DNA of 64,000 nucleotides from Pacificibacter marinus. Its GTDB lineage: Bacteria; Pseudomonadota; Alphaproteobacteria; Rhodobacterales; Rhodobacteraceae. The stretch is from assembly GCF_900109555.1 (NCBI RefSeq), contig NZ_FNZV01000015.1:7064-71063 (forward strand), in the 5' to 3' direction. Shown here one piece after another: positions 1 to 64,000 of this stretch; within the stretch, counting starts at the first letter, position 1, and each line of letters starts with the position of its first letter. The position numbers and the translations under genes were made by a program. Below the pieces are notes generated by a model. It ran no database searches and was not told where the DNA came from. It saw nothing but the letters and a program-made list of their open reading frames with translations.

Positions 1-57
1 GACCTCGCCGTCGCGCACACCGACCTGCCGCTTTTTAAAGGCACGCCGGAAGCGTGA
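1..57 (+). CDS. C-terminal end of an unidentified protein (partial)
   Basis: An open frame enters from the left edge and ends at TGA 55-57, giving 18 residues ending in LFKGTPEA. The fragment is too short to identify. It lies just upstream of an integrase module, so it may be the last gene of a mobile element or the host gene next to it. The frame was chosen only because it is open from base 1. Confidence 0.3.
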   Translation, partial: DLAVAHTDLPLFKGTPEA

Positions 58-138
58 TCTCTTTTTCTGGACCTTGGAAACAGGGGCCAGCGATGGAGAT
101 GAAGGCCACAGGTAAGCAGATATTTATGGAGAACGGTC

Positions 139-312
139 ATGAGTAAAACATTACAGTGTATTGCCCGCCCCGGCTTGCACTCTCAAAAACCAGCATCGCC
201 ATCAGGCAATCGCGCCGGCATCGATGTAAAAACAGTCCAGCAAGTGTTCGCGACAGGCAACAGCGCCGTCGACGGAAAAGCACCGATTACAATCGCCAAA
301 GCACCATGGTAA
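139..312 (+). CDS. small hypothetical protein, 57 aa
   Basis: The frame starts at ATG 139 behind a good ribosome site (GGAGAACGGTC) and stops at TAA 310-312. It encodes a basic, proline- and alanine-containing peptide with no recognisable domain and no membrane segment. It ends 19 bp before the AlpA-like gene and runs the same way, so it is probably part of the same mobile-element operon. The support is the ribosome site and the operon-like position only. Confidence 0.45.
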   Translation: MSKTLQCIARPGLHSQKPASPSGNRAGIDVKTVQQVFATGNSAVDGKAPITIAKAPW

Positions 313-331
313 AACAAAACGTAAGATAATC

Positions 332-586
332 ATGGGACAACACGCAAACATAACAGGAGAAATCAGGCATCTAAGCCCCGCATACCCGCCATTTCGTATG
401 AAAGCCCAGGACGCCGCATACTATTGCGGTATGTCTACAAGTGCCTTTTTGCGTGCTGTTGACTGCGGAAAATTCCCCAAAGGCATAAAAACAACAGGTG
501 GAAGGTTTTGGTTGCGCGGCGAGCTAGAGCGCGCAATGGTCGAAGGCGACACAGACCCACAACATGATTTCACACAAAAGATATGA
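332..586 (+). CDS. AlpA/excisionase-type helix-turn-helix protein
   Basis: This 84-aa protein has a MerR/AlpA-like winged-helix pattern in its central part (about residues 22-72: KAQDAAYYCGMSTSAFLRAV, then a wing with GGRFW and a final ELERAM helix). Proteins of this type act as recombination directionality factors or regulators of prophage and island integrases. Its stop overlaps the integrase start by four bases (583-586), so the two are translationally coupled. The family is inferred from the fold pattern; whether it works as an excisionase or as a regulator cannot be told. Confidence 0.65.
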   Translation: MGQHANITGEIRHLSPAYPPFRMKAQDAAYYCGMSTSAFLRAVDCGKFPKGIKTTGGRFWLRGELERAMVEGDTDPQHDFTQKI

Positions 587-1641
587 CCAAGCGCACCAGG
601 TACCTTTATTCAGACACAGATCGACACGGAAACCAAAGGCAGTATTTCAAACCGCCTGGACACAAAAAAGTGCGCCTCCTCTCTGCAACCGGAACAAAAG
701 ACGCACACGTTGAATATGTACGCTTGCTAAAAATGTACCTTGCAGGCGAAGATATCGGCGCAGATCGCAGTATCAATCGCGGGTCATGTGAATGGCTTTT
801 GCGGCAATATCAAACTTCATCTACATTCAAAGCTTTGGCTCCAAACACTCAGATTCAAAGGAAAAATTTCTATTTAAGATTTTGCAAAGTTTACGGTACT
901 GTACCCTACAAAGAGGTGACGCCCCGAGACCTCGCAAAAGTCCGTGACACGTTAGGACCAGGAGCAGGCCGTAACTTCCTCAACTCGATATCAGGCGCAT
1001 ACGACTGGGCTTGTTCCGAAGAGGTCCAGATTGCAGACAGCAATCCAGCCAAAGGTGTAAAAAGACCAAAACAAAAAACGCTTGGCTACAAAAAATGGTC
1101 TATGGATGACGTCCTGCAATTCAAAAACCATTACCCTAAGGGGCACAACGCAAGAAAATGCTTAGCACTATTACTATTCACGGCACGTGAAATTTCAGGG
1201 GTTCGCGAACTTGGTCGAGGCGATGTGCGAGATGGTAAAATACGCGGCCGCCGCCAAAAGACTTGGGCCAATGCAACAACACCCATGCTCAATATTCTGA
1301 AAGAAGAATTGGGCGATGACTACAATCAACTGATTTGGCTGCAAGCAAATCATAGCGGGCATTACAGCGCAAAAAGTCTATCACAACGCTTCACGGCTTG
1401 GGCCAACGATTCTGGACTAGAAGGCCTGTCATCGCACGGCCTTCGCAAGTCAGTTGCCACGATCCTTGCAGACCTTGGCCTCTCAGAGCGCACGATCATG
1501 GCTGTTCTCGCACACACAGATCCGCGCCAAGCACAAACCTACGTCCAAGACGCAAACAACCGAGCACTGGCAATGGAAGGAATGCAAAGATTTGAGGCTG
1601 AAATTGCCCACCTATGGAATAATGATAAAGACACTGCATGA
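583..1641 (+). CDS. tyrosine recombinase / integrase
   Basis: This 352-aa site-specific recombinase would catalyse integration and excision of a genomic island or prophage. The N-terminal half carries a SAM-like core-binding domain. The C-terminal catalytic domain retains the expected residues: Arg202 (FTARE), His285 and Arg288 (SSHGLRKS), His311 (LAHTD) and the nucleophile Tyr320 (QTYVQ). Length and catalytic set are normal for the family, so the enzyme looks intact. It is coupled to the AlpA-like gene upstream and followed by a non-coding stretch with repeated motifs that could be arm-type binding sites. No attachment site can be proven from this window. Confidence 0.9.
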   Translation: MTKRTRYLYSDTDRHGNQRQYFKPPGHKKVRLLSATGTKDAHVEYVRLLKMYLAGEDIGADRSINRGSCEWLLRQYQTSSTFKALAPNTQIQRKNFYLRFCKVYGTVPYKEVTPRDLAKVRDTLGPGAGRNFLNSISGAYDWACSEEVQIADSNPAKGVKRPKQKTLGYKKWSMDDVLQFKNHYPKGHNARKCLALLLFTAREISGVRELGRGDVRDGKIRGRRQKTWANATTPMLNILKEELGDDYNQLIWLQANHSGHYSAKSLSQRFTAWANDSGLEGLSSHGLRKSVATILADLGLSERTIMAVLAHTDPRQAQTYVQDANNRALAMEGMQRFEAEIAHLWNNDKDTA

Positions 1642-2274
1642 CCTCCCCACACTCAAAGAACAAACAGAGAAAGTTTCCCACTTTTCAAAGCGGTGGGAAA
1701 GTGGGAACTATTTATGCTTACAATTCAATTACTTAAATTGAGATTGATAGTCCTGCCGGGCCTACCAATTTCCAATAAAATCAACACTTACCGCCAAAGT
1801 GGGAAACTTAAAACACCTCAAATACCCATGAACATTTAGAGAATCTTTCCCACTTTTAGACAGCATCCTCTTTTAACAAAAAGAGAATCCCAGGTGTCAG
1901 CAAATCGCACCGACTGATATTTTATATCTGGCACCCAAACCTTTCTTACCCGCCACGTCGATTACCGCTGCGCTGATGTGTTGAAACGCCCCCTCTCGAC
2001 ACAGCAAGCAGCCTTGGCATTTAATTCTCTAGTGTAGCGTGACAATTGGCCAAGACTGGCCAAAGATATATATCGCAGCATCGGTCGCTTCTCTCATTAA
2101 GTGTTTAGCTCAAGTTCATTTTCCTTTGTTGAATGGGATTATGCGCCAGCCCAAACTGATCGGCAATTTTCGCACATAAATTAAAATCTGCGCATTTTAT
2201 TGAATAATTTAATTTTGTTAGCGTATGGGAGGCGTTAAAAAAACGATTAATCAAAACACTTGTTAGGATGCGAT
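1642..2274. other. non-coding region downstream of the integrase
   Basis: No convincing gene is seen in these 633 bases. The first 220 bases carry repeated TTTCCCACTTT motifs. Near 2046-2063 there are two copies of a TGGCCAA element (TTGGCCAA then CTGGCCAA) 10 bp apart. The last 120 bases are AT-rich and probably hold the promoter of the outer-membrane gene. A mobile-element boundary may lie here. Confidence 0.5.
1674..1857. repeat. four TTTCCCACTTT motifs in alternating orientation
   Basis: The motif TTTCCCACTTTT occurs at 1674-1685 and again at 1846-1857. Its reverse complement AAAGTGGGAA occurs at 1698-1707 and AAAGTGGGAAA at 1796-1806. An imperfect extra copy (GGTGGGAAA) overlaps the second. 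The set begins 33 bp after the integrase stop. Alternating short repeats beside a tyrosine recombinase gene are typical of arm sites for the integrase or its directionality factor. That role is inferred; the repeats themselves are directly visible. Confidence 0.6.
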
Positions 2275-3150
2275 ATGACAAACTTTTCCCTCTTCCTGGC
2301 TTTTTTGGCGTTGATTGTATCTACGCCCGCTGTAGCACAAGATTCCTCGTTTCAACTTACTGGCGCGATTGGCGCTTGGAGCAATCAATACGGAGGCCAC
2401 GACTTTGATGCACGTCGCGGTATTGATGGTGAATATGAACGCACATCCGCAGATATTGGATTGAGCTATGCGAGGACACTTGGCAATGGCATGACCGGTG
2501 TTGCCGCAGTGGACTTCGGTTATATCAGTCCAGCTAAAATCGGATCTGTCCAAGATGAAGACGCGACCAAATCGACAGCAGGCCTGACACTGCGCTTACT
2601 TCAGGATCAAGGTGACTTTAGCTACGGTGGTTTCATTGGAGGGGGCACATTAAATGATTATGGCGACACCAATGAAAAAATGACGTTTGGCTATATTGGC
2701 GCAGAGATGAGCAAAGCCACCACATTTGGAAGCTACTATGGCCAAATAGGGTATCTCGACAGTAGTGATGAATTCGATGAAGGCACCAGAGAAGCGCCGT
2801 TCATCAATCTCGGAGGCAGCTACAATTTACCAAGCAACTACGCTTTAACTGGTGCGTTGGGACTTGCGGGCGGTAATAAATATTTGGGTTCAGAAAACAA
2901 TCAAATCATCAGCCTTTCTTTAGGGGTTGAGCGTGCCATTGGTGATTATCTGTTCAGTGTAGGATATGAAGCCACACAGATCAGTTTTGATAATGTCTCT
3001 GGGGACGGCAATACTTATGGAGATACGTTTGGCACTTTGTTTGTCGGTGTAACCTATGAGTTTGGCGGCAAGACGAACCATGGTTCGCGACTTCCCAGCC
3101 TTGCTAAATGGGTAAGCTATAACGCCAACGAGATCGAACAACCGTTGTAG
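2275..3150 (+). CDS. outer-membrane beta-barrel protein
   Basis: This 291-aa protein starts at ATG 2275, preceded by AGGA at 2265-2268. An upstream TTG at 2260 is in frame but has no ribosome site. It has a signal peptide cleaved after TPAVA (before QDSS), then alternating beta-strands rich in Gly, Tyr and Phe (LTGAIGAWSNQY, FSYGGFIGGGTL, LFVGVTYEFGG). The pattern fits a small barrel in the outer membrane. A roughly 27-residue tail after the last aromatic strand is unusual, since barrels normally end in Phe or Trp. Specific function is not recognisable. Confidence 0.6.
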   Translation: MTNFSLFLAFLALIVSTPAVAQDSSFQLTGAIGAWSNQYGGHDFDARRGIDGEYERTSADIGLSYARTLGNGMTGVAAVDFGYISPAKIGSVQDEDATKSTAGLTLRLLQDQGDFSYGGFIGGGTLNDYGDTNEKMTFGYIGAEMSKATTFGSYYGQIGYLDSSDEFDEGTREAPFINLGGSYNLPSNYALTGALGLAGGNKYLGSENNQIISLSLGVERAIGDYLFSVGYEATQISFDNVSGDGNTYGDTFGTLFVGVTYEFGGKTNHGSRLPSLAKWVSYNANEIEQPL

Positions 3151-3167
3151 AGCCTTTGATGCTTCAC

Positions 3168-3201
3168 GCAAAATCACCCCTTTAAAACAGGATGATTTTG
3201 C
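3168..3201 (+). terminator. hairpin after the outer-membrane gene
   Basis: GCAAAATCA (3168-3176) pairs perfectly with TGATTTTGC (3193-3201) across a 16-nt loop, 18 bp after the stop codon. There is no clear T-run, so it may be a weak terminator or an mRNA-stabilising hairpin. Confidence 0.4.
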
Positions 3202-3304
3202 CTTGTCGTCAGTCTGTTTTGAATTTTCTAATCAGACTTGTTATTAAATCTTCTGGGGTGCATGTATAGAGCTTGCGCCCCAATATTTTCGGGGTAAATG
3301 GCGA

Positions 3305-3769
3305 CACACTCCAGCTGTAAAACTCGCTGAATACATTACGCCAATTCGCTATACCCCCGCCAAACCGGACCTTAGTTCAGACCGCAGCATCGCGGTTTCC
3401 GCCCATGGTGTCGGACGAGTGAAAGGTGTTCGCCCCTTGGGGGGTACAGTCGAGTTTGGCGAAACGGCAGAGGCTGCCGTCATTCGCGAATTTCACGAAG
3501 AACTCGGCGTCACCGTAGAGGTCATCGGACCGCCTGTTTTCATGGAGAATATCTACACTCATGAAGGCAGTCTCGGACATGAGTTGATTGCGATCTTCGA
3601 TGTGAAATTTTCCGATACCGCTTATGACACCAAAACGCGCATCAAGTTTCAAGAGGACAGCGGGACCATATGCTTTGCAGAGTGGTTCTCACTCGACACA
3701 TTGGACCAACCTGATCGGCCTCGGCTCTATCCAGACGGATTGAAGGCGCATCGGCTAACGGCACGCTGA
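3305..3769 (+). pseudogene. degraded Nudix hydrolase
   Basis: The reading frame contains a clean Nudix box (GGTVEFGETAEAA then REFHEELG) and a family-like C-terminus (LYPDGL), so the ancestor was a Nudix pyrophosphohydrolase of about 150 aa. The part before the box is abnormal: residues resembling the first strand (IAVSAHGV) run straight into VKGVRPLGG, as if roughly 15 residues were deleted. The upstream frame has no ATG and no ribosome site; only a poor GTG at 3419 exists, inside the domain. It lies beside an IS110 remnant. I therefore call it a pseudogene, although a short protein from GTG 3419 cannot be excluded. Confidence 0.6.
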
Positions 3770-3839
3770 CCGTCAGTTCGATCCGCTGCCCGGCGTTTTA
3801 ACCGACAAAATACTGCACGATGCACGAATGGCCGGATCG

Positions 3840-4184
3840 ACGGCCTTCGCCCAAATTATCAGAATTTGTTACTCCTGATATCGAAAACGGAGCGCGGATT
3901 TGATTGATGGTTGCTGTCCGACGCGACACCAGACGTGACCGCACGCGATGCAATGCCTGCAAATCGAACTGGCCCTGTGTCTTCTCCTAAACCGTTTCCA
4001 AATTCGAACGCAGTGCCGCCTCGGCAATTGCCTCAGCATCGTTGCAATCGTTCTTTTGGCCCTTATTGAACGGCTTTACGTAGATCGTAGGAATAATGCG
4101 GGGGTCAAAACCAACCAAATGGAAAGTATCTTTGCCGATATGAATGCCAACAGGCATTAGTTCACTAAACTCTGTCATAGCCAT
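3840..4184 (-). pseudogene. IS110-family transposase remnant
   Basis: The minus strand encodes an IS110-type N-terminus: GIHIGKDTFHLVGFD (start of the DEDD RuvC-like domain), then VKPFNKGQKNDCNDAEAIAE. About 60 residues that normally separate these blocks are missing. The frame is broken by an in-frame TAG at 3987-3989 and then continues with a recognisable segment (DLQALHRVRSRLVSRRTA then INQIRA). The C-terminal transposase domain is absent. This is a decayed fragment with deletion and nonsense mutation, with no activity expected. Confidence 0.85.
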
Positions 4185-4344
4185 GCGACTTCACCTATAT
4201 GCAGATGAAACTAAGCTCAGTCTAACCTGCTGGGTGAATCTGCCGGTACATCCCATTAGTTGCCGTCCGCGCCACAGTATGCAATGACAGCTCCCAACCC
4301 GTTGTGCTCCGACACAAAAAGCGGTAAAAGCCACAAAATGCTCA

Positions 4345-4387
4345 GTCAGGACGACCTGACACCATATGAGCTTTCCGGGACGACCCG
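4345..4387 (+). promoter_or_regulatory. guanidine-II (mini-ykkC) riboswitch
   Basis: Two short hairpins each present the loop ACGA. P1 is GTCAGG-ACGA-CCTGAC at 4345-4360 and P2 is CGGG-ACGA-CCCG at 4376-4387, separated by 15 nt. This is the hallmark of the guanidine-II class. P2 ends 7 nt before the Shine-Dalgarno sequence GGAGGT (4395-4400) of the downstream exporter, so control is probably translational. Such riboswitches are known to precede guanidinium exporters of the SMR family, which is exactly the gene found here. Confidence 0.92.
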
Positions 4388-4404
4388 ATACTATGGAGGT
4401 CGAA

Positions 4405-4722
4405 ATGGCGTGGATTACACTTTTCATCGCAGGTCTATTGGAAACAGCATGGGCGGCTGGCCTAAAGTCCCTTTCCGAAGGCTTCAGGTTTAGCTTACTC
4501 ATTGCGACCGCGGCTTTGATGCTTGCCAGCCTTGGGGCGTTGTATTGGTCGATGCGTTCTTTGCCTTTAGGGGTAGCATACCCAATTTGGACGGGCATCG
4601 GATCTGTCGGCTCCGTTGTTATTGGGATCACCGTATTCAAGCAAGATATCGGCGTTTTTGGCATTGCCGGAGTTGCCTGCCTGATGATCGGTATGTTTCT
4701 TGTTAGCCTTGAAACGCATTAA
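4405..4722 (+). CDS. gdx: SMR-family guanidinium exporter (Gdx/SugE type)
   Basis: This 105-aa protein has four transmembrane helices. Glu13 in helix 1 (GLLETAWAAGLK) is the proton/substrate-coupling residue. The segment WAAGLKSLSEGF and the loop LPLGVAYPIWTGIG mark the Gdx/SugE subgroup rather than EmrE-type drug pumps. It is expected to export guanidinium in exchange for protons across the inner membrane as a dimer. ATG 4405 is chosen because it follows GGAGGT and begins the normal family N-terminus (MAWI). The guanidine-II riboswitch upstream supports the substrate. The next gene follows after 16 bp. Confidence 0.92.
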   Translation: MAWITLFIAGLLETAWAAGLKSLSEGFRFSLLIATAALMLASLGALYWSMRSLPLGVAYPIWTGIGSVGSVVIGITVFKQDIGVFGIAGVACLMIGMFLVSLETH

Positions 4723-4738
4723 GGATAGGACGAAAATC

Positions 4739-5137
4739 ATGGTGGGCGAGACAAATTTGGACAAACTCTTGGGCAGTATGGCGGCGGAACTTGTCGACGG
4801 TCTGTATGTGTTTGCAACGGTTTCCGACGGCGTGGTGCCCGCTGGGGTTCGCCCCAGAATGCTGTTCCACGAATCCGAAGGAATGACACTTATTCTGCTA
4901 AAAGAAGAGGCCGAAGCGCATAATATTGCTTACGAATTTCCCTGTCGCATGATCACTTTGAATATCCATTCGTCACTCGAGGCCGTGGGCTTTCTGGCGC
5001 GTATTACAACGGCGCTCGCAAAACATGACATGGGGGTAAATCCTGTTTCGGGCTTTTCCCATGATCATCTTTTTGTGCCTGATGGCCGAGAAATGGATGC
5101 GATCCGTGTGCTTAAAGAATTCGCGACCAAGACTTGA
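4739..5137 (+). CDS. ACT-domain protein (COG3602-like)
   Basis: This 132-aa protein begins at ATG 4739 behind AAGGATAGGA. It resembles the small two-ACT-like-domain family often annotated as ACT domain-containing or DUF2241: an N-terminal half with LVDGLYVFATVSDG and a C-terminal half with LEAVGFLARITTALAKHDMG and VNPVSGFSHDHLFVP. ACT domains bind small ligands, often amino acids, but no ligand is known for this group. It lies 16 bp after gdx and is probably cotranscribed under the riboswitch, which hints at a link to nitrogen-compound metabolism. That link is inference. Confidence 0.75.
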   Translation: MVGETNLDKLLGSMAAELVDGLYVFATVSDGVVPAGVRPRMLFHESEGMTLILLKEEAEAHNIAYEFPCRMITLNIHSSLEAVGFLARITTALAKHDMGVNPVSGFSHDHLFVPDGREMDAIRVLKEFATKT

Positions 5138-5561
5138 TTGTAGAAGTGCTGCTTGGTCTCATTGCTGCCGTTGGGGCTAAGTGCAGCATCCGTCATTAAG
5201 GGCTCGGACTTGCCGTTCGCTGCGGTTGCCCCAATGGCTTCTTTTGAGAAACAAGTACCTGAGACCTAAAACTCTAACCTCTCCACTAACGGTTGTTTTT
5301 GGTAAGGTGCGCAAGCCCAGCGAAAAAAGTCTGTAAGAATGCAAAGTTACCCTAGTCCAAAAAGGCCGAAAGCTCGGAAAGGGCTTTTCTGATCCCCGCC
5401 TCGTCACGTTTGTAGAACGTCCACAGAGCGGTGGCTTTGTTCGGTAAATCAAGATCGGGGCAAAATCCTCTTTTGAGGGACGCCTGTAAACAATCCAATT
5501 TATGTTGTGAATCAATATAGAATTGTCTTACACATTGATCACAAATCGGACTTTCGCTGCG
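5138..5561. other. non-coding stretch, possible dispersed repeat
   Basis: No supported gene is seen. GACCAAG (5125-5131, inside the end of the previous gene) pairs with CTTGGTC (5152-5158) and may be a weak terminator. The segment around 5160-5250 reads on the minus strand as a run like TAANGKSEPLMTDAALSP, a composition I associate with dispersed non-coding elements in this bacterial group. A 112-codon minus-strand frame exists but has no ribosome site and looks spurious. Confidence 0.35.
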
Positions 5562-6536
5562 CTATTCGGTAGCGCATCTAAGGGCGAGCGCTTTAGAAAT
5601 CATCAGAGCTTCTTTGAACGCGCGCTTTCGTGCTTTAGAAACTGGTAAATTGTCTCCATTCTGCAATACCACACTATGCTGCGCGCCATTTTGAACTATG
5701 TCTTTGACCGCAGAAAACGCAACCCAATGGGATCGATGAACCTGAAACCCAAGACCCGCAGGCAAATGCGCGATCACGTGCGAAAACCGCTCTCGCGTGT
5801 GTTCTTGCCGCTTCAATGTTTGGATGCACACGTAGTGCTCATCCGCAGAGACAGCGCATATATCCGTGATATTTAACGAAAGCTTACCAAATTGTACAAC
5901 ACGCCCCTCAAGAAGCGGTGGAATGGGTGCCGTCAGGTCCGTGCTCTCATGAGCTTGCATTTTAGGCGGTAGCGTCGTGGAGCGCGCTGCCGTGGTGTTC
6001 CCCCGGTCCAATCGTTGCATCATAAGCGGAAATCCCATTGAAACATAAAGTGTCGAGAACACCTGTTCGACAAGAAAGCAAAAGAAAATCTCGTTAAATT
6101 GAATTGCAGTTGTGTCTCGCCCTAAATCACCAATGAATATTTTTTCAATCGGCGTCCCTAGGGCAATCAAAACGCTCAAGATGGCAAAGCTCACAAAAGG
6201 CAAGATGACCGTTCTAATACGTGTATTTTTCAACGTAAGGTAGAGCACGGTAAGGACACTCACCATAAGCCCAACATACATTATAGCCACCAACATCCAG
6301 GTCGCAGCGACCGCCCAATAGCTAGAAAGACCAACGGCATCGGTCGGGTCAAGTATGGTCATCAACACCACGAAAGAACTGATGAATAGCCAGATATCGG
6401 GTTGCTTGAAAAAGACTGGCAAGAGCTTCAAGTTAAACAAAAGCTTCGTGCCAACTATGGACACGCATTCGATATATGCGTCACGTTCGTGGGTTTGGGC
6501 TGGGCGCAAAAACCTATCGGCTATTCGTTGTTCCAT
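5562..6536 (-). CDS. membrane-anchored LytTR transcriptional regulator
   Basis: This 324-aa protein has four predicted transmembrane helices in its N-terminal half (roughly residues 48-64, 76-98, 107-127 and 148-168), a linker, and a C-terminal LytTR DNA-binding domain (about residues 215-315, with ITDICAVSADEHYVCI and VHRSHWVAF). It has no receiver or kinase domain, so it is a one-component membrane regulator rather than a response regulator. It starts at ATG 6536. A tandem site matching the LytTR consensus lies 410 bp upstream, in front of the divergent carbonic anhydrase gene, which is the likely target. Confidence 0.85.
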   Translation of the reverse strand: MEQRIADRFLRPAQTHERDAYIECVSIVGTKLLFNLKLLPVFFKQPDIWLFISSFVVLMTILDPTDAVGLSSYWAVAATWMLVAIMYVGLMVSVLTVLYLTLKNTRIRTVILPFVSFAILSVLIALGTPIEKIFIGDLGRDTTAIQFNEIFFCFLVEQVFSTLYVSMGFPLMMQRLDRGNTTAARSTTLPPKMQAHESTDLTAPIPPLLEGRVVQFGKLSLNITDICAVSADEHYVCIQTLKRQEHTRERFSHVIAHLPAGLGFQVHRSHWVAFSAVKDIVQNGAQHSVVLQNGDNLPVSKARKRAFKEALMISKALALRCATE

Positions 6537-6584
6537 TTCAAGAACCTTAACATGTCTGATTAGGTTTTAAGCATGCTAGAGCAA

Positions 6585-6635
6585 TACGTTAGATAAAGAT
6601 ATAATAACGCTTGGAATTTACGCATTTACGTTTCC
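6585..6635 (+). promoter_or_regulatory. weak LytTR-like boxes at 21-bp spacing near the regulator's own start
   Basis: TACGTTAGA (6585-6593), AACGCTTGG (6606-6614) and TACGTTTCC (6627-6635) resemble the LytTR half-site WMMGTTNRK and sit exactly 21 bp apart in the same orientation. Each has one or two mismatches. The set lies 49-99 bp upstream of the LytTR gene start and could serve autoregulation. It may be chance in AT-rich DNA. Confidence 0.3.
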
Positions 6636-6950
6636 TAAATGACAGGAATACTGTGCCCAAACTTAGAGTGTTTCGTTCAAGTTTGCCTTGCGTGCTTTCG
6701 CACCCAAAATTTAATAGCATCTCATTGTGACACGATACAAGTCACTGTAATCAAAGCACGACGTGAGCATCCATAATATATTTGTCTCGCCTTATTTTGC
6801 ATTTTTTTGGTCAACTCAGTCGTCACGAAATGACCTTTTGGGTGGTTCGTGACATTTCACGCCTTGTCGTGACTACAACATTCCAGTGCCCAATTTGCTG
6901 TGTTTTTTAACTGATACTAACTCTGCGCAGTTTGGCAATTGTGCCTTTAA

Positions 6951-6981
6951 TCAGTTCGGCTTGCACCTTTAATCAGTTCGA
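6951..6981 (+). promoter_or_regulatory. tandem LytTR binding site
   Basis: The 15-bp sequence CCTTTAATCAGTTCG is present twice in direct orientation (6944-6958 and 6966-6980). Within it, TCAGTTCGG (6951-6959) matches the published LytTR consensus [TA][AC][CA]GTTN[AG][TG] at every position, and TCAGTTCGA (6973-6981) at all but the last. Start-to-start spacing is 22 bp with a 13-bp gap, the geometry expected for LytTR dimers. The site lies 166 bp upstream of the carbonic anhydrase gene and reads toward it. Confidence 0.75.
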
Positions 6982-7146
6982 CAATGCCAAGTGTCCAATA
7001 TTCAGAGGGCACCAGATTCTAAAATATGATGGAAACTGACGTAAGTCGCAAAAGAGTAGGCTGAGAAAATTATTTAATCTTGTCTTCGTGACAAGCTGTT
7101 CACAGGTGCTCAGTTTGAGCGGTACTAAAATGACTAAGGGACCAAA

Positions 7147-8010
7147 ATGAAAAAGAAACTCTTGCTTACAGGTAGCGTAGCGTCTGTCGTACTTGCGGGC
7201 TTTTCTGCATATGCAAGCTCCGCTGATCACGCGCAGGTTTCTGACAAAGTGATCTCTGAGCAACGTCACGTATTGGCAGAAAGCACCGATGGGGTTGGTT
7301 TCGGACCACAATCTCCACGCGACATAGACACCCTGCACGGTACAAACCATCGCGCATTTGAAACAGCACCCGCATATCACGAGATGAACTTGTGTAACAT
7401 CCATTTTCACGAAAATGCCGAGCACAAAGGCGGTGAATTCACGACATACGCTGGGAACGGCGATGGTCATGGATACGGCACTGGTTTCAAATATGATGGC
7501 GACTTAACCGAAGCTGAACTGGCCGCCTACGACCACCACGTTGGCGAAACCGATCATGGCGATCTTGTTCCCGGAGATACCATCGAAGTGCACTATGTTC
7601 ACACCACTGCAAAAATTGAACCTGGCGCCACTCTAGGGGCTTGTCTCAGCAAAGCGATCAACAACCCACAGCTTCGTGTGGAAACTCAAGTGTACGTTTT
7701 GGTAAACGATGATGCTGCTCACGATTTTACGGATCTCACGCATCATGAAGTCGTTGATGGCCTACATCAGGCGACCAACATCCCAACAGACACTGGCACA
7801 CCTGTTCAATATGCGGGCTCTACAACTGGTCCAGGTTACAACGTAACAGGATCCCCGTTTCAAGTCACTTGGAGCGTGCGTCCGCAGGTTACCAAAGTTT
7901 CGATTAGCTCGGTTGATACGTGGTTACAGGGCAATACATTCGACGAAGATCATGCGCATGGCGTTCGCAACCTTGTCGTGAATCCTGAACTCTTGTCGGA
8001 AGCCCATTAA
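7147..8010 (+). CDS. secreted delta-class carbonic anhydrase
   Basis: This 287-aa protein has a signal peptide (MKKKLLLTGSVASVVLAGF, cleavage near AYASS) and is presumably periplasmic. The body matches the delta-class carbonic anhydrase family: LCNIHFHENAEHKGGEF, then VHYVHTT, EPGATLGACLSKA and NPQLRVETQVYVLVND. The histidines in HFHENAEH and the HYVH segment are the likely zinc ligands. The reaction is reversible hydration of CO2 to bicarbonate. The family was first described in marine diatoms and also occurs in marine bacteria. Upstream is a tandem LytTR site and a divergent LytTR gene; downstream is a hairpin. Confidence 0.85.
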   Translation: MKKKLLLTGSVASVVLAGFSAYASSADHAQVSDKVISEQRHVLAESTDGVGFGPQSPRDIDTLHGTNHRAFETAPAYHEMNLCNIHFHENAEHKGGEFTTYAGNGDGHGYGTGFKYDGDLTEAELAAYDHHVGETDHGDLVPGDTIEVHYVHTTAKIEPGATLGACLSKAINNPQLRVETQVYVLVNDDAAHDFTDLTHHEVVDGLHQATNIPTDTGTPVQYAGSTTGPGYNVTGSPFQVTWSVRPQVTKVSISSVDTWLQGNTFDEDHAHGVRNLVVNPELLSEAH

Positions 8011-8021
8011 GAAAAGCTCTA

Positions 8022-8059
8022 GGGGCGTGCTGAACGGGCTTTCTTATTCAGTACGCCCC
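8022..8059. terminator. hairpin between convergent genes
   Basis: GGGGCGTGCTGAA (8022-8034) pairs with TTCAGTACGCCCC (8047-8059) with one mismatch across a 12-nt loop. On the minus strand it is followed by a T-rich stretch (CTTTTCTT). It lies between the carbonic anhydrase gene and the convergent VOC gene and probably acts for both. Confidence 0.7.
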
Positions 8060-8073
8060 ACTGATCTAGGCCG

Positions 8074-8571
8074 TCAGCAATATGCACCGTTAGAGTATGT
8101 AAGTTCATAACTGTGACTGTAGAGTTCAAAGACGATGCCAAAGGGGTCTTCTACGTAGACCATGCGGTATGGTTTCTCGTCAGGAAAATATTCGCGCACG
8201 GGCATACGTTGTTTACCGCCAGCGGCCACGATCTTTGCCAATAGGTCTTCAAGGTTCGGATCCTGAATAGCAAAATGAAACGTGCCGTGTTGCCTGAAGT
8301 TAAGGTTATCTTGTGGTGCCTCGTGTCCTTCGAATTCGAACAGCTCAAATCCAATACGGTCAGCCGTCGCCAGATGCGCGATGCGCAAGCGCCCCCAACC
8401 TTTGCCAAAAACGTCCGAGCACATTTGGCCAATGTCGCTGTCGTCTTCGACAATTTCAGTTGGCTCCATGACAACGTAGAACCCTAGGACATCGCCGTAG
8501 AATTTAATCGCCTTGTCCAAATCGGGCACGGACAAGCCAATATGAGAAAATGAGCGTGGTGTCGGTTTCAT
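8074..8571 (-). CDS. VOC-family (glyoxalase/dioxygenase-like) protein
   Basis: This 165-aa protein has paired beta-alpha-beta-beta-beta modules of the vicinal oxygen chelate fold: FSHIGLSVPDLDKAIKFYGD, GTFHFAIQD, and the C-terminal VEDPFGIVFELYSH. The His of SHIG, the His of FHF and the Glu of FELY are the usual metal ligands. Members act as lactoylglutathione lyases, ring-cleaving dioxygenases or drug-binding proteins, and the substrate here cannot be told. ATG 8571 is preferred over an ATG 45 bp upstream because AAGGAAAC precedes it. It is divergent from a LysR gene that probably controls it. Confidence 0.8.
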   Translation of the reverse strand: MKPTPRSFSHIGLSVPDLDKAIKFYGDVLGFYVVMEPTEIVEDDSDIGQMCSDVFGKGWGRLRIAHLATADRIGFELFEFEGHEAPQDNLNFRQHGTFHFAIQDPNLEDLLAKIVAAGGKQRMPVREYFPDEKPYRMVYVEDPFGIVFELYSHSYELTYSNGAYC

Positions 8572-8628
8572 AGTGTTTCCTTTCAAGAGTGTTGCGGGAA
8601 ATATAGATGGACTCAATTCGTATTAAAA

Positions 8629-8655
8629 ATTATCATTTTATATGATTTTCATAAT
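8629..8655. promoter_or_regulatory. putative LysR operator between divergent genes
   Basis: The intergenic region between the VOC gene and the LysR gene is AT-rich and holds ATTATCAT (8629-8636) followed by the palindrome ATGA-TTT-TCAT (8642-8652). Such T-N11-A-type dyads between a LysR gene and its divergent target are typical operators. No experiment is implied, and AT-rich DNA makes dyads common. Confidence 0.4.
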
Positions 8656-8669
8656 TTATTGAGATAATC

Positions 8670-9560
8670 ATGTTGAACGCCACGTGGCTGAACACCTTTA
8701 CGACGCTGTGCGACGTCGGACACTTTACGCGGACAGCAGAGCTGTTGGGGATGACCCAGCCTGGTGTATCGCAGCACGTGCACAAACTGGCGTCCCAAGT
8801 CGGTAAGCCCCTAATATCAAAGGATGGAAAATCCTTCACACTCACCCCTGCAGGCGAAACGGTGCTGGCCATCGGCCTTGCGCGGCGTCAGCAAGAGCGC
8901 GAGCTGCAAGACGCTATCCAAGCCGATGATCCAAACGTTGGCAACATCAGCATTGGGTGTTCCGGCAGCTTCGCCATGTGGCTCTACCCACACCTTCTTG
9001 ATCGGATGCATCACGCGCCCGATCTTGTCCTCAATGTTACGGCCGCTCCGCATACGAGTATTGTAAGTTCCGTTTTGAGTGGAGAGTTTGATCTGGGGAT
9101 CGTCGCTGAACCAATCAACCATCCCAGATTGGACGCAATTGAATTGACCCGTGAAGAGTTGTGTTTGGTTGTTCCGCGATCCCTCAAGGGACAAAAGCTT
9201 GATCTCCATCTCTTGAACAAACTTGGCTTTGTCGCGCACCCAGACGGGTATGGATATGCGGATGATCTTTTTTCACTAAACTTCCCAAAGGATTACAAAG
9301 GCGCTGATAGCTTAAGGGTAAGGACTTTCGTCAACCAAATAGGGCAAATACCCATTCCAGTAGCGCAGGGGCTTGGATACACAATATTACCCAAATCCGG
9401 CGTAGATGCGTTTGCTGGAAAACAGGACTTGGCGATTATTCAACTGCCGACACAACGATACCATGATCTGTGGGTGATTTCGCGAAAGGGCCGAAGCGAA
9501 ATAGCGCGCATCGCCGCTTTGAGCGACTTCATTATCCAAACAGCAAAGGCTTTGAGGTAA
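8670..9560 (+). CDS. LysR-family transcriptional regulator
   Basis: This 296-aa protein has an N-terminal winged helix-turn-helix (residues 3-62: FTTLCDVGHFTRTAELLGMT, QPGVSQHVHKLASQVGKPL) and a periplasmic-binding-protein-like effector domain (about residues 88-290). Length and domain order are normal. It is transcribed away from the VOC-family gene with a 98-bp shared promoter region, the standard layout for a LysR regulator and its target. The effector is unknown. Confidence 0.88.
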   Translation: MLNATWLNTFTTLCDVGHFTRTAELLGMTQPGVSQHVHKLASQVGKPLISKDGKSFTLTPAGETVLAIGLARRQQERELQDAIQADDPNVGNISIGCSGSFAMWLYPHLLDRMHHAPDLVLNVTAAPHTSIVSSVLSGEFDLGIVAEPINHPRLDAIELTREELCLVVPRSLKGQKLDLHLLNKLGFVAHPDGYGYADDLFSLNFPKDYKGADSLRVRTFVNQIGQIPIPVAQGLGYTILPKSGVDAFAGKQDLAIIQLPTQRYHDLWVISRKGRSEIARIAALSDFIIQTAKALR

Positions 9561-9610
9561 CGTTTATCAGGGGCAATAAAAATAATAGGTATAGGCTGGA
9601 ACAGGTAGAT

Positions 9611-9641
9611 GCCGTTCAAATCAGTATATTGAACGGCAGTT
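9611..9641 (+). terminator. inverted repeat after the LysR gene
   Basis: GCCGTTCAA (9611-9619) and TTGAACGGC (9629-9637) form a perfect 9-bp stem with a 9-nt loop, followed by AGTTTTG. It lies 50 bp after the LysR stop and reads as a probable rho-independent terminator on the plus strand. It overlaps the 3' end of the small minus-strand frame. Confidence 0.5.
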
Positions 9642-9732
9642 TTGTCCCGCAGTGCGGGCATTGTTTCCGCGAAAATGCTGCGCCGTGCATGAACGTATAC
9701 AAACCGCAGCATCTCATTTTTCGTAAAGTCAT
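9616..9732 (-). CDS. possible 38-aa zinc-ribbon-like micropeptide
   Basis: A minus-strand frame from ATG 9732 to TGA 9618-9616 encodes a basic peptide containing MRCCGLYTFMHG and KQCPHCGTKLPF, so it has a CC pair and a CPHCG knuckle that could bind one zinc ion. No good ribosome site is visible and the 3' end overlaps a terminator-like hairpin. It could be a real small protein, the end of a decayed gene, or chance. Its position downstream of the leftward aldolase is not informative. Confidence 0.3.
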   Translation of the reverse strand: MTLRKMRCCGLYTFMHGAAFSRKQCPHCGTKLPFNILI

Positions 9733-9899
9733 TGACTAAGCGCTCAATTTTCGGGCGCGATATGTAGTCTCTGGCAACCCCAACTGTATCGTGCGAACGT
9801 TAAGGGGAAGGAGTTTCTAAATCCTCATTGGGCGCTCTCGTAGCATGAAGTCTTTGATGCCAACGTTTGACCGGAAATCACTGACGGCAGAGGCAGGCA

Positions 9900-11141
9900 T
9901 TATTTCTTGAGCTTCGCCTGCTCCAACGACCAGTATTCCATATCAAATAAATCCGGTTCCGAAATTGGAGCAAAGCGTTTAAAATCTTCTGCTCCGTTGA
10001 CGATCCGCGCCGTCTGTTCCAAAAGATCGCCTGCAATTTTTGCAGAGCTTGCATTGGCCCCAATCCCAAAAAGCCCGACGCCAAGTACAAAAACGCTGCG
10101 CGGTAGCGGATCAAGCATAACCTTTTCGTCCGATGCCTGTGCCGCATTACGTTCAAAATATGCGGTGTAGCGCTGAGCAAAATCCGCGAGCGCCGCTTTG
10201 ATTTCAACAGCACCGTCGGTAGCTGACAAAAGCATGCTAAATGGTTTGATGCGAATAACATGATCGGGAGTGGCTGTGCCGCGCTGGGACAGTTCGGCGA
10301 TATTGTCGCGCGCAAGATACCGACGGATAGAGGGGCTTGTGCGAAAATCAAGTGCAGGTGTTTCGCCCAAAGACCCTTGCTCAGTCAGAGCCGCACGCAA
10401 GGCGTCAGTCAAAGCGGCGGGTGCGTCCGCGTCGTTTGCTTCTGGACCAGGGATCACAATGTTGCGGCCTGCCAAATACTCTTCAGCCATTGTAACAAAT
10501 TCGATCATCAATTCGTAGCTGGCCTTTGCTGTTTCAGCAAATGTAAACAACCCGTGTTGTTCCAGCCAAAGCCCATCGACGTTTGGATCGCGATTAAGGG
10601 CATCATTGCACGCGTGACTTAGGCTGTAACCAGGCATGACATATGGCACAAAACCAATTCTGTCGCCGTAAATTTCTTTGACCACATCTTGCATATCGGT
10701 CTGATCTGCCAGCGCCAAGGTTGCTGTCGCGTGGGTATGGTCGACAAAAGCGTGTGGCATATAAGCGTGAAGCAAAGCTTCGATTGATGGGTTCGGTGCG
10801 TTTGGATCAAGAAGGTTCTTACGCAAAAATGCCACCATATCTTCGTCCGACATATGCGGGATCGCACGGGTCGTCAAAAGTGGTTCTAGCCACATGGCAG
10901 GCAAGCCTGGGGCTTCAATATCGCCAAGATCCCACCCAGATCCTTTAACATGAATGATGGCCCCCCCTTCGGATTCTGGAATTTTCACAGACGTGTTGCC
11001 GCCACCGTGCAGCACCAAATCCGGTTCCTGACCGATCAGTCGCGACGTATAAATCCGCAACCCTAGCGCCTCTGGTTGCCCAGCCGCGACGGCTCTATCG
11101 ATAAATTTTTGGGCGTCTATGTCATTCCAAGCGGACAGCAT
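9900..11141 (-). CDS. class II aldolase/adducin-family protein (RhaD-like, aldolase half only)
   Basis: This 413-aa protein matches the aldolase domain of COG3347 proteins: VLHGGGNTSVK, then HAYMPHAFVDHTHA with the metal-binding histidines, and WLEQHGLFTF. Many relatives are about 680-aa fusions carrying a C-terminal short-chain dehydrogenase. Here the protein stops cleanly after the linker-like EYWSLEQAKLKK and no dehydrogenase follows. ATG 11141 follows AAGGAGCTACC. It is the last gene of the leftward lsr operon, 62 bp after lsrB, behind a hairpin. It may cleave a sugar-phosphate-like product of AI-2 processing, replacing LsrF; that role is inferred. Confidence 0.8.
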   Translation of the reverse strand: MLSAWNDIDAQKFIDRAVAAGQPEALGLRIYTSRLIGQEPDLVLHGGGNTSVKIPESEGGAIIHVKGSGWDLGDIEAPGLPAMWLEPLLTTRAIPHMSDEDMVAFLRKNLLDPNAPNPSIEALLHAYMPHAFVDHTHATATLALADQTDMQDVVKEIYGDRIGFVPYVMPGYSLSHACNDALNRDPNVDGLWLEQHGLFTFAETAKASYELMIEFVTMAEEYLAGRNIVIPGPEANDADAPAALTDALRAALTEQGSLGETPALDFRTSPSIRRYLARDNIAELSQRGTATPDHVIRIKPFSMLLSATDGAVEIKAALADFAQRYTAYFERNAAQASDEKVMLDPLPRSVFVLGVGLFGIGANASSAKIAGDLLEQTARIVNGAEDFKRFAPISEPDLFDMEYWSLEQAKLKK

Positions 11142-11163
11142 GGTAGCTCCTTACATTGATGGC

Positions 11164-11182
11164 GGGGGCGACATGCGCCCCC
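11164..11182 (-). terminator. GC-rich intercistronic hairpin between lsrB and the aldolase gene
   Basis: GGGGGCG (11164-11170) pairs with CGCCCCC (11176-11182) over a 5-nt loop. No T-run follows in either direction. Such a hairpin just after a solute-binding-protein gene usually raises stability of the upstream mRNA and lowers expression of distal genes rather than ending transcription. Confidence 0.5.
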
Positions 11183-11203
11183 ACTTGAAATTTATGATCG
11201 TGA

Positions 11204-12220
11204 TTAAAAGTCGTAGTTGTCGATGTTTTCAGCAGTAAACACCGCACGCTCTGGCAAAAGAATGATGCCATTGCCGTCTGCTTCGTAGTCGTAGCCTTGT
11301 ACCGAGTTTGGCGAAAGTTCGACTTCACCGATGCCTGGAACGTCAACTTTATCGCCAACATTCAATGGACCGTTTTCAAGCACATGCGCTGCAACCGCGA
11401 CAGAAATCGCACCTTGCTGCGTCACGTCCCATAGACCGAAACGCTCAATTGTGCCGCGTTTAACATAAGGGCGCATCACGTTTGGTGTCGAGAACCCAAC
11501 GATGGTCACATCCCCTGCCCGATCAAGGTTTTCCGCAGCTTGTGCGGCAGCGGGAAGCGCGTTCGCATCAGGTGCGATGATCGCATCAAGATCAGGATAG
11601 GCTGACAGGATGCTTTCCGCTGTTTGCAACGATTTTTGTGCATCGTTGTAACCGTATTGTGTGGTTACAATTTCCCAACCTGGATGCTCTGCTGCGATTT
11701 TTGCCTTCGCCGCATCTGCCCAAGCGTTTTGATCTGTCACAGTTGGCGATGAGTAGAAAAACGCGACTTTTGCTTTTTCTTTCTCTTTAAGGCCATCATT
11801 CGCCATATCAACAAGCAAGCCACCAAGCTGATCAGGTGTGCCTTGATTGATATAGTAAGAACGACATTCTGGGTTCACATCTGAATCCCATGTCATAACC
11901 AAAACATCACGTGCCATAGCTTGACGAAGCGCAGGGCACAGACCGTCAGGGGAAACGGATGATACGATAACCGCGCCGTAGCCCTGATTGACGAAGTTGT
12001 TCACAAATTGCACTTGCGCAGAAACGCTCGGTTCGGTTGGCCCATCATAGGTGACGTTGATGCCAAGCTCTTCGCCCATTGCCATCGCGCCGTTCCCGCC
12101 TGATGTGAAGAATCCCACACCAACAAGTTTAGGGATAAAAGCGATGTCCTCCGCAACGGCCACGTTGGCCATCATCACTCCAGCTACGACTGTTCCCATT
12201 AGTTTCAATGATTTACGCAT
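11204..12220 (-). CDS. lsrB: AI-2 periplasmic binding protein LsrB
   Basis: This 338-aa protein has a signal peptide (cleavage after NVAVA) and near-identity in long blocks to enterobacterial Lsr[64 protein letters not shown] and [13 protein letters not shown]. The residues that contact AI-2 in Salmonella LsrB (Lys in IPK, Asp in TWDSD, Asp-Gln in TDQN, Pro and Ala in PDANA) are all present. It should bind R-THMF, the boron-free form of autoinducer-2, and deliver it to the LsrCD/LsrA transporter. It follows lsrD after 33 bp. Confidence 0.95.
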
Positions 12221-12253
12221 AGTAGTTCCTCCTCCATTTTAGTTTTGCAGACG

Positions 12254-13237
12254 TCAGTTTGACTGGCGCAGGCGACCCGGAAAAAAATCACGCAAAAGCG
12301 CCACGCCGTGGCGCAGCGCCACAACGAGAACCAGCAGCGCTCCGGACAACGCACTGGAAATTTGGCTAGGGACGCCACTCATTTGCAGTCCCTGTTGTAG
12401 GTATCCGATGATGAATGTGGCGATGATCGTGCCCAGCACAGATCCCTTGCCACCGTAAATTGATGCACCGCCTAAGACCGCTGCCGTGATCGCGGGCAAA
12501 AGCGTCGCGCTTCCAAGATCAACCCGTGCCGATCCGAAATAAGCCGAAAGCAAAAGCCCTGCGAGCGCAGCCGCGCAGCCTGTCATCACATAAGTTATAA
12601 GCTGGACCCGAAAGACCGGCATTCCCGAATGACGCGCCGCGTTTTCGTTTTGGCCAATTTGAAACACCAACCGCCCAAAACGGGTCGCGTGCAACAAAAC
12701 CAAAAGCACAGCTGAAAAGCACAGAAAGACGAAAAGCGGCATCGGCAGCCCGAATATGCTCGCATAGCCGAGCGCCGTAAAACCAGCCGGAAATCCGCCG
12801 ATGCCCTCATATCCGTTTGCCCCAACGACACCCGACAGCACAGTAGCTGCACCAGAGAACATATAAAGAGAGCCAAGCGTAACGACCAAAGGCTGCAAGC
12901 GCGTCAATTGGATGATCGTGGCATTTAAAACGCCGGCCAATGCGCCAGTCGCACAGCCTATCAAAATGGATACAGCCAGAGGCATGCCAAAAAAGTTGGC
13001 AATACCAAAAGTGATAGCGCACAATCCGACGGTTGAAGCAAAACTAACGTCGATGCCCCCAGCGATAATCACAAATGTCAGCGGTACGGCGACAATGCCG
13101 ACTTGCACGAAATCCGATGTCCCGTACAACAGCGAACTGGGGTACAAAAAGCGCGGATTTATCAGACCAAAGACAACAAGCTCGATTGCCAAAAGACCAA
13201 GGAGCAAGACCTCCCATCTCATGAGGTACTTTTTCAT
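12254..13237 (-). CDS. lsrD: AI-2 ABC transporter permease LsrD
   Basis: This 327-aa polytopic inner-membrane protein of the sugar/AI-2 permease family has about nine hydrophobic segments and the conserved GGIDVSFAS and AAVLGGASIYGGKGSV signatures of the BPD_transp_2 domain. It would pair with LsrC to form the channel that imports AI-2 delivered by LsrB. Its start overlaps the end of lsrC by four bases (13234-13237), showing translational coupling. Its place as second permease, before lsrB, matches lsr operons elsewhere. Confidence 0.92.
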   Translation of the reverse strand: MKKYLMRWEVLLLGLLAIELVVFGLINPRFLYPSSLLYGTSDFVQVGIVAVPLTFVIIAGGIDVSFASTVGLCAITFGIANFFGMPLAVSILIGCATGALAGVLNATIIQLTRLQPLVVTLGSLYMFSGAATVLSGVVGANGYEGIGGFPAGFTALGYASIFGLPMPLFVFLCFSAVLLVLLHATRFGRLVFQIGQNENAARHSGMPVFRVQLITYVMTGCAAALAGLLLSAYFGSARVDLGSATLLPAITAAVLGGASIYGGKGSVLGTIIATFIIGYLQQGLQMSGVPSQISSALSGALLVLVVALRHGVALLRDFFPGRLRQSN

Positions 13238-14244
13238 GCTGCGTCCTCCGCATTTTTAAGATCAGGTCCGCCTTGTTCGCCGCGACGATAGCGCGCTGCG
13301 CGGTCGCGTGCTTCCAAAGCGATGCGCAAACGCCCATCAATCAAGAGCACGGTAAGAAGCATCGCACCGCCGATAAGATCGTTCCAATAGGCTGGGATTT
13401 TGAGAAACACGAGCGACGTGTCGATAGAGGTGAAAAAGATCACCCCAATGACAACGCCCGCAACGGATCCAACCCCGCCCAACAGGCTAACCCCGCCAAG
13501 AACAAGGGCTGCAATAGCCCGAAGTTCGATGCCAGTACCTGCCTGATTTGGAACAAACCCGATTTGAGACGCAAAGGTAATACCCGCAACCGATGCGGCA
13601 GCGCCCGCCCAAACAAATGCAAGAAATTCGATCCGCTTGACGGGTAAACCAAGGTGACGTGCCGCCTCGCGATTGTCGCCAACCACCATAAACCAGCGAC
13701 CACGGCGTGACCGTAAAAAGACCCATAAAAGGATGATGATCGAAGCCGTCACAACCCCCATGACCGATAGCCCTGCAAAGGATCGTGCCCCCAAAGCTTT
13801 AAGGTTTTCTGGCAAGCCCTCGATCCATTCACCACCGGTTGCTATTAGCATAGCACCGCGAAACAGCCCAAGTGTTCCGAGCGTTGCAACGATTGAGGGT
13901 GCGCCCAAAACAGCGACTAAAAATCCGTTTAACGCACCCGCTGCAATGCCTGCCCCCATCGCCATTGCTATCGCAATCGGCATGGCAAATCCTGCGTTGA
14001 CGGAAAGCCCCAAGGTGACAGCAGACAGCCCTAAAACCGATCCACCGGAAACATCGATATTACGTGTCAGAATGACTGGGAAAATCCCAAGCGCGACCAA
14101 CATCAAAACAAGACCGTTCGACCAGACAATCGACGCAGTTCCTAAAGACAAAAACCCAGGAGAGGCCGCGCCGACAGCAAGGATCACGCCGACAGTAACC
14201 ATGAATAATGTCGCGACACGGTCGCGGGCGATCCATTCAAGCAT
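13234..14244 (-). CDS. lsrC: AI-2 ABC transporter permease LsrC
   Basis: This 336-aa inner-membrane permease has the signatures RNIDVSGGSVLGLSAV, GAPSIVATLGTLGLFRG and LGGVSLLGGVGSVAGV. The start is placed at ATG 14244 (MLEWIARDRV) because GAGGAGA precedes it and the N-terminus then begins just before the first membrane helix. A longer frame starting at 14370 would only add a translation of lsrA in another frame. The chosen start overlaps lsrA by 8 bases. It forms the AI-2 channel with LsrD. Confidence 0.92.
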   Translation of the reverse strand: MLEWIARDRVATLFMVTVGVILAVGAASPGFLSLGTASIVWSNGLVLMLVALGIFPVILTRNIDVSGGSVLGLSAVTLGLSVNAGFAMPIAIAMAMGAGIAAGALNGFLVAVLGAPSIVATLGTLGLFRGAMLIATGGEWIEGLPENLKALGARSFAGLSVMGVVTASIIILLWVFLRSRRGRWFMVVGDNREAARHLGLPVKRIEFLAFVWAGAAASVAGITFASQIGFVPNQAGTGIELRAIAALVLGGVSLLGGVGSVAGVVIGVIFFTSIDTSLVFLKIPAYWNDLIGGAMLLTVLLIDGRLRIALEARDRAARYRRGEQGGPDLKNAEDAA

Positions 14245-15718
14245 GCGCCGTCTCCTCGGCTTCAAAGGCCAGTTGCGCGATCTCGTCAGTCGATGCTCCG
14301 CTGGGAAGCTCACCTGCCAGATGCCCGCCAGCCATGACCACAATCCGGTCTGACAGACGCACAACTTCATCGAAATCGGATGAAATTAGGATCACTGAAG
14401 TGCCATTTTCGGCCAACTGTTCAATGATGCTGTAGATGTCATTTCGCGCGCCGACATCGACACCGCGCGTGGGTTCATCAAGGATCAAAACCTTGGGCTC
14501 GGCCGCGAGGCACTTTGACAAAAGAACCTTTTGCTGATTGCCACCTGACAAACTTCCAACGTGTTGATCGGGGCTTTCGCATTTAATCCCAAGCGCCGTG
14601 CGATACGTGTCAAATCGTTTGCGCTCATAACGCGTACGTAAAAAGAATGGCAACCGATCATAGACAAGCGATGACGTGTTCCAAAAGAGTGGTGCTTCAA
14701 GGAAAAGCCCATATTGCTGACGATCTTCTGAAAGATGAACAACGCCTTTTTTTATGGCCTCGAAAGGAGACTTGGCACGAAAAGAGACAGAATCAAGCGT
14801 AACATTTCCCGCCGCACGAGGGCGCAACCCCACTAAGGTTTCAGCAAGCTCTGTGCGCCCTGCCCCGACCACGCCAGTCAGCCCCAAGACTTCGCCTTGC
14901 TTTACGTCGAAAGAGATGTCGACAAATCCTTCGCCGCTCATATTTTGCAACGTCAGGACAGCAGCTTTATCGGCGTGACCTTGTTTGTCGCCAGCGCGTG
15001 CGCTGAGCGTGGTCACGCCAGGGCTCATTGCGCTGAGGATATCCGCATCGGCGCTATCCGCCATGTCCGCACTGTGCACGACATAGCCATCGCGCAGCAC
15101 AGTGATGCGATCAGAAACCGCACGTAATTCATGTAGTTTGTGAGAAATAAACACCAATCCGTGCCCAGAGTTGCGCAGACCACGCATCCGCGTAAAAAGT
15201 GTATCAACTTCTACTGGCGTCAGGGCCGAGGTTGGCTCATCAAGAATGAGCACCTTTGCATCACGCACAAGGCCCCGCAGAATTTCGACAATTTGGCGAT
15301 CTGCAATCTCTAAAGTCGCAGCCTTAACATCCACAGAAAGAGAGACGCCTAGCTGCGCGATCAAATCCGTAATCCGCGTGCGGTATTCCGCGGCGGATTT
15401 AGGCAGACCAACACAGACATTTTCCAAAACCGATTGATTTGGGAAAATATGCGCCTCTTGCGGAACCAGATAAAGCCCCATGGCTTGCGCCTGCGCTGGC
15501 GTAGCTGGCGAAAGTGGTTGCCCGCCAATCCGAACCTGCCCACCAGAGGCAGGCACAAGTCCTGCAAGAATCTTCATAAGGGTGGATTTCCCCGCCCCGT
15601 TTCCACCAAGAAGGGCATGAATCTCACCGGCACGGACGGAAAAGTCGACCCCTTTGATCACGGGAGTATTGGCATAGCTTTTTGAGACAGCATTTAGCTC
15701 TGCAAGTGAAAATTCCAT
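14237..15718 (-). CDS. lsrA: AI-2 ABC transporter ATP-binding protein LsrA
   Basis: This 493-aa protein carries two ABC ATPase domains, as LsrA and sugar-type importers do. Domain 1 has Walker A GGNGAGKST and Walker B LILDEPTSAL. Domain 2 has a degenerate Walker A (GVVGAGRTEL), the signature LSGGNQQKVLLSKCLA and Walker B LILDEPTRGVDVG. It powers AI-2 import through LsrC and LsrD. It is the first gene of the leftward operon and starts 230 bp from the divergent lsrR, so both operons share one control region. Confidence 0.94.
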   Translation of the reverse strand: MEFSLAELNAVSKSYANTPVIKGVDFSVRAGEIHALLGGNGAGKSTLMKILAGLVPASGGQVRIGGQPLSPATPAQAQAMGLYLVPQEAHIFPNQSVLENVCVGLPKSAAEYRTRITDLIAQLGVSLSVDVKAATLEIADRQIVEILRGLVRDAKVLILDEPTSALTPVEVDTLFTRMRGLRNSGHGLVFISHKLHELRAVSDRITVLRDGYVVHSADMADSADADILSAMSPGVTTLSARAGDKQGHADKAAVLTLQNMSGEGFVDISFDVKQGEVLGLTGVVGAGRTELAETLVGLRPRAAGNVTLDSVSFRAKSPFEAIKKGVVHLSEDRQQYGLFLEAPLFWNTSSLVYDRLPFFLRTRYERKRFDTYRTALGIKCESPDQHVGSLSGGNQQKVLLSKCLAAEPKVLILDEPTRGVDVGARNDIYSIIEQLAENGTSVILISSDFDEVVRLSDRIVVMAGGHLAGELPSGASTDEIAQLAFEAEETAHA

Positions 15719-15740
15719 AACTCCTCCCAGACGTCATTTG

Positions 15741-15897
15741 GAACATATCCGAACAAATTGCAGGACTAAGTGACTTAGCCAAGTATGTTCATATGAATTT
15801 ATATAAATCATTTGTTCACTGACTCAGCCGTCTGTCAACATGATTTTGTCAAAATATGTGCAAATTAATTCCTTAATATTGATATTGACTTGTTCAA
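15741..15897. promoter_or_regulatory. lsr divergent promoter with repeated TGTTC half-sites
   Basis: Between lsrA and lsrR the motif TGTTC or its complement recurs: GAACAT (15741), GAACAA (15751), ATGTTC (15785), TTTGTTC (15811) and TTGTTCAA (15890). A perfect palindrome CTAAG-TGA-CTTAG lies at 15766-15778 and TTCATATGAA at 15788-15797. Escherichia coli LsrR uses TGAACA-like half-sites, so these are likely operators for the LsrR encoded here. The lsrR ribosome site is GGGGAGGT just before 15949. Confidence 0.6.
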
Positions 15898-15948
15898 ATG
15901 TTTTTAAGATAGTTATTTTGCACTGCATGTAATGCTGGGGAGGTAAGC

Positions 15949-16887
15949 ATGACGGACCTGATAAATGGAGATGCCGACGAAGCCCTACTCGCACGCGTCG
16001 CTTGGCTCTACTACAACGATGGCCTCACCCAGAGTGAAGTTGGCAATATTCTCAATATTTCGCGGATCAAAGTCTCGCGCCTTCTTGACGAGGGGCGCAC
16101 CTCGGGCCTCATTCAGGTTAGAATTAATTCCCGCCAACAAGGCTGCCTTGAACTTGAAACCCGCATGAAGCAACAATTCGGATTGTCGGATTGTCGCGTG
16201 ATCCCAGAAAGCACTATTGAGGATACAAACCTACGCGTGGGGCACGCCGCCGCGCAGTACCTCATGCAAAAACTCAAGCCAGGTGACAGTCTATCTGTTG
16301 GCTGGGGCGAAACCGTTTCTCATTCAATCCGCATGCTCGGCTATACAGCCCAAGAACGTGGTATTGGCCTGTACGCTCTCACGGGCGGCGTCCAAACCTA
16401 TGTCGAAGGGATGCGCGAGGCGAATTGGCACAAAAACGTCAACATTATCCCTGCCCCGCTTGTTGTCTCAACACCCGAACTTGCCGCCGCATTGAAATGT
16501 GAGCCATCCATTTCAACACTTGTATCCAAAGCGCTAGAGGCAAATTACAAACTCGTTGGCATCGGCGGGTTAAGCGAAACAGCAACCGTCGTCGCGCATG
16601 GGTATGTATCCGCCAGCGAAATCGACCCACTGCGCCGCAGTGGCGCGCGCGGAGATATTTTGTGTCGCTTTTATGACCGCAACGGTGAGGATATCGACCT
16701 GCCCCTGCATGATTGCGTTGTGGGCGTGAATCTAGAACAACTTCGCAACTCCAAACAAGTTATCGCCGCAGCTGGCGGGCCGACAAAAGTTGGGCCGATC
16801 CTGTCTGCCGTTCGTGGCGAAATCATCGATATTCTCATAACCGACGAGCCGACCGCACTGGCACTCTTGGACGCCGCTGAAGGATAA
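15949..16887 (+). CDS. lsrR: LsrR, AI-2-responsive repressor (SorC/DeoR family)
   Basis: This 312-aa regulator has an N-terminal helix-turn-helix (residues 14-53: LLARVAWLYYNDGLTQSEVG, then LNISRIKVSRLLDEGRTSG) and a C-terminal sugar-phosphate isomerase-like effector domain (VGWGETVSHSIRML, LTGGVQTYV, IGGLSETATVVAHGY). LsrR represses lsr operons until it binds phospho-AI-2 made by LsrK. It starts at ATG 15949 behind GGGGAGGT, is divergent from lsrACDB, and is followed after 3 bp by lsrK. In enterobacteria lsrK-lsrR lie in the reverse order, so the layout here is rearranged. Confidence 0.93.
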   Translation: MTDLINGDADEALLARVAWLYYNDGLTQSEVGNILNISRIKVSRLLDEGRTSGLIQVRINSRQQGCLELETRMKQQFGLSDCRVIPESTIEDTNLRVGHAAAQYLMQKLKPGDSLSVGWGETVSHSIRMLGYTAQERGIGLYALTGGVQTYVEGMREANWHKNVNIIPAPLVVSTPELAAALKCEPSISTLVSKALEANYKLVGIGGLSETATVVAHGYVSASEIDPLRRSGARGDILCRFYDRNGEDIDLPLHDCVVGVNLEQLRNSKQVIAAAGGPTKVGPILSAVRGEIIDILITDEPTALALLDAAEG

Positions 16888-16890
16888 ATA

Positions 16891-18420
16891 ATGCAATATT
16901 TCATGGCAATCGATGCGGGAACAGGCAGCGGACGCGCCGTTCTTTTTGATCAATCCGGCGCTGAAATTGGATCCGTGGGACAAGAATGGTGGCACGCAAG
17001 TGATCCGCGTTATCCGGGGTCGATGGATTTTGACACAGAAGGAAACTGGGAAATCCTTGCGCGCTGTTGTCGCGAAGTGATTGCTAAAACGGGCATTGAT
17101 CCAAAAAACATCAAAGCCGTTAGCGCGACGGCAATGCGGGAAGCTTTCGTTTTACACGATGAAAGTGGGGCGGAAATTTGGGCTTGTGCCAATGTCGATG
17201 CGCGCTCTGATGCGCAGGTGCGCACGCTCAAGCAAGATTACCCTGACCTTGAAGCAGATATTTATACGCGATCTGGCCAAACTTATGCACTTGGCGCGAT
17301 ACCGCGATTGATCTGGCTGCGCACGCACATGCCAGACGTGCTTGAACGTGCGCGCGCACTTACGATGCTTTCCGATTGGATTCTTTACCGCCTTTCTGGC
17401 GAACTGACGTCCGAGCCGTCAAACGCCGGAACAACGGGCCTGATCGGTTTACAGGACCGCGCACCGCTCAATGATGCGCTTGCCACTGTTGGTTTGCCGA
17501 CAGGATTATTGCCGCGAGGCGTCAGTACGGGCGATGTTGTGGGGCAAGTCCATCAAGCAGCTTCAGATGCCACGGGCCTCGCCGCAGGTACACTTGTGAT
17601 TGCAGGCGGCGGAGATTGTCAAACGGGCGCACTGGGCCTCGGGATCGTACATGAGGGCGATTGCGCAGTCCTAGGCGGCACGTTTTGGCAACAGGTCGTT
17701 AATGTCCCGACCACGCTCACCGACCCAACGATGAACCTGCGGATCAACCCCCATGTCGTTCCTGATCTAAATCAGGCAGAGGCCATCAGTTTCTTTACTG
17801 GCGCTGTGATGCGATGGTTCCGCGATTCTTTTGGTCAGGGGAAAAACTATACACAGCTGGAAGCCGATTCAATGTCCGTCCCCGCTGGCGCGCATGGGAT
17901 CATTCCCGTGTTCTCCGACGTCATGCGGTATGGCGAATGGTTTCATGCTGCCCCTTCTCTTCTCAACCTATCGCTTGATCCTCAAGCTTCTGGTCCCGCA
18001 GCAATTTTTCGAGCACTCCAAGAAAATGCAGCGATTGTCGCCCACCGCAACCTGCAAGCTGTTTTTGAACTGTCCGGCAAACGCCCCGAACGCATCATCT
18101 TTGCTGGCGGCGCATCGAAGTCGGCGCATTGGTCGCAAATTTTAGCGGATGTCACGGGCCTCACTGTTGCCACACCCAAGGTAAAAGAGGCGACGGCACA
18201 AGGCTGCGCGATTGCTGCGGCGACAGGTGCATCTCAGTTTTCGTCACTCGCTGAGGGCGGCATGGCTTGGTCGCAAATCGAACACGAATTCACTCCGAAT
18301 ACGGACCTGCGCGCGCTTTATGACGATGCAGGCGAGCGTTGGGCGAAAGCCTATGCCCTCCAGCGGGACCTCGTTTTGGAGGGCATCACAACATCAATGT
18401 GGCAAGCCCCCGGAACCTAA
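16891..18420 (+). CDS. lsrK: autoinducer-2 kinase LsrK
   Basis: This 509-aa FGGY-family kinase phosphorylates DPD-derived AI-2 in the cytoplasm. LsrK-specific blocks are conserved: AIDAGTGSGRAVLFD, WACANVDARSDAQV, TMLSDWILYRLSGEL, SNAGTTGL, VLGGTFWQQVVN, FFTGAVMRWFRD, NLSLDP and FAGGASKSAHWSQILADV, up to the terminal TTSMWQAPG. It lies 3 bp after lsrR with ribosome site GAAGGAT. Its product traps the signal in the cell and derepresses LsrR. Confidence 0.95.
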   Translation: MQYFMAIDAGTGSGRAVLFDQSGAEIGSVGQEWWHASDPRYPGSMDFDTEGNWEILARCCREVIAKTGIDPKNIKAVSATAMREAFVLHDESGAEIWACANVDARSDAQVRTLKQDYPDLEADIYTRSGQTYALGAIPRLIWLRTHMPDVLERARALTMLSDWILYRLSGELTSEPSNAGTTGLIGLQDRAPLNDALATVGLPTGLLPRGVSTGDVVGQVHQAASDATGLAAGTLVIAGGGDCQTGALGLGIVHEGDCAVLGGTFWQQVVNVPTTLTDPTMNLRINPHVVPDLNQAEAISFFTGAVMRWFRDSFGQGKNYTQLEADSMSVPAGAHGIIPVFSDVMRYGEWFHAAPSLLNLSLDPQASGPAAIFRALQENAAIVAHRNLQAVFELSGKRPERIIFAGGASKSAHWSQILADVTGLTVATPKVKEATAQGCAIAAATGASQFSSLAEGGMAWSQIEHEFTPNTDLRALYDDAGERWAKAYALQRDLVLEGITTSMWQAPGT

Positions 18421-18464
18421 TTCCGCCGCTCCCACTTTTCATTATTTCTCAAAAAGGACCTAAA

Positions 18465-18773
18465 ATGCTCATTCAACTCGTCAACATCAAAGTCAAAGAA
18501 GGCACCCGCGACGTGTTCCTTGAAGCTTTCAAAATCAATTGCGACGGCACACGCCAAGAGCCCGGAAATATCCGCTTTGATCTCTTGCATGACCCCGACG
18601 ACAACAACAATTTTTTTGTTTATGAAATTTTTGAAAGCGATGCTGCTTTGGATGACCACCGCGAGACGCAACACTACAAAAAGTGTGTTGAAATGATTGA
18701 TCCAATTACCCTGAACGGGCGCACGAAAACATACTTTGCGCCGATACATGTCCAAGGGGCAAAAACATCTTAA
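18465..18773 (+). CDS. lsrG: LsrG, phospho-AI-2 isomerase/degradation protein
   Basis: This 102-aa protein has the antibiotic-biosynthesis-monooxygenase (ABM) ferredoxin-like fold of LsrG: VNIKVKEGTRDVFLEAFKIN, GNIRFDLLHDPDDNNNFFVY and HRETQHYKKCVE. LsrG isomerises phospho-DPD so that it can be degraded. The start is ATG 18465 behind AAGGACC; longer frames reach back into lsrK. It lies 44 bp after lsrK. LsrF, which normally acts next, is not present in this cluster. Confidence 0.92.
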   Translation: MLIQLVNIKVKEGTRDVFLEAFKINCDGTRQEPGNIRFDLLHDPDDNNNFFVYEIFESDAALDDHRETQHYKKCVEMIDPITLNGRTKTYFAPIHVQGAKTS

Positions 18774-19521
18774 CTCAAAAATTTTAATGCCTTTGCCGCA
18801 CCTAAAAGACAGATTTTCGGGCGTGACGTTGGTTTAGATTTGAGCTTTGAGACCCTTCGGCAGGAAGTCGTGGCTGAATAAGTGAAGGGCCATACAGCCC
18901 GATGCGGCCACTAGCTTTCATTCCATACTTCTCAACAAAAAACGTTTTTTTCAGAACGGGCCTGTCGCATACGACAAGGTGCAGGACATCGTCGACATTA
19001 GGGGGTTCGTGCGCCTTCCGCCTTTCAAGATTAACAGTTCCTTTGAAATGTTGGGTTGAAAAGTTTTCTGGGTTTAAATCTCCCGCCTGCGATGAAGGGC
19101 GGTTATGACAGGCTGAACACAGCATCGATAAAAAGCATACGTCTTTAGACAGAGTTGGATCAGCAGCGACATGAAAAAGGATGTGGCTCCAATGAGTGAC
19201 ACAGAACAAAATGACCCCGACGATCTACATATGCACATCGTACAAATCTGCCTTGGTTGATGCCTGCGGTGTGCTGCTTGCTTAAGAATGAATAATCTTT
19301 GCGCCGGTTTCCTCTGAACAGGTGCCCACACGCGTCAGGCCCACACAATCCCCAAGCCTCTAATGTTGCAGATTTCGAAACAAACACCTCTGTAGGTTCA
19401 GATTAGCGTCATATTTCTGCCCTTATTACAGAGCATCACTCACTCAAATTACAGCAGCAGCATATTTATTTATTGCGTGTTTTCAACCGCATGCAAAAGC
19501 CATACATTCAATAGGTGAGAA
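18774..19521. other. 748-bp region with an uncertain minus-strand frame
   Basis: No gene can be supported firmly. A minus-strand frame at 18802-19209 could encode 135 aa. Its second half (KAHEPPNVDDVLHLVVCDRP and FVEKYGMKASG) has plausible coding composition, but there is no ribosome site and no recognised family, so it may be a decayed gene. The last 120 bases before the histidine kinase are AT-rich and probably contain its promoter. Confidence 0.35.
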
Positions 19522-21963
19522 ATGTCTTCAGATCACAGTGCGCGATTGTACCAAGGGATCAGTTTGGTTTTTTTTCTTGGACTATCCTTTTCCTCATTTT
19601 TACTAGTGCACAAAATTGCACACAGTAGATCGCAAGAATCTTTTCAGATTTTGGTGGATCAAAGTCTCATCTCTCTTGATCGACGTTTCGAAGACTACAG
19701 TCGGATCCTTGATGGTCTCAATGGTTTAGTCATGGCATCTGACGGAATAACCGCGTCAGAGATGTCAAGCTACGCTCAAGCTCTGAACGTGAACGATAGT
19801 ATGTTGATGCTTGATGCCATCGGTCTTGCCTCGGCGACCCCTGAAGAAAGTGGCCTGCGCGGTAATTTGTTCGCGCTCACTGAGAGCAGTAGTCAGTTGA
19901 GCGGCTTGCCACCCACGCTTTCAGACGATCATTTTGTCGTGCAATATATTGAGCCACTCGCCAACCACCAAATGTTTCTGGGGTTGGATTTTGCAAGTAA
20001 TCCCGATCTGCTTGCTATCGCAAAAAAAGCTCGTGATACGGGGCAAACTCTTGTCGCTGGACACTTCCCAGATCTCGTTCCTCAAATCGGCGGCTCTCGG
20101 GTGTTTATGCTTAAGCCAATCTACAAACCGCAGAAAGGTGACTTTATTGGTTTTGCTTTTGCTGTTTTGAATCTCGAGGATTTCTTCAAAGGCCTAACAA
20201 ATGCGCAAGGCAAAATGATAGAAATACATGCCGAATTTGATGCAAATATGGCTATTGATAATATCAACACTGTACCTGCGACCACCATTGACGCATCAGA
20301 CTATAGCCGTAACCAGTCGATAGAGAAATTCGGGCAAACCTTCTTTTTATCATTTAGAAGTACACCGCAGTTCGACGCTATCCAGCCATTCCGCGCAAGG
20401 TGGATCGTTCTGACACTTGGGCTTTTGATTACAGCTCTGGTCAGCACAATCTTGCACGTGTTGATCAGGAAAAACCAGACAATCGCTGTCACCGTCGCGC
20501 AAAAAACCAGAGACCTTGAAACGCAAGATAAAGAGAAGCGCTCAATTCTTGAGAATGCGATGCTTGCGATCCTCTCGGTCAATAAATCAGGCGAAATCCT
20601 CCATGCAAACGAAGCCGCACTGAATCTTCTTTTGCCGCTCACGAACCACATGGGTCTGGATGGAAATTCTATTGGTGAAGTGCTGCCTGACATGGATATG
20701 CAAGGCGATGATGGGTGGTCAAAACTACATGTGACCTCGACGATCGAGACCGCTGAGCCAGTGATTATCGAAGTCGAAAAGAAAACGTGGTTCACTGCGG
20801 AAGGTGACCCACGGATCACGTTGCTCATGCGCGACATCTCCGTCACCGAAAGGCATGCAAAGGAAATTGCCGAGGCTGAACAACGGTGGAACCTCGCACT
20901 GATGAGCGTTCAAATTGGTGTTTTTGATATTAATTTAGAGCGCAAAACCTCAGTCGTCTCAGATACTTGGCTCGCGAACATGCAAACTGAAGCTCTTGCA
21001 AACTCCCAAAACCCCTACCAAGAACAGATAGTTCGCATGCATCCAGATGACCTTGTCCCTTTCAAAAAAGCAGAGGCAGACTGCATTGAAGGCCGCACAG
21101 ACCGCGCTAAAGTTCGTTTTCGCGTAAATGTCGCCAATGATGAATGGCGCTGGATCAAGTCCGATGCCGTCGTGGTAGAGCGTGCGCCAGACGGGACTGC
21201 CCTCAGGATGCTCGGGGTACAGACTGATGTGACAGAAATTTTCAAACTGGAGCGAATGAAACGTGATTTCGTCGCCACGGTCAGTCATGAACTTCGTACA
21301 CCTTTGACTTCAATCAAAGGCGCACTCGGACTTTTGAAGGCTCAGTCCCCGGCTGAAAAACTGCAGGTTTCTGACCGATTGATCGAGATTGCTTTGTCCA
21401 ATTCTGATCGCCTCGCCAGCCTTGTTGACGACATTCTGGACATGGAGAAAATGAATTCGGGCAATATGAACGTTGAAGTGAATTCGTTCAATCTTAACGA
21501 GATTTTGAGTGACGCATCCCAACAGGTCGAAACTTATGCCTCGCAGTGGAACGTCGGAGTGGAAGTGCAGAATCTTGAAGCTGAACTGATGATCTCAACA
21601 GACAAGAATCGTGTTATGCAGGTTTTGACAAACCTGTTGTCGAACGCATGTAAATTTGCGCATTCTGGGACAACAGTTCGGCTTAATGCCGAAGTTCTGC
21701 CAACCCATATGAAAATTTCAGTGAGCAATTTAGGGCCGGGTATATCCGAAGAGTTTCGTAGTAAAATATTCCAACCCTTCTCACAGGCAGACAGCTCCAA
21801 CGTGCGTCAACGAGGCGGCACCGGATTAGGGTTAAGCATCTCGCGCACCTTGATTGAATTGATGGGTGGCACGATCGGGTTTGAGAGTGAGCCGGACCAA
21901 GAAACCGTTTTCTGGTTCACCTGCCCTCTGACTGACGCTTCAGAAACCTTAGCTGTGGTGTAG
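19522..21963 (+). CDS. CHASE-PAS sensor histidine kinase
   Basis: This 813-aa membrane kinase starts at ATG 19522 behind AGGTGAGAA. Order of parts: transmembrane helix at about residues 10-30; an extracytoplasmic CHASE domain (about 60-240, with FVVQYIEPLANHQMFLGLDF and FMLKPIYKP); a second helix at about 293-315; two PAS regions (about 335-440 and 450-575); HisKA with phospho-acceptor His589 (TVSHELRTPLTS); and HATPase with NLLSNACKF and GGTGLGLSISR. There is no receiver domain and no response regulator nearby, so it is an orphan. CHASE domains sense small extracellular ligands. Adjacent to the lsr cluster, but no functional link is shown. Confidence 0.88.
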   Translation: MSSDHSARLYQGISLVFFLGLSFSSFLLVHKIAHSRSQESFQILVDQSLISLDRRFEDYSRILDGLNGLVMASDGITASEMSSYAQALNVNDSMLMLDAIGLASATPEESGLRGNLFALTESSSQLSGLPPTLSDDHFVVQYIEPLANHQMFLGLDFASNPDLLAIAKKARDTGQTLVAGHFPDLVPQIGGSRVFMLKPIYKPQKGDFIGFAFAVLNLEDFFKGLTNAQGKMIEIHAEFDANMAIDNINTVPATTIDASDYSRNQSIEKFGQTFFLSFRSTPQFDAIQPFRARWIVLTLGLLITALVSTILHVLIRKNQTIAVTVAQKTRDLETQDKEKRSILENAMLAILSVNKSGEILHANEAALNLLLPLTNHMGLDGNSIGEVLPDMDMQGDDGWSKLHVTSTIETAEPVIIEVEKKTWFTAEGDPRITLLMRDISVTERHAKEIAEAEQRWNLALMSVQIGVFDINLERKTSVVSDTWLANMQTEALANSQNPYQEQIVRMHPDDLVPFKKAEADCIEGRTDRAKVRFRVNVANDEWRWIKSDAVVVERAPDGTALRMLGVQTDVTEIFKLERMKRDFVATVSHELRTPLTSIKGALGLLKAQSPAEKLQVSDRLIEIALSNSDRLASLVDDILDMEKMNSGNMNVEVNSFNLNEILSDASQQVETYASQWNVGVEVQNLEAELMISTDKNRVMQVLTNLLSNACKFAHSGTTVRLNAEVLPTHMKISVSNLGPGISEEFRSKIFQPFSQADSSNVRQRGGTGLGLSISRTLIELMGGTIGFESEPDQETVFWFTCPLTDASETLAVV

Positions 21964-22200
21964 TTCAACTTCGCATATAAATTCGATGAATTTTCTTTGA
22001 TAGATGCCTGTGATGTCCAGACGCACAGCAATTTGGCGAAAGTTTTGTGCCCGAATTTGAACCCAAAGGCATGGGCTTGGTGATGGCGTCCATCCACAAG
22101 TTATTGAGCACATCAATTTGCGTGGCGCTCTAAAAGAGTGGTGCTCAATATTTTAGCAGGAAGATAAATCGACGTTACGTATGTAAAATTGCCATTGGAC

Positions 22201-23058
22201 TTATGGCCATTCTGCAAAGGAAACCTCTTTCGTTCTTGTGCGATAAAGCGGGGTGTAGGTACGACGGAATTGCGCAGGGGCAAGGCTTTCGTGACGACGG
22301 AAAAAGCGCGTAAAATATGCAGCATCGCTGAAACCGAGTTTATATCCGACCTCAGCCACTTGCAGATTGGTTGTAACCAACAGCGTCTTTGCCTCTTCCA
22401 TCAATCGCCGCTGCATATGTTGATGCGGAGGTATGCCAATCGCGCGGCGTACTGTTTCGTTCAGCCGGTCGCGTGACACACCAATGCGGCGGGCATATTC
22501 GGCGACGGTCCAGTGGTTTTGCAGGTGCAGTTCCACAAGGTTGAGAAAACTGTCAGAGATGCGATGCGGCTGTGGTTCGGTCGCTTGTAGCGGTGGCGCG
22601 GCGGCGCGCCAAATTTCGATCAGCAGCAGCGAAACGCAGTGGTGTAGAACGGCGTCGGTGCCCGGTGCCAATGCGTGCAACTCGGTCTCAATTTTGTCAA
22701 ACAGCGTGACAAAAGACTGCATCATCGGGGGCGTCACGTCGGACAGAAAGATGCGACGGCTTACAATTTGGCGTACATGGGCCGAGATCAAATCGGTCGG
22801 CAGCGCGCGACCAAGGGCGCGTTCGGGCATGCGGATCAGGACCCCCGCTGTCCCAGCTGCGAGTGTTATCCGAGTGGACCAGCCTGACGGTGACCAGATC
22901 AGACAGGGGCCAGCAACATCACGCTCGACCTCGTCAGAAATGAAAGTGCCGCGGCCCGATTCCAGAATCACAAAGATAGCCCGCCCGCCAGACGTCGCAA
23001 ATTCGGTCTTGGTCAGCGCGCTCTTGATGCGCTCTGCCTGAATGGTTTGACGTTCCAA
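22201..23058 (-). CDS. AraC-family transcriptional regulator
   Basis: This 285-aa protein has an N-terminal cupin-like effector region and a C-terminal double helix-turn-helix (about residues 185-280: WTVAEYARRIGVSRDRLNET, then LQVAEVGYKLGFSDAAYFTR, FFRRHESLAPAQFRR). It is transcribed away from the ABC importer operon, and the shared 188-bp intergenic region carries a 12-bp direct repeat 50 bp apart. It most likely activates the importer and catabolic genes in response to the imported compound. The effector is unknown. Confidence 0.88.
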   Translation of the reverse strand: MERQTIQAERIKSALTKTEFATSGGRAIFVILESGRGTFISDEVERDVAGPCLIWSPSGWSTRITLAAGTAGVLIRMPERALGRALPTDLISAHVRQIVSRRIFLSDVTPPMMQSFVTLFDKIETELHALAPGTDAVLHHCVSLLLIEIWRAAAPPLQATEPQPHRISDSFLNLVELHLQNHWTVAEYARRIGVSRDRLNETVRRAIGIPPHQHMQRRLMEEAKTLLVTTNLQVAEVGYKLGFSDAAYFTRFFRRHESLAPAQFRRTYTPLYRTRTKEVSFAEWP

Positions 23059-23138
23059 AGCCTGTGGTTTCCTTAGTGATCTAATTGGTTAATCCGTCAA
23101 AAGTACCATTATACCCTCAAAATGTCTATTATTTTAAA

Positions 23139-23200
23139 GATCGGGACGGCTTACGCTGTCTCTATCCCCCGCTTTGGGAACTGCGTGGGATCGGGACGGC
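23139..23200. promoter_or_regulatory. direct repeat GATCGGGACGGC, possible AraC sites
   Basis: The 12-mer GATCGGGACGGC occurs at 23139-23150 and 23189-23200, exactly 50 bp apart and in the same orientation, between the AraC gene and the importer operon. Direct repeats on one helix face are typical of AraC-family operators. It is visible sequence; the binding role is inferred. Confidence 0.45.
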
Positions 23201-23246
23201 AGGTCAAACCGACCTCATTGTCCTGTGACATCTTGGGAGGAATAAA

Positions 23247-24485
23247 ATGAAAAATTTGTTTTCTGAGGGGGGCCGCATGACGCGCCGCCTAACAACTTGC
23301 GCGATTGCAGCGCTTTCAATTACAGCTGCTACGCACGGTGTCGCCGCACAGGAGCGCGACAAGGTGACCGTTGGATATGCGATATCCAAATCCGGCCCAA
23401 ATGCGGGCGGCGCGGATATGACAGTCACGCCCAACTATGAGCTGTGGGTAAAAGAAGTGAATGCCGCAGGTGGGTTGAAAATGCCAGATGGCAGCCAGTT
23501 GCCGATCGAAGTCATAGCCTATGATGATCGCTCCTCGGCAGAGGAAGTGGTCCGCGCGGTCGAGCGTTTGGCGTCACAAGACAAGGTGGATATTATCCTT
23601 CCACCTTGGGGCACTGGCTTCAACCTTGCGGTTGCACCATTGATGGCCAAATTCGGTTATCCTCATCTCGCTGGGGCGGCTGTGACCGACAAAGCCTCGG
23701 ACTTTGTCAAGCGTTGGGATACCAGTTTCTGGTTCATGGGCGGCAGCGAGGACTATGTTTCTGCGTTTACAGAAATTCTCGTAGCCGAGCGTGAAGCGGG
23801 CCGGATCAACGATAAAATCGCCATGATCTCTGTCGCAGATGGCTTTGGAATTGATCTGGTAAAAGCGGCGCGACCCAGCTTTGAAGCGGCAGGTTTCGAT
23901 GTTGCCTATGACAAAAGCTTTCCGCCGGAAACATCTGATTTCGCCACTATTCTAAACGAGGCAGGTAACGCCGAGGCGGACACTTTTGTAGCCTTTACAT
24001 ATCCACCTCACACCTTCGCCCTGACAAAACAGGCCAAAATAGCGAGCTACAGCCCACCGGTCTTTTACCTTGGGGTTGGTGCAGCTTTCCCTGTCTATCC
24101 AAAAATTGCGGATGGATCTGTAGAAGGTATCATGAGCCTTGGCGGTGTTGACCCAAACAACGAGCTCAACAATGCCTATCGCGCGAAACACGAGGAACTG
24201 GTCGGCCGTGGTGCGGATTACTGGGGATCGGTCCTGATCTATGCGTCGCTACAGATGTTAGAGCAAACCATCGAACGCGTCGGCCTTGATAAGGCAGAGA
24301 TTGCCAAAGAGTTGTCCAGCGGTACATTTTCCACCGTGCTGGGATCAGAAACGCAGCTCGAAGACAACCAGTTGCGCGCAATCAACTGGGTCGGCCAATG
24401 GCAGGACGGCAAGTTTGTGGCCGTTTCGTCCGAAGGAAGCGATGGCACGATCCAGGTTAAATTGCCCAAGCCCGACTGGGAATAA
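23247..24485 (+). CDS. ABC transporter substrate-binding protein (branched-chain amino acid / aromatic type)
   Basis: This 412-aa periplasmic protein belongs to the HAAT (Peripla_BP_6) family. ATG 23247 follows GGGAGG; an in-frame ATG at 23277 behind GAGGGGGG gives a more ordinary signal peptide (MTRRLTTCAIAALS, cleaved after GVAA). The mature protein shows VTVGYAISKSGPNAGGADM and the receptor-like fold. In this family substrates include leucine, amides, urea and aromatic acids. The neighbouring aromatic-type enzymes suggest an aromatic ligand, but this is inference. It heads a five-gene importer operon. Confidence 0.85.
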   Translation: MKNLFSEGGRMTRRLTTCAIAALSITAATHGVAAQERDKVTVGYAISKSGPNAGGADMTVTPNYELWVKEVNAAGGLKMPDGSQLPIEVIAYDDRSSAEEVVRAVERLASQDKVDIILPPWGTGFNLAVAPLMAKFGYPHLAGAAVTDKASDFVKRWDTSFWFMGGSEDYVSAFTEILVAEREAGRINDKIAMISVADGFGIDLVKAARPSFEAAGFDVAYDKSFPPETSDFATILNEAGNAEADTFVAFTYPPHTFALTKQAKIASYSPPVFYLGVGAAFPVYPKIADGSVEGIMSLGGVDPNNELNNAYRAKHEELVGRGADYWGSVLIYASLQMLEQTIERVGLDKAEIAKELSSGTFSTVLGSETQLEDNQLRAINWVGQWQDGKFVAVSSEGSDGTIQVKLPKPDWE

Positions 24486-24567
24486 CCCCCGTACATACAA
24501 CCTACGAGCAAGAGCGCGGCGGAACCATCCGCCGCCTCTGTTCACACAGAACAAGATCGGACTTTCC

Positions 24568-25431
24568 ATGCTTGAACACGTCGTCAACGGGCTTGTGCTC
24601 GGCGGCACCTATGCGCTTGTCGCGATGGGCCTCACCATTCAATACGGTATCGCGCGAATTATGAACCTCGGATTCGGGGACATGATTATTGCCGCCTGTT
24701 TTGCCACCTATGTTCTTTTTACGACCTTTGCGATCAATCCGCTTGTCGCGTTGCTGATCCTCGTGCCTGCGGGGTATGTCGTGAGCGACTTGATATATAG
24801 GATCCTGATGAAGCCGCTGGTGGCGCGTGCGCCGGACGAAGGCGCGCTTGAAGTCGACAGTATCCTTGTGACTTTCGGGCTTCTTTTTGTAATCCAAGGC
24901 GTGCTTTTGGCGCTCTTTGGTGGTGGCTACGCAAGCTACAGTTTTCTGAACACACCAGTCAACGTGCTGGGCACCGTGGTCGCCGGAAACCGGTTGCTGG
25001 CGCTCGTCCTTAGTCTGGCGATTGGGGGGGCTATGGTGGTCATCTTGTTTCGCACCCGCTGGGGAATGGTCTTGCGTGCGGTGGCACTGGCACCCAAAAG
25101 CGCGCCATTGTTTGGCATCGACACAGACCGTGCGGCACGAACGGCTTTCGCTATTGGTGGCGCGATGGCAGCGACTGGTGGCGTGGTCCTCTCGATGTTC
25201 CAGACATTCACTGCGACCGCTGGTGTTGTCTTTACGATGAAGGCGCTGATCGTCGTCATTCTTGGGGGTAAAGGCAGCGTACCCGGTGCCATCGTCGCGG
25301 GCCTGTTGCTCGGCCTCGTTGAAACTTTTGTCGCTGCATATGTCGATCCTGGTCTAACACTGGCCGCCGTTTACGCAGTGTTTCTTGTGCTGCTGCTTGT
25401 GCGGCCCAACGGTCTGTTCGGAAAGGCATGA
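24568..25431 (+). CDS. HAAT ABC transporter permease, LivH-like
   Basis: This 287-aa inner-membrane permease begins at ATG 24568 (MLEHVVNGLVLGGTYALVAM), the standard family N-terminus. Longer upstream frames only run antisense-like through non-coding sequence. The conserved cytoplasmic loop GIDTDRAARTAFAIGGAMA and the motif VVILGGKGSVPGAIV are present. Its TGA overlaps the start of the next permease (25428-25431). It forms the translocation pore with the LivM-like partner. Confidence 0.87.
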   Translation: MLEHVVNGLVLGGTYALVAMGLTIQYGIARIMNLGFGDMIIAACFATYVLFTTFAINPLVALLILVPAGYVVSDLIYRILMKPLVARAPDEGALEVDSILVTFGLLFVIQGVLLALFGGGYASYSFLNTPVNVLGTVVAGNRLLALVLSLAIGGAMVVILFRTRWGMVLRAVALAPKSAPLFGIDTDRAARTAFAIGGAMAATGGVVLSMFQTFTATAGVVFTMKALIVVILGGKGSVPGAIVAGLLLGLVETFVAAYVDPGLTLAAVYAVFLVLLLVRPNGLFGKA

Positions 25432-26348
25432 ACATGAAAACACTACATGGTTTCGCGCTTGCCGGCGTAGCAGTCGTTTTACTGGCCTGCGCGCCTCTAC
25501 TTATCTCCGATTACTGGACCGGCGTCCTGCTGGGCATGACCGGCTACGTCACATTGGCCACTGCTTGGGCGCTGTTTTCTGGGCCGACGCGCTATATTTC
25601 ACTGGCGACAGTGGCGTTTTTCGGGGTCGGTGCCTACACCGTCGCCGTTCTGAACGAAGTGATGCCTTATCCGCTGGTACTGCTGTGTGCTGCTGGCATC
25701 GGCATGATCATGGCACTTATGGTCGGCCTGTCGACCTTGCGCCTTGCTGGGGTCTATTTCGTGATTTTCACCTTTGGGTTGGCCGAGCTGGTTCGCCAGA
25801 CTGTCAGCTGGTGGGAGGTCAACGTGACCTACACCATGGGCCGCTATATCTTTTTACCTTTTGAAGGACGGCACATTTATTGGCAGCTTCTGGCACTTGC
25901 GGTTGTGACATTTCTGATATCATGGGCGATCGGACGGTCACGCTTTGGTCTGGCGCTTAAGGCGCTTGGTGATGACGAAACCGTCGCCGCCCATGCCGGA
26001 GTAGATGTGACCCGTATCAAGCTGCTTCTCTTTGTCATCTCATCCACGATAATCACCCTTGTCGGGGCCATTCAGGCACCGCGCTGGACCTATATCGAGC
26101 CTTCCATCGTCTTCAATCCGACGGTCAGCTTTATGACGCTGATCATGGCGCTCTTGGGCGGTGCGATGCGGCTTTGGGGGCCTCTGGTGGGCGCAGTGCC
26201 TCTGTTCTTGCTGTTCGAGTGGCTGTCCGTCAGTTTCCCCGATCACTTTTCTATCATCCTCGGGCTGCTCTTCATCCTAATCGTCTTTGTTATGCCGAAC
26301 GGGGTTTTGGCCAAGATCGACGACCTGCGTAAAGGAGGCCGAACATGA
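25428..26348 (+). CDS. HAAT ABC transporter permease, LivM-like
   Basis: This 306-aa permease has the LivM features FSGPTRYISLATVAFFGVGA, TLRLAGVYFVIFTFGLAELV and a loop LGDDETVAAHAGVDVTRIKL, with about eight membrane segments. It overlaps both the preceding permease gene and the following ATPase gene by four bases (ATGA), so the operon is tightly coupled. The two ATP-binding proteins downstream complete the transporter. Confidence 0.87.
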   Translation: MNMKTLHGFALAGVAVVLLACAPLLISDYWTGVLLGMTGYVTLATAWALFSGPTRYISLATVAFFGVGAYTVAVLNEVMPYPLVLLCAAGIGMIMALMVGLSTLRLAGVYFVIFTFGLAELVRQTVSWWEVNVTYTMGRYIFLPFEGRHIYWQLLALAVVTFLISWAIGRSRFGLALKALGDDETVAAHAGVDVTRIKLLLFVISSTIITLVGAIQAPRWTYIEPSIVFNPTVSFMTLIMALLGGAMRLWGPLVGAVPLFLLFEWLSVSFPDHFSIILGLLFILIVFVMPNGVLAKIDDLRKGGRT

Positions 26349-27073
26349 GTAAACCTCTTGAAATTATGAACCTGCACAAGCGCTTTGGCGGGCTGGTCGC
26401 GGTCAAGGACGTGTCGTTCAAACTGCAACCCGGCGAGGTCGTGGGTCTTTTGGGGCCAAACGGGTCAGGCAAAACCACCGTGCTGAATATGATCTCGGGC
26501 GCCCTGCCCTGCGATGGTGGCACGGTCAGAATTGGCGGTACGGACATCACCATGATGAAGCCGCACAAGGTCGCAAAACATGGGGTCGCCCGCACCTTCC
26601 AACTTGTCCGCCCACTGCCCACTTTAAGCGTGGCAGAGAACGTGCAGCTCTCGCTGGCCTTTGGAAAAAAGCGGCATTGGGGACGCGAGGCCCGCGCGCT
26701 TGCGGAAGAAAAACTGGCATTTGTCGGGTTGGAGGGGCGCGGTGATGAGCGTGTCGGCAATCTGACCTACATCGATCAAAAACGGATGGAGATGGCACGC
26801 GCACTGGCGTCTGAGCCTGATCTGCTGCTGCTTGATGAATGGCTCGCGGGACTAAATCCGTCCGAGCTGCGTATCGGCATCGATCTTGTGCAAAACCTGC
26901 AAGGGCAAGGGATGACCGTATTGCTGGTCGAACACATCATGGAAGCCGTGCGCGCGCTTTGTTCGCGATGCATCGTGATGAGTGCGGGCGAAAAAATCGC
27001 CGAGGGGCCATCTGCCGAGGTGTTACAGGAACCTGCTGTCATCAAGGCTTATCTGGGAGACGATCATGCTTGA
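26345..27073 (+). CDS. HAAT ABC transporter ATP-binding protein, LivG-like
   Basis: This 242-aa ATPase has Walker A GPNGSGKT, the LivG-type insert with GVARTFQLVRPLPTLSVAEN, a divergent signature (LTYIDQKRMEMARALA in place of LSGGQ) and Walker B LLLLDEW. The C-loop change from LSGG to LTYI and the DEW in place of DEP are notable but both occur within this family. It is coupled to the permease genes and overlaps the LivF-like gene by 8 bases. Confidence 0.85.
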   Translation: MSKPLEIMNLHKRFGGLVAVKDVSFKLQPGEVVGLLGPNGSGKTTVLNMISGALPCDGGTVRIGGTDITMMKPHKVAKHGVARTFQLVRPLPTLSVAENVQLSLAFGKKRHWGREARALAEEKLAFVGLEGRGDERVGNLTYIDQKRMEMARALASEPDLLLLDEWLAGLNPSELRIGIDLVQNLQGQGMTVLLVEHIMEAVRALCSRCIVMSAGEKIAEGPSAEVLQEPAVIKAYLGDDHA

Positions 27074-27776
27074 GTTAAAAAACGTGACTGTCCGTTATGG
27101 CAAGCACCTTGCAGTAGATTCAGTTAACTTTTCAGTAACCAAGGGCGAGGTCGTCGTTGTGCTGGGGGCAAATGGTGCTGGTAAGTCGTCGATGCTAAAA
27201 GCGATTGCTGGCATGGTCCCTACCGCCGAAGGTATTGTCGAGTTGGACGGTGATCCAATGACCGGCGTGCCGGCTTATAATGTGACCAATCGCGGCATTG
27301 CCCTTGTGCCCGAAGGACGCGGTATCGTGGGCCGCATGACGGTGGAGGAAAACCTGCGTCTTGGTGCGACACCGCCGCGCGCCCGCGCGTCCGAGGAAGA
27401 TACCCTCGCGCAAGTCTTCGACATCTTTCCGCGACTTGCAGAGCGACGAAAACAATTCGTGCAGACGATGTCCGGTGGCGAGCAACAGATGGTTGCCGTT
27501 GGCCGCGCGATGATGTCGAAACCTGAATTCCTGTTGCTGGACGAACCGAGCCTTGGCCTCGCGCCCATCGTGGTCAGCGAGATGTTCAAGGCACTGGCAC
27601 AAGTGCGCAAAACCGGTGTGGGCCTTTTGATTGTCGAGCAGAACGTAAAGATCAGCCTGCGTCACGCGGATCGGGGCTATCTGCTCGAAGCGGGTCGGAT
27701 AACCGGTTCGGGCACTTCGGATGAATTAATGAACGACGCGGCTGTCAGACAGGCCTTTCTAGGCGGTGACCTGTAA
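27066..27776 (+). CDS. HAAT ABC transporter ATP-binding protein, LivF-like
   Basis: This 236-aa ATPase starts at ATG 27066, overlapping the LivG-like gene by 8 bases; the longer frame upstream is just the other gene read in another frame. It has Walker A GANGAGKSS, VPEGRGIVGRMTVEENLRLG, signature MSGGEQQMVAVGRAMM and Walker B LLLDEPSLGLAP. With its partner it drives import through the two permeases. The aldehyde dehydrogenase gene follows within 12 bp. Confidence 0.87.
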   Translation: MLELKNVTVRYGKHLAVDSVNFSVTKGEVVVVLGANGAGKSSMLKAIAGMVPTAEGIVELDGDPMTGVPAYNVTNRGIALVPEGRGIVGRMTVEENLRLGATPPRARASEEDTLAQVFDIFPRLAERRKQFVQTMSGGEQQMVAVGRAMMSKPEFLLLDEPSLGLAPIVVSEMFKALAQVRKTGVGLLIVEQNVKISLRHADRGYLLEAGRITGSGTSDELMNDAAVRQAFLGGDL

Positions 27777-27788
27777 ATGGAGAAAAAT

Positions 27789-29240
27789 ATGAACGTTTTG
27801 GACTTACTGATCGAAGGTGAAAAGGTTCAGGCCGAAGATGGCCGGACTTTCACTCGCAACAATCCCCTGACCGGCGGCGTTGCAACCGAAGCCGCCGCCG
27901 CGACCGTCACGGATGCAAAACGCGCTGCCGATGCAGCAGCGCGCGCCTTTCCTGAATGGTCGAATACCGGCCCGTCGGAACGGCGACGCCTGCTGTTGGC
28001 AGCAGCCGACAATCTCGAAGCACGCGCGGACGAAATTGCCCGCGCTATGGCGGACGAACTCGGTGCCACTGCCGCTTGGGCAGGTTTCAACGTCATGTTG
28101 GGGGCTGGGATGCTGCGCGAAGCTGCATCGATGACAACGATGATCAAGGGCGAAGTCATCCCCTCGAATAGACCCGGTTCTCTTGCCATGGCGATCCGCC
28201 AGCCTGCAGGAGTTGTGCTGGCGATGGCCCCCTGGAACGCGCCGGTTATCCTTGGCGTGCGCTCTATCGCCATGCCGCTGGCTTGCGGTAATACGGTGGT
28301 GATGAAATCCTCGGAGCTTTCGCCCCGCACTCACGCGCTTATCGTCGAAGCGATACAGGATGCGGGTTTGCCCAAGGGCGTGCTTAACGTCCTGTCCAAC
28401 GCGCCAGACAATGCCAACGAGATTGTCGAGGCGTTGATCTCCCATTCCGCCGTGCGCCGGGTGAATTTCACCGGATCGACACGGGTAGGACGGATCATCG
28501 CCAAGTTGGCGGCCGAAAACCTCAAGCCTGCGCTATTGGAACTGGGCGGCAAGGCCCCGATGGTCGTGCTGGATGATGCCGACCTTGATGCCGCCGTCGC
28601 CGCTGCTGCCTTTGGGGCCTACATGAACCAAGGCCAGATTTGCATGTCAACAGAGCGGCTTGTGGTGATGGATACCATCGCAGACGCCTTTGTCGACAAA
28701 CTGACTGCCAAGGTCCGCAGCCTGACAGTTGGCGATCCGCGGGAAGGCAACACGTCGCTTGGCTGTGTCGTGGACAAAGGTGCTGTGTCCCGGATCATGG
28801 GGTTGGTGCAAGATGCCGAGGACAAAGGTGCAAAGATCATGGCTGGCGGTTATGCGGACGGCGTCCTTATGGAGGCTACGCTGATCGACCATGTCACACC
28901 GTCGATGCGCATCTACACCGAGGAAAGCTTTGGCCCGACCGCATCGGTGGTCCGTGTGGCCAGCGTAGACGAGGCAGTGCGCGTGGCCAATGATACTGAA
29001 TATGGTCTGTCGGCAAGTATCTTCGGGCGCGACACGGTTCGCGCTATGAATGTCGCTAAACGGATTGAAAGCGGCATTTGCCACATTAACGGGCCTACGG
29101 TGCATGACGAAGCGCAGATGCCCTTTGGCGGTGTCAAGGATTCTGGCTACGGTCGGTTCGGTGGCATGGCTGCAATCGAGGAATTCACCACCCTGCGCTG
29201 GATTACCATTCAGGATGGTCAACCCCACTATCCGATTTAA
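27789..29240 (+). CDS. aromatic aldehyde dehydrogenase (salicylaldehyde/vanillin-type)
   Basis: This 483-aa NAD(P)-dependent aldehyde dehydrogenase has the Glu motif LELGGKAP, the catalytic Cys in NQGQICMSTER, and MAPWNAPVILGVRS and FTGSTRVGRII in the cofactor region. The pattern, and a C-terminus ending in HYPI, resemble salicylaldehyde and vanillin dehydrogenases, which oxidise aromatic aldehydes to acids. ATG 27789 is chosen over ATG 27777 because GGAGAA precedes it. It is cotranscribed with the importer and the SDR gene. The true substrate is unknown. Confidence 0.82.
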   Translation: MNVLDLLIEGEKVQAEDGRTFTRNNPLTGGVATEAAAATVTDAKRAADAAARAFPEWSNTGPSERRRLLLAAADNLEARADEIARAMADELGATAAWAGFNVMLGAGMLREAASMTTMIKGEVIPSNRPGSLAMAIRQPAGVVLAMAPWNAPVILGVRSIAMPLACGNTVVMKSSELSPRTHALIVEAIQDAGLPKGVLNVLSNAPDNANEIVEALISHSAVRRVNFTGSTRVGRIIAKLAAENLKPALLELGGKAPMVVLDDADLDAAVAAAAFGAYMNQGQICMSTERLVVMDTIADAFVDKLTAKVRSLTVGDPREGNTSLGCVVDKGAVSRIMGLVQDAEDKGAKIMAGGYADGVLMEATLIDHVTPSMRIYTEESFGPTASVVRVASVDEAVRVANDTEYGLSASIFGRDTVRAMNVAKRIESGICHINGPTVHDEAQMPFGGVKDSGYGRFGGMAAIEEFTTLRWITIQDGQPHYPI

Positions 29241-29250
29241 GGAGGCACTG

Positions 29251-30018
29251 ATGTTTGATCTCAAAGGCAAGGTTTGCCTCATTACTGGGGGTGCTGGGTC
29301 GCTTGGACTGGCAGCTGCACGTCTTCTGCATCATCACGGAGCGCGACTGGCGCTGGTCGATTTGGATCTCGCCGCGCTCGACACTGCCTGTGCCGAAGTC
29401 TTTGGCAAGGCAGCCGATGACGTGCTTTGCATTGCCGCGGATGTCACAGACGAGACGCAGGTCAGACGTGCCGTGGCGCGCACTGTGGATCGTTTTGGCT
29501 TGATCGATGTCCTCATATCCAATGCAGGAACATTCGGCACTGTAGCCCCCATCGAAGACTACCCCACCGAAGTCTTCGACAGCGTCATGGCGGTACATGT
29601 ACGCGGTGCTTTCTTGCTGGCAAAACACGGTGTTCCTCACATGAACAAAGGCGGAAGCATCGTGCTGACCTCAAGCGTGGCTGCGACGCGGGGCGATCCC
29701 GGTGTGTACGCCTACATCACCGCCAAACACGCGCTCACTGGTCTGATGCGCGTTTTGGCAAAAGACCTTGCCCCACGTGGCATTCGGGTGAATGCCATTG
29801 CACCAGGGCCGATCGCCAACGGGTTTCAAAAACGAGTGGAGGATGGTCTGGGCGCCGAAATCGGGCGTGACGGCACCGCATTTTTCGACGAGATTATCCC
29901 TATGGGGCGCCATGGTACGGCCGACGAAATAGCGGCCTCAATGCTTTATCTCGCTTCGTCGCAATCGTCCTTTACCACCGGCCATGTGCTTATGGCCGAT
30001 GGTGGCATGTCGGCGTGA
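29251..30018 (+). CDS. short-chain dehydrogenase/reductase
   Basis: This 255-aa SDR begins at ATG 29251 behind a strong AGGAGG and 10 bp after the dehydrogenase gene. It has the cofactor motif TGGAGSLG, NAG (ISNAG), the catalytic Ser in LTSSVA and the YxxxK motif in YAYITAKHA. An Asp after the second strand (LVDLDL) favours NAD(H). In this operon it could oxidise a secondary alcohol to a ketone, or the reverse. Its stop lies 2 bp from the stop of the convergent cupin gene. Confidence 0.85.
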   Translation: MFDLKGKVCLITGGAGSLGLAAARLLHHHGARLALVDLDLAALDTACAEVFGKAADDVLCIAADVTDETQVRRAVARTVDRFGLIDVLISNAGTFGTVAPIEDYPTEVFDSVMAVHVRGAFLLAKHGVPHMNKGGSIVLTSSVAATRGDPGVYAYITAKHALTGLMRVLAKDLAPRGIRVNAIAPGPIANGFQKRVEDGLGAEIGRDGTAFFDEIIPMGRHGTADEIAASMLYLASSQSSFTTGHVLMADGGMSA

Positions 30019-30020
30019 TT

Positions 30021-30563
30021 TTAGCGGAAGAGACCCTCGATATAGGCAGCACCGATTCCTGACTTATCGTAATGTTTTTTGCACATGGCGATATACTGAT
30101 GAACATCGAAATAGCCATCAGGCTCACCGTCCTCGTCCAACCAGATCAAAGGGCCGGTGACCTTGAAATACACTTTCATCGGGTCTTCGTGCTCGTAAGC
30201 CACAAGGGTGTGCCCTTCGCCGGGCGTCTCGTAGACAAAGTCGCCCGCGGTGGCGATCCAATCATGTTCAAGATACCCCCACTTGCCCGAGATCGTGTAG
30301 GCAAAGACCTCGTGCGGGTGGTAATGTCGGTTCACCAACCCCGGACCGGTCGCCATCAAAACGTCGCACCATTGATTTTTGCTAGGCGATATCCAAAGCG
30401 GCTTGGAAAAGACCGTTTCTGTGAATGGAACATAGTACCGCATGTCGTCGTCAGCGACATTGGGCAAATAGACTTCCGGCCTTGCGTCCGGCTGGAATAC
30501 TTTCGTGATGGGTTTAAGATCACGCCAGAATTCCGCACCGGTATTTTTGGACTCATCATTCAT
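30021..30563 (-). CDS. cupin dioxygenase, 2,4'-dihydroxyacetophenone dioxygenase-like
   Basis: This 180-aa single cupin has VNRHYHPHEVFAYTISGKWG and GEGHTLVAYEHED, giving the His/Glu set for one iron. The arrangement resembles 2,4'-dihydroxyacetophenone dioxygenase, which cleaves the side chain to 4-hydroxybenzoate and formate. ChrR-type cupins are a more distant alternative. The ribosome site AAAAGGAG precedes ATG 30563. It is 32 bp after the IclR gene and runs the same way, and is convergent with the SDR gene. The exact substrate is inferred from family resemblance only. Confidence 0.72.
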   Translation of the reverse strand: MNDESKNTGAEFWRDLKPITKVFQPDARPEVYLPNVADDDMRYYVPFTETVFSKPLWISPSKNQWCDVLMATGPGLVNRHYHPHEVFAYTISGKWGYLEHDWIATAGDFVYETPGEGHTLVAYEHEDPMKVYFKVTGPLIWLDEDGEPDGYFDVHQYIAMCKKHYDKSGIGAAYIEGLFR

Positions 30564-30595
30564 TTGTATACTCCTTTTCTTGCATTTTAGGTTGC

Positions 30596-31330
30596 TCAGG
30601 GAGTTATCTCGGCCACCAGATCGGCTGCCGCCAACTTCATAACCCTTTCAGCGCGTTTGAAAAAACTTTCGTCAAATCGACTTAGTGTTCCGAAAGCGGA
30701 AAGGGTCAGGACTGTGCGGCCTGCCACCGTGATCGGCACCGCAATCGCAGCAATGTCTGGTTCATTATAGCCCTGATTCAGCGCGTGGCCCTCAGACTGC
30801 AAACGGGTCAAAAGCGGCTCTAATGCGGTCAGTGTTTTTTGGCATTCGCCTTGTGAGATGCCCCATTGCGTCCGGTCACGCGGCGGCATTCCGGCAAGGA
30901 ACAACCGACCCTGCGCGGTACACGTCATCGGCAAGGTGGTCCCTGTCCGGATCTGAACCGAGATCGGGCGCTGCGCGAGCGACACTGCGACACAAAGCGG
31001 TCCGCGTGGCGTAAAACGACAAGCCATTATCGATTCCCCCAAGTCCTGCCTCAGCCTGTCGAGGACGGCTTGAAGACTGGGCGGCAACGGCGAAAGATCC
31101 TCCGCCATACGCCCCAAGCGAGACAGTCGAGGACCAGGAGCATAGACCCCACGGCGGACAGCGGTCAGTACTCCGGCTATTTCGAGGGTGGTCATGAACC
31201 GGTGCGCCGTCGCGTTGGTCATTCGTAATTCGCGGGCCACGATCTCTACTGATAACTCCGGACGGGTTTCATCAAAAAGGTCAAGCGCATCGAAAGCTTT
31301 CATAACAGACAAGTTGAGCGAAGTGGCCAT
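30596..31330 (-). CDS. IclR-family transcriptional regulator
   Basis: This 244-aa protein has an N-terminal winged helix (about residues 5-65: VMKAFDALDLF, SVEIVARELRMTNATAHRFM) and a C-terminal IclR effector domain (LGESIMACRFTP, GTTLPMTCTAQGRLFLA, GYNEPDIAAIAVPI). IclR regulators often control aromatic-acid catabolism. It starts at ATG 31330 behind GGAGATC and is divergent from the ThDP enzyme gene; the 107-bp region between them carries a 16-bp direct repeat at 21-bp spacing. Confidence 0.88.
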   Translation of the reverse strand: MATSLNLSVMKAFDALDLFDETRPELSVEIVARELRMTNATAHRFMTTLEIAGVLTAVRRGVYAPGPRLSRLGRMAEDLSPLPPSLQAVLDRLRQDLGESIMACRFTPRGPLCVAVSLAQRPISVQIRTGTTLPMTCTAQGRLFLAGMPPRDRTQWGISQGECQKTLTALEPLLTRLQSEGHALNQGYNEPDIAAIAVPITVAGRTVLTLSAFGTLSRFDESFFKRAERVMKLAAADLVAEITP

Positions 31331-31372
31331 TGGTATGATCTCCGAAATAGGCTTGACCTAATGTGGCCAATA

Positions 31373-31409
31373 ATCTCATTATGTGCAAATAGAATCTCAC
31401 TATATGCAA
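31373..31409. promoter_or_regulatory. direct repeat in iclR/ThDP-enzyme promoter
   Basis: ATCTCATTATGTGCAA (31373-31388) and ATCTCACTATATGCAA (31394-31409) differ at only two positions and start 21 bp apart, two helical turns. They lie between the divergent IclR gene and the ThDP enzyme gene and are probably the IclR operator. Confidence 0.55.
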
Positions 31410-31437
31410 TAATAATGTCGCTCGAAAGGTTTTACGA

Positions 31438-33171
31438 ATGAATGATAAGTCCTCAATTACCGCCGGAGGCGCAATCTTCGGCAAACTTAAAGCGCTCGGT
31501 GTGGACTATGTTTTTACCAATTCGGGCACTGATTTTCCGCCGATCATCGAAGGATTGATCGAAGCCCGTCACGCTGGGATTGACCTACCGACGCCCATTA
31601 CCGTTCCCCACGAACATGCGGCAGTGTCGATGGCGCATGGCTATTGGCAAATGACGGGCCGCCCGCAAGCGGTGTTGCTGCATACCAATGTAGGCTTGGC
31701 AAACGGTGCAACGGCCACGATCAACGCGTGGTGTGATCAAGTGCCGATGATCTTGATGTCTGGTCGCACCCCAGTGACCGAACACACGCGGTTTGGCGCG
31801 CGCACTGTCCCTATTGGCTGGGGACAAGAGATGTTCGATCAAGAGGCTCTCATTCGCGAGACTACAAAGTGGCACTACGAGTTGCGTTTTGCCGATCAGA
31901 TCTCTGAGTTGATGGACCGCGCTTGGGCTGTTGCCAATTCGACACCCAAGGGACCAGTTTATCTGAGTCTGCCACGCGAGGTGCTCTGCGAGCCATGCCC
32001 GCGTGCCGGGCTTGACGCGCCTTCACGCATGACCCCCGTCATTACCGCCCCTGATCCTGACAATCTGGCACGCGCGGCCAAAGCATTGGCGCACGCTGAA
32101 AAGCCGCTCGTTATTGCGCAGCGCGGAGCAGGCAACGCGGCAGGCTTTGCTACTCTTCAGACCTTGTGCGAAACCTATGCCCTGCCTTTATCGCACTATT
32201 GGTCCAACCAATTGGCGCTCCCCTTATCCCACCCGTGTCAGGTGGGGGCCGATCCAGAACCTTTGCTGGCCGAAGCGGATGTGGTTTTGGTCCTTGATGC
32301 CCTTGCGCCTTGGTTTCCGGATAAAGTGAAGCTGCGTGATGATGTAATAGTGATCCATGCCGGACCCGATCCACTTTTCACACGTACACCAGTCCGCAAT
32401 TTTGCGGCAGATATCACGTTAGCGGGGCCAACTGACCGCATAATCGACGCGCTCACCCTGACAATGGCTGATCAAAAAACGGATCTGATACGCCTTGCAG
32501 CCCGTCGTGAAAGCATCGCATTGGCCGCACAAACCAACAGGGATAATATGATCGCAGCGGCGCAAAGCGGCTCTGGCGCGCCGATGACCAAGGAGTGGGT
32601 CAGTTTATGTCTTGGCCGGGCCATCAAAGCACAGGCCAAACAGCATGGCCGCCGCGCCACTGTGTTTCATGAACTCGGGTGTCCTCTCATGCCGCTGGAC
32701 CTCGACCAGCCCGACAGCTATTTTCAAGAACCTCATTCAGGCGGCCTTGGCTGGGGGTTCCCCGCCGCCATTGGCGCACAGATGGCCTGCCCCGACCGGT
32801 TGGTCTTTGCCACTATGGGGGACGGCAGCTACATGTTTGCCAACCCCACCGCCTGCCACCTCGTCGCAGAGGCACAGAATATTCCCGTGATCGTTCTCGT
32901 TCTGAACAACGAAGAATGGGGTGCTGTGCGCCATTCGGTCGAAGGGCTGTATCCTGAGGGTGCCGCACGTGCCTCTAACGAAGTGCCGCTGACCTCGCTC
33001 CGGCCCAGCCCGGATTTTACCCGTACCGCTGAAGCCAGCCGCGCCTGGACCGAAACAGTTACTGATGGCGCCGATTTACCCGACGCGTTGGACCGCGCCA
33101 TAAAGGTGGCAACGACAGAACGCAGGCAAGTGCTGCTTAACATCGCGATTGCAAGAACCGCGCCTCATTGA
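31438..33171 (+). CDS. thiamine-diphosphate-dependent enzyme (acetolactate synthase / benzoylformate decarboxylase family)
   Basis: This 577-aa enzyme has the three-domain layout of the family. The N-terminal Pyr domain has GVDYVFTNSGTDFPPI and the activating Glu in PHEHAAVSMA. The C-terminal PP domain has GDGSYMFANPTACHLVAEAQ, the GDG-x(n)-N ThDP/Mg motif. It is a decarboxylase or carboligase/lyase. In this gene set it could split an alpha-keto acid or alpha-hydroxyketone to an aldehyde for the dehydrogenase to oxidise. The start is ATG 31438 behind GAAAGG. It is divergent from iclR. Confidence 0.8.
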   Translation: MNDKSSITAGGAIFGKLKALGVDYVFTNSGTDFPPIIEGLIEARHAGIDLPTPITVPHEHAAVSMAHGYWQMTGRPQAVLLHTNVGLANGATATINAWCDQVPMILMSGRTPVTEHTRFGARTVPIGWGQEMFDQEALIRETTKWHYELRFADQISELMDRAWAVANSTPKGPVYLSLPREVLCEPCPRAGLDAPSRMTPVITAPDPDNLARAAKALAHAEKPLVIAQRGAGNAAGFATLQTLCETYALPLSHYWSNQLALPLSHPCQVGADPEPLLAEADVVLVLDALAPWFPDKVKLRDDVIVIHAGPDPLFTRTPVRNFAADITLAGPTDRIIDALTLTMADQKTDLIRLAARRESIALAAQTNRDNMIAAAQSGSGAPMTKEWVSLCLGRAIKAQAKQHGRRATVFHELGCPLMPLDLDQPDSYFQEPHSGGLGWGFPAAIGAQMACPDRLVFATMGDGSYMFANPTACHLVAEAQNIPVIVLVLNNEEWGAVRHSVEGLYPEGAARASNEVPLTSLRPSPDFTRTAEASRAWTETVTDGADLPDALDRAIKVATTERRQVLLNIAIARTAPH

Positions 33172-33283
33172 ACCGGTACGTCCTATAAAGCAAAAGAAGG
33201 CATTCGAAAATGTATCAACCTCATCCCAATACAGTTAGACAAACGCGCCTATTAGAGACTTGGGGGTGAATAATTTGCTGTAT

Positions 33284-33526
33284 TCACGGTGCAATCATTT
33301 CATCAATTCGCCTAACTTGCTGACGACTGTTCTTTGAATTAGCCCTGACTTCAGCCTTGAATCTGTTGCCTATCGACAATTCCTTTATCTGCGCGTCACT
33401 TAAGAGTAAAAAGTGAAATAAAGCGTCATCATTCCTCCCATACACGGACACAAATCCATAACGCTTGCTTGAAACTAAACGAACGACAATGCAGTCGACC
33501 AGATTGCTGTGTCGACCAAAGGACAC
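33284..33526 (-). CDS. cold-shock-domain-like small protein, uncertain
   Basis: The minus-strand frame ends at 33284 and encodes RYGFVSVYGRNDDALFHF, then LSIGNRFKAEV and QQVRRIDEM, which resembles one cold-shock (OB-fold) domain. The start is unclear: GTG 33526 has only a weak ribosome site, and the frame stays open further upstream in sequence that looks unrelated, so the N-terminus may be truncated. It lies in a short region of remnants beside tRNA-Leu. Confidence 0.4.
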   Translation of the reverse strand: MSFGRHSNLVDCIVVRLVSSKRYGFVSVYGRNDDALFHFLLLSDAQIKELSIGNRFKAEVRANSKNSRQQVRRIDEMIAP

Positions 33527-33556
33527 CCTGATGAACCGAATAGGACCTTCGGTGCG

Positions 33557-33790
33557 ATGTATCAGACCTTCAACGAAACGAATCCGGTAGAGGATGGATT
33601 TGCCCCATTCTGTAACATCTTGCGAGAGTGCATTCTCGATGATTGGCCGATCTCGCCAGAGGAAATCTTACTGGGTGAAGCTGTAACAGAGCGCCGTCTG
33701 CACTCCCGCGTCACAGTGGCGAAAGAGGTCGGCATCGGTGCGCAGGTTGCATGCGCTAGCGCTGTCAAAAATGAGGCTCAGATTGACTGA
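33557..33790 (+). CDS. hypothetical protein or gene remnant
   Basis: The frame ending at TGA 33788-33790 encodes FCNILRECILDDWPISPEEI, then GEAVTERRLHSRVTVAKEVG, which has helix-rich, DNA-binding-like character but matches no family I can name. ATG 33557 lacks a ribosome site; a GTG at 33509 is also in frame. It may be the tail of a larger decayed gene. It sits 142 bp from tRNA-Leu, a common spot for integrated elements. Confidence 0.35.
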   Translation: MYQTFNETNPVEDGFAPFCNILRECILDDWPISPEEILLGEAVTERRLHSRVTVAKEVGIGAQVACASAVKNEAQID

Positions 33791-33932
33791 CGACTGAACG
33801 CAAATAGCAGACACAAGGCGAGATTTTGATCTCAAATCTCATGACTAAAGCTATAAAGTTTGGAATGTGTGTTTTGAGCAAACATTCAGTTTACTCATCG
33901 TAGGTTGGGTTGGTGGACAACCCTATATATAT

Positions 33933-34019
33933 TGGTACCCGCGGGCGGACTCGAACCGCCAAGCCTGTTACAGCGGGGGATTTTGAATCCCCTGTGTCTA
34001 CCAATTCCACCACGCGGGC
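33933..34019 (-). tRNA. tRNA-Leu (CAA)
   Basis: The minus strand encodes an 87-nt tRNA beginning GCCCGCGTGGTGGAATTGGT and ending CGCGGGTACCA, with CCA encoded. The anticodon arm is GGGGA-TTCAAAA-TCCCC, giving anticodon CAA, which reads UUG. The long variable arm and acceptor stem pair correctly, and GGTTCGAGTCC forms the T arm, so the gene looks intact. Confidence 0.96.
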
Positions 34020-34175
34020 AGATGAAACTCAAGGTCGTTAAGACCGTTCGCTTCGTCGTAGAGGGGATTTAGCGAAGCGCGCGCGGGTCCACAAGAGGGA
34101 TATGACAGTTCTTGCAAAAAAAATGTCATTTTATTTTTCGGACACCCGCACGCGCCTTATTTTACTGGGGTTGCT

Positions 34176-35045
34176 CTAAAGGCGATCTGCAGAAAATGTA
34201 TCGCAATCTCGCAGATCACCACTGTTGTAACCCGTTTTGAACCAAGCTTGGCGTTGTTTCGAGGTGCCATGGGTAAATGTATGGGGTTGCGGCACGCGCC
34301 CTGCGTTCTTTTGTAGCGTGTCATCGCCGATTTGTTTGGCCGCATTCAAGGCTTCGGCAATATCGCCACGCTCAAGCGTGTTAAAGCGTTTGTCAGCTTC
34401 ACGCGCCCAGATGCCGGAAAAACAATCGGCTTGCAGTTCAATACGCACAGAAATGGCATTACTGCCCTCAGTTGACGATTGTGCCCGCACTTGATTGGCT
34501 TGACCCAAGATGCCCAATTCGTTTTGCACGTGATGCGCCACTTCATGCGCAACCACATAGGCGGCAGCAAAGTCACCCCCTGCCCCAAGTTGACGCTCCA
34601 TCGTGGTGAAAAACGCCGTGTCGAGATAGACCTTTTTATCACCTGGGCAGTAAAACGGCCCCGTCGCGCCAGAAGCCCCACCACAAGGGCTTTGGGTCAC
34701 ATCTTTATACAGCACCAAAACAGGGGCTTGGTATGTGGTGCGCGCTTGGCTTTGAAACAGGTCCGTCCAAATTTCTTCGGTGTCCGCCAATGTTACAGAT
34801 ACAAACTGTGCCGCTTTTTCATCGGCCGCTGTTATTTGATTGCTTTGCGATGTGGTGCTGCCTGTGCCCGCGACCTGATTGAGCAAAGGTGTGACATCAA
34901 TGCCAAGCGCATAGCCAATAATTAGCACCGCGATCAAACCAACGCCGCCAATAGCTTTGCCACCCGTTGCCCGACCACCGCCACCGCCACTGCTGCGTCT
35001 ACGATCTTCGATATTGCGCGAACCGCGCCGACCTTGCCACTTCAT
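34176..35045 (-). CDS. ypfJ: YpfJ-family neutral zinc metallopeptidase
   Basis: This 289-aa protein starts at ATG 35045 (MKWQGRRGSRN). It has a basic Gly-rich N-terminus, one membrane anchor (about residues 32-50, GGVGLIAVLIIGYALGI) and the zinc-protease motif HEVAHH with flanking family residues (APVLVLYKD, CGGASGATGPFYCPGDKKVY, RIELQADCFSGIWA). The family is widespread but its substrate is unknown. The frame extends 138 bp further upstream to 35183, but that part has no ribosome site and lies outside the family N-terminus. Confidence 0.88.
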   Translation of the reverse strand: MKWQGRRGSRNIEDRRRSSGGGGGRATGGKAIGGVGLIAVLIIGYALGIDVTPLLNQVAGTGSTTSQSNQITAADEKAAQFVSVTLADTEEIWTDLFQSQARTTYQAPVLVLYKDVTQSPCGGASGATGPFYCPGDKKVYLDTAFFTTMERQLGAGGDFAAAYVVAHEVAHHVQNELGILGQANQVRAQSSTEGSNAISVRIELQADCFSGIWAREADKRFNTLERGDIAEALNAAKQIGDDTLQKNAGRVPQPHTFTHGTSKQRQAWFKTGYNSGDLRDCDTFSADRL

Positions 35046-35183
35046 TACTCTACCCTCAAAATTTAACCTGCTCACATTAGCGTCAGCAAGCCGTCTCACA
35101 AGGGAAAAAGCTCTATCGGACCTTGACGCTAAGGGAACAATGCAGCCAAAAGAGTTAAAACAAGCAGCAGGGACATCAGGCAC

Positions 35184-35762
35184 ATGTTGAAACGGCTATA
35201 TGACTGGACTTTGTCCATGGCACAGCACCCACGCGCGCTTTGGGCATTGGCCTTTGTCGCCTTTGTGGAAAGCTCGGTGTTTCCCATCCCGCCTGACATT
35301 TTAATGATTCCGCTGATTGTTGCACGTCCCAAAGCCGCCTTTAAAATTGCTTTTGTGGCCACAGCCGCATCTGTCGCGGGCGGCATGTTGGGCTATTACA
35401 TAGGATATGGCGCATTCGAGACAATTGGCCGACCTGTGTTGGAATTCTACGGAAAAGACGCGTATTTTGATGAATTCGCGCTGAAATACAATGAATGGGG
35501 CGCTTGGGCTGTGCTGATAGCTGGCGTCACCCCGTTCCCTTATAAAGTGATCACGATCTTATCTGGCGCGACGGCATTGTCCCTGCCCATCTTTATCGCC
35601 GCCTCAATCACCGCACGGGCTTTGCGGTTCTTTATTGTGGCCGCGTTGTTGTGGAAATTCGGTGAACCCATTCGCACCTTTATCGAAAAGCGCCTTGGAC
35701 TGATGTTCATTGCCTTTGTTGTACTTTTATTGGGCGGCTTTTGCGCTGTGAAATTCATATGA
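35184..35762 (+). CDS. DedA/YqaA-like membrane protein (VTT domain)
   Basis: This 192-aa polytopic inner-membrane protein has the VTT-domain pattern: FVESSVFPIPPDILMIPL, GGMLGYYIGYGAFETIGRPV and the conserved GVTPFPYKVITILSGATAL. YqaA/DedA proteins affect membrane lipid and proton-dependent homeostasis, but a precise substrate is not established here. Its TGA overlaps the dsbB start (ATGA 35759-35762), so the two are coupled. Confidence 0.85.
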   Translation: MLKRLYDWTLSMAQHPRALWALAFVAFVESSVFPIPPDILMIPLIVARPKAAFKIAFVATAASVAGGMLGYYIGYGAFETIGRPVLEFYGKDAYFDEFALKYNEWGAWAVLIAGVTPFPYKVITILSGATALSLPIFIAASITARALRFFIVAALLWKFGEPIRTFIEKRLGLMFIAFVVLLLGGFCAVKFI

Positions 35763-36232
35763 AAAATCTTACACGTACACAACTTGTTGCCTTGGCAGCC
35801 GGCGGATCGCTTGCTTTGCTTCTTGGGGCGTTTTTCTTTCAAGCTTTGGGTTATGCGCCTTGTAAAATGTGCCTATGGCAGCGCTGGCCTCATGTGGTAG
35901 CGATTTTTGTTGGCGCGGCCTACATGGGCGTGCAATCACGTGTTTTGCTTTGGTTTGGCGCGCTGGCCGCGGCCGTCACCGCAGGCTTGGGCGCCTTTCA
36001 CACTGGGGTTGAGCGCAAATGGTGGGAAGGTCCGACATCTTGTACAGGTGGCGGCGATGCGCTGTCTGGCCTGACGGGGGGCGATCTTTTGCCCGGCTCA
36101 CCGGTGGATGCCATTGTGATGTGCGATCAAGTGTCTTGGGAATTTTTAGGGCTGTCTATGGCAAGCTATAATTTCGCGTTTTCAGCGCTTTTGGTGGCGA
36201 TTTGGTTGGTCGCTGCGCGCAAGCACGCCTAA
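35759..36232 (+). CDS. dsbB: disulfide bond formation protein B
   Basis: This 157-aa protein has four membrane helices and two periplasmic cysteine pairs: Cys35-x-x-Cys38 in PCKMCLWQRWPH and the later pair in SCTGGG and VMCDQ. It reoxidises DsbA with quinone. The start is ATG 35759, overlapping the preceding gene's stop; the GALGAFHTGVERKWWEGP segment also fits the family. DsbA is not in this window. Confidence 0.88.
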   Translation: MKNLTRTQLVALAAGGSLALLLGAFFFQALGYAPCKMCLWQRWPHVVAIFVGAAYMGVQSRVLLWFGALAAAVTAGLGAFHTGVERKWWEGPTSCTGGGDALSGLTGGDLLPGSPVDAIVMCDQVSWEFLGLSMASYNFAFSALLVAIWLVAARKHA

Positions 36233-36354
36233 GCCCCCATTTGAACGCTTTGTATCGCCTCTGAGGGGCAATGAGTCATTGCACCCTATATCCTGTCTGG
36301 GTTAGACTGCAGGTCAACGATATATAGACCTCATAACAACCACAGGCGGACATC

Positions 36355-39138
36355 GTGAGCGACACTCCACAAACTCCTGAGTCTGAAGACGACACACCAC
36401 GCGAGCCAATGTTTCACGACGGGCCGACGATCTCTATCACCGCAGAGATGAAAAGCTCGTATCTGGATTACGCAATGAGCGTGATCGTGAGCCGTGCCAT
36501 TCCGGATTTGCGCGATGGTCTAAAACCTGTGCATCGCCGCATTTTGTTTGCGATGTATGAGGCTGGCAACACCCACGACAAAAGCTACCGTAAATCTGCG
36601 CGTGCTGTTGGCGACACGATGGGTAAATATCACCCGCATGGTGACTCTGCGATCTATGACGCTTTGGTGCGGATGGCTCAGCCGTTTTCCATGTCCCTGC
36701 CCTTGCTTGATGGTCAGGGTAACTTTGGCTCTATGGACGGCGATATGGCAGCTGCGATGCGCTATACCGAAGTGCGTATGGACAAACCTGCCGCCTATTT
36801 GCTGGCAGATATCGACAAAGACACCGTTGATTACACGCTGAACTATGACGGCAAAGACCGCGAACCCACTGTTTTGCCCGCACGTTACCCCAATATGCTG
36901 GTCAACGGCGCTGGTGGTATCGCTGTGGGGATGGCGACAAATATTCCGCCACACAATTTGGGCGAAGTCATTGATGCGACCTTGGCCATGATCGAAAACC
37001 CCGATCTGTCCATGGAACGCTTGATGGAAATCATCCCTGGTCCGGATTTCCCCACTGGGGCGATGATGCTGGGGCGTGCTGGCGCGCGCAAAGCCTATCT
37101 TGAAGGCCGTGGGTCCGTGATCATTCGCGCGAAAACCCGCGTCGAAGAAATTCGCAAAGACCGTTATGCCATCGTTGTTGATGAGATTCCCTATCAGGTC
37201 AACAAAGCGACGATGATCGAAAAGATCGCAGAACTTGTGCGCGAAAAGCGCGTTGAAGGCATTTCGCACGTTCAAGATGAATCAGATCGCAACGGTGTGC
37301 GGGTCGTGGTCGAATTGAAACGCGATGCCACACCCGAAGTTGTGCTGAACCAATTGTTCCGCTTTACGCCGCTGCAAACCTACTTTGGCTGTAACATGCT
37401 GGCGCTGAACAATGGTCGCCCCGAGCAGCTGACATTGCGCGATTTCTTGACCAACTTCATTATCTTCCGCGAAGAAGTTGTCGCCCGCCGCACTGCGTTT
37501 GAACTACGCAAGGCACGTGATCGTGCGCATATCTTGTGTGGTTTGGCTGTGGCTGTGACCAACGTTGACGAAGTTGTCGCCACCATCCGGTCTTCTGCCG
37601 ATGCAGCTGAAGCCCGCTCGAAACTGATGACACGTCGTTGGCCTGCCCAAGACATCGCGCCCTATATCAAGCTGGTCGATGATCCGTCGCACACCATCAA
37701 CGAAGATGGCACATACAACCTGTCCGAAGTTCAAGCCCGCGCGATCCTTGATCTGCGCTTGCAGCGCTTGACACAGATCGGCGTCAAAGAAGTCACTGAC
37801 GAGTTGCAAGAACTTGCAGGCAAAATCAAAGATTTTCTTGAAATCTTGGCCTCACGCGAACGCATTATGTCGATCATTTCCGATGAGCTGACAGAGGTGA
37901 AAAACCTGTTTGCCGTGCCACGTCGCACCGAAATTGTTGACTGGTCTGGCGATGCCTCTGACGAAGATCTGATCGAAAAAGAAGACATGGTCGTGACCAT
38001 TACGTCCTCTGGCTGGGCCAAACGTACGCCTTTGGCCGATTACCGTGCGCAAAAGCGTGGCGGCAAAGGTCTGTCTGGCATGGCGACCAAAGACGAAGAC
38101 GTGATCACCACGCTGTTCGTTGCCAACACCCACACGCAACTGTTGTTCTTTACGGATGACGGTATGGCCTACAAGCTGAAAACATGGCGTTTGCCACTTG
38201 GTGGTCGTACCGCCAAAGGCAAGCCGATCGTCAACATTTTGCCCATTCCAACCGGCGTCGGCATTGCTGCGATCATGCCTGTGGACCGTGAAGAAGTGGA
38301 ATGGGATGATCTACAAGTCATCTTTGCCACCTCAAAAGGCTCTGTGCGCCGCAACCGTTTGTCAGATTTCACCAATGTCAAAGCCAACGGCAAGATCGCG
38401 ATGAAATTTGAGGGCGAAGACGAAGGCACTCGCCTGATCAACGCCCGCATCTGTGATGAAAACGATGATGTGATGCTTGTCACCTCTTCTGGTCGTGCGA
38501 TCCGGTTCCCTGTGACTGATGTACGTGTGTTCAACTCGCGTGCCTCGCTCGGTGTGCGTGGCATCAAAATGACCGATGATGAAGTCGTATCGATGTCTGT
38601 GATCCGCCATTTCGAGGCCGAAGCATCAGAACGCGCCGCCTATCTGAAAATGCGTCGTGCGCAAGCTGGCGCGGATGAGGTCGAGGGCACGGATGACGAT
38701 GAAGACGCCGTCGAAAGTGCGATCTCACCAGAGCGCTTTGAGGAAATGAAGGCCGCAGAAGAATTGCTGGTCACCATTTCCAAAGGCGGTACTGGCAAAC
38801 TGTCGTCCAGCCATGATTACCCCGTGCGCGGGCGTGGCGGTATGGGCGTGACAGCGATGGACAAAGCCATGCGCGGCGGGGCTCTTGTTGCGTCCTTCCC
38901 TGTGACTTTGGACGATCAAATCATGCTGGCCACCTCAAAAGGTCAATCGATCCGCTGCCCTGTGCAAGGCATCTCGTTCCGCTCGCGCTCTGCGGGTGGT
39001 GTTAAGGTGTTCAACACAGGAAAAGGCGAAGAAGTCGTCTCTGTCGCCTACATCGCGGAAAGTGATGAAGAAGATCAGGTTGAAGCGACCGACACCGATG
39101 CCACAGACGCGTCACCACAGACACCAAGCGACAGCTAA
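36355..39138 (+). CDS. gyrA: DNA gyrase subunit A
   Basis: This 927-aa protein starts at GTG 36355 behind AGGCGGA. It has the breakage-reunion domain with the catalytic Tyr in [10 protein letters not shown], and the quinolone-resistance region [20 protein letters not shown] keeps Ser and Asp at the positions equivalent to E. coli 83 and 87, so it looks like a sensitive type. The six-bladed C-terminal domain carries the GyrA-box region ([11 protein letters not shown]). An acidic insert ([11 protein letters not shown]) accounts for the length, as is common in this class. A hairpin terminator follows. Confidence 0.98.
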
Positions 39139-39163
39139 ACGTCGCACGTGTCTTTCGATTTTG

Positions 39164-39192
39164 GCGGGGGCTCTCCTGGAGTCTCCGCTTTT
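39164..39192 (+). terminator. rho-independent terminator after gyrA
   Basis: GCGGGGGCTC (39164-39173) pairs with GAGTCTCCGC (39179-39188), a 10-bp stem with two G-T pairs and a 5-nt loop, followed directly by TTTT and then CCTTT. It lies 25 bp after the gyrA stop. Confidence 0.8.
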
Positions 39193-39220
39193 CCTTTAAA
39201 TTCTCGCAGCACTGGGCTAG

Positions 39221-40573
39221 ATGAGCGGCATGACACAGATATTACACATCGTTGGCGGCGGAATGGCCGGATCAGAGGCAGCGTGGCAAGCTGCCAATTT
39301 GGGCGTACAAGTGGTGATCCACGAGATGCGGCCCAAGGTTGAAACCTTTGCACACCAAACGGGTAATTTGGCCGAAATGGTTTGTTCCAATTCGTTCAGA
39401 TCCGATGACGATGAACAAAATGCCGTTGGGCTTTTGCACTGGGAAATGCGGGCGGCCAATGGTTTGATCATGGCCGCTGCCGAAAAACACCGATTGCCCG
39501 CTGGTGGTGCTTTGGCTGTCGACCGCGAAGCCTTTGCCGAATTTGTGACGCAAGAAATCAACGCTCATCCAAATATCTCGATTGAATATGGCGAAGTGAA
39601 TGAAATTCCATCCGAGGGCACGTGGGTTTTCGCCACAGGTCCCCTGACCTCGCCCAAACTTGGTGAAGCGATTGCCAAAGAAACCGGCGCAGATCGTCTG
39701 GCGTTTTTCGATGCCATCGCGCCGATCATTTACCGCGACAGCATCAATATGGATGTGGCGTGGATGCAGTCGCGTTACGATAAAGGCGAGACAGAAGAAG
39801 AGCAAAAAGCCTATCTCAACTGCCCGATGACCAAAGACCAATACGAGGCTTTCATCGACGCACTTTTGGCGGCTGATAAAACCGAATTCCACGAGGGCGA
39901 AACAGCTGGCTATTTCGACGGTTGTTTGCCGATCGAAGTCATGGCCGAGCGCGGCCGTGAAACGCTGCGTTTTGGCCCGATGAAACCTGTTGGCCTGACC
40001 AACACGCATGACCCAGAAACCAAAGCCTATGCCGTGGTACAGCTGCGCCGCGACAATAAACTAGGCACTTTGTACAACATCGTCGGCTTTCAAACTAAAA
40101 TGAAATACGGCGCTCAGGCCGAGGTCTTTAAGATGATACCCGGCTTGGAAGAGGCAAAATTTGCCCGTCTAGGCGGCATTCATCGCAATACTTTTTTGAA
40201 CTCTCCCACATTGCTTGATGATCAGATGCGTTTGAAATCAAAGCCAAATGTGCGTTTTTCAGGTCAGGTCACGGGTGTCGAAGGCTATGTAGAATCTGCC
40301 GCTATGGGATTGCTGGCTGGTCGTTTAGCCGCTCATGAAATCTTGGGCACGCCCATCACGCCCCCTAATGGCAACACAGCTATGGGCGCGCTGATCCATC
40401 ACATCACGGGCGGCGCAGAAGCAAAAACGTTTCAGCCGATGAACGTGAACTTTGGCCTGTTCCCACCTGTTGAAGGTCTCAAAGGCGGGCGACGCGGTCG
40501 CAAAGATCGTTACAAAGCCTATACTGATCGCGCTAAAGAAACATTTAATCAATGGCTTGAAGGTCAAAGTTAA
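39221..40573 (+). CDS. trmFO: tRNA m5U54 methyltransferase, folate/FAD-dependent
   Basis: This 450-aa flavoprotein (or 447 aa from ATG 39230) forms ribothymidine at tRNA position 54 using methylenetetrahydrofolate. Key blocks are the FAD-binding [15 protein letters not shown], the family segment [20 protein letters not shown] with the catalytic Cys, and [20 protein letters not shown]. The C-terminal [20 protein letters not shown] is typical. The stop overlaps the gluQ start by one base. Most alphaproteobacteria and Gram-positives use this enzyme instead of TrmA. Confidence 0.95.
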
Positions 40574-41415
40574 TGTCATTTGTGACCCGATTTGCACCAA
40601 GCCCAACAGGGCCGCTGCATCTCGGGCACGCCTATTCTGCGTTGATCGCGTATGACATGGCGCGCGCCAATGGCGGGCGCTTTTTGCTGCGATTTGAAGA
40701 CACCGATTTAGAGCGATCAAAACCTGAATACGTGCAACAAACCCTGGATGATTTGACGTGGCTTGGCATCACATGGGATGCGGCACCTCTGTTTCAATCT
40801 CAGAACTTAGATGTATACAATCAGAGCCTTGCAGAACTAATCTCACAAGGGTTGACGTACCCGTGTCGGTGTAGTCGCAAAGACATCGCTGCGGCCCTGT
40901 CTGCCCCACAAGAAGGCGCGCCGCACCACCTTTATCCGCAAACCTGCAAACACCGCGCCATGTCGGACCGCGCCGAGGGCGATGCAATCCGTCTACATAT
41001 GGATCGCGCTTGTGACACCTTAGGCAATATGGATCTTGTGTTTGAAGAGTTGGGTGAAATCAATAAAGGTACATATCACATTGATAAAAATGCACTTATG
41101 CGTGACGTAGGTGACATTATTATCGGGCGCAAAGACATTCAAACTGCGGCGTATTTCATGGCCTCAGCCATTGATGATATCCGCCAAGACATCACCCATG
41201 TGGTGCGCGGTGTCGATTTGTTTGAGTTCACCCAAGTTCAAGTGCTGCTACTGCATCTACTTGGACACAAGCCACCGAAGTATTATCACCATGATCTGAT
41301 CCGCGACGATGCAGGCAAACGTTTGGCCAAACGCGATGACGCGCGCGCCATTTCGAAATATCGCAATGACGGCGCAACACCAAATGATATCAGACAGATG
41401 GTTGGACTTCTTTAA
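40573..41415 (+). CDS. gluQ: glutamyl-Q tRNA(Asp) synthetase
   Basis: This 280-aa protein resembles the catalytic half of glutamyl-tRNA synthetase with no anticodon-binding domain, which defines GluQRS. It attaches glutamate to queuosine in tRNA-Asp. It has RFAPSPTGPLHLGHAYSALI (HIGH-type), the zinc-site cysteines in YPCRCSRKD and QTCKH, and the KMSK-like RLAKRDDARAI. The start overlaps the trmFO stop by one base (TAATG), so it is in the same operon. It is convergent with hisI, 6 bp away. Confidence 0.93.
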   Translation: MSFVTRFAPSPTGPLHLGHAYSALIAYDMARANGGRFLLRFEDTDLERSKPEYVQQTLDDLTWLGITWDAAPLFQSQNLDVYNQSLAELISQGLTYPCRCSRKDIAAALSAPQEGAPHHLYPQTCKHRAMSDRAEGDAIRLHMDRACDTLGNMDLVFEELGEINKGTYHIDKNALMRDVGDIIIGRKDIQTAAYFMASAIDDIRQDITHVVRGVDLFEFTQVQVLLLHLLGHKPPKYYHHDLIRDDAGKRLAKRDDARAISKYRNDGATPNDIRQMVGLL

Positions 41416-41421
41416 GTCGCA

Positions 41422-41781
41422 TCATACCTCTGGCTGCATCAATTCCACCGTTTCACCATCGCGTACAGCGGTGTAAAAACAGGACCTCCGATTTGTGTGA
41501 CAGGCAGGACCCATTTGGTTGACGGTGACCAAGATGCAATCGCGATCACAATCATAGCGAAAATCGACCAGCTTTTGCACATGGCCGGAACTTTCGCCTT
41601 TGATCCAAAACGACTGACGCGAACGCGACCAATAGGTCACTTTTCCGGTTTCAAGCGTCATGGCTACAGACGCCGCATTCATCCAAGCCAGCATCAACAC
41701 CTCGCCAGAATCTGCGTCCTGCGCAATGGCGGGGATTAGCCCCTTGTCATCATATTTTAGCGAACTGGGATCAAACGTCAT
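41422..41781 (-). CDS. hisI: phosphoribosyl-AMP cyclohydrolase
   Basis: This 119-aa enzyme catalyses step 3 of histidine biosynthesis, opening phosphoribosyl-AMP. It has SGEVLMLAWMNAASVAMTLE, KVTYWSRSRQSFWIKGESSG, the metal-binding DCDRDCILV and ACHTNRRSCFY. There is no fused pyrophosphohydrolase (HisE) domain. The start at ATG 41781 follows AAAGGACC; a frame 66 bp longer is not needed. It is divergent from the scaffold-protein gene, and no other his genes are nearby. Confidence 0.95.
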   Translation of the reverse strand: MTFDPSSLKYDDKGLIPAIAQDADSGEVLMLAWMNAASVAMTLETGKVTYWSRSRQSFWIKGESSGHVQKLVDFRYDCDRDCILVTVNQMGPACHTNRRSCFYTAVRDGETVELMQPEV

Positions 41782-41845
41782 GGCCGGTCCTTTCAATGGG
41801 CTACCGCATGCCCTATCTAAGACCCAAGTCGTTGAAAGGCAAACC

Positions 41846-42277
41846 ATGTCGACAGATCTCGCTGCGCTCTATTCCGCCCGCCTTTTGGCGCTGGCTGCCG
41901 ATATTCCCCATCTCGGTCGCCTTGATGCGCCTGATGCCACCGTGCGCGAACGTGCGCCACTGTGCGGGTCGACTGTCACCGTTGATGTTACCGCCGATGA
42001 TGGTCGTATCACGGACTTTGCCCAAGATGTGAAAGCCTGCGCTTTGGGCCAAGCTGCCGCGGCTGTTGTGGGGCAAAATATCATTGGTCGCAATCTCGAT
42101 GACGTTGCCCAAGCCTTGAGCCAATTCACTGCGTTTCTCAAACAAGATGGGCCAGTCCCATCGGCACCCTTTGACGGGTTTGAGGCACTTTTGCCTGCAC
42201 GTGAGTACAAAAATAGACATGCTTCTATTTTGCTATCTTTGACGGCAGCTCACAAAGCATTGGCGTCGCTTGCTTGA
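41846..42277 (+). CDS. IscU/NifU-N-like Fe-S scaffold protein
   Basis: This 143-aa protein has the IscU fold: Cys40 in APLCGSTV and Cys65 in VKACALGQAAA. The third ligand Cys, expected in a motif like RHxC near the C-terminus, is replaced by Ser or Ala in KNRHASILL. The relatively divergent sequence suggests an accessory scaffold or SUF-type homologue rather than classical IscU. ATG 41846 follows GAAAGGC. It is divergent from hisI, with no isc or suf genes nearby. Confidence 0.75.
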   Translation: MSTDLAALYSARLLALAADIPHLGRLDAPDATVRERAPLCGSTVTVDVTADDGRITDFAQDVKACALGQAAAAVVGQNIIGRNLDDVAQALSQFTAFLKQDGPVPSAPFDGFEALLPAREYKNRHASILLSLTAAHKALASLA

Positions 42278-42309
42278 TTTTTCACCGGTTTTTCCATCAT
42301 GTACTGAGC

Positions 42310-42346
42310 AAAAAAAACCGCCGCACTTCACAACAGAAGGCGGCGG
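42310..42346 (-). terminator. strong rho-independent terminator (minus strand)
   Basis: On the minus strand CCGCCGC and GCGGCGG (plus-strand arms 42318-42324 and 42340-42346) form a 7-bp GC stem with a 15-nt loop, followed by eight T (42317-42310). It would end leftward transcripts coming from the small membrane-protein gene at 42472-42594, 125 nt beyond its stop. Confidence 0.85.
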
Positions 42347-42471
42347 GTCAGTAGAAATCTGAACGCTGGACAACGGGGTTGAGGCTCCGCAAGCAAACAT
42401 GAATAGGTAAGCTAGGCTGACACCCATTGGGACATGAGGTGGCAAACTGCGTTCAGATTACGGGCAGAAAC
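42347..42471 (-). ncRNA. possible structured RNA / long 3' UTR
   Basis: Between the small membrane-protein stop and its terminator, ATCTGAACGC (minus strand, 42458-42449) can pair perfectly with GCGTTCAGAT (42366-42357), closing an 83-nt internal region. The terminator then follows within 10 nt. A long-range closing stem next to a strong terminator is typical of sRNAs or structured 3' UTRs. The internal fold has not been determined, and no known RNA family was recognised. Confidence 0.4.
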
Positions 42472-42594
42472 TTAGAAAAATGCAGGGACAAGAAGTCCGC
42501 CAAACAAGATGACCAAAAGTGCAGTTGCACCAATCATATCTTCGACCAAAGTGCCCTTTGAGCGTTCTACAACGGATTTGATATCGCGGATCAT
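42472..42594 (-). CDS. 40-aa single-pass membrane protein
   Basis: ATG 42594 follows GAAAGGACGACAAG on the minus strand. The peptide begins with an amphipathic stretch (MIRDIKSVVERSKGTL) and has one hydrophobic helix (MIGATALLVILFGGLLVPAF), ending at TAA 42474-42472. The clear ribosome site, charge pattern and downstream terminator support a real gene. Function is unknown. It lies between the scaffold gene and recG, 111 bp after the recG stop on the same strand. Confidence 0.7.
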   Translation of the reverse strand: MIRDIKSVVERSKGTLVEDMIGATALLVILFGGLLVPAFF

Positions 42595-42705
42595 CTTGTC
42601 GTCCTTTCGAGAGGTTAACAGTTTGTTGCCTATTTGTTCTCATTTTTAACGACTCGTGTAAAGAACTTTTTAAGAACATTTGCGAACAAAATGTCAATAT
42701 CGCGC

Positions 42706-46937
<4,232 letters not shown>

Positions 46938-46980
46938 TTAGGAGAGCACAGCGGAGAGGTCCAGTGGGAGAATTCAATGA

Positions 46981-47019
46981 CAAGCTTGAACACTGCCGCG
47001 ACAACCGCAGTGTTGCTTG
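46981..47019 (-). terminator. hairpin downstream of ctrA
   Basis: AACACTGC (46989-46996) pairs perfectly with GCAGTGTT (47007-47014), extended by CAAGC and GCTTG at the outer ends. It lies just after the ctrA stop on the minus strand. There is no T-run, so it may slow transcription or protect the 3' end. Confidence 0.45.
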
Positions 47020-47025
47020 GCCAAC

Positions 47026-47739
47026 TTAGGCGCCAATGGCCATTGGGGTATGCATATCTGCTGGATCAGGATCACGCAAAACATAGCCGCGCCCCCAGAC
47101 AGTTTCGATGTAATTGTCGCCGTCTGTCGCATTGGACAATTTTTTGCGTAGCTTACAAATGAACACATCAATGATTTTCAACTCTGGTTCATCCATGCCA
47201 CCATAAAGGTGGTTCAAGAACATCTCTTTGGTCAACGTTGTACCTTTGCGCAGCGAAAGAAGTTCAAGCATTTGATATTCTTTGCCTGTCAGATGAACGG
47301 GTTTATTTTCCACAGAAACCGTTTTTGCATCAAGATTGACTTCGATTTTACCCGTGCCGATCACAGATTGTGAATGCCCTTTAGACCGCCGGATAATCGC
47401 GTGAATACGGGCAACCAATTCTTCACGGTGGAATGGTTTGGTGAGATAATCATCCGCGCCAAATCCGAATCCTTTGATTTTGTTATCTGTGTCATCGGCA
47501 CCAGATAGAATCAAAATGGGGGTTTCGATCCGTGCGAGGCGCAATTGGCGCAATACTTCATGGCCATTCATATCAGGCAAACCAAGATCCAGTAGGATAA
47601 GGTCATAATCATAGAGTTTTGCGAGATCGATCCCTTCCTCGCCCAAATCAGTCGTATAGACGTTAAGATTCGCGTGTGTCAGCATCAACTCGATACTTTT
47701 AGAAGTTGTGGGATCGTCTTCGACCAGCAGAATGCGCAT
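47026..47739 (-). CDS. ctrA: cell-cycle response regulator CtrA
   Basis: This 237-aa OmpR-type response regulator has the acidic pocket VEDDP, phospho-acceptor Asp51 (LILLDLGLP), Thr/Lys in ILILSGADD and [10 protein letters not shown], and the C-terminal winged helix with [32 protein letters not shown] and VWGRGYVL. CtrA controls motility, gene transfer agents and cell-cycle functions in this group. The C-terminus ends in GA, not the AA degron of Caulobacter. The start region has an inverted repeat and a CtrA box. sciP lies 108 bp upstream on the same strand. Confidence 0.97.
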
Positions 47740-47760
47740 ACTTTTGGGTCTCCGTTGCTA

Positions 47761-47790
47761 AATTTTATCGAACGCTCGTTGGATAAAATT
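47761..47790. promoter_or_regulatory. perfect inverted repeat in the ctrA leader
   Basis: AATTTTATC (47761-47769) and GATAAAATT (47782-47790) form a perfect 9-bp inverted repeat with a 12-nt loop, ending 21 bp upstream of the ctrA start codon. It could be an operator or an RNA hairpin in the 5' UTR. Confidence 0.45.
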
Positions 47791-47805
47791 ATTGATCAAA
47801 AATGG

Positions 47806-47820
47806 TTAACCACACGTTAC
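47806..47820. promoter_or_regulatory. CtrA-box-like site upstream of ctrA
   Basis: TTAA (47806-47809), seven bases, then TTAC (47817-47820) matches the CtrA consensus TTAA-N7-TTAA at seven of eight positions. The site lies 67 bp upstream of the ctrA start, so autoregulation is likely. Direct binding is not shown. Confidence 0.5.
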
Positions 47821-47847
47821 CAGTTTTAACCTTTTAGTATATTCAAC

Positions 47848-48126
47848 CTAAGGTTGTCTATATTTTTGGACTGAAGTGGCTTTTAAAGCGACTTCACCAT
47901 GATTCTGAATGGCATTCTTCCAAGAATTGTACTCTTCCTCGCTCAATCCATAGGTCTGCAAGGCCTCGGTCAAAGGAATCAGTCCAAATGCAACAGCTTT
48001 AACAATAATGGCTTTACGCGATGCCACCCAGCGCCGTGTTTCAGGCGGCGGTAGGTCTGCGCGGGTCATAATACTGCCATTTGGCAAGGTTACGGCGCGC
48101 GGGCCGTCTACTTTTTTTAAATACAT
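47848..48126 (-). CDS. sciP: SciP, CtrA inhibitory protein (DUF1153)
   Basis: This 92-aa protein matches SciP, which binds CtrA-activated promoters and blocks transcription in Caulobacter. The key block is LPNGSIMTRADLPPPETRRW, followed by KAIIVKAVAFGLIPLTEALQ and the helix LSEEEYNSWKNAI. The start is ATG 48126 (MYLKKVDGP); a longer open frame further upstream overlaps mnmA and is spurious. It is placed directly upstream of ctrA on the same strand, a pairing known in Rhodobacterales. Confidence 0.93.
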   Translation of the reverse strand: MYLKKVDGPRAVTLPNGSIMTRADLPPPETRRWVASRKAIIVKAVAFGLIPLTEALQTYGLSEEEYNSWKNAIQNHGEVALKATSVQKYRQP

Positions 48127-48199
48127 GGGCCTCACCCTCATCAACTTTACGTATTTGTTGTGACGCAAGGGTCTTAATGGGTGGTGAAACCTGCCATTG

Positions 48200-48226
48200 A
48201 GAATATATAGGATTTTCATATATTCT
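48200..48226. promoter_or_regulatory. perfect 9-bp inverted repeat between sciP and mnmA
   Basis: AGAATATAT (48200-48208) and ATATATTCT (48218-48226) form a perfect dyad around a 9-nt centre. It lies in the 126-bp divergent region, 27 bp upstream of the mnmA start and 74 bp from the sciP start, and could be an operator for either gene. Confidence 0.45.
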
Positions 48227-48252
48227 GAACATCTTCTGGAAAGGTTTTGTTC

Positions 48253-49410
48253 ATGCTTAATGCTGCAACTGATACGACCACACATCCGATCAACTCTCTT
48301 GGCTTTGCCAAGCCCCCATCTGAGACACGCGTTGTCGTTGCCATGTCTGGCGGCGTCGACAGTTCTGTTGTGGCGGCGCAATTGGCAGAAGAGGGCTATG
48401 ATGTCGTTGGAGTGACCTTGCAGCTGTACGACCATGGCGCAGCTTTGTCGAAAAAAGGCGCATGCTGTGCGGGACGTGATATTCACGATGCGCGGCGCGT
48501 CGCCGAAGAAATGGGCTTTCCGCATTACGTTTTGGATTACGAGAACGTGTTTAAAGACGCGGTGATCGATGAATTTGCCGACAGCTACTTGGCGGGCGCG
48601 ACGCCTGTGCCCTGTATTCGCTGCAACGAGCGGGTGAAATTCAAAGACCTTTTGAACACGGCCAAAGATTTGGACGCCGATTGCATGGCCACAGGTCACT
48701 ATATTCAGCGTAAAATGGGCAAGAACGGTGCGGAGTTGCATTCCGCAGCCGACGCAAACCGTGACCAAAGCTATTTCTTGTTCTCAACCAAAGAAGAGCA
48801 ATTGGATTATCTGCGCTTTCCATTGGGGCACCTTGCCTCAAAAGCCGAAACACGCGCTTTGGCGGCAAAATACGGATTGGCCGTGGCGGACAAGCCCGAC
48901 AGCCAAGACATTTGTTTTGTGCCAAACGGTAATTATGCCTCTGTGATTGAAAAACTGCGCCCTGGGGCTGCGGAACCGGGTGACATTGTCGACACCGATG
49001 GCACTGTTTTGGGCCAGCACAACGGCGTGTTGCATTACACTGTCGGTCAACGTCGCGGGCTTGGCATCGGTGGCTTGGCTGATCCGCTTTATGTGGTCAA
49101 ATTGGATGTCGATAAAAAACAGGTCATCGTTGGCCCGAAAGACATGCTTGCCACGCGCAAAATTCCTGTGCGTGAAATCAATTGGCTGGGCGATGAGCCG
49201 CTGTCATCACGTAAAGAATGGCATGTATTGGTTCGTGTGCGCTCAACCCGTCCACCACGTGAAGCAATCATTCGCCCTATTTCTGATACAGAAGCCGAGG
49301 TGGAATTGATCGTCGCTGAAGAAGGCGTCTCAGCAGGCCAAGCGTGCGTGTTCTATGATGATAACAGCACGCGCATCTTTGGTGGCGGCTGGATTTGGCG
49401 CGGGTATTAA
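48253..49410 (+). CDS. mnmA: tRNA-specific 2-thiouridylase
   Basis: This 385-aa enzyme puts sulfur on U34 of tRNA-Lys, -Glu and -Gln. It has the PP-loop [12 protein letters not shown], the catalytic Cys in [11 protein letters not shown] and the partner Cys in [10 protein letters not shown], then [15 protein letters not shown] 48253 is taken, since GGAAAGG precedes it and the TTG at 48247 is weak. It is divergent from sciP. A strong terminator follows. Confidence 0.95.
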
Positions 49411-49452
49411 CCCTGAACGCTATTAGATTTTGAGCCCTATAAAATGAAAATG

Positions 49453-49493
49453 GCCCATGTGTGCGTAAGAATACGTCTGCACATGGGCTTTTT
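49453..49493 (+). terminator. rho-independent terminator after mnmA
   Basis: GCCCATGTG (49453-49461) pairs with CACATGGGC (49480-49488), followed directly by TTTTT (49489-49493). It lies 42 bp after the mnmA stop. It separates mnmA from the convergent membrane-protein gene. Confidence 0.88.
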
Positions 49494-49498
49494 CGCAG

Positions 49499-49978
49499 TT
49501 AGGGTGCAGGCAATTCCACAGAACGCTTCATAAGCAGTGCCATCAGATGCGCCATGATGATCGTCATTCCAACATGCCCGATAAAGGATGACTGCGTATA
49601 TGTGCCAAAACCCATCATAAATGTCCGCCCAATAACTGGGGCCAAAAGACCTTGGGCGACGAACCACAAGATGAACCCTGATACAAACCCCGTAAACCAA
49701 ACGCGCGTCGGCATCAGCAGACGGATCAAATAGGTGAACACCCCAAATCCAAGCGCTCCAATCACAAAGTGAATCGGAAAGGCCGCGATGTGGGACAGTT
49801 TCACCCCTGTAAATTTCGCAGTCATCGCAATCACCAGATTAGACGGTTGCAAGGTGACGCCAAACAGAGCGGGCGAGATCAACCACGCATAAAGTTCAAA
49901 GGCAATTTCGCCGATCAAACCTGCAAGGACGACAGATAATAGAATTTTCGTGTTTGTAAGGGATTGAACGGTTTGCAT
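49499..49978 (-). CDS. integral membrane protein of unknown function
   Basis: This 159-aa protein has about four hydrophobic helices (ILLSVVLAGLIGEIAFELYA, then AAFPIHFVIGALGFGVFTYL, WFTGFVSGFILWFVAQGLL, FIGHVGMTIIMAHLMALL). It starts at ATG 49978 (MQTVQSLTN) behind AAAGAGAA. The frame is open to 50164, but the extension overlaps lpxB and has no ribosome site. No family was recognised. It is 118 bp after lpxB on the same strand. Confidence 0.65.
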   Translation of the reverse strand: MQTVQSLTNTKILLSVVLAGLIGEIAFELYAWLISPALFGVTLQPSNLVIAMTAKFTGVKLSHIAAFPIHFVIGALGFGVFTYLIRLLMPTRVWFTGFVSGFILWFVAQGLLAPVIGRTFMMGFGTYTQSSFIGHVGMTIIMAHLMALLMKRSVELPAP

Positions 49979-50096
49979 AATTTTCTCTTTTTGATGTGTC
50001 GCGCTTACGTACGAGCACGCCACATCAACAACAAGAAACGTCTCTTCACAACCGATAGAAACTCCGCGAGCGGACTGTGATCCGTGCAAATCAAAG

Positions 50097-51263
50097 TTAA
50101 GGTTTTGCTTTGCGCACTCCATCCAAAATGGCCCGTGCCGCCCGCAAACCGGGGGCGTCACCACCCTGCCCCAAACGTTGCATGGTCAAATCAAGCGCTG
50201 CGGTTTGCGCATCTGGGTTTTGCAGAACGTTACTAAGCGCTTTTGCGATCTCTTTAGGCTGGCACTTTTGCGCCAGATATTCCGGTACAACGCGTGTCTC
50301 AGACACCAAATTGACCAAAGTGACGGTGTCGATCAGCAATTTACGCTCAACGATCTTTTGCGTCAGCCATTGCATTTTATAGGCGATCACCATCGGCGTT
50401 TGGTTGGCCGCAAGTTCAAGCGACACAGTACCAGACGCCGCCAAAGCGATGTCTGCGGCTTTGAACGCGGCGCGTTTGGCATATTTGTCACTGGATTTGA
50501 TCAAGATCGGTTGCACGGGCCAATCGGCGATTTTCTCGCGCACAAGCGCCTCAACAGGACCAGCCATGGGCAACACATAACGCGCATCGGGATGGGTTTT
50601 AGCAAACAGGCCAAGCGCAGCACCGAAATCATCAGAAAGCCTTGCAACCTCGCCTTTACGTGATCCCGGCAGGACCAGAACCAAAGGCGCCTTGTTGATT
50701 TGGAATTCAGCGCGGAATGCCGCGACTTCGGCGTCTGTGGCGACATATTCGGTCGACACAGGATGGCCGACAAAATCACAGCGCAACCCTTTGGCCTCAA
50801 AATAACGCGGTTCAAACGGAAATAACGCCAGAACTTGATCGACTTTTGCGGCCATTTTAGCAGCCCGTTCAGGACGCCATGCCCAAACAGTCGGGGCAAC
50901 ATAATGGCAAATGCGCAGATCGGATTGCGCTTTGACAATATCCGCGACGCGCAGGCAAAAATCAGGGCTGTCGATGGTCAAAATCACATCAGGTGCCCAT
51001 GCGATTGCAGCCTCGGCAGTCTCGCGAATACGGCGTTTGAGGTGAAAATACTTGGGCAAGATTTCCATGATGCCCATCAATGACAATTCATCCATCGGGA
51101 ATAGGCTTTCCAGACCTTGTTCGGCCATCAAAGGCCCACCAACACCGCGAAAATCCACATTGTGCAAAGATTTCAGCCCCGCCATGGCAGCGGCACCCAA
51201 TTTATCGCCAGACTGCTCGCCAGCGATGATAAAGACTTTCAAGTTTAGGGCGTCAGTGTTCAT
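50097..51263 (-). CDS. lpxB: lipid-A-disaccharide synthase
   Basis: This 388-aa glycosyltransferase joins UDP-2,3-diacylglucosamine and lipid X to the lipid A disaccharide. It has IIAGEQSGDKLGAAAM, the family SPDFCLRVA and HYVAPTVWAWRPERA, VLVLPGSRKGEVARL and LAASGTVSLELA. Its start overlaps the end of lpxI by four bases. It is the last gene of fabZ-lpxA-lpxI-lpxB. Confidence 0.95.
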   Translation of the reverse strand: MNTDALNLKVFIIAGEQSGDKLGAAAMAGLKSLHNVDFRGVGGPLMAEQGLESLFPMDELSLMGIMEILPKYFHLKRRIRETAEAAIAWAPDVILTIDSPDFCLRVADIVKAQSDLRICHYVAPTVWAWRPERAAKMAAKVDQVLALFPFEPRYFEAKGLRCDFVGHPVSTEYVATDAEVAAFRAEFQINKAPLVLVLPGSRKGEVARLSDDFGAALGLFAKTHPDARYVLPMAGPVEALVREKIADWPVQPILIKSSDKYAKRAAFKAADIALAASGTVSLELAANQTPMVIAYKMQWLTQKIVERKLLIDTVTLVNLVSETRVVPEYLAQKCQPKEIAKALSNVLQNPDAQTAALDLTMQRLGQGGDAPGLRAARAILDGVRKAKP

Positions 51264-52042
51264 TGAGCTTTCAGGAAAATACCTGCCTCTTCAACGCGGG
51301 ATTTAACCGCCATGCGATTAAGCACGATGACCTGTCTTGCCGGAATGATCAGCCCCGCCAAACCAGCCGCGATAACGGCGTCAATTGTGTTTGGACCAAT
51401 GGTGGGTATGTCGATGCGCAAGTCTTGTGAGTGTTTCGGAGCTTTGACAAACACGCCTTTGGCGCGGCGCAGATGTTCGGGGGTTTGTGCCACATAGCCA
51501 AGCATTGAATCCGTGCCCTGCAACGTCTCGATTCCCAACATCATCCCGCCAGCACAGACAGCGCCTTGGCCGACATCCAAGGGGGACAAAGCGCCCAACA
51601 CCTCAAGCGCACGTGCGGCGTCTTTGTCGTCTTGTTTACTGGGCTTTGTGCCCCAAATCGTGTCATGATCCAACACCAAGTCAGGGCAAATATCGACAGC
51701 ACTTTTGATCGCAAAACCTTGGTCATCAAACACCGCCAGAACTTCGCGCAGCAACGCGTCATCTCCCTTGCCCAAAGACATGGCCAAACGCAGCGCGTGG
51801 CGGTCCAGCAAAGCAGGGTTCACTTTGGGGCGCGCCATGGCACCCGCAAAAGCCACGGATGTAACATCACTTTGCTTTAACGCCTTAAACAGCCGTCCAA
51901 GCTTTTCGATCCGTGCAGGGATGTGTTCAATACCATCGGGCACTGACGTGTCATCAAGGGTCACATACACAGGGGCATCCAAAGCAGCGGCCAAAAGCCG
52001 TGGCAGTTCCCCTGATCCCGCGATGATAGCAGTTCTGCTCAT
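51260..52042 (-). CDS. lpxI: UDP-2,3-diacylglucosamine diphosphatase LpxI
   Basis: This 260-aa enzyme hydrolyses UDP-2,3-diacylglucosamine to lipid X, the job done by LpxH in gammaproteobacteria. It shows IAGSGELPRLLAAAL, GDDALLREVLAVFDDQGF, LGALSPLDVGQGAVC, LGIETLQGTDSML and VDICPDLV, matching the alphaproteobacterial LpxI family. It overlaps lpxB by four bases and follows lpxA after 10 bp. Confidence 0.93.
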   Translation of the reverse strand: MSRTAIIAGSGELPRLLAAALDAPVYVTLDDTSVPDGIEHIPARIEKLGRLFKALKQSDVTSVAFAGAMARPKVNPALLDRHALRLAMSLGKGDDALLREVLAVFDDQGFAIKSAVDICPDLVLDHDTIWGTKPSKQDDKDAARALEVLGALSPLDVGQGAVCAGGMMLGIETLQGTDSMLGYVAQTPEHLRRAKGVFVKAPKHSQDLRIDIPTIGPNTIDAVIAAGLAGLIIPARQVIVLNRMAVKSRVEEAGIFLKAQ

Positions 52043-52052
52043 GCGTGAGACC

Positions 52053-52850
52053 CTATTTAGGTGTTAAAAACCCGCGATCACTGTCGCCCATGACAAAGGC
52101 AATCATCCGCGCCACATATTCGCTATCGAAATCTTCTGACAGGCGCGCGGCACGATCTTTGAACGATCCCTCGCCCTGTTTGAGCATCTGAAACGCGGCA
52201 CGCAGTTGGTTGATGTCATCGCGTGGCACGCCGCGACGCTTGAGCCCCACCAGATTGAGACCGTCCAATTCAGCGCGTGGCCCTTGTACCAAAGCCAGCG
52301 GCAAGACATCTGCCGTGACCATAGACAAAGCGCCAACGATAGCCCCTTGGCCAATGCGCACAAATTGATGAATGCCAGACAGTCCGCCGATGATAACATC
52401 GTCGTCAATCACGCAGTGGCCCGCGACGGCAACGGAATTGACCAAGATCACTCGATTGCCGATCTGCGCATCATGTGCAACATGCGCTGAGGCCATAAGC
52501 AAATTGTCGTCACCAAGACGCGTGACACCGCCACCACCCTCGGTTCCGAGGTTCAGCGTGACATATTCGCGAATACGGTTGCGCTTGCCGACGACCAATT
52601 TGGTCGCCTCGCCTTTGTATTTCAAATCCTGTGGGATCGCACCGATAGAGGCGAATTGAAAGATCACCGTGTCATCGCCAATGTTTGTGTCACCAGACAC
52701 AACAACATGGCTTTTCAACGTGACGCCAGCCCCTAAAACGACCTGCGGCCCCACCAGACAAAACGGGCCGATGACGCAGTTTGGCCCCACAACAGCGCCG
52801 TCTTCGATGATGCTTGAGGGGTGAATTTTGGCACTTGGATCTATGCTCAT
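52053..52850 (-). CDS. lpxA: UDP-N-acetylglucosamine acyltransferase
   Basis: This 265-aa enzyme starts lipid A synthesis by O-acylating UDP-GlcNAc. It has left-handed beta-helix hexapeptide repeats across residues 1-190 (IHPSSIIEDGAVVGPNCVIG, for example) and the catalytic His in LMASAHVAHDAQIGN, then the C-terminal alpha-helical domain. The start at ATG 52850 (MSIDPSAKIHPS) follows GGAGCCC; the longer frame is not needed. It lies between fabZ and lpxI. Confidence 0.95.
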   Translation of the reverse strand: MSIDPSAKIHPSSIIEDGAVVGPNCVIGPFCLVGPQVVLGAGVTLKSHVVVSGDTNIGDDTVIFQFASIGAIPQDLKYKGEATKLVVGKRNRIREYVTLNLGTEGGGGVTRLGDDNLLMASAHVAHDAQIGNRVILVNSVAVAGHCVIDDDVIIGGLSGIHQFVRIGQGAIVGALSMVTADVLPLALVQGPRAELDGLNLVGLKRRGVPRDDINQLRAAFQMLKQGEGSFKDRAARLSEDFDSEYVARMIAFVMGDSDRGFLTPK

Positions 52851-52903
52851 CGAGGGCTCCGAATGTAAGGTCGTCTTGCGGTCAGGCACATTGAGAGATC
52901 AGA

Positions 52904-53362
52904 TCACTCTTTGGGCAAATCCATCATCGCGGTAAAGGATGCTTCGCACGCAAGCTCGCCATCTACTTCGGCGCGACCATCGAATTTCCACACTTTGCCG
53001 CCACCGCGTTTGGTGGTGATGTGCATTTTCAACACATCGCCGGGAACGACTTTGCGGCGAAATTTGCAGGCCTCGATAGACATGAAATAGACCAGAAAAT
53101 CTTTGTCAGCGAGACCGTTTTCCACGCCAACCATCACCGCCGCCGTTTGCGCCATCGCTTCGACAATAGTCACACCGGGCATGATGGGGGCACCTGGAAA
53201 GTGACCTTGGAAATGTGGCTCGTTGAAAGTGACGTTTTTAAGCCCAGTGCAGGTCTCTGCGCCATTGATATCAACAACGCGGTCTACCAGCAAAAACGGA
53301 TACCGATGCGGGATAATGCGCTGAATAAGATCGATATCTGCTGTTTTGAAGCTCTCTGTCAT
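52904..53362 (-). CDS. fabZ: 3-hydroxyacyl-ACP dehydratase FabZ
   Basis: This 152-aa hotdog-fold enzyme removes water from 3-hydroxyacyl-ACP in fatty-acid synthesis and competes with LpxA for substrate. It has the catalytic His in [16 protein letters not shown] with the following [10 protein letters not shown] helix. ATG 53362 ([11 protein letters not shown]) follows AGGGACG. It is first in fabZ-lpxA-lpxI-lpxB, preceded by a 218-bp gap. Confidence 0.95.
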
Positions 53363-53580
53363 GTTCGTCCCTTGTCGTATTTCGTGTCTTTGCCCTTGTG
53401 GGCCTGTTGTTTGTAACCTGATCATGCTCAGACTGCGTCCGAAAGTCCAGCGCCTCCAATCGTCGGTGGTCGTTGGGGCATTTCAAGGCTGGCCACGCAG
53501 TGTCACGTTTGTGCGTGAGAGCATGTGTGTACCAATGGTGCCTTGTCCTGACAAGTCAGCATGTTCGTTTATGGCTTTGT

Positions 53581-54261
53581 CTACGGGTCAGTCGTATCAG
53601 TGGGGACAGTTGCCCCGATATCATCTTTGCCTTCGATGTCTGCATCCGTGTCTGACTTAGTGTTTATCTGGGCATCCAATCGCCTGACGGCTTCGACCGA
53701 AATATCAATACTGCCCGACATCAAATATATTTGCTTGCGTTCAAACACTGCAACGGCGCCCACTTCGCGGGCAATCTGTGTGAGAACAACATTCAAATTT
53801 TGCTCAAAATCACGCGCTCCTTGGTCATAAGCCTGCTGCACGGCATCTGATTTGGCCTTTTGCTCTGATCGAATGGCGGTCACTTTGGCGTCAAACGCAT
53901 CCGCTTTAAATTTGAAAGCGGCGCTGGACAAGCTGTCTTTAAGAGCTGAAAGATTTTGTTCTTCTGCTTCTAAATCTGCGTAGATTTCATCATTTTCGGC
54001 CACAAGTTCGGCGCGCAACGTTTCAATTTTCGCGTCAAGCGCCTGTCCCAGTTTGGACTCGAGAAAGATTTTTTCTCGGTCAAACGCAATGATCGGCGCA
54101 TGCAACACCTGCCCAGAGGGCGCGGGCGTTGCAGCATTTGTATCAAGCGTAACACGAGGCAGATCCATTGGCGTGTCCAAGGTGTCTTGTGCCGCAGCGG
54201 ATGTCAAAACAAGCACTGCGCTGGCACAAATCCCCAAACAAACTGACCAGATCTGCCTCAC
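53581..54261 (-). CDS. OmpH/Skp-family periplasmic chaperone
   Basis: This 226-aa protein has a signal peptide (cleavage near TSAAA) and two long helices separated by a turn (APIIAFDREKIFLESKLGQA, then coiled-coil up to EQKAKSDAVQQAYDQ), as in Skp. It would carry outer-membrane proteins to the BAM complex. It follows bamA by 2 bp on the same strand, the usual order. An acidic Asp/Thr-rich tail at the C-terminus is extra. Confidence 0.87.
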   Translation of the reverse strand: MRQIWSVCLGICASAVLVLTSAAAQDTLDTPMDLPRVTLDTNAATPAPSGQVLHAPIIAFDREKIFLESKLGQALDAKIETLRAELVAENDEIYADLEAEEQNLSALKDSLSSAAFKFKADAFDAKVTAIRSEQKAKSDAVQQAYDQGARDFEQNLNVVLTQIAREVGAVAVFERKQIYLMSGSIDISVEAVRRLDAQINTKSDTDADIEGKDDIGATVPTDTTDP

Positions 54262-54263
54262 GT

Positions 54264-56606
54264 TTAGAACTCGGTCGCGATGGTCAAATCAAAGTTTTGC
54301 ACGCTGTCGTAGTCTTCTTTTTGCAAGGCCCGTGAAAAGTTAAACCGCAAAGGACCAATGGGGGTTTTCAAAAAGATGGACGCCCCAATAGCCGTGCGCC
54401 AGTTCAAATCATCGCTGCCGGCTGCATCAATGTTATTATCAAGCCCCCAGACAGACCCGTGATCCAAGAACAACCCGCCTTTGATCCCGTATTCTTCTGG
54501 CAGTCCCAATGGGAAATTCGCCTCTAAACGTGCAGCGGCGTAGTAATTGCCACCCAACGCAACGCCATCCGCATCGGCCTGATCGCGTGCGCCAATGCCG
54601 CCAGGTTCAAACCCGCGAATGATAGATGTACCTGAAAAGAAACGATCTGAAACACGCGTGTCCATGCCGTCGCCCTTGATGGCACCGCCTTCGATGCTGG
54701 CGCGCAAAGTCACCGCTTCGTTCATGACTTTGGTTTCGGCTGCAAGTTCGGCAGTGCTGCGCAGATATGCGACATCGCCCCCAAGGCCAGCATAGTCTTG
54801 GCTGAATTTAAATGAGAACCCTGCATTTGGATTGACACCATTGCGGCGCGTATCAAAGCTATAAGTGTAGCCGACAGATTGCTCAAAGACCCGCCCATCA
54901 TCAACATCACTTTGGATGATATCAGGTAGAACATTAGCATCGGGGTTTGTCAGTTCACTCATCCCAGCACGGTAGCGTACAGCCAAACGACCACGCTCAG
55001 ACACGGGGAATGTTAGGCTTGGCGATACATACAGCTGTCTTTCTGTGTGATCGGAATAGCTTGGGTTTGACAGCCCATATGATGCGGACAGGCCAAAGGC
55101 CACATCGCGACCAAGGAACGCTGGTTCCACAAAATTGAACGACAGGTTCCCGTCATCAAGTTGCGTGGTCAGGTTAAAGGACAGTCGCTGTCCACGGCCC
55201 AAAAAGTTCGATTCGCTGTAAGACGCAATCAAGTTAGCGCCCGAAGACACCGAATAATTTGCACCGAATGAAAAGCTACCTGTTGGTGCCTCATCAACGT
55301 CTACATCCACAATCACCTGCTGCTCAGAAGAGCCGGCGCGGGCATCAACCCGTGCATCGCTAAAGAACCCAAGCGCACGAATGCGGCTGGCGGATTCGCG
55401 GATTTCGCGGGGATTGAATGGATCGCCCTCAACAACGCGGAACTGTTGACGTACAACACGGTCCAGTGTGGTGGCGTTGCCTTCAATGTCGATACGTTCC
55501 ACAAAAACACGTGGGCCGCGTATGAGCACAAATTCGATATCGAGCGCTTGTGAGCGATCATTGCGCGTGACGCGTGGCTCAACGCGCAAGAAATCGATGC
55601 CTTTTTTGGTCGCCAAACGTTCCATACGCTCAACGACATTTTCAACGGCAACCGGTGAATATGTCTGGCCAGAGCGAATGTTGAGAACTTTATTGAACTC
55701 AGCAGCATCCGCTTCGGGCACTTCAGACACCGTGCTGACAGTGCCAAAATCAAAGCTTTGGCCTTCGCGCACGTTGAACGTCAAGAAATACGCATTGCGT
55801 TCGCGTGAAAATTCAGCGGCGACATTCAAAATTTCGAAATCGACATAACCGCGTGACGTGTAGAAATCCGTCAAAACGCGTTTGTCGAATTCAACACGGT
55901 CTTCGGCGAATGTATCGCGGCCAACCAAAAAGCGAAATACGCCAGCTTGCTTGGATTCCAAAACGCGGCGCAAACGTGTGTCCGAGAAATCGCGGTTACC
56001 CACGAATGTCAGGCGCTCGATTTCAACGCCTTTGCCCTCGGTCACTTCAAACACAACATCAACGCGGTTGTCGTTTCTGCGGATGATGCGCGGCGTGACT
56101 GTGGCGGCCAATTGGCCTTTGGTCTCATAAATTTCTGTAATCGTGGCAGCGTCAAATTCGACCGTTGCGGGGGAATAGGCGCGGCGGGCTTGGGTTTTGA
56201 TCGCAGGCAGCAAACTGTCGTCACTGACCTTGCTGTTTCCTTCGATGTTGATCCGCGACACGGTTGGGAATTCAGCGACTTTAATCACCAAACGCGCGCC
56301 TTCTGGCACAAATTCAACAGATTCAAACAATCCGGAGCCCAAAACACGTTGATATGCGTCATTCAATTCGCCGGCAGAGACCCCTTGCCCACGCACGATT
56401 CCCGCGTAGGACAAAATCGTATCTGAAGAAACCCGTCCATTGCCTTCAATCGCGACAGAGTTAAACCGAAACTCTTGCGCATAAGCAGCACTGGGAAAAG
56501 CAATGTAAGAGGTTGATCCCATTGCAAAAGCTGCACATGAAAGTGCAAGAGCACGCGGCAAAGAGCCGCGCAGGATGGTGTGAATTCCACGTTTTTGAAA
56601 CCGCAT
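54264..56606 (-). CDS. bamA: outer-membrane assembly factor BamA
   Basis: This 780-aa protein has a signal peptide (cleavage after AAYA, then QEFRFNSVA), five POTRA domains and a 16-strand C-terminal barrel, with the family motif RGF in IIRGFEPGGIGARD and a final Phe. It inserts beta-barrel proteins into the outer membrane. The start at ATG 56606 (MRFQKRGIH) is chosen; a longer frame to 56726 lacks a ribosome site. A 43-aa membrane gene and two hairpins separate it from rseP. Confidence 0.95.
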   Translation of the reverse strand: MRFQKRGIHTILRGSLPRALALSCAAFAMGSTSYIAFPSAAYAQEFRFNSVAIEGNGRVSSDTILSYAGIVRGQGVSAGELNDAYQRVLGSGLFESVEFVPEGARLVIKVAEFPTVSRINIEGNSKVSDDSLLPAIKTQARRAYSPATVEFDAATITEIYETKGQLAATVTPRIIRRNDNRVDVVFEVTEGKGVEIERLTFVGNRDFSDTRLRRVLESKQAGVFRFLVGRDTFAEDRVEFDKRVLTDFYTSRGYVDFEILNVAAEFSRERNAYFLTFNVREGQSFDFGTVSTVSEVPEADAAEFNKVLNIRSGQTYSPVAVENVVERMERLATKKGIDFLRVEPRVTRNDRSQALDIEFVLIRGPRVFVERIDIEGNATTLDRVVRQQFRVVEGDPFNPREIRESASRIRALGFFSDARVDARAGSSEQQVIVDVDVDEAPTGSFSFGANYSVSSGANLIASYSESNFLGRGQRLSFNLTTQLDDGNLSFNFVEPAFLGRDVAFGLSASYGLSNPSYSDHTERQLYVSPSLTFPVSERGRLAVRYRAGMSELTNPDANVLPDIIQSDVDDGRVFEQSVGYTYSFDTRRNGVNPNAGFSFKFSQDYAGLGGDVAYLRSTAELAAETKVMNEAVTLRASIEGGAIKGDGMDTRVSDRFFSGTSIIRGFEPGGIGARDQADADGVALGGNYYAAARLEANFPLGLPEEYGIKGGLFLDHGSVWGLDNNIDAAGSDDLNWRTAIGASIFLKTPIGPLRFNFSRALQKEDYDSVQNFDLTIATEF

Positions 56607-56715
56607 GACAGCTTTCTCATTGACCCAAGTTATAAGTTGAGTAACGGGAATATTTGCCCTTGTCAAAAGGCGCGCGCATCCAGCGTGTCTAAGCGGCATC
56701 TCTTTGCCCCACAGC

Positions 56716-56740
56716 AAAAAGGGCAACCAGCGGGGTGCCC
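56716..56740 (-). terminator. terminator between the 43-aa gene and bamA
   Basis: On the minus strand GGGCACCCC pairs with GGTTGCCC (plus-strand arms 56732-56740 and 56721-56728, with one mismatch), followed by five T (plus 56720-56716). It ends transcription from the small membrane-protein gene before bamA. Confidence 0.7.
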
Positions 56741-56839
56741 TAGCTCTTTCAGCGTTATCTTAGTGGTATAGCGTGCAACATAAACATCACCCAACGTCAG
56801 TTGAGCATCTCTTTTGCGATGTGTTTGGATGCTACGGGT

Positions 56840-56971
56840 CTATAAAAATAGATTACCAAACATGGAACCAACAACAAGTGCGACGGCGATAGTCGCACCG
56901 TATAAAAGGCGATCCCAGTTCAAACTGGCCAGCATAGAAATGCTGTTATAACTCGCTATGATTGCTGTCAT
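56840..56971 (-). CDS. 43-aa single-pass membrane protein
   Basis: ATG 56971 follows GTGAGGTC on the minus strand. The peptide begins MTAIIASYNSISMLASLNWD and ends in one hydrophobic helix (LYGATIAVALVVGSMFGNLF). It has its own terminator-like hairpin 100 bp after its stop. It is a real-looking small gene inserted between rseP and bamA. Function is unknown. Confidence 0.65.
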   Translation of the reverse strand: MTAIIASYNSISMLASLNWDRLLYGATIAVALVVGSMFGNLFL

Positions 56972-57104
56972 GATTGACCTCACTCTACATATAGACGTGG
57001 TTTCGAGGAAAACTCTTTGAGGAATATTCCCCAAAAAACACACATCCAGTAAAATTTTATATTTACCTTAAAAATATAATTAACAAAAAATTATGGCAAG
57101 AATG

Positions 57105-57126
57105 GGGCCGCAGCACGCGGCGGCCC
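57105..57126 (-). terminator. GC-rich hairpin downstream of rseP
   Basis: GGGCCGC (57105-57111) pairs with GCGGCCC (57120-57126) over an 8-nt loop. On the minus strand a T-rich run begins about 14 nt later. It lies 69 bp after the rseP stop and may end the dxr-rseP transcript. Confidence 0.45.
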
Positions 57127-57194
57127 TATAATCTTGAATGAGTATTGTACATCAAACTGGCCCAATGGGACGCCTGCGAACCGCTGATTGTGCT

Positions 57195-58526
57195 TTATTT
57201 ACAGAACAGATCGCTGGACAGCCCCAGAACCATAATAGACAAAATAACAGCCATACCGATCATCATCATTAGGTTGACAGCGCGGTCGGGCAAAGGCTTA
57301 CCGCGTATCGCTTCATAGGCGTAGAACACCAGATGCCCGCCATCTAAAACAGGGATTGGAAATAGGTTCAGCATCCCAATGGCGGTGGAAATCAGCGCAA
57401 TATTGCCAATGTAATCACCTAAAGTTGGTGCGCTGCCTACGAATTGCGCCATGCCAATCGCGCCGGACATGTTGCAGGTGGAAATGGCCCCCGTGATCAT
57501 GTGACCGATGGCAGACACAGACATGGTGATGATGCCCCACACTTGGCGTGCAGACGTTGTGACAGCGTCCCAAAACGGCAAAGTTTCCGTGGCAGGGCTA
57601 AAGAAAAATCCGCCGCTGATACCAATCAACCAACGGGTTTCAAACCCGCCGTCAGGCAATGGCAAATCACGTGGCAAAGCTGCGATCGTCACGTCAAAGG
57701 TTTCGCCCGCGCGCCAGACGCTCAGCACCATATCAGCGCCGTTTTTTGCCTTAACAGCCTCTTGCAGGTCCAAAAACGTTGGCAGCTGAGTACCATCGAT
57801 GGCGGTGATGACGTCGCCCACCTCAATCCCCGCGCGTCGTGCAGCAGATTTCACTGAAACATCCGATACAAGCACAGGATGCGGGTGCGATGCATTGACT
57901 GTGACGCGGTCGCCATCACGCAGCACAGTATAACTGAGCACAGCTTTACGCGGTAAATCGTTGATGAATGACCCGAGATTGGCCACATCAGGCACGTCTT
58001 GACCTTCAATACTCAGAATTTCATCGCCAGTCATAAGGTCCATCTGTACAGGTACAGGCGTGATTTTATCCACGATCAAACGATCCTGAACCTGTCCGTA
58101 AAACAGCATGAGGCATATGAAAATCAAAAAAGAAAAGATGAAATTGAACACAGGACCAGCGGCCACAGTCAACGTGCGCGCCCAAAGTGGCGCACCGTGC
58201 ATCGTGTGACGGCGATCATTTTCGGGCATGTTTTCAACGCTAGAAGGATCTGGCGCAGAGGCCGCATTGGCATCACCAGAAAATTTCACATAGCCCCCCA
58301 AAGGGATGGCCGCGATTTGCCACACCGTACCGCGTTTGTCCGTGCGCTGATATAAGGGTTTGCCAAATCCAAGCGAGAACACATCCGCTTTGATACCGCA
58401 CCACCGCCCAACAATATAATGGCCGTATTCATGGATCGCGACGATAATCGACAAAGCGATGATGAACACCACTGTTGTAAAAAGACCGTTGCCGAATAGG
58501 GAAAAAAGACTGCTCATCGTATCCAT
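57195..58526 (-). CDS. rseP: site-2 membrane protease RseP/MmpA
   Basis: This 443-aa intramembrane zinc protease has the active-site motif AIHEYGHYIVG, a PDZ segment (VKSAARRAGIEVGDVITAID) and NLFPIPVLDGGHLVF with the third zinc ligand Asp. It cleaves membrane anti-sigma factors or signal peptides in stress and cell-cycle signalling. The start is ATG 58526; ATG 58517 is also possible. It follows dxr after 41 bp. Confidence 0.94.
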   Translation of the reverse strand: MDTMSSLFSLFGNGLFTTVVFIIALSIIVAIHEYGHYIVGRWCGIKADVFSLGFGKPLYQRTDKRGTVWQIAAIPLGGYVKFSGDANAASAPDPSSVENMPENDRRHTMHGAPLWARTLTVAAGPVFNFIFSFLIFICLMLFYGQVQDRLIVDKITPVPVQMDLMTGDEILSIEGQDVPDVANLGSFINDLPRKAVLSYTVLRDGDRVTVNASHPHPVLVSDVSVKSAARRAGIEVGDVITAIDGTQLPTFLDLQEAVKAKNGADMVLSVWRAGETFDVTIAALPRDLPLPDGGFETRWLIGISGGFFFSPATETLPFWDAVTTSARQVWGIITMSVSAIGHMITGAISTCNMSGAIGMAQFVGSAPTLGDYIGNIALISTAIGMLNLFPIPVLDGGHLVFYAYEAIRGKPLPDRAVNLMMMIGMAVILSIMVLGLSSDLFCK

Positions 58527-58567
58527 ACGTCCTGTTTTATCATCGTCTTATTACGGTTTTATTTATT

Positions 58568-59746
58568 TTAAAGCGTCGTACGCACAGCATCTGCACGTTT
58601 ACGTGCCTCATCATCAGCGTCATACACGGTTTCAAGCGACATTTGGACCTTTGATCGGCCCAAATCGGGTGACATTTGCGCGAGCACACGTTCAACAACC
58701 ACGGCCATATCAGTAAAACCGATCTGCCCCGCGATAAACATATCCAAAGCCGCTTCTTTGGCGGCGTTGAATACAGCGCCCGCCAATCCGCCCGTATCCA
58801 TCACCTCGCGCGCAAGGCGCAGCGCGGGGAAACGTGTGTCATCGGGGGCTTCAAATTGCAATGATCCCAGCTTGACTAAGTCAAGACGCTCAACAGGCAA
58901 ATCGCGGCGCTCAGGCCAATGCAGCGCATACCCGATGGCGTGACGCATATCGGGCATGCCCATGTGGGCCATCAAAGCCCCGTCTTTAAATCCGACAAGC
59001 GCATGAATGTACGATCCGGGATGGATGATGACTTCGATTTGATCAGGATTGAGACCAAAGTATTCTTTAGTTTCAATGACCTCTAATGCTTTATTAAACA
59101 TGGATGCAGAATCAATAGTGATCCTTTGCCCCATGTCCCACGACGGGTGTTTGCCCGCCTGCGCCAAGGTCGCGCCCTTAAGCTGCTCTGCGCTCCAGTT
59201 GCGAAACGGCCCGCCTGAGGCGGTGATAATCACCCGTTCAACTTCGCAAATACGTTCGCCAACGAGCGCTTGAAACACAGCGGAATGTTCAGAATCCACC
59301 GGCAAAATCCGTGCCCCGTGCTTTGCTGCCTCGGCCAATAAAAGCGGGCCCGCAGTGACAAGGCTTTCTTTGTTCGCCAATGCCAGACAGGTGCCGTGTT
59401 TGAGTGCTTCAAACCCAGGGGCAAGCCCCGCAGCGCCGACAATCGCGGACATGATCCAATCTGCAGGGCGCGCCGCAGCCTCGATCAAGGCCGCCTGCCC
59501 TGCGGCAGTTTCAATCCCCGTGCCAGCAAGCGCATCACGCAACTCAGGTAGGTGACTTTCATAAGCGGTGACGGCAATTTGCGCCCCCAAAGCGCGGGCG
59601 TCTTTGGCGAGCTGCGCGATATTCGCCCCACCTGTCAGCGCCACAACATTATAGGCCGCTTGGTCACGTTTGATCAGATCAATCGTTGACTGCCCGATTG
59701 AACCTGTAGCTCCAAAAATAGAAATGCGTTTCAAATGGCGCCTCAC
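58568..59746 (-). CDS. dxr: 1-deoxy-D-xylulose-5-phosphate reductoisomerase
   Basis: This 392-aa enzyme makes MEP, the first committed product of the non-mevalonate isoprenoid pathway, using NADPH. It has ISIFGATGSIGQSTIDL, the family ALANKESLVTAGPLL, LPVDSEHSAVFQAL, TASGGPFRNWS and KHPSWDMGQRITIDSASMFN. Its start overlaps cdsA by four bases. It sits in uppS-cdsA-dxr-rseP. Confidence 0.95.
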   Translation of the reverse strand: MRRHLKRISIFGATGSIGQSTIDLIKRDQAAYNVVALTGGANIAQLAKDARALGAQIAVTAYESHLPELRDALAGTGIETAAGQAALIEAAARPADWIMSAIVGAAGLAPGFEALKHGTCLALANKESLVTAGPLLLAEAAKHGARILPVDSEHSAVFQALVGERICEVERVIITASGGPFRNWSAEQLKGATLAQAGKHPSWDMGQRITIDSASMFNKALEVIETKEYFGLNPDQIEVIIHPGSYIHALVGFKDGALMAHMGMPDMRHAIGYALHWPERRDLPVERLDLVKLGSLQFEAPDDTRFPALRLAREVMDTGGLAGAVFNAAKEAALDMFIAGQIGFTDMAVVVERVLAQMSPDLGRSKVQMSLETVYDADDEARKRADAVRTTL

Positions 59747-60447
59747 ATGATCAGTCGCAAGAGAAACAACACAGCACCGACCGCAAGCAAGGCATCAAAG
59801 CGGTCCAAAACGCCGCCATGGCCGGGGATGATATTCGAGCTGTCTTTGACCCCCATCCGGCGCTTAAGCGCGCTTTGTGCGATGTCACCCAATTGCGAAG
59901 CAAACGACAGCAGTACAGAAAATACGACGATCATCACGCCTTGCAAAACGCCGATGTGCATCCCTTGCATCAAGACCGCGACAACGGTTGCAACCAATGC
60001 GGCTCCAACCCAGCCACCGATGACGCCAGACCATGTTTTTTTAGGGCTCACACTTGGCCAAAATTTCTTACCGCCCACAGAGCGCCCAACGAAATACCCC
60101 ATCGTGTCTGTCGCCACGACAAGCGCTATAATGTAGAACAATCCTGCGGGACCAGTCATTATAGACAGCCCCCAAAGCCCAACAAGCCCCAGAATAAACA
60201 AGACAAAATACGCAGCGAGCGCATAAAAATCTTTGATCACAAGACCGTCGTCTGTGTGGGATTTATGGCGGGCCATGTTGTAAAATTCCCAACATCCAAT
60301 GATCGCCATCACCGATAAAAGCATTTCAAACGCTGTGTGACCAGCCAAGATGACCAGCACACCAACGACCAGCATCACCAGCGCAGAGACCATGCGCGGC
60401 CCCAAATCACGCCAGTTGCGTGCAGGTTTTACGGGGGTGTCCGTCAT
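59743..60447 (-). CDS. cdsA: phosphatidate cytidylyltransferase
   Basis: This 234-aa membrane enzyme makes CDP-diacylglycerol for phospholipid synthesis. It has several hydrophobic helices and the signature SALKRRMGVKDSSN, then IIPGHGGVLDRFD. It is shorter than the 280-aa E. coli enzyme, as usual in this group. It overlaps uppS and dxr by four bases each. Confidence 0.94.
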   Translation of the reverse strand: MTDTPVKPARNWRDLGPRMVSALVMLVVGVLVILAGHTAFEMLLSVMAIIGCWEFYNMARHKSHTDDGLVIKDFYALAAYFVLFILGLVGLWGLSIMTGPAGLFYIIALVVATDTMGYFVGRSVGGKKFWPSVSPKKTWSGVIGGWVGAALVATVVAVLMQGMHIGVLQGVMIVVFSVLLSFASQLGDIAQSALKRRMGVKDSSNIIPGHGGVLDRFDALLAVGAVLFLLRLIM

Positions 60448-61160
60448 GGCTTCAATCCGCCAAATCTGCGATCACGGGCAGCGTAGCGATCGGTGCACTC
60501 GGCAAAGACATCTTTGGTAAAATCAGGCCACAGCGTGTCGATGAATTCATATTCGGCATAGGCCGATTGCCAGAGCAAAAAGTTAGAAATACGCGCTTCG
60601 CCAGAGGTGCGGATCACCAAATCGGGATCGGGCAACACACGGGTGTCGAGATAGCGCGTCAGTGTGGTTTCGTCGACCGTTTCAGCGTCCAGATTGCCCA
60701 AAGACACATCTCTCGCCAATTCTTTTACAGCACGGGCCACTTCGTCGCGCCCTCCATAGTTCAGCGCGATGGTAAGGTGCACGTTTTCATTCATGGATGT
60801 CGTTTCTTCTAGACTATCCATAAGTTTAATCAATTTGCTGTCCAAGCGCGGGCGGTCGCCAATAAAACGCACACGCACGCCCTCTTTGACCAAATCTTTC
60901 ATCTCGCTGGAAATATAGCGCCGAAACAACGACATCAGACCAGAGACTTCGGTTTGGGTGCGTTTCCAGTTTTCAGTCGAAAAGGCAAAAATCGTTAAGT
61001 ATTTGACGCCCAAACTCGGACAGGCCCGCACGATTTCTTTGACCCGCTTGGCCCCTGCGTGATGCCCAAAAAGACGCGGCTTGCCCTTTAACTGGGCCCA
61101 ACGGCCATTGCCATCCATGATAATGGCGACATGTTTTGGACCGGATTGGCAGTCGGGCAT
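60444..61160 (-). CDS. uppS: undecaprenyl diphosphate synthase (cis-prenyltransferase)
   Basis: This 238-aa enzyme makes the C55 carrier for peptidoglycan and LPS. It has the catalytic Asp in HVAIIMDGNGRWA, FGHHAGAKRVKEIV, FAFSTENWKR and IRTSGEARISNFLLWQSA. ATG 61160 (MPDCQSGPKH) follows AAGGAGAT; a longer frame to 61253 is not needed. It starts the uppS-cdsA-dxr-rseP series. Confidence 0.94.
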   Translation of the reverse strand: MPDCQSGPKHVAIIMDGNGRWAQLKGKPRLFGHHAGAKRVKEIVRACPSLGVKYLTIFAFSTENWKRTQTEVSGLMSLFRRYISSEMKDLVKEGVRVRFIGDRPRLDSKLIKLMDSLEETTSMNENVHLTIALNYGGRDEVARAVKELARDVSLGNLDAETVDETTLTRYLDTRVLPDPDLVIRTSGEARISNFLLWQSAYAEYEFIDTLWPDFTKDVFAECTDRYAARDRRFGGLKP

Positions 61161-61283
61161 GAACCTAAATCTCCTTAAACGGTCCGAATGGAAAGCGCAT
61201 AACGCGCAGGGCAAGGCCGATTGGACCAAGCCCTTACGCGATCTGTAAAACAATCTATCGCGGGCGATACAGTGATAAAAATG

Positions 61284-61847
61284 CTAAACCTGCATGATCT
61301 CAGATTGCTTATTTTCAAGCGTTTCATCCACCTTTTTGATATGGGTATTGGTCATATCTTGGACTTCTTCTTCCCAAATCTTTTGATCATCTTCAGACAT
61401 GCCATCGTTTTTGGCTTTCTTGATCTGATCCATCCCGTCACGGCGAATGTTGCGAATAGACACGCGTGCGCTTTCCGCATAGCCAGCGGCCACTTTGGTC
61501 AATTCACGGCGACGCTCTTCGTTCAACTCAGGAATGGGTAGCATGATAATCGTGCCGTTCAGCTGTGGATTGATGCCCAGACCACTTTCGCGGATGGCTT
61601 TTTCAACTTTGCCCACAAGACCCTTGTCCCACACGTTGATCGTAACCATGCGAGGTTCGGGGACGTTCACAGTACCAACTTGGTTGATCGGCGTCATAGA
61701 ACCGTAAGCGTCAACCATAATAGGCTCAAGCATGGACCCAGATCCACGTCCGGTGCGCAAGGACGCAAGTTCAACGCGCAGATTGGCAATCGCGCCGTCC
61801 ATACGTTTGGACAGATCATCGGTGTCGAGTAGAAAGTCATCTGACAT
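61284..61847 (-). CDS. frr: ribosome recycling factor
   Basis: This 187-aa protein releases ribosomes after termination with EF-G. It has [39 protein letters not shown] and the C-terminal helix region ending in [14 protein letters not shown]. Length is normal. It lies 81 bp after pyrH and 123 bp before uppS on the same strand. Confidence 0.96.
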
Positions 61848-61928
61848 GGGGTGTTCCCTTGGTCTTAGTCTATAAAAGCACTGGCAAAGTTTGAAACCCT
61901 GCCAGCGTGTTGTACTCTTATATCTGTA

Positions 61929-62663
61929 TCAATTGACGATTGTATAGGTGCCTTCGCCCGCCAAAATCCCTTTGAAGCCGCCAGGCTCGTCCAGAGAAAA
62001 GACAATAATCGGCAAATCGTTGTCCCGCGCCAGTGCGATTGCAGAGGCATCCATCACATTCAAATGCTGAGCGAGAACTTCGTCGTAGGTGACTTTGTCA
62101 TAGCGTTTGGCATCATCGTGCTTGGCGGGATCTTTGTCGTAAACGCCATCCACTTTGGTGCCTTTAAAGATCGCTTCGCAGGCCATTTCATTGGCACGCA
62201 ATGTGGCGGCCGTGTCTGTGGTGAAATAGGGATTGCCCGTACCAGCAGCAAAAATACACACGCGACCTTTTTCCAAGTGACGCACCGCACGGCGGCGAAT
62301 GTAGGGTTCGGCCACTTCATTCATCGTAATGGCGGAAATCACGCGGGTGTGGATGCCCAAGTCTTCCATCGCGGCCTGCATTCCCAGCGCATTCATCACT
62401 GTGGCCAACATGCCCATGTAATCGGCAGTGGTGCGTTCCATCCCTTGTGCAGACCCTTGCAGCCCGCGAAAAATATTGCCGCCACCGATGACCATACAAA
62501 TTTCGACACCCATGTCGTGAACAGTTTTCACTTCGCGGGCAATGCGTTCGACGGTGGGCGGGTGCAGGCCAAAGCCTTGATCCCCCATCAGCGCCTCTCC
62601 AGAAATTTTAAGCATCACGCGCTTATATTTCTTGCTGGATTGGCCTTGATCCTGATCGCTCAT
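61929..62663 (-). CDS. pyrH: UMP kinase
   Basis: This 244-aa amino-acid-kinase-family enzyme makes UDP from UMP. It has [46 protein letters not shown] and [16 protein letters not shown]. The start at ATG 62663 ([10 protein letters not shown]) follows AGGGGATACC. Its neighbour upstream is miaA in the opposite direction; rpsB and tsf, often linked, are absent here. Confidence 0.95.
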
Positions 62664-62817
62664 GAGGTATCCCCTAATGTATCTGCTATTTCGCGCCAAA
62701 ATGCGCCAAAATGCGGCAATATTCAATGACGCCGAGACAAAAAAGACGGCGCATGTCCATAAAACTTACAGGCAGGGAATTTCCCACCTGAATTCATTCC
62801 GACGCAAAGGCCTGTTC

Positions 62818-63726
62818 ATGTCTGTATCCGCTCATGCTTCACATCACCTTGCAGCCCTGTCCCCCGAGCAACCTGTGTTGATTGCGGGGCCAACGGCATC
62901 TGGAAAATCAGCCTTAGCGCTTGAAATTGCCGAAATCCAAGGCGGCGTGATTATCAATGCGGACGCACTGCAAGTCTTTGACAACTGGCGTATTTTAACG
63001 GCGCGCCCGTCAGTTGAGGATGAAATGCAAGCCCCTCATGCGCTTTATGGGCATGTGGATGGTGCCAGCGGCTATTCGGTTGGACACTGGCTGCGCGATG
63101 CGGCGCCTTATCTGACGGGGTCGCAGCGGCCTATTTTTGTCGGCGGAACAGGTCTGTATTTTTCGGCTCTCACCGAAGGTTTGGTGGAAATCCCCCCAAC
63201 CCCAGATCATATTCGTGCAGATGGCAACGCAAGACGCGCGACAGAGGGATCACACGCAGGATTATTGGCCGATCTAGATACCCAAGACCCTGAAACCGCT
63301 GCAAAAGTCGATCGCCTGAACCCGATGCGGGTGCAGCGCGCGTGGGAAGTTTTGCAAGCAACAGGTCGCGGACTGGCGGCATGGCAAGCGGACACGCCGC
63401 CCCCTGCATTGTCGCTCACAAGCGCGTATCCCATCGTGATGGACGCCGAGAAAGAGTGGCTGAATGATAGAATCGCCCAAAGGTTTCAAATGATGCTGGA
63501 TCAAGGCGCACTGGATGAGGCAAAAGACAATCTGGCAACTTGGGACCCAACTCTGCCCGCATCAAAAGCCATCGGTGCGCCAGAACTCATAAAATATCTG
63601 CAGGGCGATATGACGTTAGAGGCCGCTCAAGAGGCAGCAACCATCGCAACGCGGCAATTTGCCAAACGCCAACGCACTTGGTTTAGGGCACGGATGAAAA
63701 ATTACCACAAGATATCGCTGCCATAA
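62818..63726 (+). CDS. miaA: tRNA dimethylallyltransferase
   Basis: This 302-aa enzyme adds the isopentenyl group to A37 of tRNAs reading UNN codons. It has P-loop [46 protein letters not shown] and a C-terminal [12 protein letters not shown]. The start at ATG 62818 follows AAAGG; the frame extends further upstream only by chance. It is divergent from pyrH. Confidence 0.94.
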
Positions 63727-63787
63727 CAAGGTATTGCGGATCCGGGCAAAAGTCACATATACTATTGTTTTTAAAGACAAAATATTA

Positions 63788-63815
63788 TTGACCTGCGCCC
63801 TTCAAGGTCTAAACT
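63788..63815 (+). promoter_or_regulatory. putative sigma-70 promoter
   Basis: TTGACC (63788-63793) and TAAACT (63810-63815) are separated by 16 bp and lie 38 bp upstream of the last gene's start codon. This is a reasonable -35/-10 pair by eye only. Confidence 0.35.
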
Positions 63816-63852
63816 AAGTTGAACACAAAACAGCAGGCTCGCAGCGTCCCTT

Positions 63853-64000
63853 ATGACGAATAAAATTTTCAATTCCCCTCCACTTGGCACGCTCGCGGCA
63901 CAAAAACGCCCTGCGGCCAATAAGCCACGCGCGCAGGCAAACATCGTGACCGAGATTCCAATGCCGCCCGCTTACCGTGTTGATCCTTTAGCGCGCATGA
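63853..64000 (+). CDS. N-terminus of an unidentified protein (partial)
   Basis: A frame starting at ATG 63853 stays open to the window edge (49 codons). The N-terminus is basic and Pro/Ala-rich (LGTLAAQKRPAANKPRAQ). No family is recognised from this fragment and the ribosome site is weak. It runs the same way as miaA, 126 bp downstream. Confidence 0.45.
   Translation, partial: MTNKIFNSPPLGTLAAQKRPAANKPRAQANIVTEIPMPPAYRVDPLARM

Follow-up and report, generated by a model that had tools for sequence, protein, structure and literature searches.

A predicted membrane LytTR regulator and a secreted delta-class carbonic anhydrase encoded head to head in Pacificibacter marinus: a possible local switch

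Membrane LytTR regulators are known in Alphaproteobacteria, and few of them have a known signal or target. According to the excerpted text of its source, HigX of Caulobacter crescentus combines four membrane helices, a linker and a C-terminal LytTR domain; the full-length protein regulates a promoter, whereas the part without the membrane helices does not, and that part is also below detection in Caulobacter (PMC13384398). CoxC of Afipia carboxidovorans, likewise a membrane LytTR protein, is described in a second excerpt as repressing a cox promoter via direct repeats; its soluble part alone suffices for repression, and CO is sensed through its MHYT domain (PMC11347149). The same excerpt gives canonical LytTR sites as 9-bp repeats spaced 10-13 bp, and the RcoM operator as TTCNNGCA repeated with 12-13 bp spacing (PMC11347149). 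The literature on delta-class carbonic anhydrases, as far as its excerpts extend, deals mostly with the diatom enzyme, and in the open-licence literature, judged by titles and abstract openings, we found no described circuit of a delta-class carbonic anhydrase and a LytTR regulator.

Here we consider a locus of Pacificibacter marinus that brings the two together. In the window, by which we mean the whole analysed stretch of 64,000 nucleotides, a LytTR gene and a delta-class carbonic anhydrase gene stand head to head, separated by 610 bp (Table 1). The C-terminus of the regulator matches the Pfam LytTR profile PF04397 with 59.2 bits against a cut-off of 22.6, and the enzyme matches PF10563, 'Delta carbonic anhydrase', over the entire profile (positions 1-181 of 181; E 3.5e-80, 268.8 bits, cut-off 26.3), which bears out the original prediction of a LytTR membrane protein divergent from a secreted delta-class enzyme. 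Across the 43 contigs of the genome, each of the two families is represented by a single match, namely by these two genes. Among genes with a Pfam match, the regulator gene is flanked by the carbonic anhydrase gene and, in the opposite direction, by ACT-domain and SMR genes.

Table 1. Features of the regulator-carbonic anhydrase locus (window coordinates)
Feature	Position	Strand	Basis or remark
Membrane LytTR regulator	5562..6536	-	324 aa; sole LytTR found in genome
LytTR DNA-binding domain	5604..5879	-	residues 220-311; Pfam PF04397, E 4.8e-16
Predicted membrane segments, four or five	6030..6467	-	residues 24-169; hydropathy
Candidate LytTR operator: four [TGC]CGTGA[AC] elements	6820..6874		shuffles and enrichment at related LytTR genes
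20-nt tandem repeat, 22-bp spacing, with TCAGTTCGG / TCAGTTCGA	6939..6980	+	repeat finding, genome scan, shuffles
Sigma-70-like promoter match, 9/12	7001..7030	+	chance level: 3 found vs 2.5 expected
AAGGGA, likely ribosome-binding site of the carbonic anhydrase gene	7136..7141	+	sequence inspection; five bases 5' of start codon
Secreted delta-class carbonic anhydrase	7147..8010	+	287 aa; PF10563 domain residues 77-255

LytTR is the only Pfam match in the regulator at E up to 0.01. N-terminal to this domain, hydropathy marks hydrophobic segments at approximately residues 24-43, 46-70, 67-104, 105-138 and 150-169, and thus predicts four or five membrane helices. A four-helix membrane protein fused to a LytTR domain had been proposed; the fusion holds, in that membrane segments and LytTR sit in one protein, whereas the number four is not fixed by the hydropathy profile. 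A single-sequence structure model shows long helices in the membrane region, but its mean pLDDT is only 43, and the model was set aside.

Given this build, HigX is a close parallel. Both proteins are alphaproteobacterial and both consist of membrane helices (predicted in the window regulator), a linker and a C-terminal LytTR domain, although the window regulator may have a fifth helix where four are described for HigX. HigX adjoins a gene for a COG4188 hydrolase, whereas the window regulator adjoins the carbonic anhydrase gene and has no COG4188 neighbour; judged by neighbour genes, with an adjacent COG4188 gene as the mark of a HigX orthologue, it falls outside that group. The HigX motif, moreover, is described as an inverted repeat, unlike the CGTGA-type elements of the window (PMC13384398, excerpt). 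CoxC, as excerpted, offers a second likeness, being a membrane-bound one-component LytTR regulator of its own gene cluster with a direct-repeat operator, but it carries a seven-helix MHYT gas sensor, and Pfam finds no MHYT domain in the window regulator. LRS two-gene systems keep their membrane inhibitor in a separate gene, whereas here membrane segments and DNA-binding domain are combined. We file the regulator as a further case of the known membrane LytTR regulators exemplified by HigX and CoxC.

Its relatives are distant. The best near-full-length matches among 394 family genomes are 22-31% identical, and those within the genus 24-29%. Relatives on plasmids (four records) are 23-38% identical; viral contigs yielded none. 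In a tree of LytTR domains the closest to that of the regulator are L105 and L117 (support 0.906). Two congener relatives, L227 (genome G016) and L228 (genome G001), 25% and 24% identical to the regulator, are divergent from RTX/Hint proteins, and at L227 a small possible frame lies between the LytTR gene and the RTX/Hint gene. Nine neighbour proteins of related regulators were scanned, of which two were RTX/Hint proteins, one a pirin and one an S-adenosylmethionine synthetase, the other five having no family.

The intergenic region holds two conspicuous elements. One is the direct repeat at 22-bp spacing on which the original prediction had centred, and which it had read as a LytTR dimer site. 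The repeat itself is confirmed and proves longer than first described: the 9-mers TCAGTTCGG (6951-6959) and TCAGTTCGA (6973-6981) lie within a TCAGTTCG tandem, whose 20-nt copies at 6939-6958 and 6961-6980 are identical in 18 of 20 positions. Dinucleotide shuffling of the 610-bp region, repeated 1000 times, gave no 20-mer direct repeat better than 16/20 and hence none that equalled the tandem. Genome-wide, the tandem form has one occurrence at 0 mismatches and none at 1, while the single 9-mers, at up to one mismatch, are not unusual in the window (22 matches against 24.9 expected). Viewed as 9-bp repeats with a 13-bp spacer, the tandem fits the canonical LytTR architecture, and it ends 20 bp before the promoter-like match. 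One of the 9-mers agrees fully, and the other in 8 of 9 places, with the classical LytTR consensus. By eye, an imperfect inverted repeat, TTGGCAATTG ... CAATGCCAA, flanks the tandem at 6932-6990; the repeat finder lists no inverted pair there.

As a conserved operator of carbonic anhydrase genes the tandem was rejected. It was not seen in the 400 bp upstream of 112 other such genes (114 loci, two of which had too little DNA). Strong direct repeats do occur there: L160 has a perfect 15-mer at spacing 16, and L191 and L209 have 14/15 repeats, all three unlike the window tandem in sequence and in spacing. Natural DNA is thus less clean than shuffled DNA.

The other element is a cluster at 6822-6873, in which [TGC]CGTGA[AC] elements start at 6822 (minus), 6847 (plus), 6856 (minus) and 6867 (plus); a fifth element stands outside the cluster, at 7086. 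Four such elements within 70 bp were found in none of 5000 shuffles, and the plus-strand pair, 20 bp apart with a 12-bp spacer, has no other genomic copy at 0 or 1 mismatch. We compared upstream regions of LytTR genes from family and genus genomes with those of other genes within the same stretches; from the LytTR set we left out genes with less than 250 bp upstream, same-domain repeats and the LytTR gene of the window itself (L005), and from the 393 controls the 82 that overlap a LytTR upstream region. TTCGTGA, on either strand, occurs in 30 of 125 related LytTR upstreams and 19 of 311 controls (p 4e-7). Pairs of elements spaced 20, 21, 31 or 32 bp occur in 11 and 1, respectively (p 7e-6). 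Neither the classical LytTR consensus (23/125 versus 49/311, p 0.29) nor TCAGTTC (6/125 versus 17/311) was enriched at these genes. With the overlapping controls kept in, the contrast for TTCGTGA is weaker (31/126 versus 43/393). The motif had come to notice in an initial batch of genes, where TTCGTGA is present in 13 of 64 LytTR upstreams and 16 of 187 controls (p 0.013), and the genes fetched later served as a held-out set. There it was found in 17 of 61 against 3 of 124, with element pairs in 5 of 61 against 0 of 124 and no enrichment of the classical consensus (13/61 versus 17/124, p 0.13).

Several features of the data bear on how this enrichment should be read. G+C is 0.586 in the LytTR upstreams and 0.638 in the controls; two reversed-motif controls showed no enrichment, with small counts. 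TTCGTGA is missing from 95 of the 125 related genes. The closest relatives by LytTR domain, L105 and L117, have no strict [TG]CGTGAA[AT] element, and L117 has three TCGTGA[AC] words. In the initial ranking of k-mers against shuffles, CGATCA and GTCGCTGA were among the words standing above the CGTGA words, and the pair pattern was widened to include the window's plus-strand elements, which end in C. At least two elements within 70 bp are present in 15 of 126 LytTR upstreams (own included), 20 of 393 controls and 2 of 112 other carbonic anhydrase upstreams, and a four-element cluster in 1 of the 126 LytTR upstreams, among which that of the window is counted, and in 1 of 393 controls. The cluster lies some 270-340 bp from either start codon, whereas in relatives the paired elements sit close to where the LytTR frame begins. 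A genome-wide regulon could not be derived from either pattern. At 2-3 mismatches the tandem pattern gave 74 matches and its reversed-pattern control 51, the CGTGA pair 48 and its control 82; since these numbers are similar to the control counts or below them, no regulon can be claimed.

Elements of the TTCGTGAA type are enriched upstream of family LytTR genes (L073-L131, L220-L225, L233-L292) and are sometimes paired at 20-21 or 31-32 bp. Judging from sequence, they are a possible operator for part of the LytTR group, and the CGTGA element is thus testable in this role at some other LytTR genes. A likeness to RcoM exists at this level: of the six bases specified in the excerpted TTCNNGCA, TTCGTGAA matches five, and a 12-bp spacer separates the plus pair of the window. 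RcoM differs from the window system in being a haem sensor and in having three repeats (PMC11347149). An element can be enriched upstream of a LytTR gene without being bound by the product of that gene. Nevertheless, given the enrichment at LytTR genes, the shuffles and the rarity at other carbonic anhydrase genes, the cluster at 6822-6873 is the better candidate operator. Of the proposed dimer site, the canonical spacing stands; its assignment to LytTR is doubtful, because related genes favour TTCGTGA over the classical consensus and the window itself holds a cluster of that type. The tandem may be a further LytTR operator, or it may be bound by a different regulator.

Is the pair conserved? 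The original prediction had named co-occurrence in other genomes as its own test. We collected 130 other delta-class carbonic anhydrase loci (38 from the family and class, the best 80, named, of 420 relatives in genome_contigs, and 12 more from the class), in 129 of which the gene was re-found, one giving no match; 127 are distinct. None of these 127 has a LytTR match near the enzyme (E up to 0.1; positive control 5.4e-29), upstream DNA amounting to at least 2 kb in 114 of them and less in the other 13, and a conserved pair was accordingly rejected. LytTR is present in 32 of 41 genomes that bear the enzyme (own included), and only the window's LytTR adjoins its carbonic anhydrase; the next-closest pair on one contig is some 35 kb apart (G110). 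Upstream neighbours were surveyed at 113 distinct loci; 8 lacked a gene call for the enzyme and a further 2 lacked an upstream neighbour, which left 103 neighbours. We scanned 74 of these (32 of 37 divergent, 42 of 66 co-directional), picked by eye for length and against near-duplicates. No common neighbour was seen among these 74: no family accounts for more than 3 of the 32 divergent or 2 of the 42 co-directional genes. Single regulators do appear, namely one LysR-type among the divergent neighbours, and one response regulator and one MmyB-like protein among the co-directional ones. The absence of LytTR at 127 loci, the lack of a common neighbour and a regulator without close relatives together indicate that the enzyme has no fixed neighbour in the sample and that the pairing is a peculiarity of this lineage. 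As a model of how bacteria in general control such enzymes, it carries limited weight.

How might such a locus work? We envision a lineage-specific arrangement, whereby a secreted delta-class carbonic anhydrase, an accessory marine gene, came to stand head to head with a membrane one-component LytTR regulator. Built much like HigX, the regulator would act from the membrane on the shared 610-bp region and would most likely control the carbonic anhydrase gene, perhaps also its own. The likelier operator would be the 6822-6873 cluster, made up of TTCGTGAC-type elements; the tandem (6939-6980), which a possible carbonic anhydrase promoter closely follows, might be a second LytTR operator or serve another regulator. 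Binding, control of the enzyme gene and the direction of that control are what we infer. We hold such a local switch, working rather through the cluster than through the tandem, to be tentative, at somewhat less than an even chance. The anatomy is real and orderly, and local control is plausible, as had been proposed, from the divergent genes, each the only family member found in the genome, and the non-random repeat, even though the pairing is not conserved in the sample.

What speaks for the local switch, besides the cluster and the enrichment of its element type, is the divergent arrangement of the only LytTR and the only delta-class carbonic anhydrase found in the genome. Action from the membrane would be possible for such a protein, as HigX shows by analogy (PMC13384398, excerpt). 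Against it, the LytTR gene faces the same region, and the elements may serve autoregulation only; nor is there a conserved pair at any of the 127 other loci. Indeed, the two genes could be chance neighbours, the enzyme gene having arrived by horizontal transfer beside a LytTR gene whose product controls only itself or distant genes. We consider this unlikely. It would account for the presence of the enzyme in one of 20 genus genomes and for the missing pairs elsewhere, it agrees with the lack of a common family among upstream neighbours of other such genes, and an integrase gene lies in the window at 583-1641; it is harder to reconcile with head-to-head genes and two intervening elements that exceed shuffling, neither of which has another genomic copy at 0-1 mismatch. 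Conceivably, too, the regulator is a dedicated one-component membrane sensor that responds to inorganic carbon, pH or membrane state and governs a periplasmic delta-class enzyme via either or both elements, a reading we regard as very improbable. Nothing in the analysis points to CO2, bicarbonate or pH, the signals originally suggested; because LytTR is the sole Pfam domain of the regulator, membrane state or a membrane-soluble ligand seems a more plausible signal than a soluble ion.

The role of the tandem divides the remaining explanations. That a regulator dimer binds TCAGTTCGG/TCAGTTCGA and switches a carbonic anhydrase promoter just downstream is favoured by a tandem beyond shuffles and unique in the genome, with 9-bp repeats and a 13-bp spacer as in the canonical LytTR architecture (PMC11347149, excerpt), ending 20 bp before a promoter-like match. 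This match is at chance level, however, and related LytTR genes show no enrichment of the classical consensus in either the main or the held-out set, so that we deem binding of the dimer to the tandem quite unlikely. Alternatively, the tandem could be the site of an unrelated regulator or a neutral 22-bp duplication, with the enzyme under global factors. The tandem was not seen in the other 112 upstream regions, and comparable direct repeats arise there by themselves (L160, and slightly weaker L191 and L209); two mismatches and a two-turn spacing, on the other hand, would resemble a kept operator more than a fresh duplication, and we rate this alternative as somewhat unlikely. The local switch is the reading we prefer, and among membrane LytTR regulators a compact pair with a single enzyme neighbour makes a tractable test case.

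The enzyme itself is widespread. Relatives are common in marine bacteria, with 420 confirmed in genome_contigs, the best 80 of which include Alpha- and Gammaproteobacteria and records named Mariprofundus, Campylobacteraceae and Nitrospirota. Carriers make up 39 of 394 family genomes and 16 of 385 class genomes (own included in each), whereas in the genus Pacificibacter only the window's own genome, among 20, has the gene, the other 19 sampled congeners being without it. It is found on eight plasmid records, in seven of which the match spans most of the protein; bacterial proteins named delta-class carbonic anhydrases in plasmid records belong to the same family, in which none of the 127 distinct other loci has a LytTR neighbour. 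One family member (L069, genome G378) is a broken gene with six stops within the matched stretch. The window protein is 62-75% identical to 34 aligned family members, has a hydrophobic, Sec-signal-like N-terminus by hydropathy, and has histidines 86, 88, 93, 149 and 271, invariant across the 35 aligned sequences (own included), as candidate zinc ligands.

By sequence the window enzyme has no PDB match. Its predicted model (mean pLDDT 68) retrieves, among the matches listed (50 of 304), alpha-class carbonic anhydrases exclusively, at E 2e-3 to 9e-3, none at or below 1e-3, with TM 0.20-0.30 and rmsd 8-18. Among viral structures two OPG105 proteins, which are alpha-carbonic anhydrase-like, top the list (E 2e-3 and 6e-3). 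A profile comparison of the delta and alpha classes, not significant at E 0.086 and a probability of 0.7%, pairs IEVHYVH with MELHFVH and GSTTGPGYN with GSLTTPPCTE, and the motifs HxH (read by eye), E-x-H-x-V-H and GS-x-T follow one another in the same order in both. L332, an alpha-class match interrupted by an in-frame stop, and the partial matches L335 and L336 were left out, so that A4 has two rows only. From these models, the resemblance of the delta to the alpha class might, faintly, be taken as a lead.

The surroundings of the locus are partly mobile in appearance. Positions 1-309, whole or in part, recur in about ten genomic copies that are 85-99% identical (e.g., on C38, C29 and C13, and directly before the window), and this repeated stretch lies near the integrase gene; the genes in the 7 kb preceding the window resemble, by eye, a mobile element. 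Dispersed repeats of about 50-220 bp occupy 3892-4270, with several copies in this genome and in congeners G005 and G007. We attempted to place an insertion boundary by means of congeners, three of which retain a glyoxalase/LysR pair (8074-9564). Because gene order beyond this pair differs in them, no empty site is readable. Further along, 9900-16887 holds a class II aldolase-like gene, a periplasmic sugar-binding protein, two permeases, an ATPase and a SorC-type regulator, which, from translations read by eye, looks like a sugar or AI-2-like uptake cluster.
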